From an uncultured bacterium (lineage in GTDB: Bacteria > Verrucomicrobiota > Kiritimatiellia > CAIKKV01 > CAIYGI01): a stretch of 57,773 bases of DNA. The notes beneath the pieces were generated by a model, which was given only the letters and a program-made list of their open reading frames with translations, made no database searches and had not been told where the DNA came from. Below are positions 1 through 57,773 of the stretch, in pieces. The stretch covers positions 1 to 57,773 of the forward strand of contig CAIYGI010000186.1 in the NCBI GenBank assembly GCA_903925685.1, in the 5' to 3' direction. The translations under genes and the position numbers were made by a program. Each line of letters opens with the position of its first letter. Position 1 is the stretch's first letter.

Positions 1-154
1 GGGCAACCCGCATCAGGACGGGTCTGCCAAAAAAAACTACATTTTACCGTTTTTTAGCTTGCGGACGTCCACGAAACGTGTATTCTTATTTTTGTTGGAG
101 CATTTAAGCCTGTGCTCCAAACCATTTTGCAAAAGGCTCGTACAATAGTTTAAC

Positions 155-1756
155 ATGACAACTACATCGCCCATATCCAATCCATGGCTGGCGGCCTTGA
201 AATCGCGGGAACCCTGGTTTGTAAAGGGCGACTTGGACGGTTTCTTTGGCCTCTTCATCGACAACCTGCTGCAACTGATGTTGATCGGCGTGCTGTGCGG
301 GTTCGTTTGCGGTTTTCCGGCCGGTTTCATCACTTCCGTGATCCTGCCTGGGGCGGCGGTTTCGATCCTGATCGGCAACCTTTTTTATGGTTGGCAGGCC
401 AGGGTGGTGGCGCTGCGGACGGGACGGCGTGAGACCACCGCTCTTCCCTTCGGCATCAACACGCCGAGTCTGGTGGCCTACGTATTCCTGATCATGGGCC
501 CGGTCTACCGCGAGACCGGGAACTGGCATCTGGCCTGGCAGGCCGGCTTGTTCGCCACGTTGATCTCCGGCGTCATGGAAGTCGCGGGCGCCTTCGTGGG
601 CGATTGGATGCGCAAGCATACCCCCCGCGCCGCCCTGCTCTCGGCCCTGGCCGGCATCGCCATCACCTTCATCGCCATGGGCTTCATCCTCCAGATCTTC
701 GCCTCGCCCATGATCGCCGTTCTGCCGATGATGCTGATCCTCGTCTCCTACGCCTCCCGCATCAAATGGCCGCTTTCGCTGCCGGGCGGTTTCCTGGCCG
801 TGATCGTGGGTGTGTCGCTGGCCTGGATTTTCCGTTCCCTCGGCTGGGTTAGCTTCATGACCCCGCAGGACGCCTATGTCTTCGGATTCCATGCCCCGAA
901 GTTCATGCCCGGCGATGCCATGGCCCTGCTGCTTTCGCCGCTGGGCTGGAAATACATGGCCATCATTCTTCCGATGGGCCTTTTCAATGTCATCGGGTCG
1001 CTCCAGAACCTCGAGAGCGCCGAGGCGGCGGGGGACCGTTTCGAGACCAGGCCTTCCCTGCTGACCAACGGCATCGGCACCATCGTGGCCGGCTTTTTCG
1101 GCAGTCCCTTTCCGACCACCATTTACATCGGGCATCCCGGCTGGAAGGCCATGGGCGCGCACGGCGGCTATTCCATACTGAACGGCCTGGTGATCACACT
1201 GCTCTGCCTCTTCGGCGGGTTGACGCTGGTTCTGAAAGTCATACCGATCGAATGCACGCTGGGAATCCTGCTCTGGATCGCCATCATCATCACCGCGCAA
1301 TCGTTCCAAGAAATACCCAAACCGCACGCCCTTGCCGTGGCGCTGGGACTAATCCCGTCGTTTGCCGCCTGGCTGCTGCTTCAGATCGAAACCACCCTGC
1401 GTGTCTCCGGCTCATCGCTTTTTGCGGTCTGGGACAAGTTCGGCCCGGATCTCTACATCAGGGGCGTGGTCTCGCTGAGCCAGGGCTTTATCATGACCTC
1501 CATGGTCCTCTCTGCCGCCGTGGTCTTCATGATCGAACGGAATTTCCTGAAAGCGGCCTGGTGGATGTTTGCCGGCGCGGCCTTGTCCGCGGTGGGACTG
1601 ATCCACGCCTACACCATGACACCGGCGGGCGTGGAAAACAAATTCGGGTGGCTTGCCGCGCCCGATTTCGCCGCCATGTATGCGCTGACCGGACTGATCC
1701 TGATCGGACTGCATTTCTGGCATCTGCCGGCAACGCAATCGCATGAAATCACTTAA
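155..1756 (+). CDS. NCS2-like (xanthine/uracil/AzgA-type) permease
   Basis: 533-aa polytopic membrane ORF; N-terminal FFGLFIDNLLQLMLIGVLCGFVCGFP and ALPFGINTPSLVAYVF resemble NCS2-type transporters. Confidence 0.7.
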   Translation: MTTTSPISNPWLAALKSREPWFVKGDLDGFFGLFIDNLLQLMLIGVLCGFVCGFPAGFITSVILPGAAVSILIGNLFYGWQARVVALRTGRRETTALPFGINTPSLVAYVFLIMGPVYRETGNWHLAWQAGLFATLISGVMEVAGAFVGDWMRKHTPRAALLSALAGIAITFIAMGFILQIFASPMIAVLPMMLILVSYASRIKWPLSLPGGFLAVIVGVSLAWIFRSLGWVSFMTPQDAYVFGFHAPKFMPGDAMALLLSPLGWKYMAIILPMGLFNVIGSLQNLESAEAAGDRFETRPSLLTNGIGTIVAGFFGSPFPTTIYIGHPGWKAMGAHGGYSILNGLVITLLCLFGGLTLVLKVIPIECTLGILLWIAIIITAQSFQEIPKPHALAVALGLIPSFAAWLLLQIETTLRVSGSSLFAVWDKFGPDLYIRGVVSLSQGFIMTSMVLSAAVVFMIERNFLKAAWWMFAGAALSAVGLIHAYTMTPAGVENKFGWLAAPDFAAMYALTGLILIGLHFWHLPATQSHEIT

Positions 1757-1817
1757 AAGCTTGCGTGTAACGGCGGAAGCGCGATAGGCTTGGCGCATCT
1801 AATGGAGGATTCACAGC

Positions 1818-2849
1818 ATGGCGAATAAACGCGGCTTCCAGATCGTTGGCGAAAATATTCATTGCACCAGGGTCTTCAAGGTCGGGGGCGCTTTCGCCCG
1901 CCAATTGGACGACGGACGGGGTGTAATCGTTTATGGCGGCAAGGATTCGACGCGCGAACTGACCGTGCCGCCGCTTTACCGAGACGGTGTCGAATGGGCC
2001 GGGGGCAAGGTTAAACATTGCGCGGTCGCCATCTGGCAGGGGCTGCATGGCGACCTGGCCGGCCGCGCGGCGGGCGAGGACTACCTGCGCTACATGGCCA
2101 AACGCCAGACCGAGGCCGGGGCCGCTTATCTCGACTTGAACGTGGACGAGTTCAGCACCGATGCCGATGAAAAGCACCGCGCGATGACCTGGGTGGCGGG
2201 CGTGATTCAGGCCAGCAGTCCGCTGCCGCTGAGCATCGACTCGTCGCAGGCGACCGTCTTGCGCGCCGGGCTGGCGGCCTGCGATCGCAGCCGCGGAAAA
2301 CCCATGGTCAACTCGGTTTCGCTGGAACGTCCGGGCGCCATCGCTGTCGCCGCCGAATTCGGCGCGGTGGTGATCGCATCGGCGGCCAGCGAGCACGATT
2401 TGCCGCATACGACGGAGGAACGTCTGGCCAACCTGGCGCGGCTGATGACCAAGCTGGAGGCGGCCGGCCTGCGCGGCGGCGCCATTTACGTGGATCCGCT
2501 GGTTTTTCCGGTGGCCACCGATGTGCAGAACCCGGTCTCGTTCCTGAACGCCGTGCGCGCCGTGCGCGCGGCTTACGGCGAGGAAATACACATCACGGGC
2601 GGGCTGAGCAACGTCTCCTTCGGCATGCCCGGCCGCAAAATCGTCAATCAGGTTTTCACCTGGCTGGCGCTGGAAGCCGGCGCCGACAGCGCGATCGTGG
2701 ACCCGACCCAGATCAACGCACGCGTGCTGGCGGCGCTGGACACGCAGAGCGAACCGTTCAAACTGGCCAAAGCCTTGCTGACGGGGGCCGACGAATTCGG
2801 CGCCGAATTCATCTCGGCCCACCGCGACGGGCGTTTGGCGGGGGAATAG
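1818..2849 (+). CDS. Pterin-binding / methyltetrahydrofolate:corrinoid methyltransferase-like protein
   Basis: FQIVGENIHCTRVF N-terminus, YLDLNVDEFSTD, PLSIDSSQ, ITGGLSNVSFGMPGR: typical MeTr/DHPS TIM-barrel motifs. Confidence 0.75.
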   Translation: MANKRGFQIVGENIHCTRVFKVGGAFARQLDDGRGVIVYGGKDSTRELTVPPLYRDGVEWAGGKVKHCAVAIWQGLHGDLAGRAAGEDYLRYMAKRQTEAGAAYLDLNVDEFSTDADEKHRAMTWVAGVIQASSPLPLSIDSSQATVLRAGLAACDRSRGKPMVNSVSLERPGAIAVAAEFGAVVIASAASEHDLPHTTEERLANLARLMTKLEAAGLRGGAIYVDPLVFPVATDVQNPVSFLNAVRAVRAAYGEEIHITGGLSNVSFGMPGRKIVNQVFTWLALEAGADSAIVDPTQINARVLAALDTQSEPFKLAKALLTGADEFGAEFISAHRDGRLAGE

Positions 2850-2861
2850 CCGGGGTACGGA

Positions 2862-4118
2862 ATGTCCCGCGTTCTGATGCTGGGATGGGAGTTTCCACCG
2901 CAGGTCAGCGGTGGTTTGGGAGTGGCGTGCGCCGAAATATCCCGTGCTTTAATCAAACGCGGTTTGGATATTCTGTTGGTCCTGCCGCGCCCCGCGCGGC
3001 ATCGGCCCGCGGGCTTCGCTTTGGAAATCGTCACGCTGCAGGATGCCGCCGCGCGCGGATTGACGCTGCCGCGCCTGCGCCTGCGGGCCGTGGATTCGCT
3101 GCTGCGGCCCTATCTTTCGCGCGAAAGTTATCTGCGCCTCGACGCCGCCGTAGCCGCCGATGCCCTGCCGCACGGCCTTGCCCTGCCGCCTGACCTCTAT
3201 GGCTTCGATCTCTTTGCCGAGGTGCACCGCTATGCGCGCTTGGTCCTTGCCATCGCACGTACCGAAGCTTTCGATCTGATCCACGCCCACGACTGGATGA
3301 CAATCCCCTCGGCCATGGCCGTGCGCCATCTCTCCCGCCGGCCGCTTGTGCTGCACATTCATTCCTTGGAGTCGGACCGCGCCGGCGCGCAGGCTGATCC
3401 CACCATCGTGGCGCTGGAACGCCGCGGCATGGAGGCCGCCGATCATGTGATCGCCGTCAGCCACCACACCCGCGACCGGATTCTGAGCGAATACGGCATT
3501 GCGCCGGGCAAGGTCGTCGTCGTTCATAACGCTGTGCCCCACCGCAAACGCCGGCCGGTCGCGCCCGCCGCCGCCGGTCGCCGCCGCAAACAACAGGTGC
3601 TCTTTCTTGGACGCCTGACTCATCAAAAAGGGCCGGAATATTTCGTGCAAGCCGCCGCGCGCGTCTTGACGGTCATGCCCAGGGTTACCTTCATCATGGC
3701 CGGAGCGGGGGACATGCTGCCTTCACTGGTCGAAGAGGTTAGCCGGTTGCGCCTGGGGCGCCACTTTCGCTTCACCGGCTTTCTGCGCGGCGCCGAGGTT
3801 GAGGCGCTGTTTGCCGAGGCCGATGTCTACGTCATGCCCTCGGTTTCGGAACCTTTCGGACTGGCCCCGCTGGAAGCCATGGCCCACGACGTGCCGGTGA
3901 TTGTCTCGCGCGAGGCCGGAGTCTGCGAAGTGTTGCGCCATGCGCTGAAGGTGGATTTCTGGGATGTGGACGACATCGCCAACCAGATCCTCGCCGCGCT
4001 GCGTCATCCGGCGCTCGCGCGCGAACTGGCGCGCAACGGCCGCGACGACCTCAAAGCCCTGCGCTGGACGGTGGTTGCGGAGCGAATCATGCGCATCTAC
4101 CGGAACCTGGGTTGCTGA
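2862..4118 (+). CDS. Glycosyltransferase family 4 (glycogen-synthase-like)
   Basis: LMLGWEFPPQVSGGLGVACAEISRAL N-terminus and VMPSVSEPFGLAPLEAMAHDVPVIVSREAG GT-B motif. Confidence 0.85.
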   Translation: MSRVLMLGWEFPPQVSGGLGVACAEISRALIKRGLDILLVLPRPARHRPAGFALEIVTLQDAAARGLTLPRLRLRAVDSLLRPYLSRESYLRLDAAVAADALPHGLALPPDLYGFDLFAEVHRYARLVLAIARTEAFDLIHAHDWMTIPSAMAVRHLSRRPLVLHIHSLESDRAGAQADPTIVALERRGMEAADHVIAVSHHTRDRILSEYGIAPGKVVVVHNAVPHRKRRPVAPAAAGRRRKQQVLFLGRLTHQKGPEYFVQAAARVLTVMPRVTFIMAGAGDMLPSLVEEVSRLRLGRHFRFTGFLRGAEVEALFAEADVYVMPSVSEPFGLAPLEAMAHDVPVIVSREAGVCEVLRHALKVDFWDVDDIANQILAALRHPALARELARNGRDDLKALRWTVVAERIMRIYRNLGC

Positions 4119-4120
4119 CC

Positions 4121-5269
4121 ATGCCGCGACTTGCCCTGGGCTTTCATCTGCATCTGCCCCATCGCCTGCGGCCATTCAGTTACTTCGACATCGGACGGCA
4201 TCTGGACTACCGCGACGACGCGGTTACACGGGCCGTGCTGGCCCAGACGATCGCCGTCCACTGGCGGCCCGTCCTGGAAACGCTCGAAGCCGGCGTCGCC
4301 GATGTTGGCGGATTTCGCTTCTACCTGGCCTTGTCGGGAACGCTGCTTGACCAATTGGCCGCCTGGGCGCCGGAAGAGCTTGACCGCCTGCGCCGGCTTG
4401 CCGACGGCGGGAAGGTGGAATTCGTCGTTACCCCCGCGACGCAATCGTTGGCCGCGCTGCACGCGCCGCCGGCGGAATTTATCGAGCAGACCGACGCGCA
4501 ACGCGCATGCCTGCGCGCGCTTTTCGGTTTCTCATCATCCACCTTTCGCAACACCGGTCTGCTCTACAACGATGCCCTGGCCCGCTGTCTCGACGAAGCC
4601 GGCTTCCGGGCCGTGCTCGCGCCCGGCAACGCGCGCCTGTTCGGTTGGCGCAAGGCCCAGCGGCCTTTTTCCGCCGCGCCTTGTCCAGCACTGCGCGTGT
4701 TGCCATGCGATCTTTCGCTCGCCGCCAGTTTCAACGCTCATCAGTCCGGCGCCGCCAGGTCGCCGCTGGAAAACTTTCTCGAGATTCTTTCCCGTGCGGC
4801 TAGTCAGAGCGACGGGTTCTGTCTCGACCTGCCGCTGGCGGCCTTCGGCGGCCATGGAATTGGCGATCAATCGGGCTTCGATTTCCTGCGCGCCATCATC
4901 GCCGCGGTGCCCGCGCGCACGCCATTCGGATGGGCGCTTCCCTCCGAACTGACCGCTGGCCCTGTCGCCGCCAGCGTGTCGGCGCCGGAGACGATTTCCG
5001 CCGAATCGCCCTCCGGCGATGACTCGCCCTGGATCGGCAACGACATTCAGCGTGATGCCTTCGATTCGCTCTACGCCCTGGAGGCACGGGTGAATGAGAG
5101 CTGCGATCCGGCGCTGAAGAGCACCTGGCGCATGTTGCAGGACGCCTGGTATTTGCGCGCAATGGACCCCTCCACCGCCCAGCCCGGCGCCACCCCCGCC
5201 GGCGACTCGCCCTACGACGCCTATGTCTCTTTCATGAATATTCTGGCCGATTTCGAGAGCCGCATTTAG
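4121..5269 (+). CDS. Glycoside hydrolase family 57-like
   Basis: GFHLHLPHRLRPFSYFDIG start, LSGTLLDQL, FRNTGLLYNDALARCLDEAGFRAVLAPG; directly downstream of the GT4 gene. Confidence 0.7.
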   Translation: MPRLALGFHLHLPHRLRPFSYFDIGRHLDYRDDAVTRAVLAQTIAVHWRPVLETLEAGVADVGGFRFYLALSGTLLDQLAAWAPEELDRLRRLADGGKVEFVVTPATQSLAALHAPPAEFIEQTDAQRACLRALFGFSSSTFRNTGLLYNDALARCLDEAGFRAVLAPGNARLFGWRKAQRPFSAAPCPALRVLPCDLSLAASFNAHQSGAARSPLENFLEILSRAASQSDGFCLDLPLAAFGGHGIGDQSGFDFLRAIIAAVPARTPFGWALPSELTAGPVAASVSAPETISAESPSGDDSPWIGNDIQRDAFDSLYALEARVNESCDPALKSTWRMLQDAWYLRAMDPSTAQPGATPAGDSPYDAYVSFMNILADFESRI

Positions 5270-5279
5270 GCAGGCATTA

Positions 5280-5843
5280 ATGAGTTGCATTGACTGTATG
5301 CATTCCGTCGGGTCGTTTGTCGCAGCCTGCGGCGCATTCCTGAAGAAGCGCCATTTCGTCATTCTGAGCTGCGCGGCCGTTTTTTTCGCGGTGGCGGTGA
5401 TCGAGCGCCATTCGGGCCGGTCGCTGCTCGGGCCCGACGGATGCTTCGGCTGGTGGGACGGGGATGTCTGGTCCAGCGAGAACTCCCAGCGCGTGGCGGA
5501 CGCCTACTCCTTTTCGCACATTATCCACGGCATGCTGTTTTACGGCTTCCTGTGGCTGGTCGCCCGCCGCCTGCCGTTAAAACACCGCTTTCTGATCGCC
5601 CTGATCATCGAGGCGGGCTGGGAACTGCTCGAGAATTCGCCGCTGATCGTTGAACGTGCTGATGCTTGTGCATCCGGTCCAATCCATCAAGGTCTGGCAG
5701 TCAGTGGGGCATTAGTCCACGGCTGGCGCTCATACCAGATCGCAGGCGTCGGGCGGCATCCAATGCGCGTCCTTGCCTTCCCATTTCACATTGCACCCGA
5801 TCGGATTCGTCACCGGCTCGCTGACCGGCCGGCCCGCCATTAG
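5280..5843 (+). pseudogene. DUF2585-like membrane protein, C-terminally truncated
   Basis: GWWDGDVWSSENSQRVADAYSFSHIIHGMLFYGF and EAGWELLENSPLIVER are DUF2585-like; similarity is lost after about 5660 and the rest of the ORF is antisense to the redoxin remnant. Confidence 0.6.
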
Positions 5844-6116
5844 TTCATCGAGCGCGCGGTCCAAGTCGTGGGTCTTGCTGGCCGCCGCATCGCGGGGATT
5901 ATCCAAGCCGCGGCCGGTATAGACCAGTTTGCGCGCCTTGTCGAACACGAAAAAATGGGGTGTGCGCAGGGCGCCATAAGCCAGCGCCGTGTCCTGCGCG
6001 AAGTCGCGCGCGTAAATCCAGGGAAAACGCTGCGCCTTCATGCGCTCCACCATATGCGCGAAATCGTCCTCGGGGTGCGTGTGATGACTGTTCGAGTTGA
6101 TGCCGATCTTGTCCGC
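5730..6116 (-). pseudogene. C-terminal half of a thioredoxin-like (redoxin) protein
   Basis: [22 protein letters not shown]...[42 protein letters not shown]...[12 protein letters not shown]; the N-terminal catalytic part is absent. Confidence 0.65.
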
Positions 6117-6962
6117 CTATAGCAGGTTCCTGCAAAGCGCCGAAAAATCCAGGTCGCCCCAGCCGTTGGCGCGTGCCCGTTCCAGGCAGGCTTCCACCCC
6201 CTTCGTCAGTGGCAGCGTGGCGGCCTTTCCTGCGCCGAGGGCCAGGCGCATGTCTTTCAGCATGTGTTTGACGCTGAACTGCGGACTCCAGTCGCCCTGG
6301 CGCAACTTGTCGCTCTTCAGTTGCACCAATCCGGAGTATCCCACGTTTTTCTCCAGTGCGCCGAAATAGACATCGTCCGCTATGCCCGCCGCCCTGGAAA
6401 AGGTCAGACTCTCGGCCAGCGCTTCCATCTGGATGGCGATCTGCAGGTTCATGGCCAGTTTGAGCGCCGCGGCCTGTTCGATCGTACCGATGCGCAGGCG
6501 CGCCTGACTCAGCAGTGCGAGAACGTCTTCGGCGCGATCGAGATCGGCGGGCTCCCCGCCCAGATAAAAGGCCACTTTTTTGGCCTGCGCGGCCGGTTTC
6601 GAACCCGTGAACGGCGCCTCGACGTAATGCGCGCCTGTTCCGCCGACCAGTCCGGCAAAGCGCTTCGCGGAAGCGGGATCGATGGTGCTGGACTGGATAA
6701 CCAGGTGGCCTGGCCCGAGCTCCGGCAGGATCCCGCCGATGACGGACTCGACGGCGGCCGGATCGGACACCACAATCTGGATGATCCCGGCGCGCCGCGC
6801 GGCTTCGTCCGGTTGGGCTACAAACCTGGGTGCATCCTGACGCGGCGAACGGTTCCAGCTGGCCGCGAGACATTTCGCCGTTTCGTAGTGCGTTGCCCAC
6901 TGGCTACCGATGATACCCAGTCCGAGCACGGCCACATTATCGTTATCTTTCATGGCGACCAC
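6117..6962 (-). CDS. NAD(P)-binding beta-hydroxyacid dehydrogenase (3-hydroxyisobutyrate dehydrogenase-like)
   Basis: VAVLGLGIIGSQWA Rossmann motif, FTGSKPAAQAKKVAFYLGGE, ALKLAMNLQIAIQMEALAES. Confidence 0.85.
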   Translation of the reverse strand: MVAMKDNDNVAVLGLGIIGSQWATHYETAKCLAASWNRSPRQDAPRFVAQPDEAARRAGIIQIVVSDPAAVESVIGGILPELGPGHLVIQSSTIDPASAKRFAGLVGGTGAHYVEAPFTGSKPAAQAKKVAFYLGGEPADLDRAEDVLALLSQARLRIGTIEQAAALKLAMNLQIAIQMEALAESLTFSRAAGIADDVYFGALEKNVGYSGLVQLKSDKLRQGDWSPQFSVKHMLKDMRLALGAGKAATLPLTKGVEACLERARANGWGDLDFSALCRNLL

Positions 6963-6974
6963 AATGGAACTGAA

Positions 6975-7352
6975 TCAGGCGGAAGCCAGCGCAGAAATGA
7001 CGGCGTCGTAGGGCGTCACGCTCGCAGGAATCCGGATTGTCACGATGACTACGCTCATGGTCCCATTCCAGTCGCACAGGCTGATCACCGTTGCGCTATC
7101 GGTCTGTGACCCCGGGACACGTTCCCGCACAATGCAACGGATGTTGGAAACCCGAAAAGTGTATGCGGACCCCAAGCCGGTTTCATTGATCGTAAAGAAA
7201 CCTTTGACTGGACACGGCTTCAGGTTGCTTCCTTTCGCCAGGGTGATTTCCGCCGGGATGATAACCGGTTCGGCGGCACATGGCATCTGTCCAATGCAGA
7301 GCACCATCGACACGGCCATCGCACCCATCAACGATCGAGTTTTCATATGCAT
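6975..7352 (-). CDS. Small secreted hypothetical protein
   Basis: Signal peptide MHMKTRSLMGAMAVSMVLCIGQMPCAA preceded by a GGAG-type ribosome binding site. Confidence 0.5.
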   Translation of the reverse strand: MHMKTRSLMGAMAVSMVLCIGQMPCAAEPVIIPAEITLAKGSNLKPCPVKGFFTINETGLGSAYTFRVSNIRCIVRERVPGSQTDSATVISLCDWNGTMSVVIVTIRIPASVTPYDAVISALASA

Positions 7353-7493
7353 CTCCTCTCGCGGTAAGGCAAGACCTTGAATTGTTTGTGCAGGCGGTTC
7401 TAGCATATCGCCATGCCCCGCCAATTTACGCGTCATCTTGATTCGCGTCAAGAACACAACAGGACGAGGGAAACTACGCCTTCACCGGCGCGG

Positions 7494-8333
7494 CTACGGA
7501 ATGAAGGACGACAAATTCGAGGGCAGCGGATGGGTTTCGGAGAGTATGGTTGTCAACACGCTGGTGGCGAGGGCGAAACTGGCGGCGAAAGCCAGCAGCA
7601 CCGGCCAGCGCACGCGGGCGCCCTGGACAGCGCGCCCCAGCGTCATGAGCAGCCAGGCGAATGAGAATGATGCCGCCGCGAGCAGTGCGCGCATGTCGCA
7701 GGGCAGCGCATAATGCCAGACGAATACCGAGCGGTCCCATGGCAAATCCGGCCGGCGATTCTTTTGCGCGCCGCTGTATGCCGCCAGCAGATTGCGCCGG
7801 ATGTCGGGGGCCGCGCCTTCGTAACGTTCGGCGCGCTCCAGCGCGCGGCGGGCTTCGTCAAAGCGCCCGGCTTGCAGCAAGGCCGTGCCGAGGTTGTAAA
7901 AAAGCGTGCCATTTTGAATTCCCGCAGCCGCCAGAGTTTCGTAATGCCGCGCCGCGGCGCTGAACTCGGACGGCGTGCGCGCATGCGCCATGGCGGTATT
8001 GGCTTTGTCCCAGAGGAAACGGCGTTCGTCTTCCGGCAGCGCCGCCGCGCGCCCCGGCATGGCAGGCAGCATTAGCAATAGCAGCAGGGACGGCAGGAGA
8101 AGGCGGGTGAGTGGTGAGTGGTGAGTAGGGAGTGGGGAGTGGTGAGTGGTGAGTAGGGAGTGGTGAGGGGGAGGGCGAAGAGCCACGCCGTCACCGGAGC
8201 GGCTACGAGAATTGCGTTGCACTGCGTCCGACGCCTGACCAGTGAGCGATTTACTGAAACCTGAAACCTGAACCCTGAAACCTGAACCCTGAACACCGAA
8301 CACCGAACACCCCTTCCGCCTGATGGTTCTCAT
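7494..8333 (-). CDS. BatE-like TPR protein with heptamer-array-encoded N-terminal extension
   Basis: TPR segment NGTLFYNLGTALLQAGRFDEARRALERAERYEGAAPDIRRNLLAAY plus TM helices; ATG (8333) overlaps the BatD stop as ATGA. Confidence 0.7.
   Translation of the reverse strand: MRTIRRKGCSVFGVQGSGFRVQVSGFSKSLTGQASDAVQRNSRSRSGDGVALRPPPHHSLLTTHHSPLPTHHSPLTRLLLPSLLLLLMLPAMPGRAAALPEDERRFLWDKANTAMAHARTPSEFSAAARHYETLAAAGIQNGTLFYNLGTALLQAGRFDEARRALERAERYEGAAPDIRRNLLAAYSGAQKNRRPDLPWDRSVFVWHYALPCDMRALLAAASFSFAWLLMTLGRAVQGARVRWPVLLAFAASFALATSVLTTILSETHPLPSNLSSFIP
8106..8167 (+). repeat. Heptamer array (GGTGAGT)n, about 9 units
   Basis: ggtgagt x3, agggagt, ggggagt, ggtgagt x2, agggagt, ggtgag. Confidence 0.95.
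8254..8309 (+). repeat. Heptamer array (CTGAAMC/CTGAACA)n, 8 units
   Basis: ctgaaac ctgaaac ctgaacc ctgaaac ctgaacc ctgaaca ccgaaca ccgaaca. Confidence 0.95.
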
Positions 8334-10246
8334 GTCCCTGCCTCCGTGCGGTTGGCGGCGCACAATACTTTGTATAACCGGTCTCGCGTCACGGAGTCGA
8401 GGGGTTCTGTATCGCCGCCGAAGGAGGCTTCGATATGGCGCTGTAGTTCCCGCGCCACTCCCTCCGCCGCGTCGTTGGACACGCCGCAATGGAGCAAAGC
8501 GTCGCGCGCTTCGGCGGGGGTCAGGCTCGCCGGCGGCAGGTTCCAGCGGTCGGCGAGGAAGGCGCGCAGGACGGCGCAGTATGCGGCGGGCGTGGCGGCG
8601 CCGGTTTGCCTCAGCGCGCGATGGGCGCTGCGCAGCGCGCCGCGGCGGCGGAGGGCGCGCATCCAATCCGGACGGCGCCGGCGCACGAAGCCTGCCAGCA
8701 CGACGATCCCGTAAACGGATGGACCCGCCGCCGCCAGGGCCGCCACCCACGGCGAACCGAGCAGCGGCGCCGATTCCGCACCATGGGGATCGAGCCGCAT
8801 TGCGGTTGGCGACAGGGGCCGGGCGTCGGGCGGTTCGGATGAGCGGATGACTGGATTGGTGGAGGCGACAATCTGCTCGGCCGTGACCTCTGTCGTGCGC
8901 CGGACTTTGATCGGCAGCGGCGCGGTTGTCACGGTGCGATAGGCGCGGTTGCTCGCGTCATAATAACTCACGGCGATGGCCGGCAGTTCATAGCTGCCCG
9001 CCGCGCGCGGGCGGATGGTGTAGCGGTAGGCGCGGGCATCGTCGCGCTTCACGGTCTGCACGCTGTCGCGGTACACCTCGAAACGTTCGACGAGGTTGCT
9101 CTGGAGGTCGAGTCGCGGGATGAGCAGGTTGTGCAACTGAATACCACCGCCCACGGTCAGGGTCAGTTGCAGCGGATCGCCGACATTGCAGGTCTGCGCG
9201 TCTAGCGCGGCCGTGGCGGTCAGGTTGCTGCCGATGGCGCCAATGTAGGAGTCGGGCCGACTATCCTCCGGCGGCGGGATGACGCGGACCGTGACCGCGG
9301 CTCCGACGGCCAGCACGTCCTGGCGTTGAGGATTTGCCGCTTCGGAACCGGCCACGGGTACGGGACCTTTGAAAATCACCGGACCAAAGGTGTAGTCGCC
9401 TTCCTTGAGCGGTTCGTAACGCAGGACGAGTGTGTATTCGGCGTATTCCGCTCCGTCGGCTGCAACCCATTCGCGATCGAGGTGAAACCGGGCCTGGCGC
9501 GGACCGTCGATGTCGAAGGGAATGGGCATCCCCGACTGGACCGTAAAGTTGTTGATCGCAAAACCCGGCTGGCGCGGATCGGACAGCAGGCGGTTGTTGA
9601 GGAAGGCTTTCAGGTCGGGCGTCTTAAGTCCGTCGATGTTCTCGCCGTTCATGTAAGGCACATTCAGCAGCGGCGCGGCCTCGGGGTAGAGCGGGTCCAG
9701 CGCGGCCAGTGCGCCGGTCAACCGGCGGATGCGGATGGCGAGTCGCAGATCGAAGGGTTCGTTTACCAGAACGTCATTGCCCGAGGCGGTCAGTCGCAGT
9801 GTCACCCAGGACTGCTGTTCAATGCCGGTCACGGTGACCGCCGGCGCGCTTTCGCTTAGCACGCGTCCGCCGGCAAGCGTCACCCGCACGGGACCGGGGA
9901 TGAAACGGCCGGCTTGATTGGGCGTCGCCTCATAACGGTAGACGCGCCCGCTGAAGCCGACATGCTGCATGCGGCCATTGATAAAGGTCATTGAATACTG
10001 GCTGACGTCCTGACTTCCAAGCGGACGCAGGACGCAGCCGGTGACCGCGCTCAGGTCGGGAGCGGCGCCGGCGGCGTTTCCGACGCGTACATCCATCAGC
10101 AGCGATTCGCCAATGTAAATCTGGCTGCGATTGACGGTAACCTGGAGCGAGGGCTCGTCGGCGCAAGCGGCAACGGCCACCAAACAGAAAAAAAACGCGG
10201 CGAAAAGCAACGGTTTGCTTCCTGATGCTATGCCGGAATTATGCAT
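8330..10246 (-). CDS. BatD-like protein
   Basis: Signal peptide then PSLQVTVNRSQIYIGESLLMDVRVGNA; TM helix near the C-terminus; operon context with VWA/TPR genes. Confidence 0.8.
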   Translation of the reverse strand: MHNSGIASGSKPLLFAAFFFCLVAVAACADEPSLQVTVNRSQIYIGESLLMDVRVGNAAGAAPDLSAVTGCVLRPLGSQDVSQYSMTFINGRMQHVGFSGRVYRYEATPNQAGRFIPGPVRVTLAGGRVLSESAPAVTVTGIEQQSWVTLRLTASGNDVLVNEPFDLRLAIRIRRLTGALAALDPLYPEAAPLLNVPYMNGENIDGLKTPDLKAFLNNRLLSDPRQPGFAINNFTVQSGMPIPFDIDGPRQARFHLDREWVAADGAEYAEYTLVLRYEPLKEGDYTFGPVIFKGPVPVAGSEAANPQRQDVLAVGAAVTVRVIPPPEDSRPDSYIGAIGSNLTATAALDAQTCNVGDPLQLTLTVGGGIQLHNLLIPRLDLQSNLVERFEVYRDSVQTVKRDDARAYRYTIRPRAAGSYELPAIAVSYYDASNRAYRTVTTAPLPIKVRRTTEVTAEQIVASTNPVIRSSEPPDARPLSPTAMRLDPHGAESAPLLGSPWVAALAAAGPSVYGIVVLAGFVRRRRPDWMRALRRRGALRSAHRALRQTGAATPAAYCAVLRAFLADRWNLPPASLTPAEARDALLHCGVSNDAAEGVARELQRHIEASFGGDTEPLDSVTRDRLYKVLCAANRTEAGT

Positions 10247-10273
10247 GTTTCGTTAGGTTCCCGCAACTATTTT

Positions 10274-10300
10274 ACCACGGATATTACAGATTACACTGAT
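10274..10300 (+). repeat. 9-nt-period short repeat (3 units)
   Basis: accacggat attacagat tacactgat, between the batD-like start and the first TA-island ORF. Confidence 0.6.
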
Positions 10301-10845
10301 AAGGGTTCGACTGTCGCCATGTCTTGTATAAAATCCTCTACCTTCAGTTGAAGGTCCGCAACTTGGCAATGCGTGATCGCAATGTACCCGTCCGCGTATG
10401 CCTCAATGTCTGTGAACGCCATACTGGCACATTTGATTAGACTCTCTGCTCTTGGCCCGGCAACCCGTCCCCCGTGATGTGCGATGAGATTGCGGAGGCA
10501 ATTGGCGCTGTTGAACCACCCGGATTCAGGGAATTCAATCGCGTTGACTTCAAGAGAATTCCTGACCCACTCTACATGTGATTTGCCTTTGCGTCTCTCC
10601 ACCTTGCTCGGCAACTTGTCGCAGAGCTTCCCCGAATAGTACTCCCAGAGACCCCAAGCTGCCACGAAGTAGCCTTGCCTGGCGAGCCACGTCGATATCC
10701 GGAAAGGACGAACGGGGTGTTTACAATTGGCGTACCTTGCCAATGCCTGCGTATCCATCGCTTCCGGGTCAACCTTCGTTGCGAGTTCGATATAGTTGTT
10801 CCAGAGCAATTCGAGAGTCTCATATGCTGTGTTCGCAGAATGCAT
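10291..10845 (-). CDS. HEPN-like hypothetical protein
   Basis: SANCLRNLIAHHGG contains an RNxxAH (Rx4H) motif in a helical protein. Confidence 0.4.
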   Translation of the reverse strand: MHSANTAYETLELLWNNYIELATKVDPEAMDTQALARYANCKHPVRPFRISTWLARQGYFVAAWGLWEYYSGKLCDKLPSKVERRKGKSHVEWVRNSLEVNAIEFPESGWFNSANCLRNLIAHHGGRVAGPRAESLIKCASMAFTDIEAYADGYIAITHCQVADLQLKVEDFIQDMATVEPLSV

Positions 10846-10874
10846 CTTCTTGTTCTGGTTCGCAGTTTCCTTTC

Positions 10875-11318
10875 TTAGAAGAACTTAGAGGACTGCAACA
10901 CCAAATTGGTTCCGACAATCCACCCGATTACATCACCTGCAAGATGTGCCTGCTCGATCCAAAGGTCATGCCTTTGATCGTACGATTCCGGTTCACCCTT
11001 TTGCTCAAGAATCCGTTTCACATTACTTCTTCCTGCTTTCACACGGTTGATCCTCATCAATGTATTCTGAACCATGAGATATCCAGGGATGAGGAACATC
11101 AACCACGATGGCGACTGGCCGATCTTGTGGATCAGCCATGATGCAAGAAGTACAGCAGCGCCGATTTTGATGACATCGAGTAGGCAAATGACGAAAGGCG
11201 AGATCCATTTGGCTTTTTTGAATGCGACCGACAGGGATAATGTGATTGGGAAGAAAGGAAGTTCGATGCCTGCGAGGACGACGAACGTGATCACATAGGC
11301 TCCGATTTTGCCGATCAT
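10875..11318 (-). CDS. Hypothetical membrane protein
   Basis: Hydrophobic segments IGAYVITFVVLAGIELPFFPI and LLDVIKIGAAVLLASWLI. Confidence 0.45.
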   Translation of the reverse strand: MIGKIGAYVITFVVLAGIELPFFPITLSLSVAFKKAKWISPFVICLLDVIKIGAAVLLASWLIHKIGQSPSWLMFLIPGYLMVQNTLMRINRVKAGRSNVKRILEQKGEPESYDQRHDLWIEQAHLAGDVIGWIVGTNLVLQSSKFF

Positions 11319-11343
11319 GGTTGTCCTTCTCTTAATGCGAACG

Positions 11344-11847
11344 TTATCGTTGGGGCGGCGGGTTCACCCGATCACCAGCAACGGTTTGGTCGGCCTTTGG
11401 TTTGGTGAGTGATTCATTTGATGCGGGAATCAACGGTAGTACTCGTTCAGGATGGAGTATGCAAATCAGAACATGCCACTCTTCCACCAAACGTCGCCGA
11501 TAAGCGGCCTTGTCCTTCGACTTTGCGAGTTCTCGTTTGCTTTGCTCATATGCTGTCTTCTTGAGTGCCTCAAGAACGCACTCAAAGGCGGGGCTGTTGG
11601 GGCGGTGCCGAAGTATCTCATGGGCCACAACATGTCGACTTGTCGGCGTTGTCTTGTTAAGGGCATTCAGAATCTGGGACAACGCTAGGATTCCAATGCC
11701 GTAATAGCCGCTCTTTGCACACTGTAGGGCCTCCTCAACCGCGAAGTACAGCACGGGATTGTGCTGTAGCACCTTTAAGAATCGACGCGACATCCTTACG
11801 AACAGACAACATTTCACAGTGCCGATGTTTATATAGAGGGTGTCCAT
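11344..11847 (-). CDS. Hypothetical protein
   Basis: Open frame with alternative start MDTLYINIG; SRHVVAHEILRHRPN; no family recognised. Confidence 0.4.
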   Translation of the reverse strand: MDTLYINIGTVKCCLFVRMSRRFLKVLQHNPVLYFAVEEALQCAKSGYYGIGILALSQILNALNKTTPTSRHVVAHEILRHRPNSPAFECVLEALKKTAYEQSKRELAKSKDKAAYRRRLVEEWHVLICILHPERVLPLIPASNESLTKPKADQTVAGDRVNPPPQR

Positions 11848-11942
11848 GAGATGTTCTTTCTTGGAGTGGGCAGCTTTTCTCCCGCCGCCGGCACTCTCAA
11901 GTCTCACGCGCCATGCTCAATTGTCGAACATGGTTTAAACTA

Positions 11943-12224
11943 TTATTGCTTTATCAATGATCGTCCGGCCGCGAATTTGTGCAAAACGCTGGCGATGAAT
12001 GTCTGATATGAAAGCCCTTCCTCGACGGCTTTTGTCTGCAAGGTCTCCAAATCGGCCGATGATATGCGGATATTCACGCGTTTATCCTTCAGCAATGTAT
12101 TTCTAGCGTATTGCTGATGTTTTCCGATCTCTTCTTTCACGTTTTTTACGGAACGCCATTCTCCGCGATTGAGAGCTTCGTCCAAGCCCTTCTCTTCTTC
12201 ATCTAAATAAAGCGTTTTTTTCAT
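11943..12224 (-). CDS. CopG/BrnA-like antitoxin
   Basis: KDKRVNIRISSADLETLQTKAVEEGLSYQTFIASVLHKF ribbon-helix-helix-like; start overlaps the upstream toxin stop. Confidence 0.75.
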   Translation of the reverse strand: MKKTLYLDEEEKGLDEALNRGEWRSVKNVKEEIGKHQQYARNTLLKDKRVNIRISSADLETLQTKAVEEGLSYQTFIASVLHKFAAGRSLIKQ

Positions 12225-12508
12225 GTATCCTCCAAGTATTTCTTTGTCGCTTTTCTGCTGGGCATTATGGTTTTCAAAAACCAGTCATCCCCGTCTTGTA
12301 TAAATGGCACTGCAAACATATAGTTTCTGATTCGGACAAATAGAATCATCTGGCCGTTATGCTTAATCTGATCGGGATGGTCAATAATGTCTATCAAATC
12401 ACCCTGCTCGATATGCAAAACCACCTGCTCAAAACTGATGCCCCGTGTGCGCTTGAGCAATTCGTTCTTATCCGGGTTCCATTTGTACTTGATCATGGGC
12501 GGAAACAT
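12221..12508 (-). CDS. BrnT-like toxin
   Basis: IKYKWNPDKNELLKRTRGISFEQVVLHIEQGDLIDIIDHP pattern; coupled to the RHH antitoxin. Confidence 0.7.
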   Translation of the reverse strand: MFPPMIKYKWNPDKNELLKRTRGISFEQVVLHIEQGDLIDIIDHPDQIKHNGQMILFVRIRNYMFAVPFIQDGDDWFLKTIMPSRKATKKYLEDT

Positions 12509-12517
12509 GAAGGGTTA

Positions 12518-12541
12518 TTATGCAACTTCGCTCCGTTTCAC
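12518..12541 (-). pseudogene. hicA relic (7 codons then stop)
   Basis: GTG AAA CGG AGC GAA GTT GCA TAA matches the start of intact hicA (GTG AAA CGG AAC GAA CTG TTG) at the same GTGA overlap with hicB. Confidence 0.7.
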
Positions 12542-12729
12542 CCGATGGCCACCAATTCCTGCATGGCGTCCTCGCGCCGGTCTTCAAGAATCAGATCAAC
12601 GGCCGCGGACTGGCTCTTCAAGCACTCCGCCTTTGTTCGGCCCTGTCCGTCAGCGCCTGGGATTTCAGGGCAATAAGCGACAAACCACTTTTCATCACGT
12701 TCCACAATGGCCGTAAATTCGTTATGCAT
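12538..12729 (-). CDS. Orphan HicB-family antitoxin
   Basis: MHNEFTAIVERDEKWFVAYCPEIPGADGQGRTKAECLKS; near-identical to the second copy at 13956-14171. Confidence 0.85.
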   Translation of the reverse strand: MHNEFTAIVERDEKWFVAYCPEIPGADGQGRTKAECLKSQSAAVDLILEDRREDAMQELVAIG

Positions 12730-12778
12730 ATCCTCACCTCTTTTCCGGCTGCAATATACCACTGTGTTGGATGGGCGC

Positions 12779-13045
12779 TCAATCGTTTTCCCGAGTAACC
12801 GCTAGCGCACTAAACCTCTCGAATTCGAGAGGTTTAAAGCTTGGGTTGCTCAACTTTTCCCAAAGCCCCAAGAATTCGATCGTGCTACGACCACGCATCC
12901 AGTTGTTGATGATGGCAAATGGCTCCTGAGAATCCCGATATTGCGCGATATCCGTCAACGAAATGTAATCCTGGTCGTTCTTGTTGAGGATCGTGATCGC
13001 GATCCCCTGAACTTCGAGAGTGCTTATTTTGATGGCTCTGCTCAT
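12779..13045 (-). pseudogene. KilA-N domain protein, C-terminally truncated
   Basis: DQDYISLTDIAQYRDSQEPFAIINNWMRGRSTIEFLGLWEKLSNPSFKPLEFERF is KilA-N-like; ends soon after. Confidence 0.65.
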
Positions 13046-13680
13046 AGCCCCAAGTCCTTTCTAAAGCCGGCTAGAAAACGCTGCACGTGACCGGTCCGGT
13101 AATGGTTCATCAGCGGGTCGAAGGAATCGGCTTTCAGCTCCGCCAGCAAGTGTTCATCGACACGCAGGGATTCGAGTACTGGAGCGACAGAGTCCCATTT
13201 GCAGTGATGAACATAGACATAGTCGGCCAATGCCTTGAGTGGGTCCGCCATCAGGAAACTTCCGCCGTTTTCAGTCTCGATGCGGCTGACGCCAATGAAA
13301 AATTGGGTCTGTGGCACGCGCGTGAAACTAAAAACTCCCAGCGGGGTGTCGAACGAGCGGGAACGAACCAGCGATGCGCTGGTAATCGCATAGACCGCCT
13401 CGGGGATCCATCCATGGTAAGACAACCCGGACTCCAGGCTGATGTAGCTTGGACCATGGATGCGCTGTGCCAGTTCAAGCGGGTTTACGCTGGAATGGAG
13501 ATAACGCTTATCGAGGCAGTAGAGCCCCCGGCGAATTCTCCAGACCTCTCCTGCGCCGACGGAACGTTTGAGAAGCGCATTAAGACGTGCGCCACTATCA
13601 TTGGTCCAATAGGCGGCCTCCTGCCGCGTAAAGACAGCGCGATTTCCCCTTTCGAGGGCAATTTCGGTCACGGTTTGCAT
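13042..13680 (-). CDS. AbiEi-type antitoxin / transcriptional regulator
   Basis: N-terminal wHTH FTRQEAAYW...LLKRSVGAGEVWRIRRGLYCL and PSYISLESGLSYHGWIPEAVYAITSAS. Confidence 0.75.
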   Translation of the reverse strand: MQTVTEIALERGNRAVFTRQEAAYWTNDSGARLNALLKRSVGAGEVWRIRRGLYCLDKRYLHSSVNPLELAQRIHGPSYISLESGLSYHGWIPEAVYAITSASLVRSRSFDTPLGVFSFTRVPQTQFFIGVSRIETENGGSFLMADPLKALADYVYVHHCKWDSVAPVLESLRVDEHLLAELKADSFDPLMNHYRTGHVQRFLAGFRKDLGL

Positions 13681-13770
13681 TTGCTAGATACTGTCATAAT
13701 ATGACAGTTACATGCAATCGTCTTGCGCGTTGCCAGTCCTATAAATTGACCGGGCGCTGGTTCTGCTCTC

Positions 13771-13959
13771 TCATTTTGGTTCGGGGACTGAAAGACTCCG
13801 GCAAATCTTTGCGGCCAGACGATCTGGTATCTCGGTGTGCCTCGGAACAGCCTCGATCCGACCTGTGTTGGGGCTGGCCCAAAGCGAGTGTGAACCGCCT
13901 TCTCGCTTTAGGTAACACCCATGGCGACGAAGATGCCGCAACAGTTCGTTCCGTTTCAC
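13771..13959 (-). CDS. hicA: HicA-family mRNA interferase toxin
   Basis: ELLRHLRRHGCYLKREGGSHSLWASPNTGRIEAVPRHTEIPDRLAAKICRSL. Confidence 0.9.
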   Translation of the reverse strand: MKRNELLRHLRRHGCYLKREGGSHSLWASPNTGRIEAVPRHTEIPDRLAAKICRSLSVPEPK

Positions 13960-14171
13960 CCTACGGCCACCAATTCCTGCATGGCATTCGCCGGAAGACC
14001 GCGCAGGGCGTCCTCGCGCCGGTCTTCAAGAATCAGATCGACAGCCGCTGACAGGCTCTTCAAGCACTCCGCCTTCGTTCGACCCTGTCCGTTAGCGCCA
14101 GGGATTTCCGGGCAATAAGCGACAAACCACTTTTCATCGCGTTCCACGATGGCCGTAAACTCGTTATGCAT
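13956..14171 (-). CDS. hicB: HicB-family antitoxin
   Basis: FTAIVERDEKWFVAYCPEIPGANGQGRTKAECLKSL; stop overlaps the hicA GTG start. Confidence 0.9.
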   Translation of the reverse strand: MHNEFTAIVERDEKWFVAYCPEIPGANGQGRTKAECLKSLSAAVDLILEDRREDALRGLPANAMQELVAVG

Positions 14172-14229
14172 AACTAACCTCTTTCCTTAGTAATATACCA
14201 CTGTGGCGGATGGAGACTCAATCTCTTTT

Positions 14230-14245
14230 CTGAACACCGAACACC
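14230..14245 (+). repeat. Heptamer motif (CTGAACA/CCGAACA), 2 units
   Basis: ctgaaca ccgaaca cc between hicB and the BatB-C ORF. Confidence 0.75.
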
Positions 14246-14252
14246 TGCGTCA

Positions 14253-17015
14253 TTACCAGTCCCGGCCAACCGCCGGGAGCGGGTTGTAGTTGTTACGGTC
14301 GCGCATTTCGTCCTGATGTTCTTTTTCGCGTTGCTTGGCCTCATCGAGCATCTTTTGAATTTGCTCCGGAGTCATCTCGCCCGGTTTGGGTTGCGGTTTG
14401 GGCTGCGGTTGCGGGTTGTCGGACTTGGGCGGCGGATTGGCGGGAGAGTTGGTTTGCGACTGCTTTTGGTCCTGCTGCTTTTGATCCTTTTGATCTTGTT
14501 GCTTTTGATTCTGGTCTTGAGGCGGGGGTGGGGGCAGCAGTTTGGCGATTTCCGTCAGTAAGTCGCGACTCTTGCGCTCTTGCGGCAGGGCGTTGGACGG
14601 ATCTGTGGATGTCAGTGCGGTGAGCGCCTGGCGCTGTGTATCAACAGCCTCGTCGGCGAGTTTGAGTATCTTGGCCCGAGTTTCGGCGCTGATCAACATG
14701 TTGGTGTTGGGAGCGGCGGCGCTGGCCGGTGCTACTGCCGGACTGCCCGACTGCCCGACTGTTTGACTCGGCTTAGGCGGCGGCGCGGGCAGGCCCTGGG
14801 GCGGGACGGCCTGCGCGAAACGATTGCTGAAAATCTGCGTCAGGTCGATGGTCTCCTGCTGTTCGCCGCGCAGACGCCCGTCCGGCTCGCGCTCCATGTG
14901 CTGCGTGAGCGCGATGGCGTTGGTCTGGCGGCGCAACCCTTCGCGCAAAGCCATCTCGTGCGAGGCGACGCCTTTCCAGAGCCGGTAGATGGCGGCCTCG
15001 CCGTCGGCGGCGCGCTGCGGCGCGTCCGGTTCGAGGTCGCGCAGGCGCGAGGCCGAGGCATCCAGATGATCGCGCACGCTTTCGATATAGGCGGCGATTG
15101 CCTCCGGGCCGGGCATGTTGGTGGCCTTGGGCTGCTGTTTCAGCGCCTCGATCAGTTTGGCCTTGAGCGGCACGATCAAGTCGGATGCCTCGCGTTGTAA
15201 GCGGGCGGCTTCCTCGAGTTGGGCCACGCGGGAGGGAGTAAGGTTGGTGGCCGCCGCGTCGGCAGCGGCTGTGACCTGGCGCTCTTCGGTGAGCAGTTGG
15301 TCGGCAATTTGCGGCGCGGGGGTTTGTCCGTGTTTCTCCATTAGCGCGGCAATGCGCGCCTGTTCACGGGCCTCGGGAAGACGCGCGGCGACCACCGCAA
15401 GATCGGCGCGGGTTTGTCCGGCGTCGGGCGCGGCGCGCAACGCGCGGCGGTAGGCGTCAGCCGCTTCGGCCAGACTGCGGGCGCGCGTCTCGGTGGCGGG
15501 ATTGGTGGCGGAGCTGCTGCGATCGGCGAGCGCGGTCAGCGTGGCGCCCAGGTTGCGCAAACCGGCGGGCGCGGGTTTGTCACCGTGCGACAGGCGCTGC
15601 CGGAAGAGTTCGGCGGCGGGGGCATACTGGCCGGCGTCGAAGAGCGCGCAGCCGGCGTTGTAGAGATAGTCGGCGGACGCTTCGACGGTGGCATTGGACG
15701 CGGCGCGGAGATAGGTGTCCGCCGCGGACTGATAGTTGTGGAGCGCGGCCTGGCGCTGTGCGTCGCGCGCCAGATCGCGACTGCTGACTATGGCGCCGTT
15801 ATGCGCAGATGTAACGCTGGCGGAGGAAATGTTGCTGCTGACGTCGTCAGGCGCCGCTGTGTCATTGGTCTGCGCCTGGAGACTGCCGGCGATGAACAGC
15901 GCGCTGACGGCGAGGCTGGTGAGTGGTGAGTGGTGAGTGGTGAGTGGTGAGTGGGGAGTCGTGAGTGGTGAGTTGTGAGTGGGGAGTGGGGAGTGGGGAG
16001 CGGGGGGGGCGGCGGGGCGGCGGAGCAGGGGTTGGCCGCGGCTGAGGGCGAGCATGGCGAGCCAGGCGAGTATGGCGGGCAGCAGCAACCACTGGAAGCG
16101 GTCCACGCGGCGCTGGGTGATGGACTCCTGTAAATCGCGCGCCTGCAGGCGGCTCAAATGGTCGCGGTAGAGCGCGCCAAGTTGCACGCGGCTCTGTCCG
16201 ACGGGCACGTAGGCGCCGCCGGTGATTTCGGCGATCTCGCGCAGGGTTTCGTGATTCAGATGGCTGACGACATCCTGGTTGTTGTAGGTCATGGGCGCGG
16301 CGTCCTCGGCGCCGGCGGGGATCACGGCCCCGGCGGTGCTGCCGAGACCAACGGTGAAGACCACCACGCCCTTTTCGCGGGCGCGCTGGGCGGCATCCTT
16401 GGAACGTCCGGCCAGATCCTCGCCGTCGGAAACCAGCACCACCGCCCGGTGCGCGCCTTCGGTCGCGTCGAAGGCCTCCACCGCGCGGTCCAGGGCCATG
16501 CCGATGTCGGTTTCTCCCGCGGGCGCCGAGTCAACCCCGGCGTTGTCGAGCATCTGGGAGAAGAAGGCGTAGTCCGTGGTCAGCGGGCAAAGCGTGATGG
16601 CCTTGCCGCGGAAGGCGACCAGCCCGACGCGGTCGCCGTGCAAAATGCGCGCGAGATCCTGCAAATCCGCCTTGGCCCGGCCGAGGCGCGAGGGGTGTAC
16701 ATCCCTCGCCAGCATCGAGCGCGAAACGTCCAGCGCGATAATCAGGTCGCGGCCACGCTGATAAACACGCTCCGGCCGGGCACCCCAGGTAGGCCGCGCG
16801 GCGGCAAGCAGCGCCAGCAGCGCGCCGCTGAGCAACAGCGCCAGTTGGACGGCGAAACGCGCCGTGTCCGTCGGCGGCAGCAGCCGCACCGCCAGGGCCC
16901 CGCTGATAAATCGCGAGGCGGAGCGCGGGCGATGGCGCGCGATCCAGATCCAGATGGCCCCGGAGATGGGAACGATCCAGAGCAGGAAGAGCAGGCTGGG
17001 GTGGAGGAAGGTCAT
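14253..17015 (-). CDS. BatB-BatC fusion (VWA/TM domain, then TPR protein with embedded signal peptide)
   Basis: VWA motif DLIIALDVSRSML; then HSPLPTHNSPLTTPHSPLTTHHSPLT encoded by a heptamer array; then signal-peptide-like LAVSALFIAGSLQAQ and TPRs. Confidence 0.85.
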   Translation of the reverse strand: MTFLHPSLLFLLWIVPISGAIWIWIARHRPRSASRFISGALAVRLLPPTDTARFAVQLALLLSGALLALLAAARPTWGARPERVYQRGRDLIIALDVSRSMLARDVHPSRLGRAKADLQDLARILHGDRVGLVAFRGKAITLCPLTTDYAFFSQMLDNAGVDSAPAGETDIGMALDRAVEAFDATEGAHRAVVLVSDGEDLAGRSKDAAQRAREKGVVVFTVGLGSTAGAVIPAGAEDAAPMTYNNQDVVSHLNHETLREIAEITGGAYVPVGQSRVQLGALYRDHLSRLQARDLQESITQRRVDRFQWLLLPAILAWLAMLALSRGQPLLRRPAAPPAPHSPLPTHNSPLTTPHSPLTTHHSPLTSLAVSALFIAGSLQAQTNDTAAPDDVSSNISSASVTSAHNGAIVSSRDLARDAQRQAALHNYQSAADTYLRAASNATVEASADYLYNAGCALFDAGQYAPAAELFRQRLSHGDKPAPAGLRNLGATLTALADRSSSATNPATETRARSLAEAADAYRRALRAAPDAGQTRADLAVVAARLPEAREQARIAALMEKHGQTPAPQIADQLLTEERQVTAAADAAATNLTPSRVAQLEEAARLQREASDLIVPLKAKLIEALKQQPKATNMPGPEAIAAYIESVRDHLDASASRLRDLEPDAPQRAADGEAAIYRLWKGVASHEMALREGLRRQTNAIALTQHMEREPDGRLRGEQQETIDLTQIFSNRFAQAVPPQGLPAPPPKPSQTVGQSGSPAVAPASAAAPNTNMLISAETRAKILKLADEAVDTQRQALTALTSTDPSNALPQERKSRDLLTEIAKLLPPPPPQDQNQKQQDQKDQKQQDQKQSQTNSPANPPPKSDNPQPQPKPQPKPGEMTPEQIQKMLDEAKQREKEHQDEMRDRNNYNPLPAVGRDW
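15918..16000 (+). repeat. Heptamer array (GGTGAGT)n, about 12 units, inside the BatB-C ORF
   Basis: ggtgagt x5, ggggagt, cgtgagt, ggtgagt, tgtgagt, ggggagt x2, ggggag. Confidence 0.95.
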
Positions 17016-17030
17016 AAAGAATAAAAGGAG

Positions 17031-17058
17031 CCAGAATTCAGAAGTCAGAATTCAGAAT
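17031..17058 (+). repeat. Heptamer array (TCAGAAT)n, 4 units; left arm of an inverted pair
   Basis: ccagaat tcagaag tcagaat tcagaat. Confidence 0.95.
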
Positions 17059-17134
17059 GGTAAAAGAATAAGCATTCAACATATTGCCATCATCAAGTAA
17101 CTTACTTGCCGAGGATAAAACCACCATTGTTTTC

Positions 17135-17169
17135 ATTCTGACTCCTGAATTCTGACTTCTGGCTTCTGT
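17135..17169 (+). repeat. Heptamer array (ATTCTGA/CTTCTGG)n, 5 units; right arm of an inverted pair
   Basis: attctga ctcctga attctga cttctgg cttctgt. Confidence 0.95.
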
Positions 17170-17178
17170 TCCGCCCCC

Positions 17179-18216
17179 CTAGACAATCCTCCGCCGCAAC
17201 AAGGTATTCAGCGCCGCGCCCAACATCGCCAACGCCAGACCTGGCAGAATGAAGGCGGGGGCGTATTCGTGGTACTGGCGGAATTCCTCCGAGGTGACGG
17301 CGGTTTTCTCAAGGCGATTGATGTCCTCCAGCGCGTCGGCGAGTCCCTTCGGGTCCTTGACATTGAAGTATCGTCCGCCGGTGGCGCCTGCGATGCGGCG
17401 CAACTGTTCTTCATCGATTGTCACATCGGCGTAACCGATGGTTTCACGGCCGAACATGTCGCGGGCGCGGAATGGAGCGCGACCGGTGCTGCCAACGCCG
17501 ATTGTATAAACCCGCAGTCCCATCGATTTGGCGAGTTTGGCGGCCTCGTCGGGTTTATTGACGCCGGTGTTTGAGTCTCCGTCAGTGAGCAGCACGATCA
17601 CCCGGCTTTTGACGTTGGTGGCGGTCTGCAGACGCGCGCAGGCGGTGGCCAGGGCATCGCCAATGGCCGTGCGCATTTCTTCCTCATTGACCACCCGGCC
17701 CTGGTTGTCAATCACCTGCGACGGAATAGCAATGCCCTTGAGGATGTGCGCCAGCGCGGCATGGTCCAGCGTCAGCGGCGCGCGGCTGGTGGCATAGCCG
17801 CCGAAACTGACGATGCCGATCAGGTCGTTGGGACGGCTTTCGATGAAACGCGTGAAGGTTTCCTTGACGACATCCAGGCGGCTGCGCAGAGCGTCGCTGG
17901 TCGAGAAATCGAGCGCGTCCATCGAGCCTGAGACGTCGAGCACGGTTTCAATGGCAATCGCGTCCGTGTGCCGCGTGACACGTTCCAGCACGGTCTGAGG
18001 GCGCGCCATGGCGATGATCGCGAGCGCCACACCAAGCAGCACGAGCCAGGGGGAGACGGGCCGCAAGCGGACGCGCCATGTCGGCGCGCTGACCGGCAGT
18101 CTGGCAAGCGCCGAAAAGGGCAGGGCGGGCTGGCGGCGCCGACGCAGCACCATCCAGGCCGCCGCCAGTAGCGGCAGGAAAAGCAGGAAGGCCAGTGGAG
18201 TGGCAAAACGGAACAT
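17179..18216 (-). CDS. BatA-like VWA-domain membrane protein
   Basis: AIETVLDVSGSMDALDF, VIVLLTDGDSNTGVNKP; N- and C-terminal TM helices. Confidence 0.85.
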   Translation of the reverse strand: MFRFATPLAFLLFLPLLAAAWMVLRRRRQPALPFSALARLPVSAPTWRVRLRPVSPWLVLLGVALAIIAMARPQTVLERVTRHTDAIAIETVLDVSGSMDALDFSTSDALRSRLDVVKETFTRFIESRPNDLIGIVSFGGYATSRAPLTLDHAALAHILKGIAIPSQVIDNQGRVVNEEEMRTAIGDALATACARLQTATNVKSRVIVLLTDGDSNTGVNKPDEAAKLAKSMGLRVYTIGVGSTGRAPFRARDMFGRETIGYADVTIDEEQLRRIAGATGGRYFNVKDPKGLADALEDINRLEKTAVTSEEFRQYHEYAPAFILPGLALAMLGAALNTLLRRRIV

Positions 18217-18218
18217 GC

Positions 18219-19287
18219 CTACACTCCTCCCGGCGGGGTTGGTGTTACGGTTGCCGTTTGAACCGCGACATCGGTCTCGATGTAGGTGCGCGCCGTGGCG
18301 ATCGCATTGTCAATGGCCGGGCGCGTGGGTTTAAAGGCAGCGTACTTCACCAGGTCGGCGGCCTCGAGGAAATCGCAGAGGGGCCCGAAACCTGGAGCAC
18401 GGCTGACGGCTTGCAGAAACTCTTCCGTGGTCTGTTCCCTGGCGCGGATGGCATGCGCGCGTTCGATGTAGACGCGGACAATGCCCGTCAATTCGTAGTA
18501 GAAGTCCTTGACGCGCTGGTGTCCGACCAGATCCCGCGCCAGCAGTTCCTGAAGTTCCCAAAGCGCGCGCTCCTTCGGCGACAGTCTGCGCAGCACTATC
18601 TCGCGATGCCAGCGGCGCAGCAGTCGGTATGCGCCATAGACCAACCCCGCCGCCAGCAGCAACGCGAGCAGCGTCAGCATGATGTTGCGCGGCGAAGGGG
18701 GAATCCAGATCGGGCGGTCGGGCGCCGAGACGCCCGTGGGCAGCGCGCCTGCGATCAGCGGGGCTTCTTCGAAGACCATGGGACGCGTGGCAAGCCAGTC
18801 CGACATGCGCAGGCGGTCCGTCCGGAACCAGGTGACGATCAGCGGCGCCACGCGGTGTTCGGCGGCGGCCAGCGGCGTGAGTTTCACGATCCGCTCCAGT
18901 TCCCGCCGCCCGTCGCGAAGCTGAGGTTCGCTATCGTACGAGCCGTTGATGGTGAAACCGCTGAAGCGGTTTTCCAGGGGCGGCAGGGTGATGTCGAAAT
19001 TGGTTGGCGACGACACGCCGATGCGCAGGATCAGGTCGCGGTCCAGATGCGCCATTCCGGTATCGGCGCGCAGCGTGACCGTTACGCCGTCCGAACTGAC
19101 CGTTTCGGCGCGCGGCTTGTCGGCATCGGCGCTGCTTTTTGCCGTCGTCGAACGCGGCGCGCAGGCAACGCCCAAGGCCGCCAGCAAGGCCAGCGCGAGG
19201 AAACTTCGCAAATGTTTGCGGGTGAGTGAACAATTATTCCGTCCTACCACCTTCCACCTACCACCTTCCACCTGTGATGTATTCATC
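18219..19287 (-). CDS. DUF4381-like membrane protein of the MoxR/Bat cluster; array-encoded N-terminus
   Basis: ATG overlaps the DUF58 stop; MNTSQVEGGRWKVVGRNN encoded by heptamers; lipobox-like LAALLAALGVAC; central TM; PKERALWELQELLARDL. Confidence 0.65.
19244..19273 (+). repeat. Heptamer array (CTTCCAC/CTACCAC)n, about 4 units
   Basis: ctaccac cttccac ctaccac cttccac ct. Confidence 0.95.
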
Positions 19288-20191
19288 GCGTCCCACTCCG
19301 CGCGCGTCGTCGGTGTTTGCGTTGTTGGAAGAGGCGATGCACTTCCTTGACAAAGGGTCGGTCGGGGTCGGTGGAGAGATCGAGGGCATCTATGCGCAGG
19401 CGGCGAAAAGTTTGCGTGAGGGCCGCATTCTCCGCGGCGGCGCTGACGCGGAAGCCGTCGCGCAGGCGGCGGGAACCGGTATCCACCATCACCAGTGCGC
19501 CGGTCTCCGGGTCCTCCAGTTCTACCAGTCCGGCGTCGGGCAACTCGCGTTCCCGCGGATCTTGAATGCGGGCGCAAAGTACATCGTGATGGCGGGCGGT
19601 CGCGCGCAGTTCCTTCTCGTAGTTCTCGGCGATGAAATCCGAAACGAGGAACACCACCGCGCGGCGCTTTTGCACGCGATTGAGGAAGCGCAGCGTGCCG
19701 GCGAGATCGGTGCCGCGGCGGGTTTCCTCCATCGCCAGCACCTCGCGCACCAGGCGCAGCACCGCCGTGCGGCCCTTGCGCGGAGGCAGGTAGCGTTCGA
19801 TGCGGTCGCTGAAGAGGACCAGGCCCACCTTGTCCTGATTGCGTACGGCGGAGAGCGCGAGCAGGCCGGTGAGTTCGGCGGCGACTTCGGCCTTGGAGCG
19901 GTCGCCCGATCCGAAACTCTGCGAGCCGGAAATGTCCACGACGAAGAGAATAGTGAGTTCGCGTTCCTCGCAGAAGCGTTTGACATATGGATGGCCCATG
20001 CGCGCCGTGACGTTCCAGTCAATCGAGCGCACATCGTCGCCGGGCGTATATTCGCGCACCTCATCGAATTCTATGCCCTGGCCCTTGAAGACGGATTTGT
20101 ACTCGCCCGATAGGTGTTCGTCCATCAGGCGGCTGGTGACCACCCGAATGCGGCCGACCTGCTTCATCAGTTCATGTACGTCCAAGGGCAT
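19283..20191 (-). CDS. DUF58 domain protein
   Basis: GIEFDEVREYTPGDDVRSIDWNVTARMGHPYVKRFCEERELTILFVVDISGSQSFGS. Confidence 0.92.
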   Translation of the reverse strand: MPLDVHELMKQVGRIRVVTSRLMDEHLSGEYKSVFKGQGIEFDEVREYTPGDDVRSIDWNVTARMGHPYVKRFCEERELTILFVVDISGSQSFGSGDRSKAEVAAELTGLLALSAVRNQDKVGLVLFSDRIERYLPPRKGRTAVLRLVREVLAMEETRRGTDLAGTLRFLNRVQKRRAVVFLVSDFIAENYEKELRATARHHDVLCARIQDPRERELPDAGLVELEDPETGALVMVDTGSRRLRDGFRVSAAAENAALTQTFRRLRIDALDLSTDPDRPFVKEVHRLFQQRKHRRRARSGTR

Positions 20192-20201
20192 GGGGAAGAG
20201 T

Positions 20202-20229
20202 GGTGGAAGGTTGAGGGTGGAAGGTGGAA
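20202..20229 (+). repeat. Heptamer array (GGTGGAA)n, 4 units; left edge of RM island
   Basis: ggtggaa ggttgag ggtggaa ggtggaa. Confidence 0.95.
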
Positions 20230-20308
20230 GGCTGTTTGGTTTAAGGGTTCAAAGGCGTTCCATGGGGACGATGAGTTTTGTAAGGATTTAGACTGTAGAC
20301 GGCACACT

Positions 20309-21349
20309 TCATTGGTCGCCGTCCCTTTTTCTCTTTATCGTGAACGACTCTTTAGCCGTTTTGAAAGTAATGTCGTCATTACCCCAAGCGAGAGTCAGAG
20401 TGTCCGGCAACTTGTCGTCGAAAGCCGCCATTTGGAGAAGGACCGGACGAAGGTATTTTTCAATGAAGGTGCTCATGCACCTTCCTGCCTTTCCCTCAAT
20501 AACCTTCCATGCATCATCAACGTGGACACCGCCATCGTTAGCCTCAAAAGCCCTCTGTAATTCGGCAAGTCTGGTTGATGGTGTGGGATCAAGGACAATC
20601 AGCACTGGCGTAAGTCCTGCCGCCTTGCACTCGACAGGAAATGAAAGTTCTTCAGCAAAACGACCCTGTCCGCTGGCCGCAATTGTGACGCGCAACTTGA
20701 ATTCGTAAGCGATTTTGGCGTCAACGTCCAGACAGTCGATCTGCCGACCGTCTGCTGTCTGTTGGCCGCTTTCATTAATGCGTTTTACGGGAGAGTTCCT
20801 AGACCCAACCGTTACGCCGCCCATACAAGAAGCCAAAACAGGTTCAAATAGGTAGCCCGTCTCTTGGCCGCTTCTATTGTCAACGTCAAAGACCCATTTG
20901 CGCCACATTAGCCATGTTCCGAGAAGATTTGTCGGCACAATGCCATATTCGAGGAGGCTACGCGGGCCGACCTGATCCATTGTTGGTTTTGGCTGTGTTG
21001 AAAGAATGCGCTGGTATTTGGTGCGTCGCTTGAAAATCTCGCAGAGGTTGCCGAAGTATAGTCGGACATCCGGCTCCTTTCCGATAAGTTGGTCAAGTTC
21101 TGTCAAAAGTTCGTCCGTGGTCAAAATCTCCCATTCCTTTGGCAATACTGGTGGAATCTGAATGTCGAAGAATGATGGGATCTGCTTCTTAGGCGTTTTA
21201 AATGCCGCATTACACAATGACAATCCAAGATCGTTGGCCGAAAGATATAGAAGCCATGCGATTTCACTTGCCGACAGGGATACGCGATCGCCGCTTTGTC
21301 CAAGCATCCTGGCTTTGGCGAATTGGCTTTTAAGTTCAGTTGAAATCAT
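20309..21349 (-). CDS. Putative type II restriction endonuclease (PD-(D/E)XK-like)
   Basis: RQIDCLDVDAKIAYEFKLRVTIAASGQGRF resembles a PD-(D/E)XK core; coupled to the C5 methyltransferase. Confidence 0.6.
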   Translation of the reverse strand: MISTELKSQFAKARMLGQSGDRVSLSASEIAWLLYLSANDLGLSLCNAAFKTPKKQIPSFFDIQIPPVLPKEWEILTTDELLTELDQLIGKEPDVRLYFGNLCEIFKRRTKYQRILSTQPKPTMDQVGPRSLLEYGIVPTNLLGTWLMWRKWVFDVDNRSGQETGYLFEPVLASCMGGVTVGSRNSPVKRINESGQQTADGRQIDCLDVDAKIAYEFKLRVTIAASGQGRFAEELSFPVECKAAGLTPVLIVLDPTPSTRLAELQRAFEANDGGVHVDDAWKVIEGKAGRCMSTFIEKYLRPVLLQMAAFDDKLPDTLTLAWGNDDITFKTAKESFTIKRKRDGDQ

Positions 21350-22629
21350 GACAGAACATACCTCGTTGCTTTTTCGAACAATTTGAGTTGAGCTTCTTCA
21401 TCATCGATGAATTCCTTGAGCATTCGCTCGGTTTTTCGTAGCGCCGGGCTCATACCGTTCGATTGCGTTAGCGAAAACTGAAAATGTGGTCGCTTGGGTT
21501 CGTACACAACGCCGAAACCGTATTCCTTCACAATGTGCGCGGCAATGATTTCGGCAAGTAGAGGCGGAACGGCATTCGCTATCTGTTGCAGGCATGAAGC
21601 GGCTGTGCCTGAAAAAATGTAATTGTCCGGAAACGTTTGCAGTCTAGCGCATTCACGCAGCGAGAGCGGACGGTTCTCCGAGGGATGAATGAACTCACGC
21701 ATTGCTGCCCCTGTGATTGTCAGCGCTGGTTCGTCTGCAATCAATCGTTTTATCCCCGAAGGCGCGCCGCCCCTTTTTTCCGTCGGTGTTCCGTCGCACA
21801 CTCGACGATTCGCGCGACGTTTGAAAGAGTCGTGTTGCAGTTCTTCAGGAAGGTCGTTCATGGTCTGGCCTGGTTTAAGCACAGCCATGCGTGCCCGCTG
21901 ATCGTCACCCTGGACGAAGTAAAAGTGTTGCGCGACATCGGTTTGGTCGGATCGTAACCAATTCTGCAAATCGTTTTGCGAAGGGCGAGCATACTTTATT
22001 ACACGCTCGGAATCCGTGGTTGCTGGTGGTAGATCGGAGGTTGCCTCCAGAAATGTCGCTTCGGACTTGCGGAAGATTGCCCCACTGACGTTATGACTAT
22101 GAGGGGGGAACCTGAATATATGACCCAGCCGATTGCCAACCAACACAACCCTTTTTCTTCTCTGGGGGACGCCGTAAGCATGGGCATATATCTTCTCGAG
22201 GGTTACATTGTAACCGAGCGACAACACGGCCTTCACGGTCTCGCAAATGTACTGGCCGTCCCATGCCGTCAATAGTCCTTCAACATTTTCCATGAGGAAC
22301 CATTTTGGGCGCGATGCGTCGAGGATTCGAATGTATTCGGTTAAGAGTTTGTTTCTCTCGTCGTCCCAGAACTTCTGCCCAGCGCTGCTGAACCCCTGGC
22401 ACGGTGGGCCGCCGAGGAGAATGTCGACACTGTTCGGAAGTGTTGCCGGATCAAGTTGCCGAATATCGCCCCGCCAAACGTTCGCGGATGGAAAAAACGT
22501 CCTGTAGGATTGAACGGCGTCAGTGTCAATATCCGTCGAGAAAAGGAGATCGAACCCGGCCCGTTTGAAGCCAAGAGACAAACCGCCCGCACCACAGAAT
22601 AACGCTACTGCTTTAGGTTTCTGCTTCAT
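21346..22629 (-). CDS. DNA (cytosine-5) methyltransferase
   Basis: ALFCGAGGLSLGFKRAGF, GGPPCQGFS, ENVEG, GVPQRRKRVVLVG. Confidence 0.95.
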   Translation of the reverse strand: MKQKPKAVALFCGAGGLSLGFKRAGFDLLFSTDIDTDAVQSYRTFFPSANVWRGDIRQLDPATLPNSVDILLGGPPCQGFSSAGQKFWDDERNKLLTEYIRILDASRPKWFLMENVEGLLTAWDGQYICETVKAVLSLGYNVTLEKIYAHAYGVPQRRKRVVLVGNRLGHIFRFPPHSHNVSGAIFRKSEATFLEATSDLPPATTDSERVIKYARPSQNDLQNWLRSDQTDVAQHFYFVQGDDQRARMAVLKPGQTMNDLPEELQHDSFKRRANRRVCDGTPTEKRGGAPSGIKRLIADEPALTITGAAMREFIHPSENRPLSLRECARLQTFPDNYIFSGTAASCLQQIANAVPPLLAEIIAAHIVKEYGFGVVYEPKRPHFQFSLTQSNGMSPALRKTERMLKEFIDDEEAQLKLFEKATRYVLS

Positions 22630-22637
22630 GCTTCCTG

Positions 22638-23186
22638 TTAGTCCGCCTTCGCGCGTAGCAGCAACTTCGTAACGACCGCGGCTACCGTGTTCTCGTATCC
22701 CGACTTGCCAAGCGCCTTGAGTTCCTCATGAAGCAATTCCGGCGTCCATAACTGCCAATCGTTCTCTGCGAAGATATTTCTGAGTCTACTTTCGTCACCA
22801 TGGATCTTGCCTGCTGCGAGGCAGAGCTTTACGGATGGGTTAGTTGCGCAGAACCCTTGCTTCACCAGTTGCTTTTTGAGTTGCGCAATGAGCACCCGGC
22901 GCAATACCGGTTCCGTAAATAACTTGTATCGCTTTGCCGCTTTCGTATCCGTTCCATCGAAAGCGGACGCATGGACGCCGTAGGAGTCCAAATAGGACTT
23001 GCACTCCACGACTTGCAGTTCGTTAGTCGCACCCTTGTAGGCCACGATGTCCAGTTCCCAGCGAGGTGAAGATGGTCGTTCGATGGCTTTCTTGTCCTTT
23101 GACGTCAACTCCACTCTGACGCTGGTCCGTGTCCAGTAACCCTTGCGCTCGAGAATTTGAGCGATTACCTGTTCAAAGGCGTCCAT
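22638..23186 (-). CDS. Putative PD-(D/E)XK nuclease-like accessory protein of the RM island
   Basis: WELDIVAYKGATNELQVVECKSYLDS fits a D-x(n)-ExK nuclease core. Confidence 0.5.
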   Translation of the reverse strand: MDAFEQVIAQILERKGYWTRTSVRVELTSKDKKAIERPSSPRWELDIVAYKGATNELQVVECKSYLDSYGVHASAFDGTDTKAAKRYKLFTEPVLRRVLIAQLKKQLVKQGFCATNPSVKLCLAAGKIHGDESRLRNIFAENDWQLWTPELLHEELKALGKSGYENTVAAVVTKLLLRAKAD

Positions 23187-23205
23187 TTATTCATCTCCTA
23201 TATCT

Positions 23206-23219
23206 CTCCACCCTCCACC
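23206..23219 (+). repeat. Heptamer array (CTCCACC)2; right edge of RM island
   Basis: ctccacc ctccacc, opposite orientation to the 20202 array. Confidence 0.75.
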
Positions 23220-23222
23220 ATT

Positions 23223-24209
23223 TTACGGCACCGGTATTTCGCCCAGAATGGTGGCGATGATCGCGTCGCTGGTGAGCTCCTCGGCCTCGGCCTCGTAGGT
23301 CAGCAGTACGCGGTGGCGGAGCACGTCGGGGGCGACTTCCTTGACGTCCTGCGGCGTGGTGTAGGCGCGGCCGTTGAGCAGCGCGTGGGCGCGAGCGGCG
23401 AGGTTGAGGTAGATCACCGCGCGCGGCGAACCGCCGTAATGGATGTGCTGGGCCAGTTTGAGGCCGTAATCCGCCGGCTTGCGCGTGGCGCGCACGATGT
23501 CGAGCAGGTAATCGCCGACCTTTTCGTCGCAATAGACCTGTTCCAGGTCCTCGCGCAGTTTAAGCACATCGGCCATCTGCAGCACGGGATGGATGACGAT
23601 TTCCTCCTGCTTGGTGAAGCGCTGCATGATGCGCCGCTCGTCGTCGCGCGAGGGATAGTCCACGCGGCACTTGAGCATAAAGCGGTCGATCTGCGCTTCC
23701 GGCAGCGGGTAGGTGCCCTCCTGTTCGATCGGGTTCTGCGTGGCCATGACGAAGAACGGCGCCGGCAGCGGATAGGTCCGGTCGCTGATGGTGACCTGGC
23801 GTTCCTGCATGGCCTCGAGCAGCGCCGACTGCACCTTGGCCGGGGCGCGGTTGATTTCGTCCGCCAGCAGCAGGTTGGTGAAGACCGGCCCCTGTTTGGG
23901 AGCGAAGGTGCCTTCCTTGGGATTGTAGATCATGGTGCCGATCACGTCCGCCGGCAGCAGATCGGGGGTGAAACTGATGCGCCGGAATTGCAGGCCCAGC
24001 GCCTGCGCGAGGGTCTTGACGGCGGTGGTTTTGGCCAGGCCGGGCACACCTTCGAGCAGGATGTGACCGTTTGTGATCAGCGCAATCAGCATGCGGTCGA
24101 GCAGACGTTCCTGGCCGACCATGACTTTGTTGACCTCCTGTCGCAGGAGGTCGAGTTGCTGCTTGCGGGCGGCAAGCGCCACGGCGGGATTTAAGGGTTC
24201 CGTATTCAT
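23223..24209 (-). CDS. MoxR-family AAA+ ATPase
   Basis: HILLEGVPGLAKTTAVKTLA, DEINRAPAKVQSALLEAMQERQVTI, ATQNPIEQEGTYPLPEAQ. Confidence 0.95.
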   Translation of the reverse strand: MNTEPLNPAVALAARKQQLDLLRQEVNKVMVGQERLLDRMLIALITNGHILLEGVPGLAKTTAVKTLAQALGLQFRRISFTPDLLPADVIGTMIYNPKEGTFAPKQGPVFTNLLLADEINRAPAKVQSALLEAMQERQVTISDRTYPLPAPFFVMATQNPIEQEGTYPLPEAQIDRFMLKCRVDYPSRDDERRIMQRFTKQEEIVIHPVLQMADVLKLREDLEQVYCDEKVGDYLLDIVRATRKPADYGLKLAQHIHYGGSPRAVIYLNLAARAHALLNGRAYTTPQDVKEVAPDVLRHRVLLTYEAEAEELTSDAIIATILGEIPVP

Positions 24210-24215
24210 ATACTC

Positions 24216-24250
24216 CTCACTGTTCACTGTTTACTGTTCACTCTTCGCTC
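24216..24250 (+). repeat. Heptamer array (TTCACTG)n, 5 units
   Basis: ctcactg ttcactg tttactg ttcactc ttcgctc; spans the DUF4340 stop and the moxR start region. Confidence 0.95.
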
Positions 24251-25440
24251 TTAGTGGTGACGGTTGTATTGGTTGATGGCGCTGGTTTGTCTTTTACGAG
24301 TTCCGACGCGGGGGTCAGCATGGCGTCGGCGCTGTAGGCGCTCAGTTTGAAACACCAGGGCGCGAGGCGCGATTGCAGATCGCGCACCTCCGCAGCTGTT
24401 ATATCGCGCGCGGCGCGGTCGGTGGCGGCCCGCGTTTTCGCCGCGGCCAGGGCGGCGGCGTTGGTGCCGGCGGGCGGCGCCGCTTCGGGGGGCGGCGCAT
24501 AGGCGATGGCGACGGTGGCATAGCGTTCGGACGCGCTGGTGACGGTGGCGCCTAGTTGGATCGTGACCGTGCGTCCGTCGGTGCAGTGGGCGGTGAGTAA
24601 AACGGGTTGGTCGAGGCCGGTCACGGAGCCCATAAGTCCGGTCGCGGCCACATCGGCGAATCGTAGTCCGGTCAGCGCGCCGCCGATGCGTCCGATCTTG
24701 TAGTCGTCTGCTTCCTTATTGGTTGCTACATTCGATAGCGTCAAGCCACCTCCCGCTTGGCGGGTTAGTACGACGGGCGCGCGGTTGGGACCGGCAACCT
24801 CCATTTTGGCAATCTGGTCCACGGGAACGTCAATAAAGGTTGGGTCGAGCCAGGTTGCGATCGGACTGGTCAATTCCTCCAGACTGTCCGCCACCAGCAG
24901 CGCCTCGCCATCCTTGCAGGCGACATAGCGGCCGTCGGGATAGCCGCCCAAATCCATGCCGCCTGCCGCGCCGCCGCCGCTGCGCATACGCGGCTTGCCC
25001 AGCCGCAGCGCGGCGATTGTTTTGCCGCCGGCGTCCTGGAACGCGACCTCCGAGGCCACGCGATCGGTTGTTCCTGTGCCGGCGTGTGCGCCGGGAGGCA
25101 GCAGGCCCAGATCGTCCAATTGATCTGGATTTACGCGGACCACTTGCCGGATTTTCATGTCGGTCAATTTTTGCACGGCCTCGCGCAACTTGGCGAAGTC
25201 GGCCGGATAGTTCGCACGTTCCGCAACCACCCACTGTTCGTTAAGCCGCACGAGCGTGGTATTAGTCCCGCCGGGAGCGCTGATCACGATGCGGGCCACC
25301 TGATCGAGCGGCAGCGCTGGCAATACCTTGGTTCCGACGGCGGTCGCGCGTGTACGCGCAGTGGAATGGGAGGTGGCCAGCCAGGCGCCAGCCCCTAGCA
25401 CAAGCGCGGCAATAACAAGTAATAAAAGACGGTTTTTCAT
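24238..25440 (-). CDS. DUF4340-like protein
   Basis: Single N-terminal TM, VLPALPLDQVARIVISAPGGTNTTLVRLNEQWVV; follows the GldG-like gene. Confidence 0.75.
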   Translation of the reverse strand: MKNRLLLLVIAALVLGAGAWLATSHSTARTRATAVGTKVLPALPLDQVARIVISAPGGTNTTLVRLNEQWVVAERANYPADFAKLREAVQKLTDMKIRQVVRVNPDQLDDLGLLPPGAHAGTGTTDRVASEVAFQDAGGKTIAALRLGKPRMRSGGGAAGGMDLGGYPDGRYVACKDGEALLVADSLEELTSPIATWLDPTFIDVPVDQIAKMEVAGPNRAPVVLTRQAGGGLTLSNVATNKEADDYKIGRIGGALTGLRFADVAATGLMGSVTGLDQPVLLTAHCTDGRTVTIQLGATVTSASERYATVAIAYAPPPEAAPPAGTNAAALAAAKTRAATDRAARDITAAEVRDLQSRLAPWCFKLSAYSADAMLTPASELVKDKPAPSTNTTVTTKSEE

Positions 25441-25484
25441 GTTGTTTTCCTGTTTTATTCAATTACTCAGATGCACAGATTAAT

Positions 25485-25551
25485 AGTGAACAGTGAACAG
25501 TGAAAACGAATTCGCTGAAGCTTCCTGCATTCCTACTGTTCACTGTTCACT
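25485..25551 (+). repeat. Inverted pair of (AGTGAAC)n heptamers; long stem-loop
   Basis: agtgaacagtgaacagt (from 25485) and actgttcactgttcact (to 25551) are reverse complements over 17 nt. Confidence 0.92.
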
Positions 25552-25557
25552 TCTTTT

Positions 25558-27474
25558 TTATCCCTTCGCCCGATTTCGGCGCAGCAGCAGGCCTGCGATG
25601 CCGAAGCCGGCGATCAGCAGCGGGATGGCAAGTATATTGATCAGTTTGATCCGCATGCCGAGAGCTTCGATGTCCTCGCGCAGGTTCCTGCGCACGTCCT
25701 TGAGTTGCTTGCGGGTGTTGACGACCTCCTGGCGGAAACCTTCGATGGCCTGCTGCTGCCGGGGATTGAGCGTCAGGCGCTGCTTGTCGTCCTTGCGAGT
25801 TTGCAGTTCCTTGATGTGCTGTTGCGTGGCCTGGAGTTTCTCCTCGAGGGCTTTTTCCTGCTCGATCCAGCGTTCGGTGGCGGTGTTCTGCATGGCGAGC
25901 ACGCGGCTGAAGGGACGTTGCGTGCGGCCGCGGCTGCGGATGGCGATCAGCGCCGGACCGCCGTTCAACTGGTCAACCAGGTTGCCGAAGAAGGCGATGT
26001 TGTTGTTGACCGGCTGGGAGATGCCCATGAAGTCCATTTCCTGAACGGTGTAGGGATTGGCCAGGCAATCCACGTCGCCTACCAGAACGACGGTTCCGTT
26101 GGTGACGCTTTCGGCGAGGCCTTTGACGGTGGCGGCGGCGTTGGTCTGCGCGCTGCCGTCCGCGTTTCTGGCGGCGGGCTGGCCGTCCGGGAAGGCCGTT
26201 GTAAAGTGCCCCTCGATCCGAACCGCCAGCCATTGTTGCTTGTCGGTGCGTTTGTAATCGCGAAGTCCGGCCTTTGGGTCGAATTGCGCGGCCATGGTGT
26301 CGGTGAGCGAAGAGCGCGCGCTGGAGTGAATCAACGGCGTGGCCGTGAGCCCCTTCTTTTCGTCAACCGTAAAGGAGCCGGCGTAGACCATCATCATGCT
26401 TTCCAGCGAAGCGGTGGCGATTTCCTTGGGATTGAGATTGTCAGCCCGCAGGGAGAGATAAAGCGGCGACTCGACTACCTGCTGGTCGCGGCCGCGCACC
26501 GGCGTAGCGGCTTCGATGTCGGCGACTATCTTGTCGGTGTCGAAATGCACGCCCCAGGCGGGTAGCAGTTTGCCGAGCGTGGAACTCCGTCCGCCGCCGC
26601 CGCCCATCATGGCCATCTGGTCGCCGGCGCCCGGATCGACGGTGCAGAAAGGGTCCAGGCATGCGATCAGGCGTCCGCCGCGCAGGACGAACTGGTCGAT
26701 CGCGTAGAGCGTGCGCTCGGAAAGTTCCTTGGGGTGGACGACGATCAGGGTCTTGATTTCGGGGGCGATCGTTTCGGCCGAGACCGGGACCTGGCGCAGG
26801 TTGTAAAGCTCACGCAGATCGCCAAAAGCCGCCCAGGTTTTTTCCTGGCCCTTCGGAGGTCCGCCCATCATCGGCGGCAGGCCGGACGGCGCGCCCAGCA
26901 CGGGCAGAGTACTCAGCACGCCAACCACGGGCTTTTCCGGCTGCGCCACGTTTTGGATCAGGCGCGTGATGTTGTATTCCAGCATGGCCTCCGCGCGCGG
27001 GTCCACCACGGGGATCGCGGCGTGCTGGTCGCCGCAGACGGCGGCGATGCCCAGGTAGAGCATGGCGCCTTCCGCGTTGATCGGCTGGCCGGCGACGCCC
27101 TGGCTTTCGGCCAGGTCCGCGGCGTCGGAATCAGGCGCCGGATCGTAGGGCTCCATGACGATCTTGCCTGCCCCGGCCTTTTCGTATTCGCCGAGCAGGT
27201 CGCGCACCTGAGCCGCGAAATTCTTGAGCGGCCCCGGCAGGCTGGGTTCGCTGCCGTTGAAGAAGAACTGCAGCGTTACCGGATGGCGCAGATCCGCCAG
27301 CACCGCGCGCGTGCCGGGGGAGAGCGTGTAGAGCCGTTCCTGGGTCAGATCGGCGCGCAGTCTGAAGACGCCAAAAATCAGGTTGGCGGCAACCAGCATC
27401 GCCAGCAGAATCAGCACGCCGGCGATGCCGCCGCCGATGCGCCAGGCCCGAAGAGTCGAATTTGGTGAGTGCAT
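25558..27474 (-). CDS. GldG-like ABC-type transport system auxiliary protein
   Basis: LTQERLYTLSPGTRAVLADLRHPVTLQFFFNGSEP; C-terminal TM; two other Gld-like transporter genes upstream. Confidence 0.88.
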   Translation of the reverse strand: MHSPNSTLRAWRIGGGIAGVLILLAMLVAANLIFGVFRLRADLTQERLYTLSPGTRAVLADLRHPVTLQFFFNGSEPSLPGPLKNFAAQVRDLLGEYEKAGAGKIVMEPYDPAPDSDAADLAESQGVAGQPINAEGAMLYLGIAAVCGDQHAAIPVVDPRAEAMLEYNITRLIQNVAQPEKPVVGVLSTLPVLGAPSGLPPMMGGPPKGQEKTWAAFGDLRELYNLRQVPVSAETIAPEIKTLIVVHPKELSERTLYAIDQFVLRGGRLIACLDPFCTVDPGAGDQMAMMGGGGGRSSTLGKLLPAWGVHFDTDKIVADIEAATPVRGRDQQVVESPLYLSLRADNLNPKEIATASLESMMMVYAGSFTVDEKKGLTATPLIHSSARSSLTDTMAAQFDPKAGLRDYKRTDKQQWLAVRIEGHFTTAFPDGQPAARNADGSAQTNAAATVKGLAESVTNGTVVLVGDVDCLANPYTVQEMDFMGISQPVNNNIAFFGNLVDQLNGGPALIAIRSRGRTQRPFSRVLAMQNTATERWIEQEKALEEKLQATQQHIKELQTRKDDKQRLTLNPRQQQAIEGFRQEVVNTRKQLKDVRRNLREDIEALGMRIKLINILAIPLLIAGFGIAGLLLRRNRAKG

Positions 27475-27501
27475 ATTTGTGATGTTCCTTTACTATGCGA
27501 A

Positions 27502-28248
27502 TCAGGCGGCCCTGCGGTTTTCGAGCACGACATGCGCGGTGAAGAGCATGAAGACGATCACGCTGACGAAGTAGGCCAGATCGCGCAAATCCAGCACGCC
27601 GCGCTGCAGCGAATCGAAGTGCGCCATGAAACTGAAGGCGGCCACGCCGTCCACCAGCCAGAGCGGCGCCCAGTGGGCGAGCATGCCGGTGACCGGCGGC
27701 CAGCCCGCGATCAGCAGGAAGAAGCCGATCGCCACCGAGAGCACGAAGCTGATCACCTGGTTGCGCGTCATGGCCGACGTCAGCATGCCGACCGCGAGGT
27801 AGGCGCCGGAGAGCAGCAGGCTGCCGAGGTAACCGCCCGCAATCGCGCCGCCGTCGGGCGCGCCAAGGTAGCAGGTGGTTATTACGATCGGAAAGGTTAG
27901 CGCCAGCGCCGCCGCGAGAAAGGTCCAGGCCGCGAAGAACTTGCCCAGAATCGCCTGGTTCAGCGTGATCGGCAGCGTCAGCAGCAGCTCGATCGTGCCC
28001 GTGCGCCGCTCCTCGGCCCACAGCCGCATGGCGGCGGCGGGGACCAGGATCAGATAGACCCACGGATGCCACATGAAGAAGCTCCGTAAATCGGCCTGAT
28101 TGTTTTCGTAGAAATTGCTGACCGAAAAGGTCAGAAACGCCGTCAGCACCAGAAACACCACCATAAACACATACGCCACGGGCGAGGTGATATAGGCGCG
28201 GACTTCCCGTTTATACACCGCCCAGGCGGGTCCAGAAAAACACGTCAT
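27502..28248 (-). CDS. ABC-2 type permease (GldF-like)
   Basis: KREVRAYITSPVAYVFMVVFLVLTAFLTFSV, LWAEERRTGTIELLLTLPITLNQAILGKF. Confidence 0.9.
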   Translation of the reverse strand: MTCFSGPAWAVYKREVRAYITSPVAYVFMVVFLVLTAFLTFSVSNFYENNQADLRSFFMWHPWVYLILVPAAAMRLWAEERRTGTIELLLTLPITLNQAILGKFFAAWTFLAAALALTFPIVITTCYLGAPDGGAIAGGYLGSLLLSGAYLAVGMLTSAMTRNQVISFVLSVAIGFFLLIAGWPPVTGMLAHWAPLWLVDGVAAFSFMAHFDSLQRGVLDLRDLAYFVSVIVFMLFTAHVVLENRRAA

Positions 28249-28292
28249 GATTCAGTCTCCTAATTGTATCCGGAATCGTTTGTGAAAAGGCG

Positions 28293-29030
28293 TCAGCCGA
28301 CCTTGCGGACCGGTTCGTCGCCGATGGTGAGCGTATGGAAGACATCCTCCAGCCGGCCCGACGGGCTGCGGGCCTTGAGTTCGGCCGGGGTGCCGTTGGC
28401 GACGATCTGGCCGTGGGCGATGACAATCACGCGCGTACAGATGGCATCCACCTCTTCCAGGATGTGCGTCGAGAGCACGATCACCTTCTGGAGGGCCATC
28501 TCGCGGATCATCGCCCGCACAACCTGCTTCTGGTTCGGATCCAGACCGTCGGTTGGTTCGTCCATGATCAGCACCGGGGGATCGTGCAGAATTGCCTGGG
28601 CGAGGCCCGTGCGCTGCTTGTAGCCTTTCGAAAGCGTCTCGATGGCCTGCAGGCGGACCTGTTCCAGATGACATTGGGCGATCGCATGCTCGACCCGCGC
28701 ATCGCGCGTCACACCGTGGAATCCGCGCACCTCGGCCACGAAGCGCAGGAATTGGACCACCGTCATTTCGCCGTAAACCGGCGAATTTTCGGGGAGGTAG
28801 CCGATTTCGTGCTTGGCGGCGAGCGTGTCGCTGACGATGTCATGCCCGTTCACAATCGCCGTGCCCGCCGAAGGCGGCAGGAAGCCGGTGATCATGCGCA
28901 TGGTGGTGGACTTTCCGGCTCCGTTGGGCCCCAGAAAACCCAGCACTTCGCCGCGCTCGACCTTGAACGAGACGCCCCGGACCGCGTGAATCGGCCCAAA
29001 GCGTTTATGCAAATCGCGTACTTCCAGCAT
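28293..29030 (-). CDS. ABC transporter ATP-binding protein (GldA-like)
   Basis: GFLGPNGAGKSTTMRMITG, LSKGYKQRTGLAQAILHDPPVLIMDEPTDGLDPNQ. Confidence 0.95.
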   Translation of the reverse strand: MLEVRDLHKRFGPIHAVRGVSFKVERGEVLGFLGPNGAGKSTTMRMITGFLPPSAGTAIVNGHDIVSDTLAAKHEIGYLPENSPVYGEMTVVQFLRFVAEVRGFHGVTRDARVEHAIAQCHLEQVRLQAIETLSKGYKQRTGLAQAILHDPPVLIMDEPTDGLDPNQKQVVRAMIREMALQKVIVLSTHILEEVDAICTRVIVIAHGQIVANGTPAELKARSPSGRLEDVFHTLTIGDEPVRKVG

Positions 29031-29090
29031 GCCTCCATCCTTTCTTCTTGCAGATCGCCCGTCAGCCGCGATGCGGCCCGCGCGTGGTCC

Positions 29091-29795
29091 TCAGTGTACA
29101 GGAATCTCCGTGATTGTGGGAGTTGTGCCTGGGCGCCGCGGCACCACGATCGTCAGGACATGATTAGTGTAGTTCGCCGCGATCTGCGCCGGGTCTGGCG
29201 TTTCGGTCAGGCGGATGCAGCGTTCGATGCGGCTCCAACCGCTGGTTTGTCCGCGCGTCTGACTCAAACTTGCCGCGATGGTCAGGTAAGGTCCCGCCAC
29301 GGAAATACGAATGCCCTGCGCGTCGGCGTTGGGAAGGTGCAGCGCAATCCGGCAGCGCTCCGCGGTCTGCTCGACATTGAGCCCCGGCGCGGCCGGCAGG
29401 TCGCGCCAGCCCTCGTCGAACGCCAGCGGCGGGCCGAAGTGTTCCAGGTCGTCCGCCGCATGGGCGAACAAGGCATCCACCTGGGCGCGCATCCGGCGCA
29501 TTCTGTCGAAGGGGTTTTCGACCGACAGGTTCTCCTGAAGATTGGTTGCGAGCGGCCTGGACTCGATGGGGAAGGCCCGCTCGAACATCCGGTCAATCTC
29601 TCCCTGCATGCGGTCGAAGGACTCGCCAGGATTCCATCCAACGCGCGCGAGCGGTGCGGAACGCGCCGTAAACCACTTTGCCCGCAACGGAAATCCGCGC
29701 AGCAGGATAGCCGCCTGCAACAAGGCCACCACGGCCAGCAATACAATGCCGGCGATCATCCAGCGTGAAACTTTTGGTTTTGTTTCCATAACCAA
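29091..29795 (-). CDS. Membrane-anchored Hsp20/alpha-crystallin-like protein
   Basis: N-terminal TM WMIAGIVLLAVVALLQAAILL; C-terminal beta-rich CRIALHLPNADAQGIRISVAGPYLTIAA...NHVLTIVVPRR. Confidence 0.55.
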   Translation of the reverse strand: MVMETKPKVSRWMIAGIVLLAVVALLQAAILLRGFPLRAKWFTARSAPLARVGWNPGESFDRMQGEIDRMFERAFPIESRPLATNLQENLSVENPFDRMRRMRAQVDALFAHAADDLEHFGPPLAFDEGWRDLPAAPGLNVEQTAERCRIALHLPNADAQGIRISVAGPYLTIAASLSQTRGQTSGWSRIERCIRLTETPDPAQIAANYTNHVLTIVVPRRPGTTPTITEIPVH

Positions 29796-29936
29796 GGCTA
29801 CGCAAGCAACTCAGGGTTCTGTCGCGCCGCCGACCGTTGGCCGGATAGCGCATAGCACGAGCCTGGTGTAGCCGCCTGCCTGCGCTCGTTCTACACAGAC
29901 CAACACCACCATCAACACAATGGCGGTTTCGCAGAA

Positions 29937-29990
29937 CAGGGTTCAGGAAGGAGGTGAAGCAATGCACAACAAGTTCCTTCCTGAACCCTG
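29937..29990 (+). repeat. 16-bp perfect inverted repeat built from CTGAACC-type heptamer sequence
   Basis: cagggttcaggaagga (29937-29952) pairs with tccttcctgaaccctg (29975-29990). Confidence 0.9.
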
Positions 29991-30181
29991 AGACCCTGAA
30001 CCCTCCTTTCTGTGGCCCATGCCACAAAGATCATTGCGTTTAATAGCAAGTGTTGTGCCAATCTGATTTCAGCGCTGTTGTGCAAACTGTTTTCACGCTG
30101 AGGGGCCATTAAAGTGGGAAGCGCTCCGCGCGGGCTCGTGCTTGACTGGACAACTTGTCGTGCATGGTGACAAACTGTCGT

Positions 30182-30245
30182 GCGGTTGTGTTTAGAACGA
30201 AGACGGCGCTCTCGGCGAGAGCGCCCCACCTTGCCCTTCCACCAC
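30182..30245 (+). repeat. Hairpin module 1, copy A (REP/MITE-like)
   Basis: 64-nt match in opposite orientation to 40759-40822; contains palindrome ggcgctctcggcgagagcgcc. Confidence 0.9.
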
Positions 30246-30303
30246 ATCACGGACGGGCGCATCTGCGAATCACCTGAAGATGGGACGCTACGTGAATTTG
30301 GAG

Positions 30304-30362
30304 GGACGACCTTGCTACGCTGCGAAGTAGCACTCCGCTACGTAGCACGAGCCGTGTCGTCC
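30304..30362 (+). repeat. Hairpin module 2, copy A (REP/MITE-like)
   Basis: 59-nt match (3 mismatches by eye) in opposite orientation to 40980-41038; terminal GGACGAC/GTCGTCC. Confidence 0.92.
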
Positions 30363-30500
30363 GCGGGGGAGTTTAAGAGTCTCGAAGGCAAAATATTCCT
30401 CGGGGTCCTTCCGACATGCTAAGATCGCCATGTATTTCATTTTGACTCGCATCGGCCGCGGTGGCTTGAGATTCACGAGTAGACTTGAAAGAAGTGCGAC

Positions 30501-31559
30501 ATGAGCGGAAAAATTCGTTGGGGTTTGCTGGCGGCCGGAACGATTGCCCGGGCCTTTGCGCGTGGTCTGGCGCAATCGCAGACCGGCATGTTGCTGGCGG
30601 TCGGTTCGCGGACGCACGAAAAGGCCGCCGCCTTCGCCGCCGGGTTCGGCGCGCCGCGGGTCTACGGCACATATGATGAACTGCTGGCCGACAAGGATGT
30701 CCAGGCCGTCTACATCTCGACACCGCACCCGCAACACATGGAATGGGCCATCCGGGCCGCCCTGGCGGGCAAGCATCTGCTGGTCGAAAAGCCGATCGGC
30801 ATCAATCGGCACCAGGCCCGGGCCATGATCGATGCCGCGGCCGCCAACCGTGTATTCCTGATGGAAGCCTACATGTACCGCTGTCATCCCCAGACCGCCC
30901 GGCTGGTCGAACTGCTCAGCGAGAAGGCGATCGGCGAGGTGCGTGTGATCCAGGCCACCTTCTCGTTCCAAGCCGCGTTCAACCCGGCAAGCCGTCTGTG
31001 GAGCAACACCCTGGCAGGCGGCGGGATTCTCGATGTCGGCGGCTACACAACCTCGATCGCCCGCCTGATCGCCGGCGCCGCCGTGGGCCAACCGTTCGCC
31101 GATCCGCTGGCCGTCACCGGCGCCGGGCGGCTGCATCCCCTGACCGGCGTGGACGAATGGGCCGTCGGCACCCTGCGGTTTGCCTCCGGCAGCGTGGCTC
31201 AGCTCGCCACCGGCGTATCGGTCAGTCAGGAAAACGTCGTGCGCATCTTTGGCAGCGAAGGCCATATCCTTCTGCCCACCCCATACGTCTCCGCCCGCGA
31301 GGGGCCCGTGCCAGGACGGATCGTCGTACAGCGTAACGGCGAACAGACGCCGCGCGTGATCGACATCCCCACCGCGCTCACCAGTTTCGCGCACGAGGCC
31401 GACGCGGTCGGTCAGGCGATCGCCGCCGGACGCCAGCAGGCCGCGGCGCCGGCGATGTCGTGGGCCGACACGCTCGGCAACCTGCGGACGCAGGACCAGT
31501 GGCGCGCCGCGATCGGATTGCTCTACGAGTCGGAGAAGAAGGAAGGCGCATCCGTGTGA
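30501..31559 (+). CDS. Gfo/Idh/MocA family oxidoreductase
   Basis: IRWGLLAAGTIARAFARGL, VYISTPHPQHMEWAIRAALAGKHLLVEKPIGIN. Confidence 0.95.
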   Translation: MSGKIRWGLLAAGTIARAFARGLAQSQTGMLLAVGSRTHEKAAAFAAGFGAPRVYGTYDELLADKDVQAVYISTPHPQHMEWAIRAALAGKHLLVEKPIGINRHQARAMIDAAAANRVFLMEAYMYRCHPQTARLVELLSEKAIGEVRVIQATFSFQAAFNPASRLWSNTLAGGGILDVGGYTTSIARLIAGAAVGQPFADPLAVTGAGRLHPLTGVDEWAVGTLRFASGSVAQLATGVSVSQENVVRIFGSEGHILLPTPYVSAREGPVPGRIVVQRNGEQTPRVIDIPTALTSFAHEADAVGQAIAAGRQQAAAPAMSWADTLGNLRTQDQWRAAIGLLYESEKKEGASV

Positions 31560-31565
31560 CAGGTC

Positions 31566-32822
31566 TTATGCGCCGCCGCCGCGCAAAAGGGCCTGGCGCA
31601 GCATGTTCAACGCCGTCTTACCGGCGCGGTCGCGCACGGCGGCACGGTCGCCGGGGAACAGAACGCGTTGTGCGGTGACAGCCGGACCCCCGGCGCCCGG
31701 CACGGCGAGCGCGATCCAAACTGTGCCCACCGGTTTGTCCGCCGTGCCGCCGTCGGGACCGGCGACGCCCGTCAGGGCCAGCGCGCAGTCGGCGCCGCCG
31801 CGTTCCAGCGCGCCGGTGGCCATGGCGCGGGCAACCGGTTCGCTGACTGCGCCATCTTTCTCGATCAGCTTCACAGGCACGCCCAGGGCACTTGTTTTGA
31901 GCGCATTTGTATAAACCACCCAGCCGCCGCGGAACCAGTCGCTCGATCCGGGAATATCGGTGATCTGCGCCGCCACGCCGCCGCCCGTGCAACTCTCGGC
32001 CGTGACCAGTGTCATGTCGCGCTCTTTCATCAATCGGCCGACGGCGCGCGCCAGCGTATCGTCATCCGCGCCGTAAATCAGATTGCCGAGGCGTGCCTGA
32101 ATGTCCGCGACGGTCGCCTGGAGCGCCGCTTCCGCCTCGGCCAGGGTGGAGGCTTCGCTGCGAACGCGGACGGAAACGACCCCGAGCGAAACTGTTGTGC
32201 CGACGACGGGATTGCGTCCGCGGCGCATCAGGTCGCCAAGGCGTTCGCCGATCTGCGATTCGCCTTCGCCAAAGGTGCGGATGGTGCGGGTGAGGATCAC
32301 CCGTCCGGACTGTGCCGCTAGGGTGGGGACCAGGTGTCGCAGGAACATGGCCTTCATTTCACGCGGAACGCCGGGGAAGGCATAGACGGTCGCCTGACCG
32401 ATACGCACGCGCAGTCCGGGCGCGGTGCCGCAGTCGTTGTCGAGCCAATCCGCGCCGCGCGGGCAAAGCGCCTGCACCCGGTTGGAGGCGCTCATCGTAC
32501 GCTGGTGTTGCTTGAACCAGGTCGCGACGGCGGCCAGGGCGTCGGTCCGTTCCTCCAGCGGAACGCCCGCCGCATCGGCCAGCGCGTCGCGCGTCAGATC
32601 GTCCTGTGTCGGTCCGAGCCCGCCGGTAACGAGCACAAGTTCGGTCGTGGCCGCGGCCTGGCGGACGGCGGCGGCCGTGGCGGCGCGGTCGTCGGGAACA
32701 ATCAGATGACCAAGCACGGGAATGCCCAGCGCCGTGAGTTGCTCGCTGAGCCAGGGCGAGTTGGTGTCCACCGTCTGACCGAGGGTGAGTTCGTCGCCGA
32801 TGCCAATGATGAATGCGTGCAT
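31566..32822 (-). CDS. cinA: CinA-family protein
   Basis: GIGDELTLGQTVDTNSPWLSEQL, VTGGLGPTQDDLTRDALA, LVTAESCTGGGVAAQITDIPGSS. Confidence 0.92.
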   Translation of the reverse strand: MHAFIIGIGDELTLGQTVDTNSPWLSEQLTALGIPVLGHLIVPDDRAATAAAVRQAAATTELVLVTGGLGPTQDDLTRDALADAAGVPLEERTDALAAVATWFKQHQRTMSASNRVQALCPRGADWLDNDCGTAPGLRVRIGQATVYAFPGVPREMKAMFLRHLVPTLAAQSGRVILTRTIRTFGEGESQIGERLGDLMRRGRNPVVGTTVSLGVVSVRVRSEASTLAEAEAALQATVADIQARLGNLIYGADDDTLARAVGRLMKERDMTLVTAESCTGGGVAAQITDIPGSSDWFRGGWVVYTNALKTSALGVPVKLIEKDGAVSEPVARAMATGALERGGADCALALTGVAGPDGGTADKPVGTVWIALAVPGAGGPAVTAQRVLFPGDRAAVRDRAGKTALNMLRQALLRGGGA

Positions 32823-32931
32823 GGGAGATAAGGTAGTCCGCGCGTGCCCCGACGGCAAGCCCGCTTCCAAATGTCGTTACGCTTGAGAGTACACGGGGAT
32901 TTGTGTAAACTTTTACCCCTTTGCCCCCACC

Positions 32932-34902
32932 ATGATTGATTTTCGCAATGTAAGTTTGTCGTTCGGCGACCAGACGCTGCTGGACGACGTGTCGTTCCGC
33001 ATCGAAGCGGGCGACCGCACGGGTATCGTCGGGCCTAACGGCGCCGGCAAGAGCACGGTCTTCGCGCTGCTGACAGGGGAGATGACGCCCGACGGGGGTG
33101 AGATCAGTTGCATGCGCGGCGTGCGCATGGGCCACCTGCACCAGCAACTGGACCTGGGCGGCATCCAGACCTCGATTCTCGATTACGCCGAGGACGCCCG
33201 GCCCGAAATACGGGCGATGCAGCACGAGATCGCCGCGCTGGAGGCGGCCATGTCCGCCAGTGTGGAGCCCGAGCGCGGGCGCATGCTGCGGCGTCTGGGT
33301 GAATTGCAGACCAATTTCGAGCATCAGGAAGGCTACCACCTGCGCAGCCAGGCCGAGGCGGCCTTGTGCGGACTAGGTTTCGCGACCTCGGCGCTGGGCC
33401 GGCCCTTGTGCGAATTCAGCGGTGGCTGGCAGATGCGCGTGGAACTGGCCCGCGCCATCGTGGCGCATCCCGACCTGCTGCTGCTCGACGAGCCCACCAC
33501 CTGTTTGGACATTCCGGCCGTGGAATGGCTGCAGCGGATCCTGCGCGAGTTTCGCGGCACGCTGCTGCTGGTCTCGCACGACCGCTATCTGCTCAACACC
33601 CTGACCACCAGCACGCTCGAAGTGACCTGCGGCCGGGTCACGCGCTATTCCGGGAATTACCAGTGGTACACCAACGAGCGCATCAAGCGGCATGAGCAGA
33701 TGCAGTCGTCCAAGGCCAACCAGGACCGCTACCGCGCGCAGACCGAGCGCTTCATCAACCGCTTCCGCGCCACCAGCGCCAAGGCCGCCCAGGTGCAGAG
33801 CCGCATTAAGCGGCTGGCCAAGATGGACGAGATCCTGGTGCCGGAGATTTCCTCGCGCTCGGCCCGCCTGCGGGTGGCCACCCCGCCGCCATGCGGCGTC
33901 GAAATCATGCGCATCGAAGGGGCCGGCGTGAGTTACGACGAGCAGAACTGGGTCTTGCGCGGACTCGACCTGCGCATCAGCCGCGGGGACAAGATCGGCA
34001 TCGTGGGCCTGAACGGCACCGGCAAGACCACCCTGCTGCGCACGCTGGCCGGGATGATGCCGCTGCGCGAAGGGCGGCGGGTGGTCGGCCACAACGTGGT
34101 GATCGGCTACCAGGCGCAGGATTTCTCCGAGACCATGGACCCGACGATGACCGTGCTGGCGACGGCCAAGGCGGCGGCGCCGAACCGGCCGGAACGCGAT
34201 ATCCGCGGCGTGCTGGGCGGCTTTCTGTTCTCCGGCGACGCCGTGGACAAGCCGGTGGCGGTGCTCAGCGGCGGCGAAAAGATGCGCCTGGCGTTCGTGC
34301 GCTTGCTGCTGAATCCCCCAAACTTCCTGCTGCTCGACGAGCCCACCACGCACCTCGACATTGGCGCCCGCGAGACGCTCGAACAGGCCATGCAGTCGTT
34401 CGAGGGCACCCTCTGCGTGGTCAGCCACGATATCGAGTTCGTGCGCCATGTGGCGACTTCGATCCTGGCGATGACCCCGCCGACCGTGCGGCCCTACGCC
34501 GGGACTTACGATTACTACCGGGAAAAAATGGCGCGCGAAACCGCGGCGCTGGGGACGACGGGGGAAACGGCGGCGGTGTCCGATTTCGAGACCGCGGCCT
34601 CCGGCGATCGCAAGGCCCAGCGGCGCGAGCGGGCGCGGCTGCGCGAAGAGCGTTCGCATCGTCGCCGGCCGCTGCAGCAGCGGGTGCGCGGGGCGGAGAC
34701 GGAAGTCGCGCGGCTCGAAAAGGAGCAGGCCGCGCTGGTGACCACGCTCAACCAGGCCACGCCCGGGACCGACTACAGCAAGCTCAACCGGCGCCTGACC
34801 GAAATGCAATACGAGTTGCGCATCGCGACTGAAGCCTGGGAGGCGGCCGGCCGGGAACTGGAAGAGCTCGACCGCGAGGACGCCGCGCCGGCGGAGGCAT
34901 AG
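32932..34902 (+). CDS. ABC-F family ATP-binding protein
   Basis: Two ABC domains (GIVGPNGAGKSTVFALL; GIVGLNGTGKTTLLRTL), LLLDEPTTCLDIPAVEWLQ, C-terminal coiled-coil. Confidence 0.95.
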   Translation: MIDFRNVSLSFGDQTLLDDVSFRIEAGDRTGIVGPNGAGKSTVFALLTGEMTPDGGEISCMRGVRMGHLHQQLDLGGIQTSILDYAEDARPEIRAMQHEIAALEAAMSASVEPERGRMLRRLGELQTNFEHQEGYHLRSQAEAALCGLGFATSALGRPLCEFSGGWQMRVELARAIVAHPDLLLLDEPTTCLDIPAVEWLQRILREFRGTLLLVSHDRYLLNTLTTSTLEVTCGRVTRYSGNYQWYTNERIKRHEQMQSSKANQDRYRAQTERFINRFRATSAKAAQVQSRIKRLAKMDEILVPEISSRSARLRVATPPPCGVEIMRIEGAGVSYDEQNWVLRGLDLRISRGDKIGIVGLNGTGKTTLLRTLAGMMPLREGRRVVGHNVVIGYQAQDFSETMDPTMTVLATAKAAAPNRPERDIRGVLGGFLFSGDAVDKPVAVLSGGEKMRLAFVRLLLNPPNFLLLDEPTTHLDIGARETLEQAMQSFEGTLCVVSHDIEFVRHVATSILAMTPPTVRPYAGTYDYYREKMARETAALGTTGETAAVSDFETAASGDRKAQRRERARLREERSHRRRPLQQRVRGAETEVARLEKEQAALVTTLNQATPGTDYSKLNRRLTEMQYELRIATEAWEAAGRELEELDREDAAPAEA

Positions 34903-35201
34903 GACTGAGCGTACTTGGTGGGATCAAAACACTGGGATCGCGGTAATCGTCGTGCTTGCGTTTCTGACGCTGTTTTGACACCTTTTCTTCCATGAAAGCG
35001 ATGCATCAACTGTCTACCAAGGTCGCATGTCCGATTTCCCGAAAAGCGATTTCTTATCGTTCTACATCTCGGACTACATACGATGTAAAGCGCCAGCCAA
35101 AACGCAGCGTGGACAAGGCGCGAGCTTTCTGTGTACGTGAACGGACAATTGATAGGGTACGTCTCTCTTTCATCCTGTCTCATGCGCGTCGTGTCGTTGA
35201 T

Positions 35202-36227
35202 ATGGCGACGTGGCAGAATCAGGTTCGTGAATCACCCGAAAACTCCGGCGATTTGATTCGGGACGCTGGTTTTCGCCTGGTGACGAGTCAAGAACGCCCC
35301 GACCTTTTGCAGTCGGGCCAAATTCTCCTTTGGCCTATCGACGAAGCGGCCCCTAAGCCCGCAAAACGATCGATGTCTGAGCCGCTCTCCCCAGTCTACG
35401 ACCACAACGATGGTCGTTTGACAGTTCCAGATCGCCAACTTAATCGTGATGAAATCGCAGATCGCCTCTTTGAGGGCGACTGTTTGGAGATTCTAACCCG
35501 GTTTCCGGCGCACAGTGTGAATATGGTGCTTTGCGATCTGCCCTATGGCACCACACAGAACAAATGGGACAGCGTCATTCCCCTAGAGAGACTCTGGCCG
35601 CTTTATCTCCGTGTACTCAAGCCGAATGGCGTCGTGGTGCTTACCGCGCACAGTATATTCACGGCGAAGCTAATCCTTAGCAATGAGGCATGGTTCAAGT
35701 ACAAAATGGTCTGGGAGAAATCGAAGCCCACCAATTTCCTCAACGCGAAGATCCAGCCTCTCCGCAAGCACGAAGATATCTGCATCTTCTACAACAGACA
35801 GTCTACCTATAACCCACAGATGAGTAACGGATCCCCGTACGACAAGGGCATCAGGAAAAACCAGTTATCTGGCAGTTACGGCGATTTCCTGCCCGCCCAT
35901 GTTCACAGCAAAGGCTTGCGCTATCCGACGGACGTAGTCTATTTCAAGACGGCCGAAAGCGAGGGGCCCGTCTGGCATCCTACTCAGAAACCAGTCGAAC
36001 TGGGACGATATCTCGTTCGGACATTCACCAACCCTGGCGATTTAGTCTTGGACAATGCTTTCGGAAGCGGCAGTTTTCTGGTCGCTGCCGCGACTGAGGG
36101 ACGACGGTTTGTTGGCATCGAGAAGAACGAGGATGTTCATCTTTTTAAACGAAATAGCATCGACTATGTTGGGGTTGCACGCATGCGACTGGCCGAAGTA
36201 GGCTTGAGGAAACCGCGTGTTGTATGA
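35202..36227 (+). CDS. Site-specific DNA methyltransferase (amino-methyltransferase, DLPYG motif)
   Basis: LFEGDCLEILTRFPAHSVNMVLCDLPYGTTQNKWD, HPTQKPVELGRYLVRTFTNPGDLVLDNAFGSGSFLVAA. Confidence 0.92.
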   Translation: MATWQNQVRESPENSGDLIRDAGFRLVTSQERPDLLQSGQILLWPIDEAAPKPAKRSMSEPLSPVYDHNDGRLTVPDRQLNRDEIADRLFEGDCLEILTRFPAHSVNMVLCDLPYGTTQNKWDSVIPLERLWPLYLRVLKPNGVVVLTAHSIFTAKLILSNEAWFKYKMVWEKSKPTNFLNAKIQPLRKHEDICIFYNRQSTYNPQMSNGSPYDKGIRKNQLSGSYGDFLPAHVHSKGLRYPTDVVYFKTAESEGPVWHPTQKPVELGRYLVRTFTNPGDLVLDNAFGSGSFLVAAATEGRRFVGIEKNEDVHLFKRNSIDYVGVARMRLAEVGLRKPRVV

Positions 36228-36650
36228 GTATTCACTACGAAACCTGACGTCAAGGTGGACTTGGACCTATGTCACGCCCTGATGTGTTCCGCTATGGGAT
36301 GTTTCTACATTGAGGCGCTTGGTTTTGGTCGGGGGTTGGGCGTTCTTGACCTGAACGCCTCCAAGTTGGCTTTGCATATGCAGTTGCTGGACCCGGCGCG
36401 GCTTTCCAGCGCGAAGCGCGGTCGAGTTTTGACGGCCTTCGCGCCCTTGCTGAAACGCGACATCCTGTCATTCGACAAGGAACTGGAACGTCGTGATAGG
36501 CTTGATTTTGAAGATACGGTCTTGGATGCGTTTGGTCTGACGGGGTTGCGATCGAAGATTACAGACTCTGTTGTGCGTCTACAGTCGATACGATTGGCAT
36601 CGTGCGAGGGCCAACGTGCTTTTGATCCGACTGATAATCAGGACGAGTAG
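36228..36650 (+). pseudogene. C-terminal relic of an Eco57I-like N6-methylase/RM protein
   Basis: LCHALMCSAMGCFYIEALGFGRGLGVLDLNASKL...LLKRDILSFDKELERRDRLDFEDTVLDAFGL resembles C-termini of Eco57I-type methylases; catalytic part absent. Confidence 0.6.
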
Positions 36651-36726
36651 GGAGAATCATGCCATTCAAAGCACACGGTCTTCTCGACCGGAGCGCTTTC
36701 GGGGTCGCCATAAACGCCGGATTGCA

Positions 36727-37560
36727 TTATGGCCGCGCCGCTTTTTGCATCGTCTCGCCGCGTAAAAGGGAAATTGCGCGCTGGATGCAGTCGGCGCCGA
36801 TGACGCGCTTTTCGGCGACATAGGCCGCGAGCAGCGCATTGTCGCAGACGGCGTTCACCATGCGTGGAATGCCATCCGAATAGGCCATGACCGCGATTGA
36901 GGCCGCCTCGTCGAAGCGCACGGCGTCAGGCGTGGCGCCGGCCACCAGCAAACGGTGGGCGATGTAGGAAATCAGATCCTGCTGTGTCAGGCGGTGCAAA
37001 TGAGCGCGCACGGTGATGCGCTGGCTGAGTTGCCGCAGTTCGTGCGAGGAGAGCCGCTCGTTCAGTTCCGGCTGGCCGACAAGCACGATCTGAATCAGTT
37101 TCTGCTGGGCGGTTTCGAGATTGGACAACAGGCGCACCTGCTCCATCAGGCGGGACGAGAGGTTTTGGGCCTCGTCGATCAGCAGCGCCACATTGGTCCC
37201 CGCCCGCATCTGTTCAAGCAGGAACACATTCAGCGTTTCGAGTAGCGTCAGCCGGTCGCGGCGCGCCGGCTGCAGGCCGAAGTCGCCGACGATCGCGCGC
37301 AGCAGTTGCGTCTCGTTCAGGCATGGATTGAGGATCAGCGCGGTTCTGGTGGTGGGACCGAGTTCGTGGAGTATCGCCCGGCAGATCGTCGTCTTGCCCG
37401 ACCCGACCTCGCCCACCAGCAGGATGAACCCCTTGCGCTGTGTGATGCCGTACATCACGTGGTCGTAAGCCTCGCGATGTTGCTCGGTCAGGTATAGATA
37501 ACGCGGATCAGGCGTAAGATTGAAGGGCATCTCGCGCAGTCCGAAGAAGGCCCGGTACAT
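36727..37560 (-). CDS. ExeA/GspA-type AAA ATPase
   Basis: MYRAFFGLREMPFNLTPDPRYLYLTEQHREAYDHVMYGITQRKGFILLVGEVGSGKTTICRAIL. Confidence 0.93.
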   Translation of the reverse strand: MYRAFFGLREMPFNLTPDPRYLYLTEQHREAYDHVMYGITQRKGFILLVGEVGSGKTTICRAILHELGPTTRTALILNPCLNETQLLRAIVGDFGLQPARRDRLTLLETLNVFLLEQMRAGTNVALLIDEAQNLSSRLMEQVRLLSNLETAQQKLIQIVLVGQPELNERLSSHELRQLSQRITVRAHLHRLTQQDLISYIAHRLLVAGATPDAVRFDEAASIAVMAYSDGIPRMVNAVCDNALLAAYVAEKRVIGADCIQRAISLLRGETMQKAARP

Positions 37561-37602
37561 GAGTGCAAGGTACGAAAAATCCTCGTCCCTGTCCAGCGGG
37601 AG

Positions 37603-38463
37603 GTGTATGTTGATGTCATGAACGCGCCAGCCAAAACCGTTTGTCCGCCGCTGCCCGATTACCATACCCATACGCGGCTGTGCCATCATGCGCGGGGCAC
37701 GCCGGCGGAGTATCGCGCCGCAGCCGCGGCGCGCGGACTGCCGGCGCTGGCGATCACGGACCATGCGCCCAACCCGGTCGGCTACGATCCGGGGAACCGC
37801 ATGTCCATGGCGGATTTTCCCTCCTACCAGGAAATGCTGCTTCCGCTTCGGGATAACCTTGCTCCCGCGGTGCTTTACGGCGTCGAGGCCGATTATCACG
37901 AAGGCTGCGAGGCCTATCTGCCCGCCTGGCTGCAGAGCCAGCCGTTCGATATCGTGCTTGGTTCCGTCCACCAGATCCGCGACTGGGCTTTTGACGATCC
38001 GGCCCAGCTTGGCGACTGGGCGCGTGTGGAGGTGCAGGCGGTCTGGCGGAAATATTTCGAACTGGTGGCGCGCATGGCCGCCACCGGATGGTTCGATGTG
38101 GCGGGACACCTCGATCTGCCCAAGAAATTCGGACACCGCCTGCGCGACGACCTGCTGCGCGAAATTGCCGCCCCCGCGCTCGACGCCCTGGCCCGCGCCG
38201 GCATGGCGGTCGAAATCAACACCTCCGGCCTGCGCAAACTCGTGGCCGAAATGTATCCCTCGCCCCTGCTGCTGGAGATGACCCGCGAACGCGGGATTGC
38301 GCTGAGCTTCGGCTCCGATTCCCATCGGCCCGAGGATGTGGGCGCCGATTTCGACAAGGCCCTCGCTCTGGCCCGCGCGGCCGGTTACACCGAGCACGCC
38401 GTCTATCGCGCCCGCCGCCGCACCATGCTGCCGCTGCCTTACGACTTACCGCCTGTAAAATAA
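37603..38463 (+). CDS. PHP-domain histidinol-phosphatase-like protein
   Basis: PDYHTHTRLCHHARGTPAEYRAAAAARGLPALAITDHAP, FDIVLGSVHQI, LSFGSDSHRPEDVG. Confidence 0.9.
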   Translation: MYVDVMNAPAKTVCPPLPDYHTHTRLCHHARGTPAEYRAAAAARGLPALAITDHAPNPVGYDPGNRMSMADFPSYQEMLLPLRDNLAPAVLYGVEADYHEGCEAYLPAWLQSQPFDIVLGSVHQIRDWAFDDPAQLGDWARVEVQAVWRKYFELVARMAATGWFDVAGHLDLPKKFGHRLRDDLLREIAAPALDALARAGMAVEINTSGLRKLVAEMYPSPLLLEMTRERGIALSFGSDSHRPEDVGADFDKALALARAAGYTEHAVYRARRRTMLPLPYDLPPVK

Positions 38464-39389
38464 GTTTCCCCGTCGTGCGTCAGGCGCTTCACGCGGCCGG
38501 ACTTCTCAAGTTTGTCCAACCGCGCCGCGGCCTGGTCCGCCGGCGCCTTCAGCCAGGCGGCCACATGTTCCAGCGGCGCGGCATGCCGTACCAGCATGGC
38601 CACCAGATCGTCGTCGCTCGTGCCCACCGCGTGGACCTCGTCCGCGGAGACGGGCGCCGCGCCTCCCAATGTATCCGCGACCGGCAGGAACAAGCCCGCC
38701 AACTGCCGCAAAACGGCATGATCCACCGCCACCACCTGCCTGTCGACCGGCGGACGCGTGGCCGTGCTCAGTTGAATGCGCTGCGGTTTGAGCCCGGCGG
38801 CCAGATCGGCAATGCGCCTCACACTGGCCTCGGTATCGTTAAACCCGGCAACCAGGAACACCTCAACCCACAACTCGCCTTGAAACTCCGCCCGAAAGGC
38901 GTGAAAACCGTCCAAAACTTCGCGAAAGCGCAGGTTTGGGTGCGGACGGTGAACGCTTTCCCATGAATTCTGATCCCAGGCGCTGAGGGTCACTTTGACC
39001 ACATCGGCCTGTAAGGCGGCTGTGCGCACATCGGCCTGGCCGAAGAGCGCGCCATTGCTGAGCAGCACCCGCCGGATCGGCGTGCGCTCGCGAATGCCGG
39101 CCAGCACATCGCCGAACTTCGCATGCAGCGTGGGTTCGCCGCTGCCGGAGAGGGTGATGGCGTCCGCCTTGCCGCCCGCCGCCAGCCAGCCCTCCAGTTC
39201 CGACATCACGTCGGCCACGGGAACGTAGTCACGCCGCTCGCAGGTCAGCGTGGAGCGCACCTGGATCTGGCAGAAGTGGCAGTCGTAACAGCAGGTCTTT
39301 TCGGGCACAAGATCGACGCCAAGCGAAAGCCCCAACCGCCGGGAGCGGATGGGGCCAAACAATGTGCGAAAATGTTTTTCAGAGGGCAT
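38439..39389 (-). CDS. Radical SAM protein
   Basis: CCYDCHFCQIQ (CxxxCxxC frame CCYDCHFC), FGPIRSRRLGLSLGVDLVP, ITLSGSGEPTLH. Confidence 0.88.
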   Translation of the reverse strand: MPSEKHFRTLFGPIRSRRLGLSLGVDLVPEKTCCYDCHFCQIQVRSTLTCERRDYVPVADVMSELEGWLAAGGKADAITLSGSGEPTLHAKFGDVLAGIRERTPIRRVLLSNGALFGQADVRTAALQADVVKVTLSAWDQNSWESVHRPHPNLRFREVLDGFHAFRAEFQGELWVEVFLVAGFNDTEASVRRIADLAAGLKPQRIQLSTATRPPVDRQVVAVDHAVLRQLAGLFLPVADTLGGAAPVSADEVHAVGTSDDDLVAMLVRHAAPLEHVAAWLKAPADQAAARLDKLEKSGRVKRLTHDGETYFTGGKS

Positions 39390-39559
39390 CAGCCCGCCGA
39401 AATCGCTTCCACCGGGCATTCGCCCGCGCAGAGGCCGCAATCCACGCATTTGTCGGCGTCGATATTGTACTGCTTGTCGCCCTCCGAAATCGCTTCGACC
39501 GGGCAGACCTTGGAGCACGCGCCGCACTCCGTACATTTATCCGAAATCGCATAAGCCAT
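39389..39559 (-). CDS. 2[4Fe-4S] ferredoxin (56 aa; absent from the ORF track)
   Basis: Manual translation MAYAISDKCTECGACSKVCPVEAISEGDKQYNIDADKCVDCGLCAGECPVEAISAG*; stop overlaps the radical SAM start as TGATG. Confidence 0.95.
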   Translation of the reverse strand: MAYAISDKCTECGACSKVCPVEAISEGDKQYNIDADKCVDCGLCAGECPVEAISAG

Positions 39560-39634
39560 GATAGCACCCTTTCTTTGTAAACGTGCGAAGAGTGTATCAC
39601 GCCACGCCCGCTAAAGCAAGCGCTTCGCGAGCCT

Positions 39635-40096
39635 TTACTTTGGCATTTCGGCGGTCATGGTACCGCTGCGGCGACCGCCGATTTCCTTGTAAATGCACTG
39701 GGCAATGCCGTTGGTGCCGTACTTGCCGGAGAACTCAAAGCTCCCGTTGGCGCGTCCGCCACTCGCCTTGCCGGTGCCGCTGATCTCCGTTTTCAGGTCG
39801 GTCTTGAGCGTTCCAACATAGTTCAGGGGCGCGCCGCTCCAACTGGAAATGTAGACGGCATCATAGCTGCCGTCCGCTTTAGCCGTGAGCTTCGCGGACC
39901 AGGCGCTCTCCCTGCCCTTGAACGTGCATGTGCCCTTGATCGAACTGATTTCGCCGGGTTTGACGGCAGCCTTGTCCGGCGCGGCAAAAACCGTCGAAAC
40001 AGCCAACCCCGGCAGCAGCCATGCTCCACCCAACAGTAACGCTGAAAAACAACGCACCACAATTGCCCGGTTCGTCAGAGTCTTGATCATTTTCAT
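39635..40096 (-). CDS. Secreted hypothetical protein
   Basis: Signal-peptide-like N-terminus MKMIKTLTNRAIVVRCFSALLLGGAWLLPGLAVSTVFAA. Confidence 0.6.
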   Translation of the reverse strand: MKMIKTLTNRAIVVRCFSALLLGGAWLLPGLAVSTVFAAPDKAAVKPGEISSIKGTCTFKGRESAWSAKLTAKADGSYDAVYISSWSGAPLNYVGTLKTDLKTEISGTGKASGGRANGSFEFSGKYGTNGIAQCIYKEIGGRRSGTMTAEMPK

Positions 40097-40190
40097 TTGT
40101 CCGTCCTTTACGTGTTTAAGTTTAACACTACACGACAGCGGCGCGCAACTTGCCCTCGACCGTGCTGTTTGGGCGGTTTCTTGTTGTTCC

Positions 40191-40457
40191 TCAGTGCGAA
40201 TGCGCTTCGACATAGGACCTGAGCACGGCATTGATCCGGGTCTGGTAGCCTCTCCCCTTATTCCGGAACCAGGCGACAACTCCGGGATCCAGGCGAATGG
40301 AAAGGGCGGCTTTCTTCTCCGGCATCCGGATGACCATTTTCTGGAAAACAGACCGATCCACCGGAGGAACATCGAAAAAATCGATATCCGTGTCCTTCAT
40401 GCGGCGGAGCCGCTGCCAATCAGTTCCCGATTTCTTCTGTGTAGATGTTTTGTTCAT
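40191..40457 (-). CDS. brnA: BrnA-family antitoxin
   Basis: KKAALSIRLDPGVVAWFRNKGRGYQTRINAVLRSYVEAH; overlaps the brnT 3' end. Confidence 0.88.
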   Translation of the reverse strand: MNKTSTQKKSGTDWQRLRRMKDTDIDFFDVPPVDRSVFQKMVIRMPEKKAALSIRLDPGVVAWFRNKGRGYQTRINAVLRSYVEAHSH

Positions 40458-40698
40458 GTCGGCTTGCCTTACGGGCGGATATGATTCGGATTGTCTCGAC
40501 GTCAGGCTCGGTGAAGACCACCACCGCAAGAACGTCGTCCAACCATCCGATCCCCACCCAACGATCCTCTCCGTATGACTTCCTCTGGTCTAAAAATGTC
40601 ACCATGGGATGTCCGAACATTGCCGGCACATCGGCAAAATCAATACTGTGCTTCTGCCGGTTGATCCTGTTCTTCTCTTCGTCCCACGTGAACTTCAT
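40420..40698 (-). CDS. brnT: BrnT-family toxin
   Basis: FTWDEEKNRINRQKHSIDFADVPAMF...RKSYGEDRWVGIGWLDDVLAVVVFTEPDVETIRIISARKASRHE. Confidence 0.93.
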   Translation of the reverse strand: MKFTWDEEKNRINRQKHSIDFADVPAMFGHPMVTFLDQRKSYGEDRWVGIGWLDDVLAVVVFTEPDVETIRIISARKASRHEQNIYTEEIGN

Positions 40699-40758
40699 CG
40701 ACGATACTGTATATACATCTCGTATCTACGGCAATAGTATTCTTGCGTAATGAGTGAA

Positions 40759-40822
40759 GTGGTGGAAGAGCAAGGTAGGGCGCTCTCACCGAGAGCGCCG
40801 TCTTCGATCTACGCACAACCGC
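40759..40822 (-). repeat. Hairpin module 1, copy B
   Basis: Reverse-complement match to 30182-30245; 44/47 identical over the core by eye. Confidence 0.9.
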
Positions 40823-40979
40823 TCGCCTGTTCTCATCCCACTCACGGCGGCCTCGGCGGCGAAGGCCACCGTGAGCGGGATGGTGAAAGGTGGACGATTG
40901 CCAAGTCGAAAAATGTCGAAATGCAATTCTGGAGGGACGGGCTCCGTCCCGTCCGTTCCACCCGCTTTCAGCAACTCAC

Positions 40980-41038
40980 GGACGACACGGCTCGTGCTAC
41001 ATAGCGAAGTGCTACTTCGCAGAGTAGCAAGGTCGTCC
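40980..41038 (-). repeat. Hairpin module 2, copy B
   Basis: Reverse-complement match to 30304-30362, 56/59 identical by eye. Confidence 0.92.
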
Positions 41039-41211
41039 TTTCAGAATTGCGTTTCAACTCGAGATTTCGTTGTCGGATCGGTGATTTCATCATGGCATTT
41101 TGGAATGTGGTTGAGGTGACCTTCGCCCTCTATTGATCATGCATATCGCAACTTCGAGGATGACCGAATCTCCGACATCAGAATGTCGCTTGTGTTTTCA
41201 TATGTCAGTAT

Positions 41212-41676
41212 TCACTGAAAGTCATCGCTGAGAATCGGCTGGCTTTCGAACCGTATCCCCTTGCGCATGCTTGGCTGTCCTGTCCATGTACACTGCGAGG
41301 AAGTCCCGACAAACTCACGGTTGATTGCCTTCTCCGTTTTTTTAAGGTATGCCGGTTTGCACGAGATGATCATTGGCGGATCGAGTTCGGACTCTTCCGT
41401 CAGGTTTGTCACGCTGATCGCCCATCGAACGTCATAGAGGCTGGCGAGCCCATTTGCTGGCCACAGTGCATCGGGTTCCTTCCTGTTGTGCCAAGCGGCA
41501 AAAGCATCGAATCCTTCCGGAAGCATGCCGTCTCGCTCAGCCGTGGCCTCAGCCAGTTGACATGCGAATTGGAAAGAGAAACACCTATTCGTTTCTCTCT
41601 TGGCAAACCACGCGTACACAGAAAAGAGGGCTCCGATGATGGCGATGGACAGGAGTATGATCGTCAATTTCTTCAT
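41212..41676 (-). CDS. Hypothetical single-TM protein
   Basis: MKKLTIILLSIAIIGALFSVYAWFA N-terminal TM. Confidence 0.5.
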   Translation of the reverse strand: MKKLTIILLSIAIIGALFSVYAWFAKRETNRCFSFQFACQLAEATAERDGMLPEGFDAFAAWHNRKEPDALWPANGLASLYDVRWAISVTNLTEESELDPPMIISCKPAYLKKTEKAINREFVGTSSQCTWTGQPSMRKGIRFESQPILSDDFQ

Positions 41677-41751
41677 ACCTTCATGCAGCCAACGTCGAAA
41701 GTCAGGTTCCAAGCGGAAGGCGAGATTCCTGAACTTTCTGGTTGGATGGGC

Positions 41752-42081
41752 CTATATCTTCTTCACTAGAAATCTCTCCCTAAACTGGAGATACCATCCC
41801 CACAGAAGACCGTTTAGAAGTGGGGCGGCAGCCAGACCTATGAGAATCAAGGGATCTCTCTGGTAAGGCTCAAGTTGTAGGAGCCACAGCGGGCCGGCGA
41901 ACAGGCAAGCCGGAAATGACGCGACAGCGACTGCGAGTCCTAAGACAGCGATAAGCGGCATGAATGGGCTGTGGCCACCGCCACTGAGGGTGACCAGGGA
42001 TATGACGAAGAAGGCGAAGAATGCCTCGCAGTAGATCATGTACTTGATCACGCCCCGTGAGAAGATCTGTTTCATTGTCAT
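41752..42081 (-). CDS. Hypothetical membrane protein
   Basis: Several hydrophobic segments; likely start at MTMKQIFSRG. Confidence 0.45.
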   Translation of the reverse strand: MTMKQIFSRGVIKYMIYCEAFFAFFVISLVTLSGGGHSPFMPLIAVLGLAVAVASFPACLFAGPLWLLQLEPYQRDPLILIGLAAAPLLNGLLWGWYLQFRERFLVKKI

Positions 42082-42120
42082 GTTTCGTACGTGTAGCGAC
42101 TGGCCTTTCGTAACATGCCC

Positions 42121-42147
42121 TTCGTGTTCTTCGTGACCTTCGTGGTG
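42121..42147 (+). repeat. 9-nt-period short repeat (TTCGTGNNN)3
   Basis: ttcgtgttc ttcgtgacc ttcgtggtg. Confidence 0.8.
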
Positions 42148-42280
42148 AACTCTTGTCCGCTTTTGGTTCCGTCCATGCCGGGCTAGTCGAGGTTTTGCGG
42201 CCGCCTTCCCCGTGTTGCAATCCATTATCCGATGTCCTAGCATGTGTGCGAACCGATCTCTGTTGAGGATTGAACGCCGT

Positions 42281-45200
42281 ATGAAACCATCGAATCGAAA
42301 GCCTGCCGGCAAGGGAAAGGCGACTGATGCCAGTCGTCAGCCTCTGCCGTCTAATCCCATGCCGCCGCCCGCCGCTCTCGATCAACCGGATATCGGGCAC
42401 TTTTTCAGGGCCGAGGACTGGTGGGCCGCCGGCGTCGCCTTTGCGATTGCGCTCGCGGCCTTTTATCGTTTCATGGCGCCCGAGGTGACGCTGCAGGACT
42501 CCGGCGAACTGGTGACCGGCGCCTTTACCTTCGGCGTACCGCATCCGCCGGGATACCCGCTGTGGGCCTTTGTCGCCTTCCTTTGGAGTCATCTGGTGGT
42601 GCCTTTCGGCAATCCGGCCTGGCGCATCGGGACCTTGTCGGTGGTGACCGGCGCATTGGTCGTCGGCGTCATGACGATCATGATGACCCGCAGCATCCGG
42701 GTGCTGCTCAGTTCGCTGCCCTGGGCGGAAAGCATCGACCGCCGGTTGCAGCATTGGATGGCGATCACGATCGGCATGAGCACGGCCTTGCTGTTTGGTT
42801 TCAACCGCGGGGTTTGGCTGTGGTCCTGCGTCTCCGAAATGCGCGTGCTGAACGTCTTCTCCTTCGTGCTGATGGCCTGCACCTTTTTCGCCTGGATGAT
42901 CCAGTCCGCGCGGCGCGGCTTCCTGTACGCCACGATCCTGATCTTCGGCTTGAGCATGACCAACCACCAGACCGTGACCGTGATGGCCGGCGCGCTGGTG
43001 ATGGGCACGCTGGCGGAAGGGATCGACCGCTTCTTCCGCCGCCGCGCCAGCCTGCCGGTGAAGGGCGGACCGGGAACTTTTTCGCAGTTGATGACCGCCT
43101 TGTCCACCTTCTGGGAGTTGACCGCGGCCGTGTTGTTCAGCGCGGCGGCCGGCTTCCTGCTGTTCGCCTGGCTGCGCGCCGGAATAACCGGTTCCGTGAC
43201 GGAACAACCGGACTTTTTGAAGACCGTGTCCCTCCTGGTTGCCGGTGGAGTGGTGCTGGCCGTCGGAATGTTCTACGGCTGGGTCAAACTGCGCCAGGCC
43301 ATGCTGTACACGGCGCTCTTCCTGGCCGGCTGCGCATTCTACCTGTACATGCCGCTGGCGTCCGGCACCAATCCGCCGATGAACTGGGGTTACGCGGCGA
43401 CCAGGGAAGGATTCCTGCACTCGATCACCCGCGGGCAGTACGAGAGCTTGCAGATGGCGGACCTTTTCAGCGCGGTATTCTTCACCAAGATCAAGGTCTT
43501 TATCCTGGCGCTGGCGCAGCAGTACACCTGGCCGCTGTGTCTGCTGGGGTTGCTCACGATCGTCGTGGCCGCGGTCTGGGTGGCGATCCATCTGAAACGC
43601 CGCCGCTGGCTGCTGGTCGTGTGGGCCCTCTCGTTCGCGGCATTGCTGATCGGACTGTCGGTTCTGCGCGCGTTGAATTCTAACCCGGCGGTCGTGGACT
43701 CTGGATGGCTGGTGCTCTTCTGGGCGTTTTCGATGGCCACGCTGCTGTGTCTGCTGATCGGCATCTGGCTCTACCTGCGCTGGCCCGGCGGGAGCTGGCT
43801 GATTTTCGTCTGGACGGCCTTTTTTGTCACAAGTTTCGGTCTGCTTACGATCATCAATCCCAAGCTCGACCGCCAGGAGCAGGAAATCACGATCAAGTTC
43901 TTCGCGCCGGCGCACGGCTTCTTTGCCATGCTGATCGGTTACGGCATCGTGGTCGTGCTGAGCCTGGTGGCGCGCCTGCGGGGGGCCGCCGCCGGCATCG
44001 TGGTCCGCGTGGCCTGCCTGGCCTTGCTGGCGCTGCCGGTCATTACCTACCGGAACAACTGGAAGCTCTGCAATCTCAAGGACTACGACTACGGCTACTA
44101 CTTTGGCTATTGGATGTTCAATCCCGGCGGCGGCTACCCGCCGATGGAACGCGACTCCGTGCTCTACGGCGGCACCGACCCGGGACGTTTCGTGCCCACC
44201 TACATGATCTTCTGCGAGAGCCGCGTGCCAGCCAGGGACCGCTTCTTCGACAAGAACTTCGACCGCTCGGACGTGTATATCATCACCCAGAACGCGCTGG
44301 CCGATAACACCTACATGAATTACATCCGGGATCAGTACGACTTCTCCCGGCCATCGAACACCGATCGTCTGCAACGCTGGCTCGGGCGCGACCATGTTTA
44401 CCCCCGCGAACCGATCCACATTCCGAGTCCGGATGACGGCAACAGTGCGTTCAGAAACTACATGGACGAGGTTCAGTCTGGCCGCATTCCGCCCAGCGCC
44501 GACGTCAAGATTGACAACGGACATATCACGGTGCAGGGAGTCGGCGGCGTGATGGCCATCAACGGCATCCTGGCTCGCTGGATCTTCGACCAGAACAAGG
44601 AGAAGCACGCCTTCTATGTCGAGGAGAGCTACGTCATTAACTGGATGTATCCCTATCTGCGGCCAAGCGGGATCATCATGAAGATCGAGAAGGAGCCGCT
44701 TGCGTCGCCCCAGGTCAATCCGGGGTTGTGGACCAATATCGTGGCCCAGGATCGCGCCTACTGGGACAATTTGAGCGCCACATTCCTCAAGCGAGAGGAC
44801 TTCCGCCGCAATAACGACGCCAGGAAGACGTTCTCCAAGTTGCGTTCCGCCATCGCCGGGATCTATCTATACCGCGGATTGTGGAAGGAGGCCGAGTACG
44901 CCTTCCGGCAATCCATGGAACTGTGTCCCGAAAGTCCCGAGGCCAGTTTCCGGCTGATCGACATGCTCAACCAGCAGCATCGCTATACCGAAGCCAAGGG
45001 CCTGGCCCAGAACTATCTCGCCCTGGACGAATACAACGACAACGCGAAAAACCAGGTGAACGCGATCGCCGAGATGGAACGCTGCGACGCGCGCCGCCGG
45101 GACCTCGAACCGCTCATTCAAAATGGCCAGGTTGACGTCAACATGGCCCTGGAACTGGCGTCGCTTTATCAGCGGCTTAACATGGTCGGACAGTTCGATG

Positions 45201-45565
45201 GATTGATGCAGTCATTTCTGGCGAGCACGAACCTGCCGCCCGACATCCTAATGGCCTTGGCCCGCTTGTCCGGCAACGGCCGCCGCTGGCCGCTGGCGGA
45301 ACGGGCGCTGCGCCGCTATCTTGCCGCGACGCCGCGCGATTTCAAGGCGCACATCGATCTGGCCTGCGCGCAGGGGGCGCTGGGGCAGGGCGCGGAGGCC
45401 ATGGCCTCGCTGCGCGAAGCCGTCAGCCTGGGCGGCGAACCCGCGCGGGCCATCCTGCGTACGGACCAGCGCCTGGCGCCGTGGCGCGGCAACCCCGATT
45501 TCGTCCGCCTCGCGCAACCATCCCATCCTCAGTTCGACACGGGTATGCTGCCGTTTGGACAATGA
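42281..45565 (+). CDS. DUF2723-family membrane protein with C-terminal TPR-like region
   Basis: [56 protein letters not shown]; C-terminal repeat helices. Confidence 0.9.
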   Translation: [1094 protein letters not shown]

Positions 45566-45611
45566 CGTAAAGCGTATCGGCGTCGCTTGACCATACGGCG
45601 GAAGTTTTGGC

Positions 45612-46142
45612 ATGGTCTTGCGCATGTCCGCCATCGATGCCGCCGCCACGCCGATTTCCGGAACGCTGCCCTGGACCCGCCGTTGCTTTGTCTGCGGGGA
45701 GTCCAATCCTCACGGGCTGCATCAGCATTCCCGCATCGAGGGCGAATGGATCGTCATGGACTACACCCCGCGCGAGGCCGATCTCGGGTACAAGAGCATC
45801 GTCCACGGCGGGATTACAATGACGATTCTTGACGAAGTGATGACCTGGGCGGCGATCGTGTCGGCCCACCGGGGCTGCGTCACCGCCGAGATGACCATGC
45901 GCTTCCGCGCGCCCATTGCCATCGGCGAGCCGCTGCGCTTTGCGGCCCGTGTCATCTCCGCCAAACGGCTGCTGATCCGCACCGAGGCGCAGGTTACGCG
46001 GGCGGACGGGAGCATCGCCGCCACGGCCGCCGGCGTCTACATGCCGATGGCCGCGTCGCAACTGGCCTTCAACGCCGAGGATTTCGTCGTCCACCCCGAC
46101 GCCCTAGATCCCCGCGCGCTCTTCCGCGGGGATGAGCGGTAG
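45612..46142 (+). CDS. PaaI-family hotdog thioesterase
   Basis: CFVCGESNPHGLHQHSRIEG, SIVHGGITMTILDEVMTWAA, TAEMTMRFRAPI. Confidence 0.88.
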   Translation: MVLRMSAIDAAATPISGTLPWTRRCFVCGESNPHGLHQHSRIEGEWIVMDYTPREADLGYKSIVHGGITMTILDEVMTWAAIVSAHRGCVTAEMTMRFRAPIAIGEPLRFAARVISAKRLLIRTEAQVTRADGSIAATAAGVYMPMAASQLAFNAEDFVVHPDALDPRALFRGDER

Positions 46143-46374
46143 CAAGAGGGTGTTCAGGGTTCGGTTTGGCCTCTGGCGCAAAATACGGCAGCGACCGCGC
46201 ATCGGTAAATTGTAGCTTTTTCGATAGCGTTTCCCCGACTTTTCCAGGAAATTCACCCTTAATGGCAAAATTTCAGAAAAGACTAGACTCGCCGCGGCGC
46301 ACTGTTCATAATCAGGATTATAAGGTTAGAAGTCGGTATGGACCTGCTGCAGGGCGACGCAGGTCACCGGAACT

Positions 46375-47034
46375 TTGATGACCAATGGCGGCATGATCGG
46401 CGTGTCGGCCGGGGACGGCACCAATTACACCTTCGGGTCACGGAGCCAAGCCGGCAGTCTGAGCAACGTCCAAGACGCCGTGTATGCAACACTGCCGCCG
46501 GGACTGATCCTCGCGCCCGCCTCCGGTGTGATCACCGGTACGCCGCAGGTCGCTGGGACGTGGAGTGTAATGTTCAAGGTGACGGACTCTTTCAACGTTT
46601 CTACCAACAAGATGCTGCCGATGACCATCTGGGACGACAGCGACGGGGACGGGATTCCCGACTGGTGGATGTACCTGTATTTCGGCCATCCGACGGGGTT
46701 GTCGAACGATCTTTCGCGTGCGAACGACGACGCGGATCGGGACCGGATGCCGACTTGGGCGGAGTATCTGTCCGGAACCATTCCCACGAATCGCGATTCG
46801 GTCCTGAAGGTTGTCGGCATTGGTTCGGCGGTTGACGGCGCTGGGTCTGTGGTGCGCTGGCAAAGCGTGGACGGCAAACTCTACCGGCTCGAACGCGGCA
46901 CCAATCTGATGGACAGTTCGCCCTTCGGCGTCCTGGTGCGGACCAACATTCCAGGCTATTCTCCCATGAACACGGAAACCGACAAGACGGCCGTGGGCAA
47001 TGGCCCCTGGTTCTATCGGATCAGGCTGGAATAA
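46375..47034 (+). pseudogene. C-terminal fragment of a large PVC-type surface protein (Ig-like domain plus DSDGDGIPDWW)
   Basis: ATLPPGLILAPASGVITGTPQVAGTWSVMFKVTD (putative-Ig type) and DDSDGDGIPDWWMYLYFGHPTG; no signal peptide or convincing start. Confidence 0.55.
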
Positions 47035-47191
47035 GGGGGGGCGTAGATTTGGTCGAGTCGGCGAGCCGCTGCGCTTTGCGGCTCGTGTAATCTCCGCTGT
47101 AACCGACTAACCGGACTTTCGCTATTCGAGGGGTTGAATGTCGTAAATCCTCGACAATCAAGGTATTCTGTTCTTGAAAAGTCTGTAGCCA

Positions 47192-47818
47192 CTATGGCAT
47201 TTCGAGCGATCCGGCGGATGTGATCCTTGGCGGTGTTTGCGGTGGCAGTTTCCAGCCCAGCGCGTCAATGACAAGTTGCTGGTCAGGTTCTGGTTTCGTG
47301 TACCTTGAAAACACCAGTTCACGCCCATCCGTGGTTGGGAAGTGAACATCGAGCATTTGAACGGCGGCGAGTTTTTCCAAGGCTTGGCGGGGCGTAAACC
47401 CCGGCGCGTGGGCCGCAAGCAAGGTTTTCAGCGTTATGTGAAGGCAGTAGGCGATGAACGCGACGAGGATGTGACCTTCGATGCGAGGCATTTCCTGATG
47501 AAAGACCGGGCGTAAATCGAGGTCGCCCTTGAGCGTCATGAAGGCGATCTCCACTTCGCCAAGTTTCAGGTAAAACTCCCAGAGGTACGCCGGGTCTCCC
47601 TCGATGATGTTCGACCGCAGTAAGTCTCTGCCCTCTCGGCGGCGGCCTTTGCGCAGCGCGTCCCTGTCGATGTCATACGTGAAAGTGGCGGGTGTTTTCG
47701 GCCCGCCGTTTTTGGGAAGGCCTGGCAGCGTGACGGTGACGAATCGTGCGTCGCGTCCCGCCTCATGGCGGACTGCGCCGATTTTCTGGAGCAAGGTCTC
47801 GTAAGCGATGGCTAGCAC
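47192..47818 (-). mobile_element. IS1634-like transposase, C-terminal fragment
   Basis: EGDPAYLWEFYLKLGEVEIAFMTLKGDLDLRPVFHQEMPRIEGHILVAFIAYCLHITLK; N-terminal catalytic region missing. Confidence 0.82.
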
Positions 47819-47834
47819 CTACCACCTAGCACCT
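47814..47834 (+). repeat. Heptamer array (AGCACCT/ACCACCT)3
   Basis: agcacct accacct agcacct between the pheT stop and the transposase fragment. Confidence 0.9.
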
Positions 47835-47840
47835 TACCCA

Positions 47841-50279
47841 TCAACCCGCGCGAATTTCCGCATGCAGTCCCTTGGACACGGCTTGCATGACCGATTCGTG
47901 CATGCGGTTGGTTTCCTCGTCGGTCAGCGTTTTATGCGCGGCGCGGTAGGTGAGCGCGTAGGCCATGCTCTTGCGTCCGGCGCCTATGGCATCGCCCCGG
48001 AAAACGTCGAAGAGCCGGATGTCCACCAGTTCCTTGGGGGCCGCCTGGAGCAGCGTCGCCACCACGTCCTCGTGACGCACGGCATCGGCCACGACAAAGG
48101 CCAGATCGCGCGCCACCGGCGGATAGGCCGGTAGCGGGCGCGCCGCCGGCACGTCGAGCGCATGCGCCAGCAGCGGCGCCACGGCCATTTCCAGCACGGC
48201 GATCGGCTCGGTCATGCGCCACTCGGCGCGCACGGCACGGCTTACCACGCCCAGCCTTCCAACGGGCTGGCCGTCCAGCAGTATCGTCAGCGCCTGACCA
48301 GCTTCGAAAAGCGGCCCGTCGCAGCCAATCCAGTCGACGGCGGGCCGTCGCATGCCTGCAATTTCCCGGACAGGCAGACGCTGCGCGCTCCAAATCGCCT
48401 CGACAACGCCCTTTAATGCGCCAAATACTTCTTCGGCCGTTACCGGCGCGCGGGAGACGATGCCGCCACGCCCGACAGGTCCCAGCAAGCCGATCGCCAG
48501 GCGTTCCTCTTCCTGATAGACGCCGCCGGTCCCCCGGCTGAAAACGCGCCCGATTTCGAACAGCGCCGCCGCCGTTACCTGGCGCGCCTTGTTGCGGCCC
48601 AGAGTCTCGATCATCTGCGGCAGAAGCGAATCGCGCAAGATGGTGTGATCGGCGGAGATCGGATTCGGCAGCTTGACGCGGGTTGCCGGGTCGCCAACCT
48701 GGCACAGCCCCAGCAGTCGCTCGGAAACGAAGGAATAGTTCATGGCCTCGTCCAGTCCAAGCCCGGCCAGCCGCGCGCGCAACTGCTCGCGGGAGCGCGA
48801 TGGACGGTCGTCCGCCCCTGGGACTAGACGCGCCACGGGTGCCGGCGCCGGGATTTTGTCCAGTCCATGTACCCGCGCCACTTCCTCGATCAGGTCCACC
48901 TCCTGCTCCAGGTCCACGCGGAAACTCGGCACCGCCACGGTGCATCCGGCGTCCGTCGCGCCCGCCACGGGCAGCTCCAACGCCTTGAAAATCGCCATCA
49001 TCTCGCGGCTTTCGAGAGGAATCCCAAGCAGCGCCTGAGCCCTTTCCCAGCGCATCGCCACTGGCCGCGGCGCCGGCGGTACGGGATAACAATCGAGCAC
49101 GCCGGGCGCCACGGTCGCCCCGGACAGTTGCGCCATCAATTGCGCCGCGCGGCGGCTGGCCCATTCGCAATTGCCGATATCCACGCCGCGTTCGAAACGA
49201 TACGAGGATTCGGAGGCCAGTCCGACCGCCTTGACCGTTGCGCGGATGCCCGTCGGTTCGAAGCAGGCGCTTTCGATCAGCACCGTCGTCGTGTCGTCTG
49301 CGATCCCGCTTTCTGCGCCGCCCATGATGCCGGCCAGCGCCACCGGATGCGCGCCGTCGGCGATCACCAGCATCTCCGGCGTCAGGGCGTGCGCCGTTGC
49401 GTCGAGCGTGCGCAGGCTTTCCCCGGCGGCGGCGCGGCGCACGACGATGCGGGATTCCTTGAGCATGCGCAGATCGAAGGCGTGCAGCGGTTGACCGCAT
49501 TCCAGCATCACGTAGTTCGTCACATCCACCAGGTTGGAAATAGGCCGCACGCCGGCGGCCCGCAACCGGCGCTGCATCCAGAGCGGCGAGGGTGCGCTGC
49601 GCGCGCCGTCCAGCAGACGCGCGGTGTAGCGAGGACAGCGCGCGGGATCCTCGACCGAGACGCGTACACGCTCGCCGATCGGCGCGCCGGCCGCCGCAAA
49701 TTCCAGCTCTGGCCGCCGTACGTTCCGGCCGCAGAGCGCCGCCAGTTCGCGCGCGATACCGATCAGGCTCAGGCAGTCAGGACGGTTCGGCGTCACCTCA
49801 ACCACCAGAACCGTCTCGGGCAGACCCAGCACCTCGGCCAGCGGCGTGCCGGGCGCGGTATCGGGCGGCAGCAGCAACAGGCCGCTATGGTCATCGGAAA
49901 CGCCGAGTTCGTCGGCCGCACAGAGCATGGCCGACGACGAGACGCCGCGGATTTTAGTGGCCGCGATGGTCAGGCCGTTGGGCAGCGTGACGCCCAGCCG
50001 GGCCAGCGCCACGCGGGCGCCGGCTTCGAAATTGGACGCGCCGCAGACAACTTCCATTTCCGCCGTGCCGTCGAATACCCGGACCAGGCGCAGGCGATCG
50101 GCGTTTGGATGTTTGGCGATCGCTCGCACATCGGCCGCCACCACGCCGGGGCAGGACGCGCCGATGGTTTCGATGCCTTCGACCTCGGTGCCGGAAAAGG
50201 TCAGGCGCGCCGCCACGTCGGTCGGAGCGATACCGCTCAGGTCCACATATTCTGCCAGCCAACTCAGGGGGATTCTCAT
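47841..50279 (-). CDS. pheT: Phenylalanine--tRNA ligase beta subunit
   Basis: MRIPLSWLAEYVDL, LVVEVTPNRPDCLSLIGIARELAAL, C-terminal B5/FDX-ACB-type regions. Confidence 0.96.
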   Translation of the reverse strand: MRIPLSWLAEYVDLSGIAPTDVAARLTFSGTEVEGIETIGASCPGVVAADVRAIAKHPNADRLRLVRVFDGTAEMEVVCGASNFEAGARVALARLGVTLPNGLTIAATKIRGVSSSAMLCAADELGVSDDHSGLLLLPPDTAPGTPLAEVLGLPETVLVVEVTPNRPDCLSLIGIARELAALCGRNVRRPELEFAAAGAPIGERVRVSVEDPARCPRYTARLLDGARSAPSPLWMQRRLRAAGVRPISNLVDVTNYVMLECGQPLHAFDLRMLKESRIVVRRAAAGESLRTLDATAHALTPEMLVIADGAHPVALAGIMGGAESGIADDTTTVLIESACFEPTGIRATVKAVGLASESSYRFERGVDIGNCEWASRRAAQLMAQLSGATVAPGVLDCYPVPPAPRPVAMRWERAQALLGIPLESREMMAIFKALELPVAGATDAGCTVAVPSFRVDLEQEVDLIEEVARVHGLDKIPAPAPVARLVPGADDRPSRSREQLRARLAGLGLDEAMNYSFVSERLLGLCQVGDPATRVKLPNPISADHTILRDSLLPQMIETLGRNKARQVTAAALFEIGRVFSRGTGGVYQEEERLAIGLLGPVGRGGIVSRAPVTAEEVFGALKGVVEAIWSAQRLPVREIAGMRRPAVDWIGCDGPLFEAGQALTILLDGQPVGRLGVVSRAVRAEWRMTEPIAVLEMAVAPLLAHALDVPAARPLPAYPPVARDLAFVVADAVRHEDVVATLLQAAPKELVDIRLFDVFRGDAIGAGRKSMAYALTYRAAHKTLTDEETNRMHESVMQAVSKGLHAEIRAG

Positions 50280-50296
50280 GGTAATGTCGCGGCCGT

Positions 50297-51316
50297 TCAG
50301 GCCAGCGCCTCCAGCCAGCGCGCGTCGTTGTCGTAGAGCAGGCGGATATCTTCGATGCCGTACTTGATCATGGCGATCCGTTCCACGCCCATGCCGAAGG
50401 CGTAGCCGGTGACAGTTTCGGGATCGTAGCCCACGCGGCGGAAGACCTTGGGATTGACCATGCCGCAGCCTGAAATTTCGATCCAGCCGCTCTGTTTGCA
50501 AACCCGGCAGCCTGTGCCGTGGCAGACATGGCAGGAGAAATCGTACTCCACGCTCGGTTCGGTGAAGGGGAAGAAGTGCGGACGGAAGCGCACGTTGATG
50601 TCGGCGCCCATCATCTCGCGGGCGAAGTAGGTGATGTCGCCCTTGAGGTCGGCCATCGAGACCGTGCGGTCCACATAAAGTCCCTCAATCTGGTGGAAGT
50701 TGGCGCCGTGCGTGGCGTCCGCCGTGTCGCGCCGGTAACAGCGGCCCGGGGCGATGATGCGCACCGGCGGCGGCTGGCTTTCCATGACGCGGATCTGCAC
50801 CGGCGAGGTTTGCGTGCGCAGGAGCCGGCGGCCTTCCAGCCAGAAAGTGTCCTGAGTGTCGCGCGAGGGATGGTGCGCCGGGGTATTGAGCGCGTCGAAG
50901 TTGTGGTACTCGTCCTCGATGTCCGGTCCGTCGGCCACGGTGAAACCGAGCCTGGCGAATATGCGGATGGCCTCGGCGATGACCTGGCTCACGGGATGGA
51001 TCGAACCCACGCGCCGCCAGGAACCGGGCAGCGTCGCATCCCAGGCGGACGTCTTGCCCGCGTCCGCTGCCGCGTCCAAAACCGCCTTGCGCGCCTCCAG
51101 CGCCGCCGTCAGCGACTGCTTGAGTTCGTTCACGGCGCGGCCCAGGGCCGGCCGGTCCGCGGGCAGTGCGCTCTTGAGCGATTCCATGATCGTCTGCAAC
51201 TGACCCTTGCGTCCAAGGTAGCGAACGCGCACCGCTTCAAGCTCGGCCGGCGCGCCGGCGTCCGCCACCTCCGCCAGCGCCTGCGTCTGTACCGCCATCA
51301 GTTCCTGTACATTCAT
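50297..51316 (-). CDS. pheS: Phenylalanine--tRNA ligase alpha subunit
   Basis: HPVSQVIAEAIRIFARLGFTVADGPDIEDEYHNFDALNTPAHHPSRDTQDTFWL. Confidence 0.97.
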   Translation of the reverse strand: MNVQELMAVQTQALAEVADAGAPAELEAVRVRYLGRKGQLQTIMESLKSALPADRPALGRAVNELKQSLTAALEARKAVLDAAADAGKTSAWDATLPGSWRRVGSIHPVSQVIAEAIRIFARLGFTVADGPDIEDEYHNFDALNTPAHHPSRDTQDTFWLEGRRLLRTQTSPVQIRVMESQPPPVRIIAPGRCYRRDTADATHGANFHQIEGLYVDRTVSMADLKGDITYFAREMMGADINVRFRPHFFPFTEPSVEYDFSCHVCHGTGCRVCKQSGWIEISGCGMVNPKVFRRVGYDPETVTGYAFGMGVERIAMIKYGIEDIRLLYDNDARWLEALA

Positions 51317-51435
51317 AATCGTCTACCCCGCCTCTGAATGGGGTGACTCTACCAGACTCCCGCTTTCGTGAAAATGCCGAAAACCAGCGTCGAAGCCATG
51401 CGTGGTGTATGGCCTTCCGCGGGGGGAAAATTCTG

Positions 51436-53634
51436 ATGTCAAAAAAAGTGCGACGGAGAAAACCACGAGTAAGCGTTGTGTGCTTTGCCCCGGATTCCGC
51501 TTGTCTTTCCAGTGTTGCACAGTATAAGTTCGATGCACAGGCAGAACGAGCGATAAGAGAACTGACAACAATGGCAACACCAGCAGAAACGGACACTGAG
51601 TATTCCTCATTCCTAGGCCAAACCCTTGTGCCGAAAATGTCAAGAGCGCCATTGGTCGTTGATTTGTTCGCTGGTTGCGGTGGGCTCGCGCTTGGCTTTG
51701 AAGCCCAAGGATTTGAGACGCGCGGTTACGAAATGAATGCCATATGCTGTGCAACCTATAGGCGAAATCTTCGCAGCGAGTGTATCAATGTTACGCTCAC
51801 CCCAGAGTCGGCGCTGCCTCCGGCGCTTGTCTTGATCGGTGGTCCTCCTTGCCAACCCTTCAGTGTTATCGGCAATCAGAATGGATTGAGCGACTCCCGG
51901 AATGGTTTCCCAGTGTTCATTGAGGCCGTCCGGCGGTTGAATCCAGACATATTCCTCTTCGAAAATGTCCGCGGTTTAATTTACCGAAGTAAACCATACT
52001 TCGACGAGATTCTTCAGAAACTGAAAAAGTTAGGGTACGTCATGGAATATCAGTTGCTTAATGCCGTGGATTACGGTGTGCCTCAGCGGCGTGAGCGCCT
52101 GATAGTCGCGGGGCATCGGGGCGTTTTTTCATTTCCCAAACCATGTGCGAAACGTGTGACTGCCGTTGAAGCTCTTGGCGGTTTGGCGATGACTGCACCG
52201 CCGGAATCGCGTTTTCTTACAAAGAGTATGGATGAGTATATTGCACGGTACGAGGCGGCTTCCTCCTGTGTCACGCCACGCGATCTGCATCTTGACGAGC
52301 CAGCCCGTACGCTCACCTGTCGCAATCTTGCCGGAGCGACTTCGGATATGCACAGAATCCGGCTTCCTGATGGCAGGCGGAGACGTATCCTGCCGCGTGA
52401 GGCAGCACGTCTGCAATCTTTTCCGGATTGGTTCCAATTTGAGGGAACGGAGACGGAGGTGTTCACTCAGATCGGAAATGCCGTACCCCCGATGTTGGCG
52501 TTTCATCTGGCTGGCGCTGTCCGCGAGTATCTGAATACAAAGGAACGGCTTTCGCCTTCGGAAACTCTTTACAGGAACCTGCCGTCGCAACTTGAGCTAA
52601 GTCTGGTACACGAGCCGAAGGAGAAATACATGACGCAGTTTGTGAAACTTCAAGGGAAGAAGCGACAAACGGAGCGGGTGGTCAACGAGGCTCTGCACAT
52701 CCTCGCGGCACTCGGAATTCCATTCCAAGGTTTGTCGGAGCGGAGACTCGAGAAAATGGCAATGGCGTTTCTTGCTGTTTGCGATGTTCGCAAGCCGGGT
52801 GTTTGGAGCACAGTCAAGGACTCATCGTCAGGCCGGGTTCTTACAAGCCGACAGATCATTGAGTATGTCAACTCGCACTTTGAGGAAGACATCTCCAGCG
52901 GATCGTATGACGATATTCGCAGGAAGGATCTTAAACTGCCTACTGTGGCGGGCATTATTCTCAAGAGCGCGAACAATCCAGACGCCTCAACAAACAACCC
53001 GACACGGGCATATGCGCTCAGTCCCGCCTATGCTCCGACAGTGAGAGCATATGGAACGGACGGGTGGGAATCCGATGTGGCGGACTTCCTTTCCGGTCGC
53101 GAGACCCTCGGCGAGAGACTCGACGACACTCGACCGATGAGTCTGATCCCAGTCACGCTTCCGTCTGGAGTGGTGTTACAACTCACCAAAGGGAAACACA
53201 ATCAATTGCAGAAGTCCGTAATCGAAGACTTTCTGCCCCGGTACGGCGAAGGATCGAAAATCCTCTATGTGGGCGATACTGCCAACAAATTCCTGCATTT
53301 GGACGCAACTCAACTGAAGCGTCTCCAGTTCTTCGAACTGGCTCATGAAGAGTTACCAGACATCGTCGCGTACAGCGAGCAGAAGAACTGGTTGTTTTTG
53401 ATCGAGGCAGTTCACAGTTCCGGTCCAATATCCAAGTTGCGACATGAGCAACTCCGTGAACTGACGAAGGATTGCACGGCGGAAATCGTCTATGTCACGG
53501 CATTTCTCGATCGGCAAACGTTCAGGAAATACGCGCCGGAAATCGCGTGGGAGACGGAGGCGTGGATTGCAGAAGCCCCGGACCACGTAATTCACTTCGA
53601 TGGCAAACGTTTCCTTGGACCGTATAAGCCATAA
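51436..53634 (+). CDS. Fused type II RM protein: C5-cytosine methyltransferase plus BsuBI/PstI-like endonuclease
   Basis: LFAGCGGLALGFEAQGF, GGPPCQPFS, ENVRG, GVPQRRERLIVAG; then GDTANKFLHLDATQLKRLQFFELAHEELPDIVAYSEQKNWLFLIEAVHSSGPISKLRHEQL in one uninterrupted frame. Confidence 0.9.
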   Translation: MSKKVRRRKPRVSVVCFAPDSACLSSVAQYKFDAQAERAIRELTTMATPAETDTEYSSFLGQTLVPKMSRAPLVVDLFAGCGGLALGFEAQGFETRGYEMNAICCATYRRNLRSECINVTLTPESALPPALVLIGGPPCQPFSVIGNQNGLSDSRNGFPVFIEAVRRLNPDIFLFENVRGLIYRSKPYFDEILQKLKKLGYVMEYQLLNAVDYGVPQRRERLIVAGHRGVFSFPKPCAKRVTAVEALGGLAMTAPPESRFLTKSMDEYIARYEAASSCVTPRDLHLDEPARTLTCRNLAGATSDMHRIRLPDGRRRRILPREAARLQSFPDWFQFEGTETEVFTQIGNAVPPMLAFHLAGAVREYLNTKERLSPSETLYRNLPSQLELSLVHEPKEKYMTQFVKLQGKKRQTERVVNEALHILAALGIPFQGLSERRLEKMAMAFLAVCDVRKPGVWSTVKDSSSGRVLTSRQIIEYVNSHFEEDISSGSYDDIRRKDLKLPTVAGIILKSANNPDASTNNPTRAYALSPAYAPTVRAYGTDGWESDVADFLSGRETLGERLDDTRPMSLIPVTLPSGVVLQLTKGKHNQLQKSVIEDFLPRYGEGSKILYVGDTANKFLHLDATQLKRLQFFELAHEELPDIVAYSEQKNWLFLIEAVHSSGPISKLRHEQLRELTKDCTAEIVYVTAFLDRQTFRKYAPEIAWETEAWIAEAPDHVIHFDGKRFLGPYKP
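52618..52632 (+). promoter_or_regulatory. Internal Shine-Dalgarno and ATG at the methyltransferase/endonuclease junction
   Basis: AAGGAG (52618-52623), 6-nt spacer, ATG (52630-52632), in frame with the fusion ORF. Confidence 0.65.
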
Positions 53635-53648
53635 TTCATTGGCCGCGA

Positions 53649-54164
53649 ATGAATAAAACGGCCATTATCGTACTGGGCTCGCCGAATGACGCGCAGGGCA
53701 ATCTCTCGACCATCGCCATCGAGCGCTGCCAGCGGGGATTGGCGGAATACAGGCGAACGCCGGGCGCCAGAATCATCCCCACGGGCGGGTGGGGCGAGCA
53801 TTTCAACACCACGGTGCAGCCGCATGGATACTACACTGGGAAGTATCTGGAGTCCCACGGGGTTCCGGCGGGCGATATTCTGGAGTGCGTGGAGAGCGCC
53901 AACACGGTGGAAGACGCCCGGTTATGCCGGCCGCTTGTGGAACGTCACGGCATTACCGACCTGATTGTGGTTACCTCCGACTTTCACGTTCTCCGCGCGA
54001 GCTTTCTTTTCGAGCGTGAGTTTCCGAAAACCGGGCTGACTTTTTGCGGGGCAACGACGCATCTTCCGGCGGACGAACTTGCCAGGCTTAAGCGGCACGA
54101 GGAAGGCGCGTTAGCCAGACTCCGGCAAGCATCCGAACGTAGTTCACTGGACGACCGGCACTAA
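53649..54164 (+). CDS. YdcF/ElyC/SanA (DUF218)-like protein
   Basis: AIIVLGSPNDAQGNLSTIAIERCQRGLAEY, IIPTGGWGEHFN, VESANTVEDA, VVTSDFHVLRASFLF. Confidence 0.85.
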   Translation: MNKTAIIVLGSPNDAQGNLSTIAIERCQRGLAEYRRTPGARIIPTGGWGEHFNTTVQPHGYYTGKYLESHGVPAGDILECVESANTVEDARLCRPLVERHGITDLIVVTSDFHVLRASFLFEREFPKTGLTFCGATTHLPADELARLKRHEEGALARLRQASERSSLDDRH

Positions 54165-55429
54165 ACCGCGGTTAATTTGGGGCCATTCGCGAGCAGAAAG
54201 TTCTCGGCCTCGGGATTCCAGAGCCCGTTGTGCGCCGCGCAGAGGCGTGCCAGTTCGGCGAAAAGCGGCTGGGTCTGACCAGCCGCCGCAAAGTCGGTAA
54301 TTGCGGTCAACGGCAAATCGTACTGGGTATAGATCAGCTTTTTACCGCCTGGTATCGACGGCAGATTCAATATCGCCTCGCGCGCCGCGGTAATGCCGCC
54401 GACATGCGTAATCATGGCCGAGGGATTGATGCGTCCGGCCGACATGAGGGCCAAGGCCTCGCGCATGTCGTCGGTATTGCCGCCGGAGGTGCCCACGATA
54501 TGGGTCTCGGCGTAATGGACGTTGTAGAAATTCAGCTTGGCCGCGAAATCGGTCCGGCTCGGCCCGGCGAAGAAGTTGAGGCAGCCGTTACGGCCCAGCA
54601 GCGCATCGGCCTGCTCGATCACCGGCGCCACCGGCGCGAAGGCGAAGACATCGTCGAATCCCTGCTTTGTCAGGCCGCGTAAATGGGCAAGCGCGTCGGC
54701 GGCATTGGCGGTGTTGACGTAGAGCAGTTTTACCCCATGGTTGGAGGCATCGCCCGATGTCATGAGCTGCGCCGCGCGATCGAGGCGTGCCTGGTCAATG
54801 TCGGTCACGACGAGCAGGCGCGGCCGGCGCGGTCCGTGAATAAGATAGTCTATGCAACCGAGCCCCATCGGTCCCGCCGCCGCCAGCAGGGCGCAGTCGC
54901 CGTCTTCCACGATCCCCATCAGATGCTGATAGCTGCCGATGCGGGTATGGTACTGGGCGTGGCAGGCGCCGACGATGCAGGACATCGGTTCGCTCAGCGA
55001 AGCCTTGTAAAACGCGTCGCCGGTGTATTTGAGCAGGCAGTCCATCTCCATGACCATGGCGGGCACAACGACGAAACCGGCCATGCCGCCAATCCAGCGG
55101 AAGGAATAACCCGGCGCGTTCAGCGAACCCTTGTAACCGAGCGCTGGCTGAATCGAGAACTTCTGCGCAGGCGCGAATTGTCCGGCCCATTTGCTTCCCA
55201 CGGCGCGAATGTAACCGGCGAACTCGTGCGAGATGATGATCGGCTTTTCGTTGACATCCTTGGGCACGCGCTTGTGGTCGGCGCCCTGCTCGGCCGCCTT
55301 GTGGTCCGACATGCAGATCGAATTGGTCACGATCTCGGCCAGAATTTCGTCTTCGCCCATTTCCGGCAGGTCGAAGGTTTCCAGTCGCAAATCGTTTTTT
55401 CCATAGAGCCGCAAAGCTGTGGTTTTCAT
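54161..55429 (-). CDS. Zinc-type MDR alcohol dehydrogenase (sorbose-phosphate-reductase-like)
   Basis: MKTTALRLYGKNDLRLETFDLPEMGEDEILAEIVTNSICMSDHKAAEQG, HEFAGYIRAVG. Confidence 0.85.
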   Translation of the reverse strand: MKTTALRLYGKNDLRLETFDLPEMGEDEILAEIVTNSICMSDHKAAEQGADHKRVPKDVNEKPIIISHEFAGYIRAVGSKWAGQFAPAQKFSIQPALGYKGSLNAPGYSFRWIGGMAGFVVVPAMVMEMDCLLKYTGDAFYKASLSEPMSCIVGACHAQYHTRIGSYQHLMGIVEDGDCALLAAAGPMGLGCIDYLIHGPRRPRLLVVTDIDQARLDRAAQLMTSGDASNHGVKLLYVNTANAADALAHLRGLTKQGFDDVFAFAPVAPVIEQADALLGRNGCLNFFAGPSRTDFAAKLNFYNVHYAETHIVGTSGGNTDDMREALALMSAGRINPSAMITHVGGITAAREAILNLPSIPGGKKLIYTQYDLPLTAITDFAAAGQTQPLFAELARLCAAHNGLWNPEAENFLLANGPKLTAV

Positions 55430-55485
55430 CGGCACCAGAATGATCCGGTTAGCCGGGAAATTCAAGGAAAGGTTTTCGAAGGAGG

Positions 55486-55524
55486 TGTTCGGTGTTCGGG
55501 AAAGGCCCTGAACACTGAACACCA
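55486..55524 (+). repeat. Inverted pair of CTGAACA heptamers; stem-loop
   Basis: ggtgttcggtgttc / gaacactgaacacc, loop about 11 nt. Confidence 0.92.
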
Positions 55525-55529
55525 TTCAC

Positions 55530-56231
55530 CTAAGTAGCCGCCACTCTCCGCCGAGCCAGCAGCGCCAGCCAGGCGGCCAGCGCGAGGAGCAGCATGGCGG
55601 CGCCTATTTGCATGGCGGCCTGCGTCCATGTCGCCTTCCCCAATCCGCTGCCAACCAGCGTGACCGCCAGACTAGCCGGCAGCATGCCTAAAAAAGAGCC
55701 CGCCAGGAATATGCGCTGCCGCACGTTGGTCATGCCGAGCAGCAGGTTGATTATGATCCCGGCGACCGGCATCTGGCGGATCAGCACGATCCCCAGCATG
55801 GTGGGATGTTGAAAAAGGCCGTGCAAACGCGCGTGTCGCTGAAGCCGCCGTTGCACCCAGGCGCGTCCGCCCCAGCGGGCAAAGAGGAAGGTCAGGTAGG
55901 AGCCTGCCAGCCCGCCGAAGTGGGCCGGGCACAGGCCGCGTTCGAAACCGAACAGCATGCCGGCGATCGCGCACAGCGCCAGGCGCGGGACGCCCACGGC
56001 GACCGCCAGCGTGTTGATGGCGAAAAATATCAGCGGTGCGGCGGCGCCGGTGTCCCGTAGAACCTGCTTCCAACTTTGAAAATCCGTCACCTGGTGGCGC
56101 AGCGGCGTGGCATGCAGCGCCACCATGACAGCCGCGGTTGCCAGACCCAAAAACAGCATGCGCTGCGACTCGCGGCTCAGGCGTCCGCGCCGCCGCGCCG
56201 TCGGGATTGTCTCTGAAGGCGTATCGTGCAT
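55530..56231 (-). CDS. TVP38/TMEM64 (VTT domain) membrane protein
   Basis: INTLAVAVGVPRLALCAIAGMLFGFERGLCPAHFGGLAGSYLTFLFARW. Confidence 0.88.
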   Translation of the reverse strand: MHDTPSETIPTARRRGRLSRESQRMLFLGLATAAVMVALHATPLRHQVTDFQSWKQVLRDTGAAAPLIFFAINTLAVAVGVPRLALCAIAGMLFGFERGLCPAHFGGLAGSYLTFLFARWGGRAWVQRRLQRHARLHGLFQHPTMLGIVLIRQMPVAGIIINLLLGMTNVRQRIFLAGSFLGMLPASLAVTLVGSGLGKATWTQAAMQIGAAMLLLALAAWLALLARRRVAAT

Positions 56232-56320
56232 CGCGGGGATACTAGGGGGCCAGACTGAAACGGTCAATCCGAACCCATTGTGCTTGCCAGACGGACGGGT
56301 GATATGGCAAATTATCCTAC

Positions 56321-56650
56321 ATGAATTTCATGCGTTCGATATGGGTGTTGGTGGTGGTGGCGGGAATCGCTTGCGCCTGTCGGCAGGCCGATGTTCGCAC
56401 CTATACGTTGCCTGTCACCGGCGTCAAAAACGCTGCATGCGAAGAGGTGATTCGCGAGGCGTTGAAGCGCACGGAAGGTGTGCAGGCGGACAAGCTTATA
56501 TTCTCCCCCGGGGCTGTGATCGTGACCTACGACAGCATGCGTCTGGCGCGCAAGAATATCGAGGCCGTCATCGCCGAGGCGGGGTTTACCGCCGGCGATA
56601 CCCCCGCCAACCCCGCCGCCGTCACCAACCTGCCCCCGGCATGTCGTTGA
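56321..56650 (+). CDS. HMA-like lipoprotein lacking the CxxC motif
   Basis: Lipobox-like VVVAGIACAC; YTLPVTGVKNAACEEVIREALKRTEGVQADKLIFSPGAVIVTYDS. Confidence 0.6.
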   Translation: MNFMRSIWVLVVVAGIACACRQADVRTYTLPVTGVKNAACEEVIREALKRTEGVQADKLIFSPGAVIVTYDSMRLARKNIEAVIAEAGFTAGDTPANPAAVTNLPPACR

Positions 56651-56672
56651 TTGTGTCTGGGAGTGTGCCGAC

Positions 56673-57560
56673 ATGCGGCCGCTGATTGAACAATTTCTCG
56701 ACTACCTGACGCTGGAGTGCGGGCTGAGCCCCAATACCCGCGCCGCCTACGGCCACGATCTCTTCGCCTTCGCCGACTTCTTCCTTACGCGCGGGGTGGA
56801 TCGTCCGGCCGATCTTCGCCGCGAAACGATCGTGGACGCGCTGCACGACGGCAAGGCCCACGGACTGGCGGTCAACACCCTCTCCCGCCGCCTGGTCGCG
56901 CTCAAGGTCTTTCTGCGCTACCTCGTGCAGGAAGGCATGCTCGAACGCAACGTGACCGACGTCATGGATGCACCCAAGATTTGGAAACTGCTTCCCGGCA
57001 CACTGAGCCTACGCGAAGTGGACCGTCTGCTCGCGGCGCCGACGGGGGACGATCCGCGCCATCTACGCGACCGGGCGTTGCTGGAACTGCTGTATGCCAC
57101 CGGAATGCGTGTCTCGGAACTGGCCGATTTGCCGCTGGAAGACCTGCACCTCGACGCCGGCTATCTGCGGGTGCTGGGCAAGGGCAACAAGATGCGCGTT
57201 GTGCCATTCGGAGAAACGGCCAGGCAGCGCGTCACGCAATACCTGTCCGAAGCCCGTCCTCGTTTTGTCAAAACAGGCGGCGCGCGCGAGCTCTTCCTCA
57301 CCAACCGCGGGCGCAAGTTGAGCCGCAAGACCGTCTGGTGGCTGATCAAAGGTTACACCCGCGCGGCTGGCTTGACGGCACGCGTGACGCCGCACACGCT
57401 GCGCCATTCCTTCGCCAGCCACCTGCTGGCCAATGGCGCGCCGCTGCGGCTGATCCAGGAAATGCTCGGCCACGCCGACATCGCCACGACGCAAATCTAT
57501 ACCCATGTGGACGGCCAGCGCCTGATGGCCGTGCACCGCCAGTTCCACCCGCGCGCGTGA
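56673..57560 (+). CDS. xerD: Tyrosine recombinase XerC/XerD family
   Basis: FLDYLTLECGLSPNTRAAYGHDL, LLYATGMRVSELADL, VTPHTLRHSFASHLLANGAPLRLIQEMLGHADIATTQIYTHV. Confidence 0.93.
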   Translation: MRPLIEQFLDYLTLECGLSPNTRAAYGHDLFAFADFFLTRGVDRPADLRRETIVDALHDGKAHGLAVNTLSRRLVALKVFLRYLVQEGMLERNVTDVMDAPKIWKLLPGTLSLREVDRLLAAPTGDDPRHLRDRALLELLYATGMRVSELADLPLEDLHLDAGYLRVLGKGNKMRVVPFGETARQRVTQYLSEARPRFVKTGGARELFLTNRGRKLSRKTVWWLIKGYTRAAGLTARVTPHTLRHSFASHLLANGAPLRLIQEMLGHADIATTQIYTHVDGQRLMAVHRQFHPRA

Positions 57561-57564
57561 GTAA

Positions 57565-57592
57565 GGTGGAAGGTGGAAGGTGGTAGGTGGAA
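57565..57592 (+). repeat. Heptamer array (GGTGGAA)4
   Basis: ggtggaa ggtggaa ggtggta ggtggaa after the xerD-like stop. Confidence 0.95.
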
Positions 57593-57773
57593 GGGATTGT
57601 TCCACTCGCGCGCGTAAGGTGTTGGTAAACTTTAAACCGAAGTTCCAGCGTCTTTTCGATGCTCCATACATGCGCAAACCATTGATAATCAACAAGATGC
57701 GCGCGAAATGGCCGGTTTTTTTCGTTCCGTTTACTGGGGACACTTTCTTGGGTTCAAGGCAGTCTGATATTCA

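Follow-up and report, generated by a model that had tools for sequence, protein, structure and literature searches.

Heptanucleotide arrays probably translated as a disordered N-terminal tail of BatE in an uncultured Kiritimatiellia bacterium

Heptanucleotide repeats have been described in several bacterial groups, including TAACTGA heptamers in Beggiatoaceae, Bacteroidetes and Cyanobacteria (PMC4679880), and GGGAATC in Xanthomonas and GGGGA(T/C)T in Nostoc (PMC4692102). Published copies within open reading frames (ORFs) lie at protein edges, e.g., near the beginning of a corrinoid ABC permease and near the end of MurG, and the idea has been cited that the unit of seven may reflect the contact length of a polymerase (PMC4679880; PMC4692102). 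The arrays analyzed here resemble these repeats in that the unit is exactly seven, the arrays are mostly intergenic and near gene starts or ends, and their length varies among close relatives. Because the published heptamers show a similar bias toward gene edges and have in-ORF copies at protein ends, the arrays at the BatE gene can be regarded as being of a known kind.

The DNA under study is a contig of 57,773 nucleotides from an uncultured bacterium of the class Kiritimatiellia (the window, i.e., that whole stretch). Pfam searches found, in order, AAA_3, DUF58, VWA, BatA (just under the cut-off) and BatD; BatE follows BatD in this MoxR-DUF58-BatA-BatB operon. BatE homologs were present in 28 of the 39 genomes searched, the source genome included. 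Genes were called with our own codon model and signal peptides by eye. The Bat operon is syntenic in G001, an independent metagenome-assembled genome (MAG) that was the sole congener compared and whose BatE contig matches JANYBP010000077.1. The features of the BatD-BatE region, all on the minus strand, are as follows.

8330..10246, minus strand: BatD (Pfam BatD PF13584, 1.1e-19).
8341..8345, minus strand: GGAGG, Shine-Dalgarno-like, within the BatD 3' end, 7 nt 5' of the BatE ATG.
8331..8333, minus strand: start codon (ATG) of BatE, which forms ATGA with the BatD stop TGA (direct sequence).
8254..8311, minus strand: array 1, in-frame heptamers of the GGTTTCAG/GGTTCAGG/GGTGTTCG type (GTTCAGG type) (TRF, period-7 scan, ortholog).
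8183..8207, minus strand: REP-like hairpin block, 25 bp, GTAG-tagged, between the arrays, part of RSRSGDGVA.
8106..8167, minus strand: array 2, heptamers of the ACTCACC type, giving HHSLLTTHHSPLPTHHSPLT in translation (TRF).
8064..8102, minus strand: hydrophobic core LLLPSLLLLLMLP, signal or anchor, then AxA-type GRAAA|LP (translation; helix 74-87 in the low-confidence AF2 model).
7494..8063, minus strand: rest of BatE, i.e., the putative mature TPR domain, two C-terminal hydrophobic helices and the stop (TPR families).
Residues 8-76: predicted tail peptides, e.g., GSGFR and SLTGQASDAVQR (by translation).

Read from ATG 8333, the BatE frame, MRTIRRKGCSVFGVQGSGFRVQVSGFSKSL...HHSLLTTHHSPLPTHHSPLTRLLLPSLLLLLMLP, is stop-free and passes in turn through array 1, a spacer, the REP-like hairpin block, array 2, the hydrophobic core (residues 78-90) and the putative TPR domain (TPR_16, E 4e-07, under the gathering score). 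The coupled start at ATG 8333 that had been proposed was corroborated by the ATGA overlap at 8330-8333 together with GGAGG at a 7-nt spacing in both species. GGAGG is uncommon yet enriched at starts, since by our own gene calls it precedes 10 of 146 ATG starts versus 2 of 147 control positions. Both arrays and the REP-like block are likewise present at BatE in G001; given this matching architecture in an independent MAG of the genus, the arrays are evidently no assembly error. The extension is open in the same frame in both genomes, while each of the other two frames contains stops in both, which argues that it is translated. From the conserved frame, we strongly infer that translation of BatE begins at ATG 8333, is coupled to that of BatD and continues across both arrays. 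The original prediction that the arrays are read without loss of frame held, although the added length, put at about 70 codons, is 76 codons before the core here and 62 in G001. The signal-like segment lies, as had been suggested, deep inside the protein, about 76 residues in.

A search for in-frame ATG, GTG or TTG codons in the stretch from array 2 to the hydrophobic core found none; the first ones 3' of array 2, TTG 8078 and ATG 8072, already fall within the core. This speaks against the suggestion that the arrays forced the use of a new start, and there is no indication of initiation downstream of both arrays. Barring the use of a CTG, at least array 2 has to be translated for a usable signal. 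A start 3' of array 1, at GTG 8186 or at the non-standard CTG 8096, with array 1 as an intergenic spacer after BatD, is an alternative that we consider unlikely, although GTG 8186 may serve as an additional start. GTG 8186 and the VALRPP block that follows are kept in G001, but this codon lacks a strong Shine-Dalgarno sequence, whereas such a sequence precedes ATG 8333, which is also coupled to BatD. Array 1 and the spacer show zero net length change and the same frame in G001, despite a different internal composition, and with initiation at GTG 8186 array 1 would be lost from the protein, but array 2 would remain in it. Since codons in the arrays resemble non-coding sequence, the codon-based caller also favored a downstream start, at 8072; by placing the BatE start in the signal core, codon statistics would miss the true start, which is a warning for gene calling in general.

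Both arrays are imperfect, with 85-90% matches according to TRF, which reported CTGAAAC x5.7 at 8254-8293 and GGTGAGT x8.9 at 8106-8167. An exact search of the genome for three CTGAAAC units returned zero matches, since array 1 is degenerate. In G001, array 2 is shorter by 42 bp, i.e., by six heptamers or 14 residues. The REP-like block occurs in five genome copies at no more than three mismatches, where shuffling leads one to expect none in the window; its predicted hairpin has -15.3 kcal/mol at BatE and -21.6 with the consensus stem. A GTAG tag beside an imperfect palindrome and dispersed copies are features of GTAG-tagged REPs, and the block has both; an Rfam search of the window gave zero matches. 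The copies lie at 8183-8207 and 7474-7498 in the window, the latter covering the BatE stop, and in the stretches L078, L079 and L082. In L078, an ACTCACC-type array comes after the hairpin, as it does in BatE. The AF2 model, built on a two-sequence alignment and of low overall confidence, has pLDDT of about 28-41 over residues 1-70, consistent with a disordered N-terminal tail.

The hydrophobic segment had been described as normally N-terminal, which was contradicted by the comparison with relatives. In the genomes of the order (17 in total) that lie outside the genus, BatD and BatE form a single open frame of at least 733 aa wherever the ORF is assessable; in one genome it is cut by the contig end. 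Only this genus has the two genes split, exactly at the array-filled BatD-BatE junction. Because BatD and BatE are fused elsewhere in the order, the segment is not normally N-terminal there: in the fused relatives (L050-L066, L076) it is internal, lying in the linker at a position that matches the BatE core, and often has an AxA-like end. Export by way of an internal segment thus appears normal in the group, and, since these segments often end AxA-like, signal peptidase may cleave each fusion to yield two proteins. By taxonomy, the split is likely to be derived; the BatE protein tree is too weakly resolved to root fusion versus separation, and separate BatE genes are found elsewhere in the class (G018, G019). 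BatB and BatC are in a single open frame in 6/6 relatives in which both were found.

The BatE arrays are one case of a genome-wide heptamer phenomenon and are not peculiar to BatE. In 321 kb of sampled stretches, mostly from this genome and including the window, we found 36 tandem arrays with a period of 7, compared to 0-4 for each of the periods 4-6 and 8-12; such arrays are therefore not due to chance. The density is equal in G001 and the source genome, about 10 per 100 kb, and extrapolating from this value the genus would carry hundreds of short heptamer arrays. Beyond the genus, in small samples of the other order and class genomes, period-7 arrays were found in four f4 genomes only. Although coding calls cover about 81% of the sequence, gene cores hold only 4 of the 36 arrays (binomial p about 4e-19), and arrays within ORFs are mostly at termini or in linkers. 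Two of these are in the same operon.

15917..16005, minus strand: the same ACTCACC array as in BatE, translated in the BatB-BatC linker, after the BatB transmembrane end and just 5' of the hydrophobic segment of BatC (TRF); in G001 it has lengths reduced by 63 bp (9 units).
19243..19273, minus strand: GGTGGAA/GGTGGTA array between the start codon and the lipoprotein-like signal of a DUF4381-like gene (TRF, G001 comparison); region 15 bp shorter in G001.

Further translated arrays occur at the C-terminus of YidD (21 bp difference from G001), within LpxB, in the linker of a lipoprotein, and ahead of the first transmembrane helix in a BPD_transp_1 permease. Array copy number differs between relatives by 42, 63 and 21 bp, all multiples of seven. 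Comparing orthologs in G001, we found that the length changes of in-ORF arrays were divisible by three in 6 of the 6 testable cases (42 bp in BatE array 2, 0 net in array 1 with its spacer, 63 in BatB-BatC, 15 in DUF4381, 21 in YidD, and the lipoprotein linker in frame), versus 2 of 9 intergenic ones. The difference has a Fisher p of about 0.01 for 5 versus 9 arrays, or, calculated by hand, about 0.006 with the sixth; it should be noted that this is a small sample of six in-ORF arrays in one congener, partly with our own gene calls. The MoxR start array at 24217-24252, apparently 5' untranslated in G001, was excluded, and the L101 arrays, without orthologous anchors, stood outside the orthology comparison. 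Arrays at shared gene boundaries may differ greatly in length between the two species.

Between MoxR and DUF58 (window 20221-23232), the operon has a 3.0-kb island that carries a C-5 cytosine methylase, with GGTGGAA-type heptamers at its flanks; the same site in G001 has 136 bp only, bounded by inverted heptamer arrays. An insert of about 4 kb between BatB-BatC and BatD (10291-14253) encodes a BrnT-like toxin that scored under the Pfam cut-off and a protein that weakly matches CopG-type antitoxins, and G001 has about 0.8 kb of different sequence there. In sampled stretches of the source genome and G001, where arrays of related units lie 20-300 bp apart, 10 pairs were inverted versus 1 direct, the random pairs giving 6.4% and 5.7%. 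Examples are the window pair 17032-17058/17138-17168, G001 C106 11951-11974/12069-12092 and L099 17809-17838/18010-18037. Judging from their arrangement, inverted pairs suggest hairpins or element ends.

We consider it likely that the BatE arrays are tolerated, slippage-prone heptamer repeats, filtered by frame and translated as a disordered tail. New arrays and changes in array length would come from replication slippage or from the spread of array seeds, and arrays would persist where harm is small, i.e., between genes, at protein termini and in linkers. In the ancestor, BatD and BatE were probably fused in one gene, with such a tolerant linker, on the cytosolic side, at their junction; this junction would have gained two arrays and the REP-like block, and now holds the overlapping ATGA stop and start. 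The arrays would make up a disordered N-terminal tail, 62-76 residues long, in the cytosol, and the hydrophobic core after it would bring about membrane insertion of BatE, presumably as internal segments do for the fused proteins of relatives. Copy-number changes that break the frame would be removed by selection, so that any surviving length change amounts to a net multiple of three bases. The tail is probably without specific function.

Doubtful, on the other hand, is the idea that the arrays delimit small elements, often as inverted pairs around 30-290 bp, and that these elements settle at stop and start codons and can split fused genes (BatD-BatE), add N-terminal tails before signal segments and take up cargo (the DNA-methylase island). 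That the arrays serve as regulatory or structural elements kept at gene starts, such as RNA hairpins or protein-binding sites, with translation incidental, appears quite improbable: the same boundaries carry different units in the two species (the BatA/BatB-BatC junction) or arrays of very different lengths, and the BatE pair is not inverted, even though arrays concentrate at gene edges and related neighbors elsewhere tend to be inverted. Finally, a phase-variable switch, in which one heptamer more or less would shift the frame by one base and turn BatE, BatB-BatC and DUF4381 reversibly off, is very unlikely: although seven is not a multiple of three, arrays lie directly 3' of start codons and copy number varies between the two species, slippage would be slower in such imperfect arrays, every testable in-ORF array is in frame in both species, and arrays also occur in housekeeping genes, e.g., LpxB, and at intergenic sites genome-wide.

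Under the preferred reading of tolerated repeats, selection apparently keeps an unstable non-triplet repeat within coding sequence in frame, and does so at several genes in a single operon. N-termini that precede signals, and interdomain linkers, would be safe harbors for repeats, and a fused gene pair may be split in this way. Unlike the published heptamers, those described here belong to many unit families in one genome, and several in-ORF arrays of one operon directly precede signal or anchor segments, their copy number changing between two species in a frame-preserving manner. The cyanobacterial STRRs of Calothrix and Nostoc (PMC4692102, PMC2670836) likewise comprise several tandem heptanucleotides per genome; however, they belong to another lineage. 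GTAG-tagged REPs (PMC3733652) are, like the block in BatE, short GTAG-tagged palindromes of 20-40 bp that are dispersed and have known intragenic copies, whereas only the five copies with up to three mismatches were found here. Compared to these systems, the new points are that a run of cases in a single operon precedes signal or anchor segments, and that the changes between species preserve the frame.
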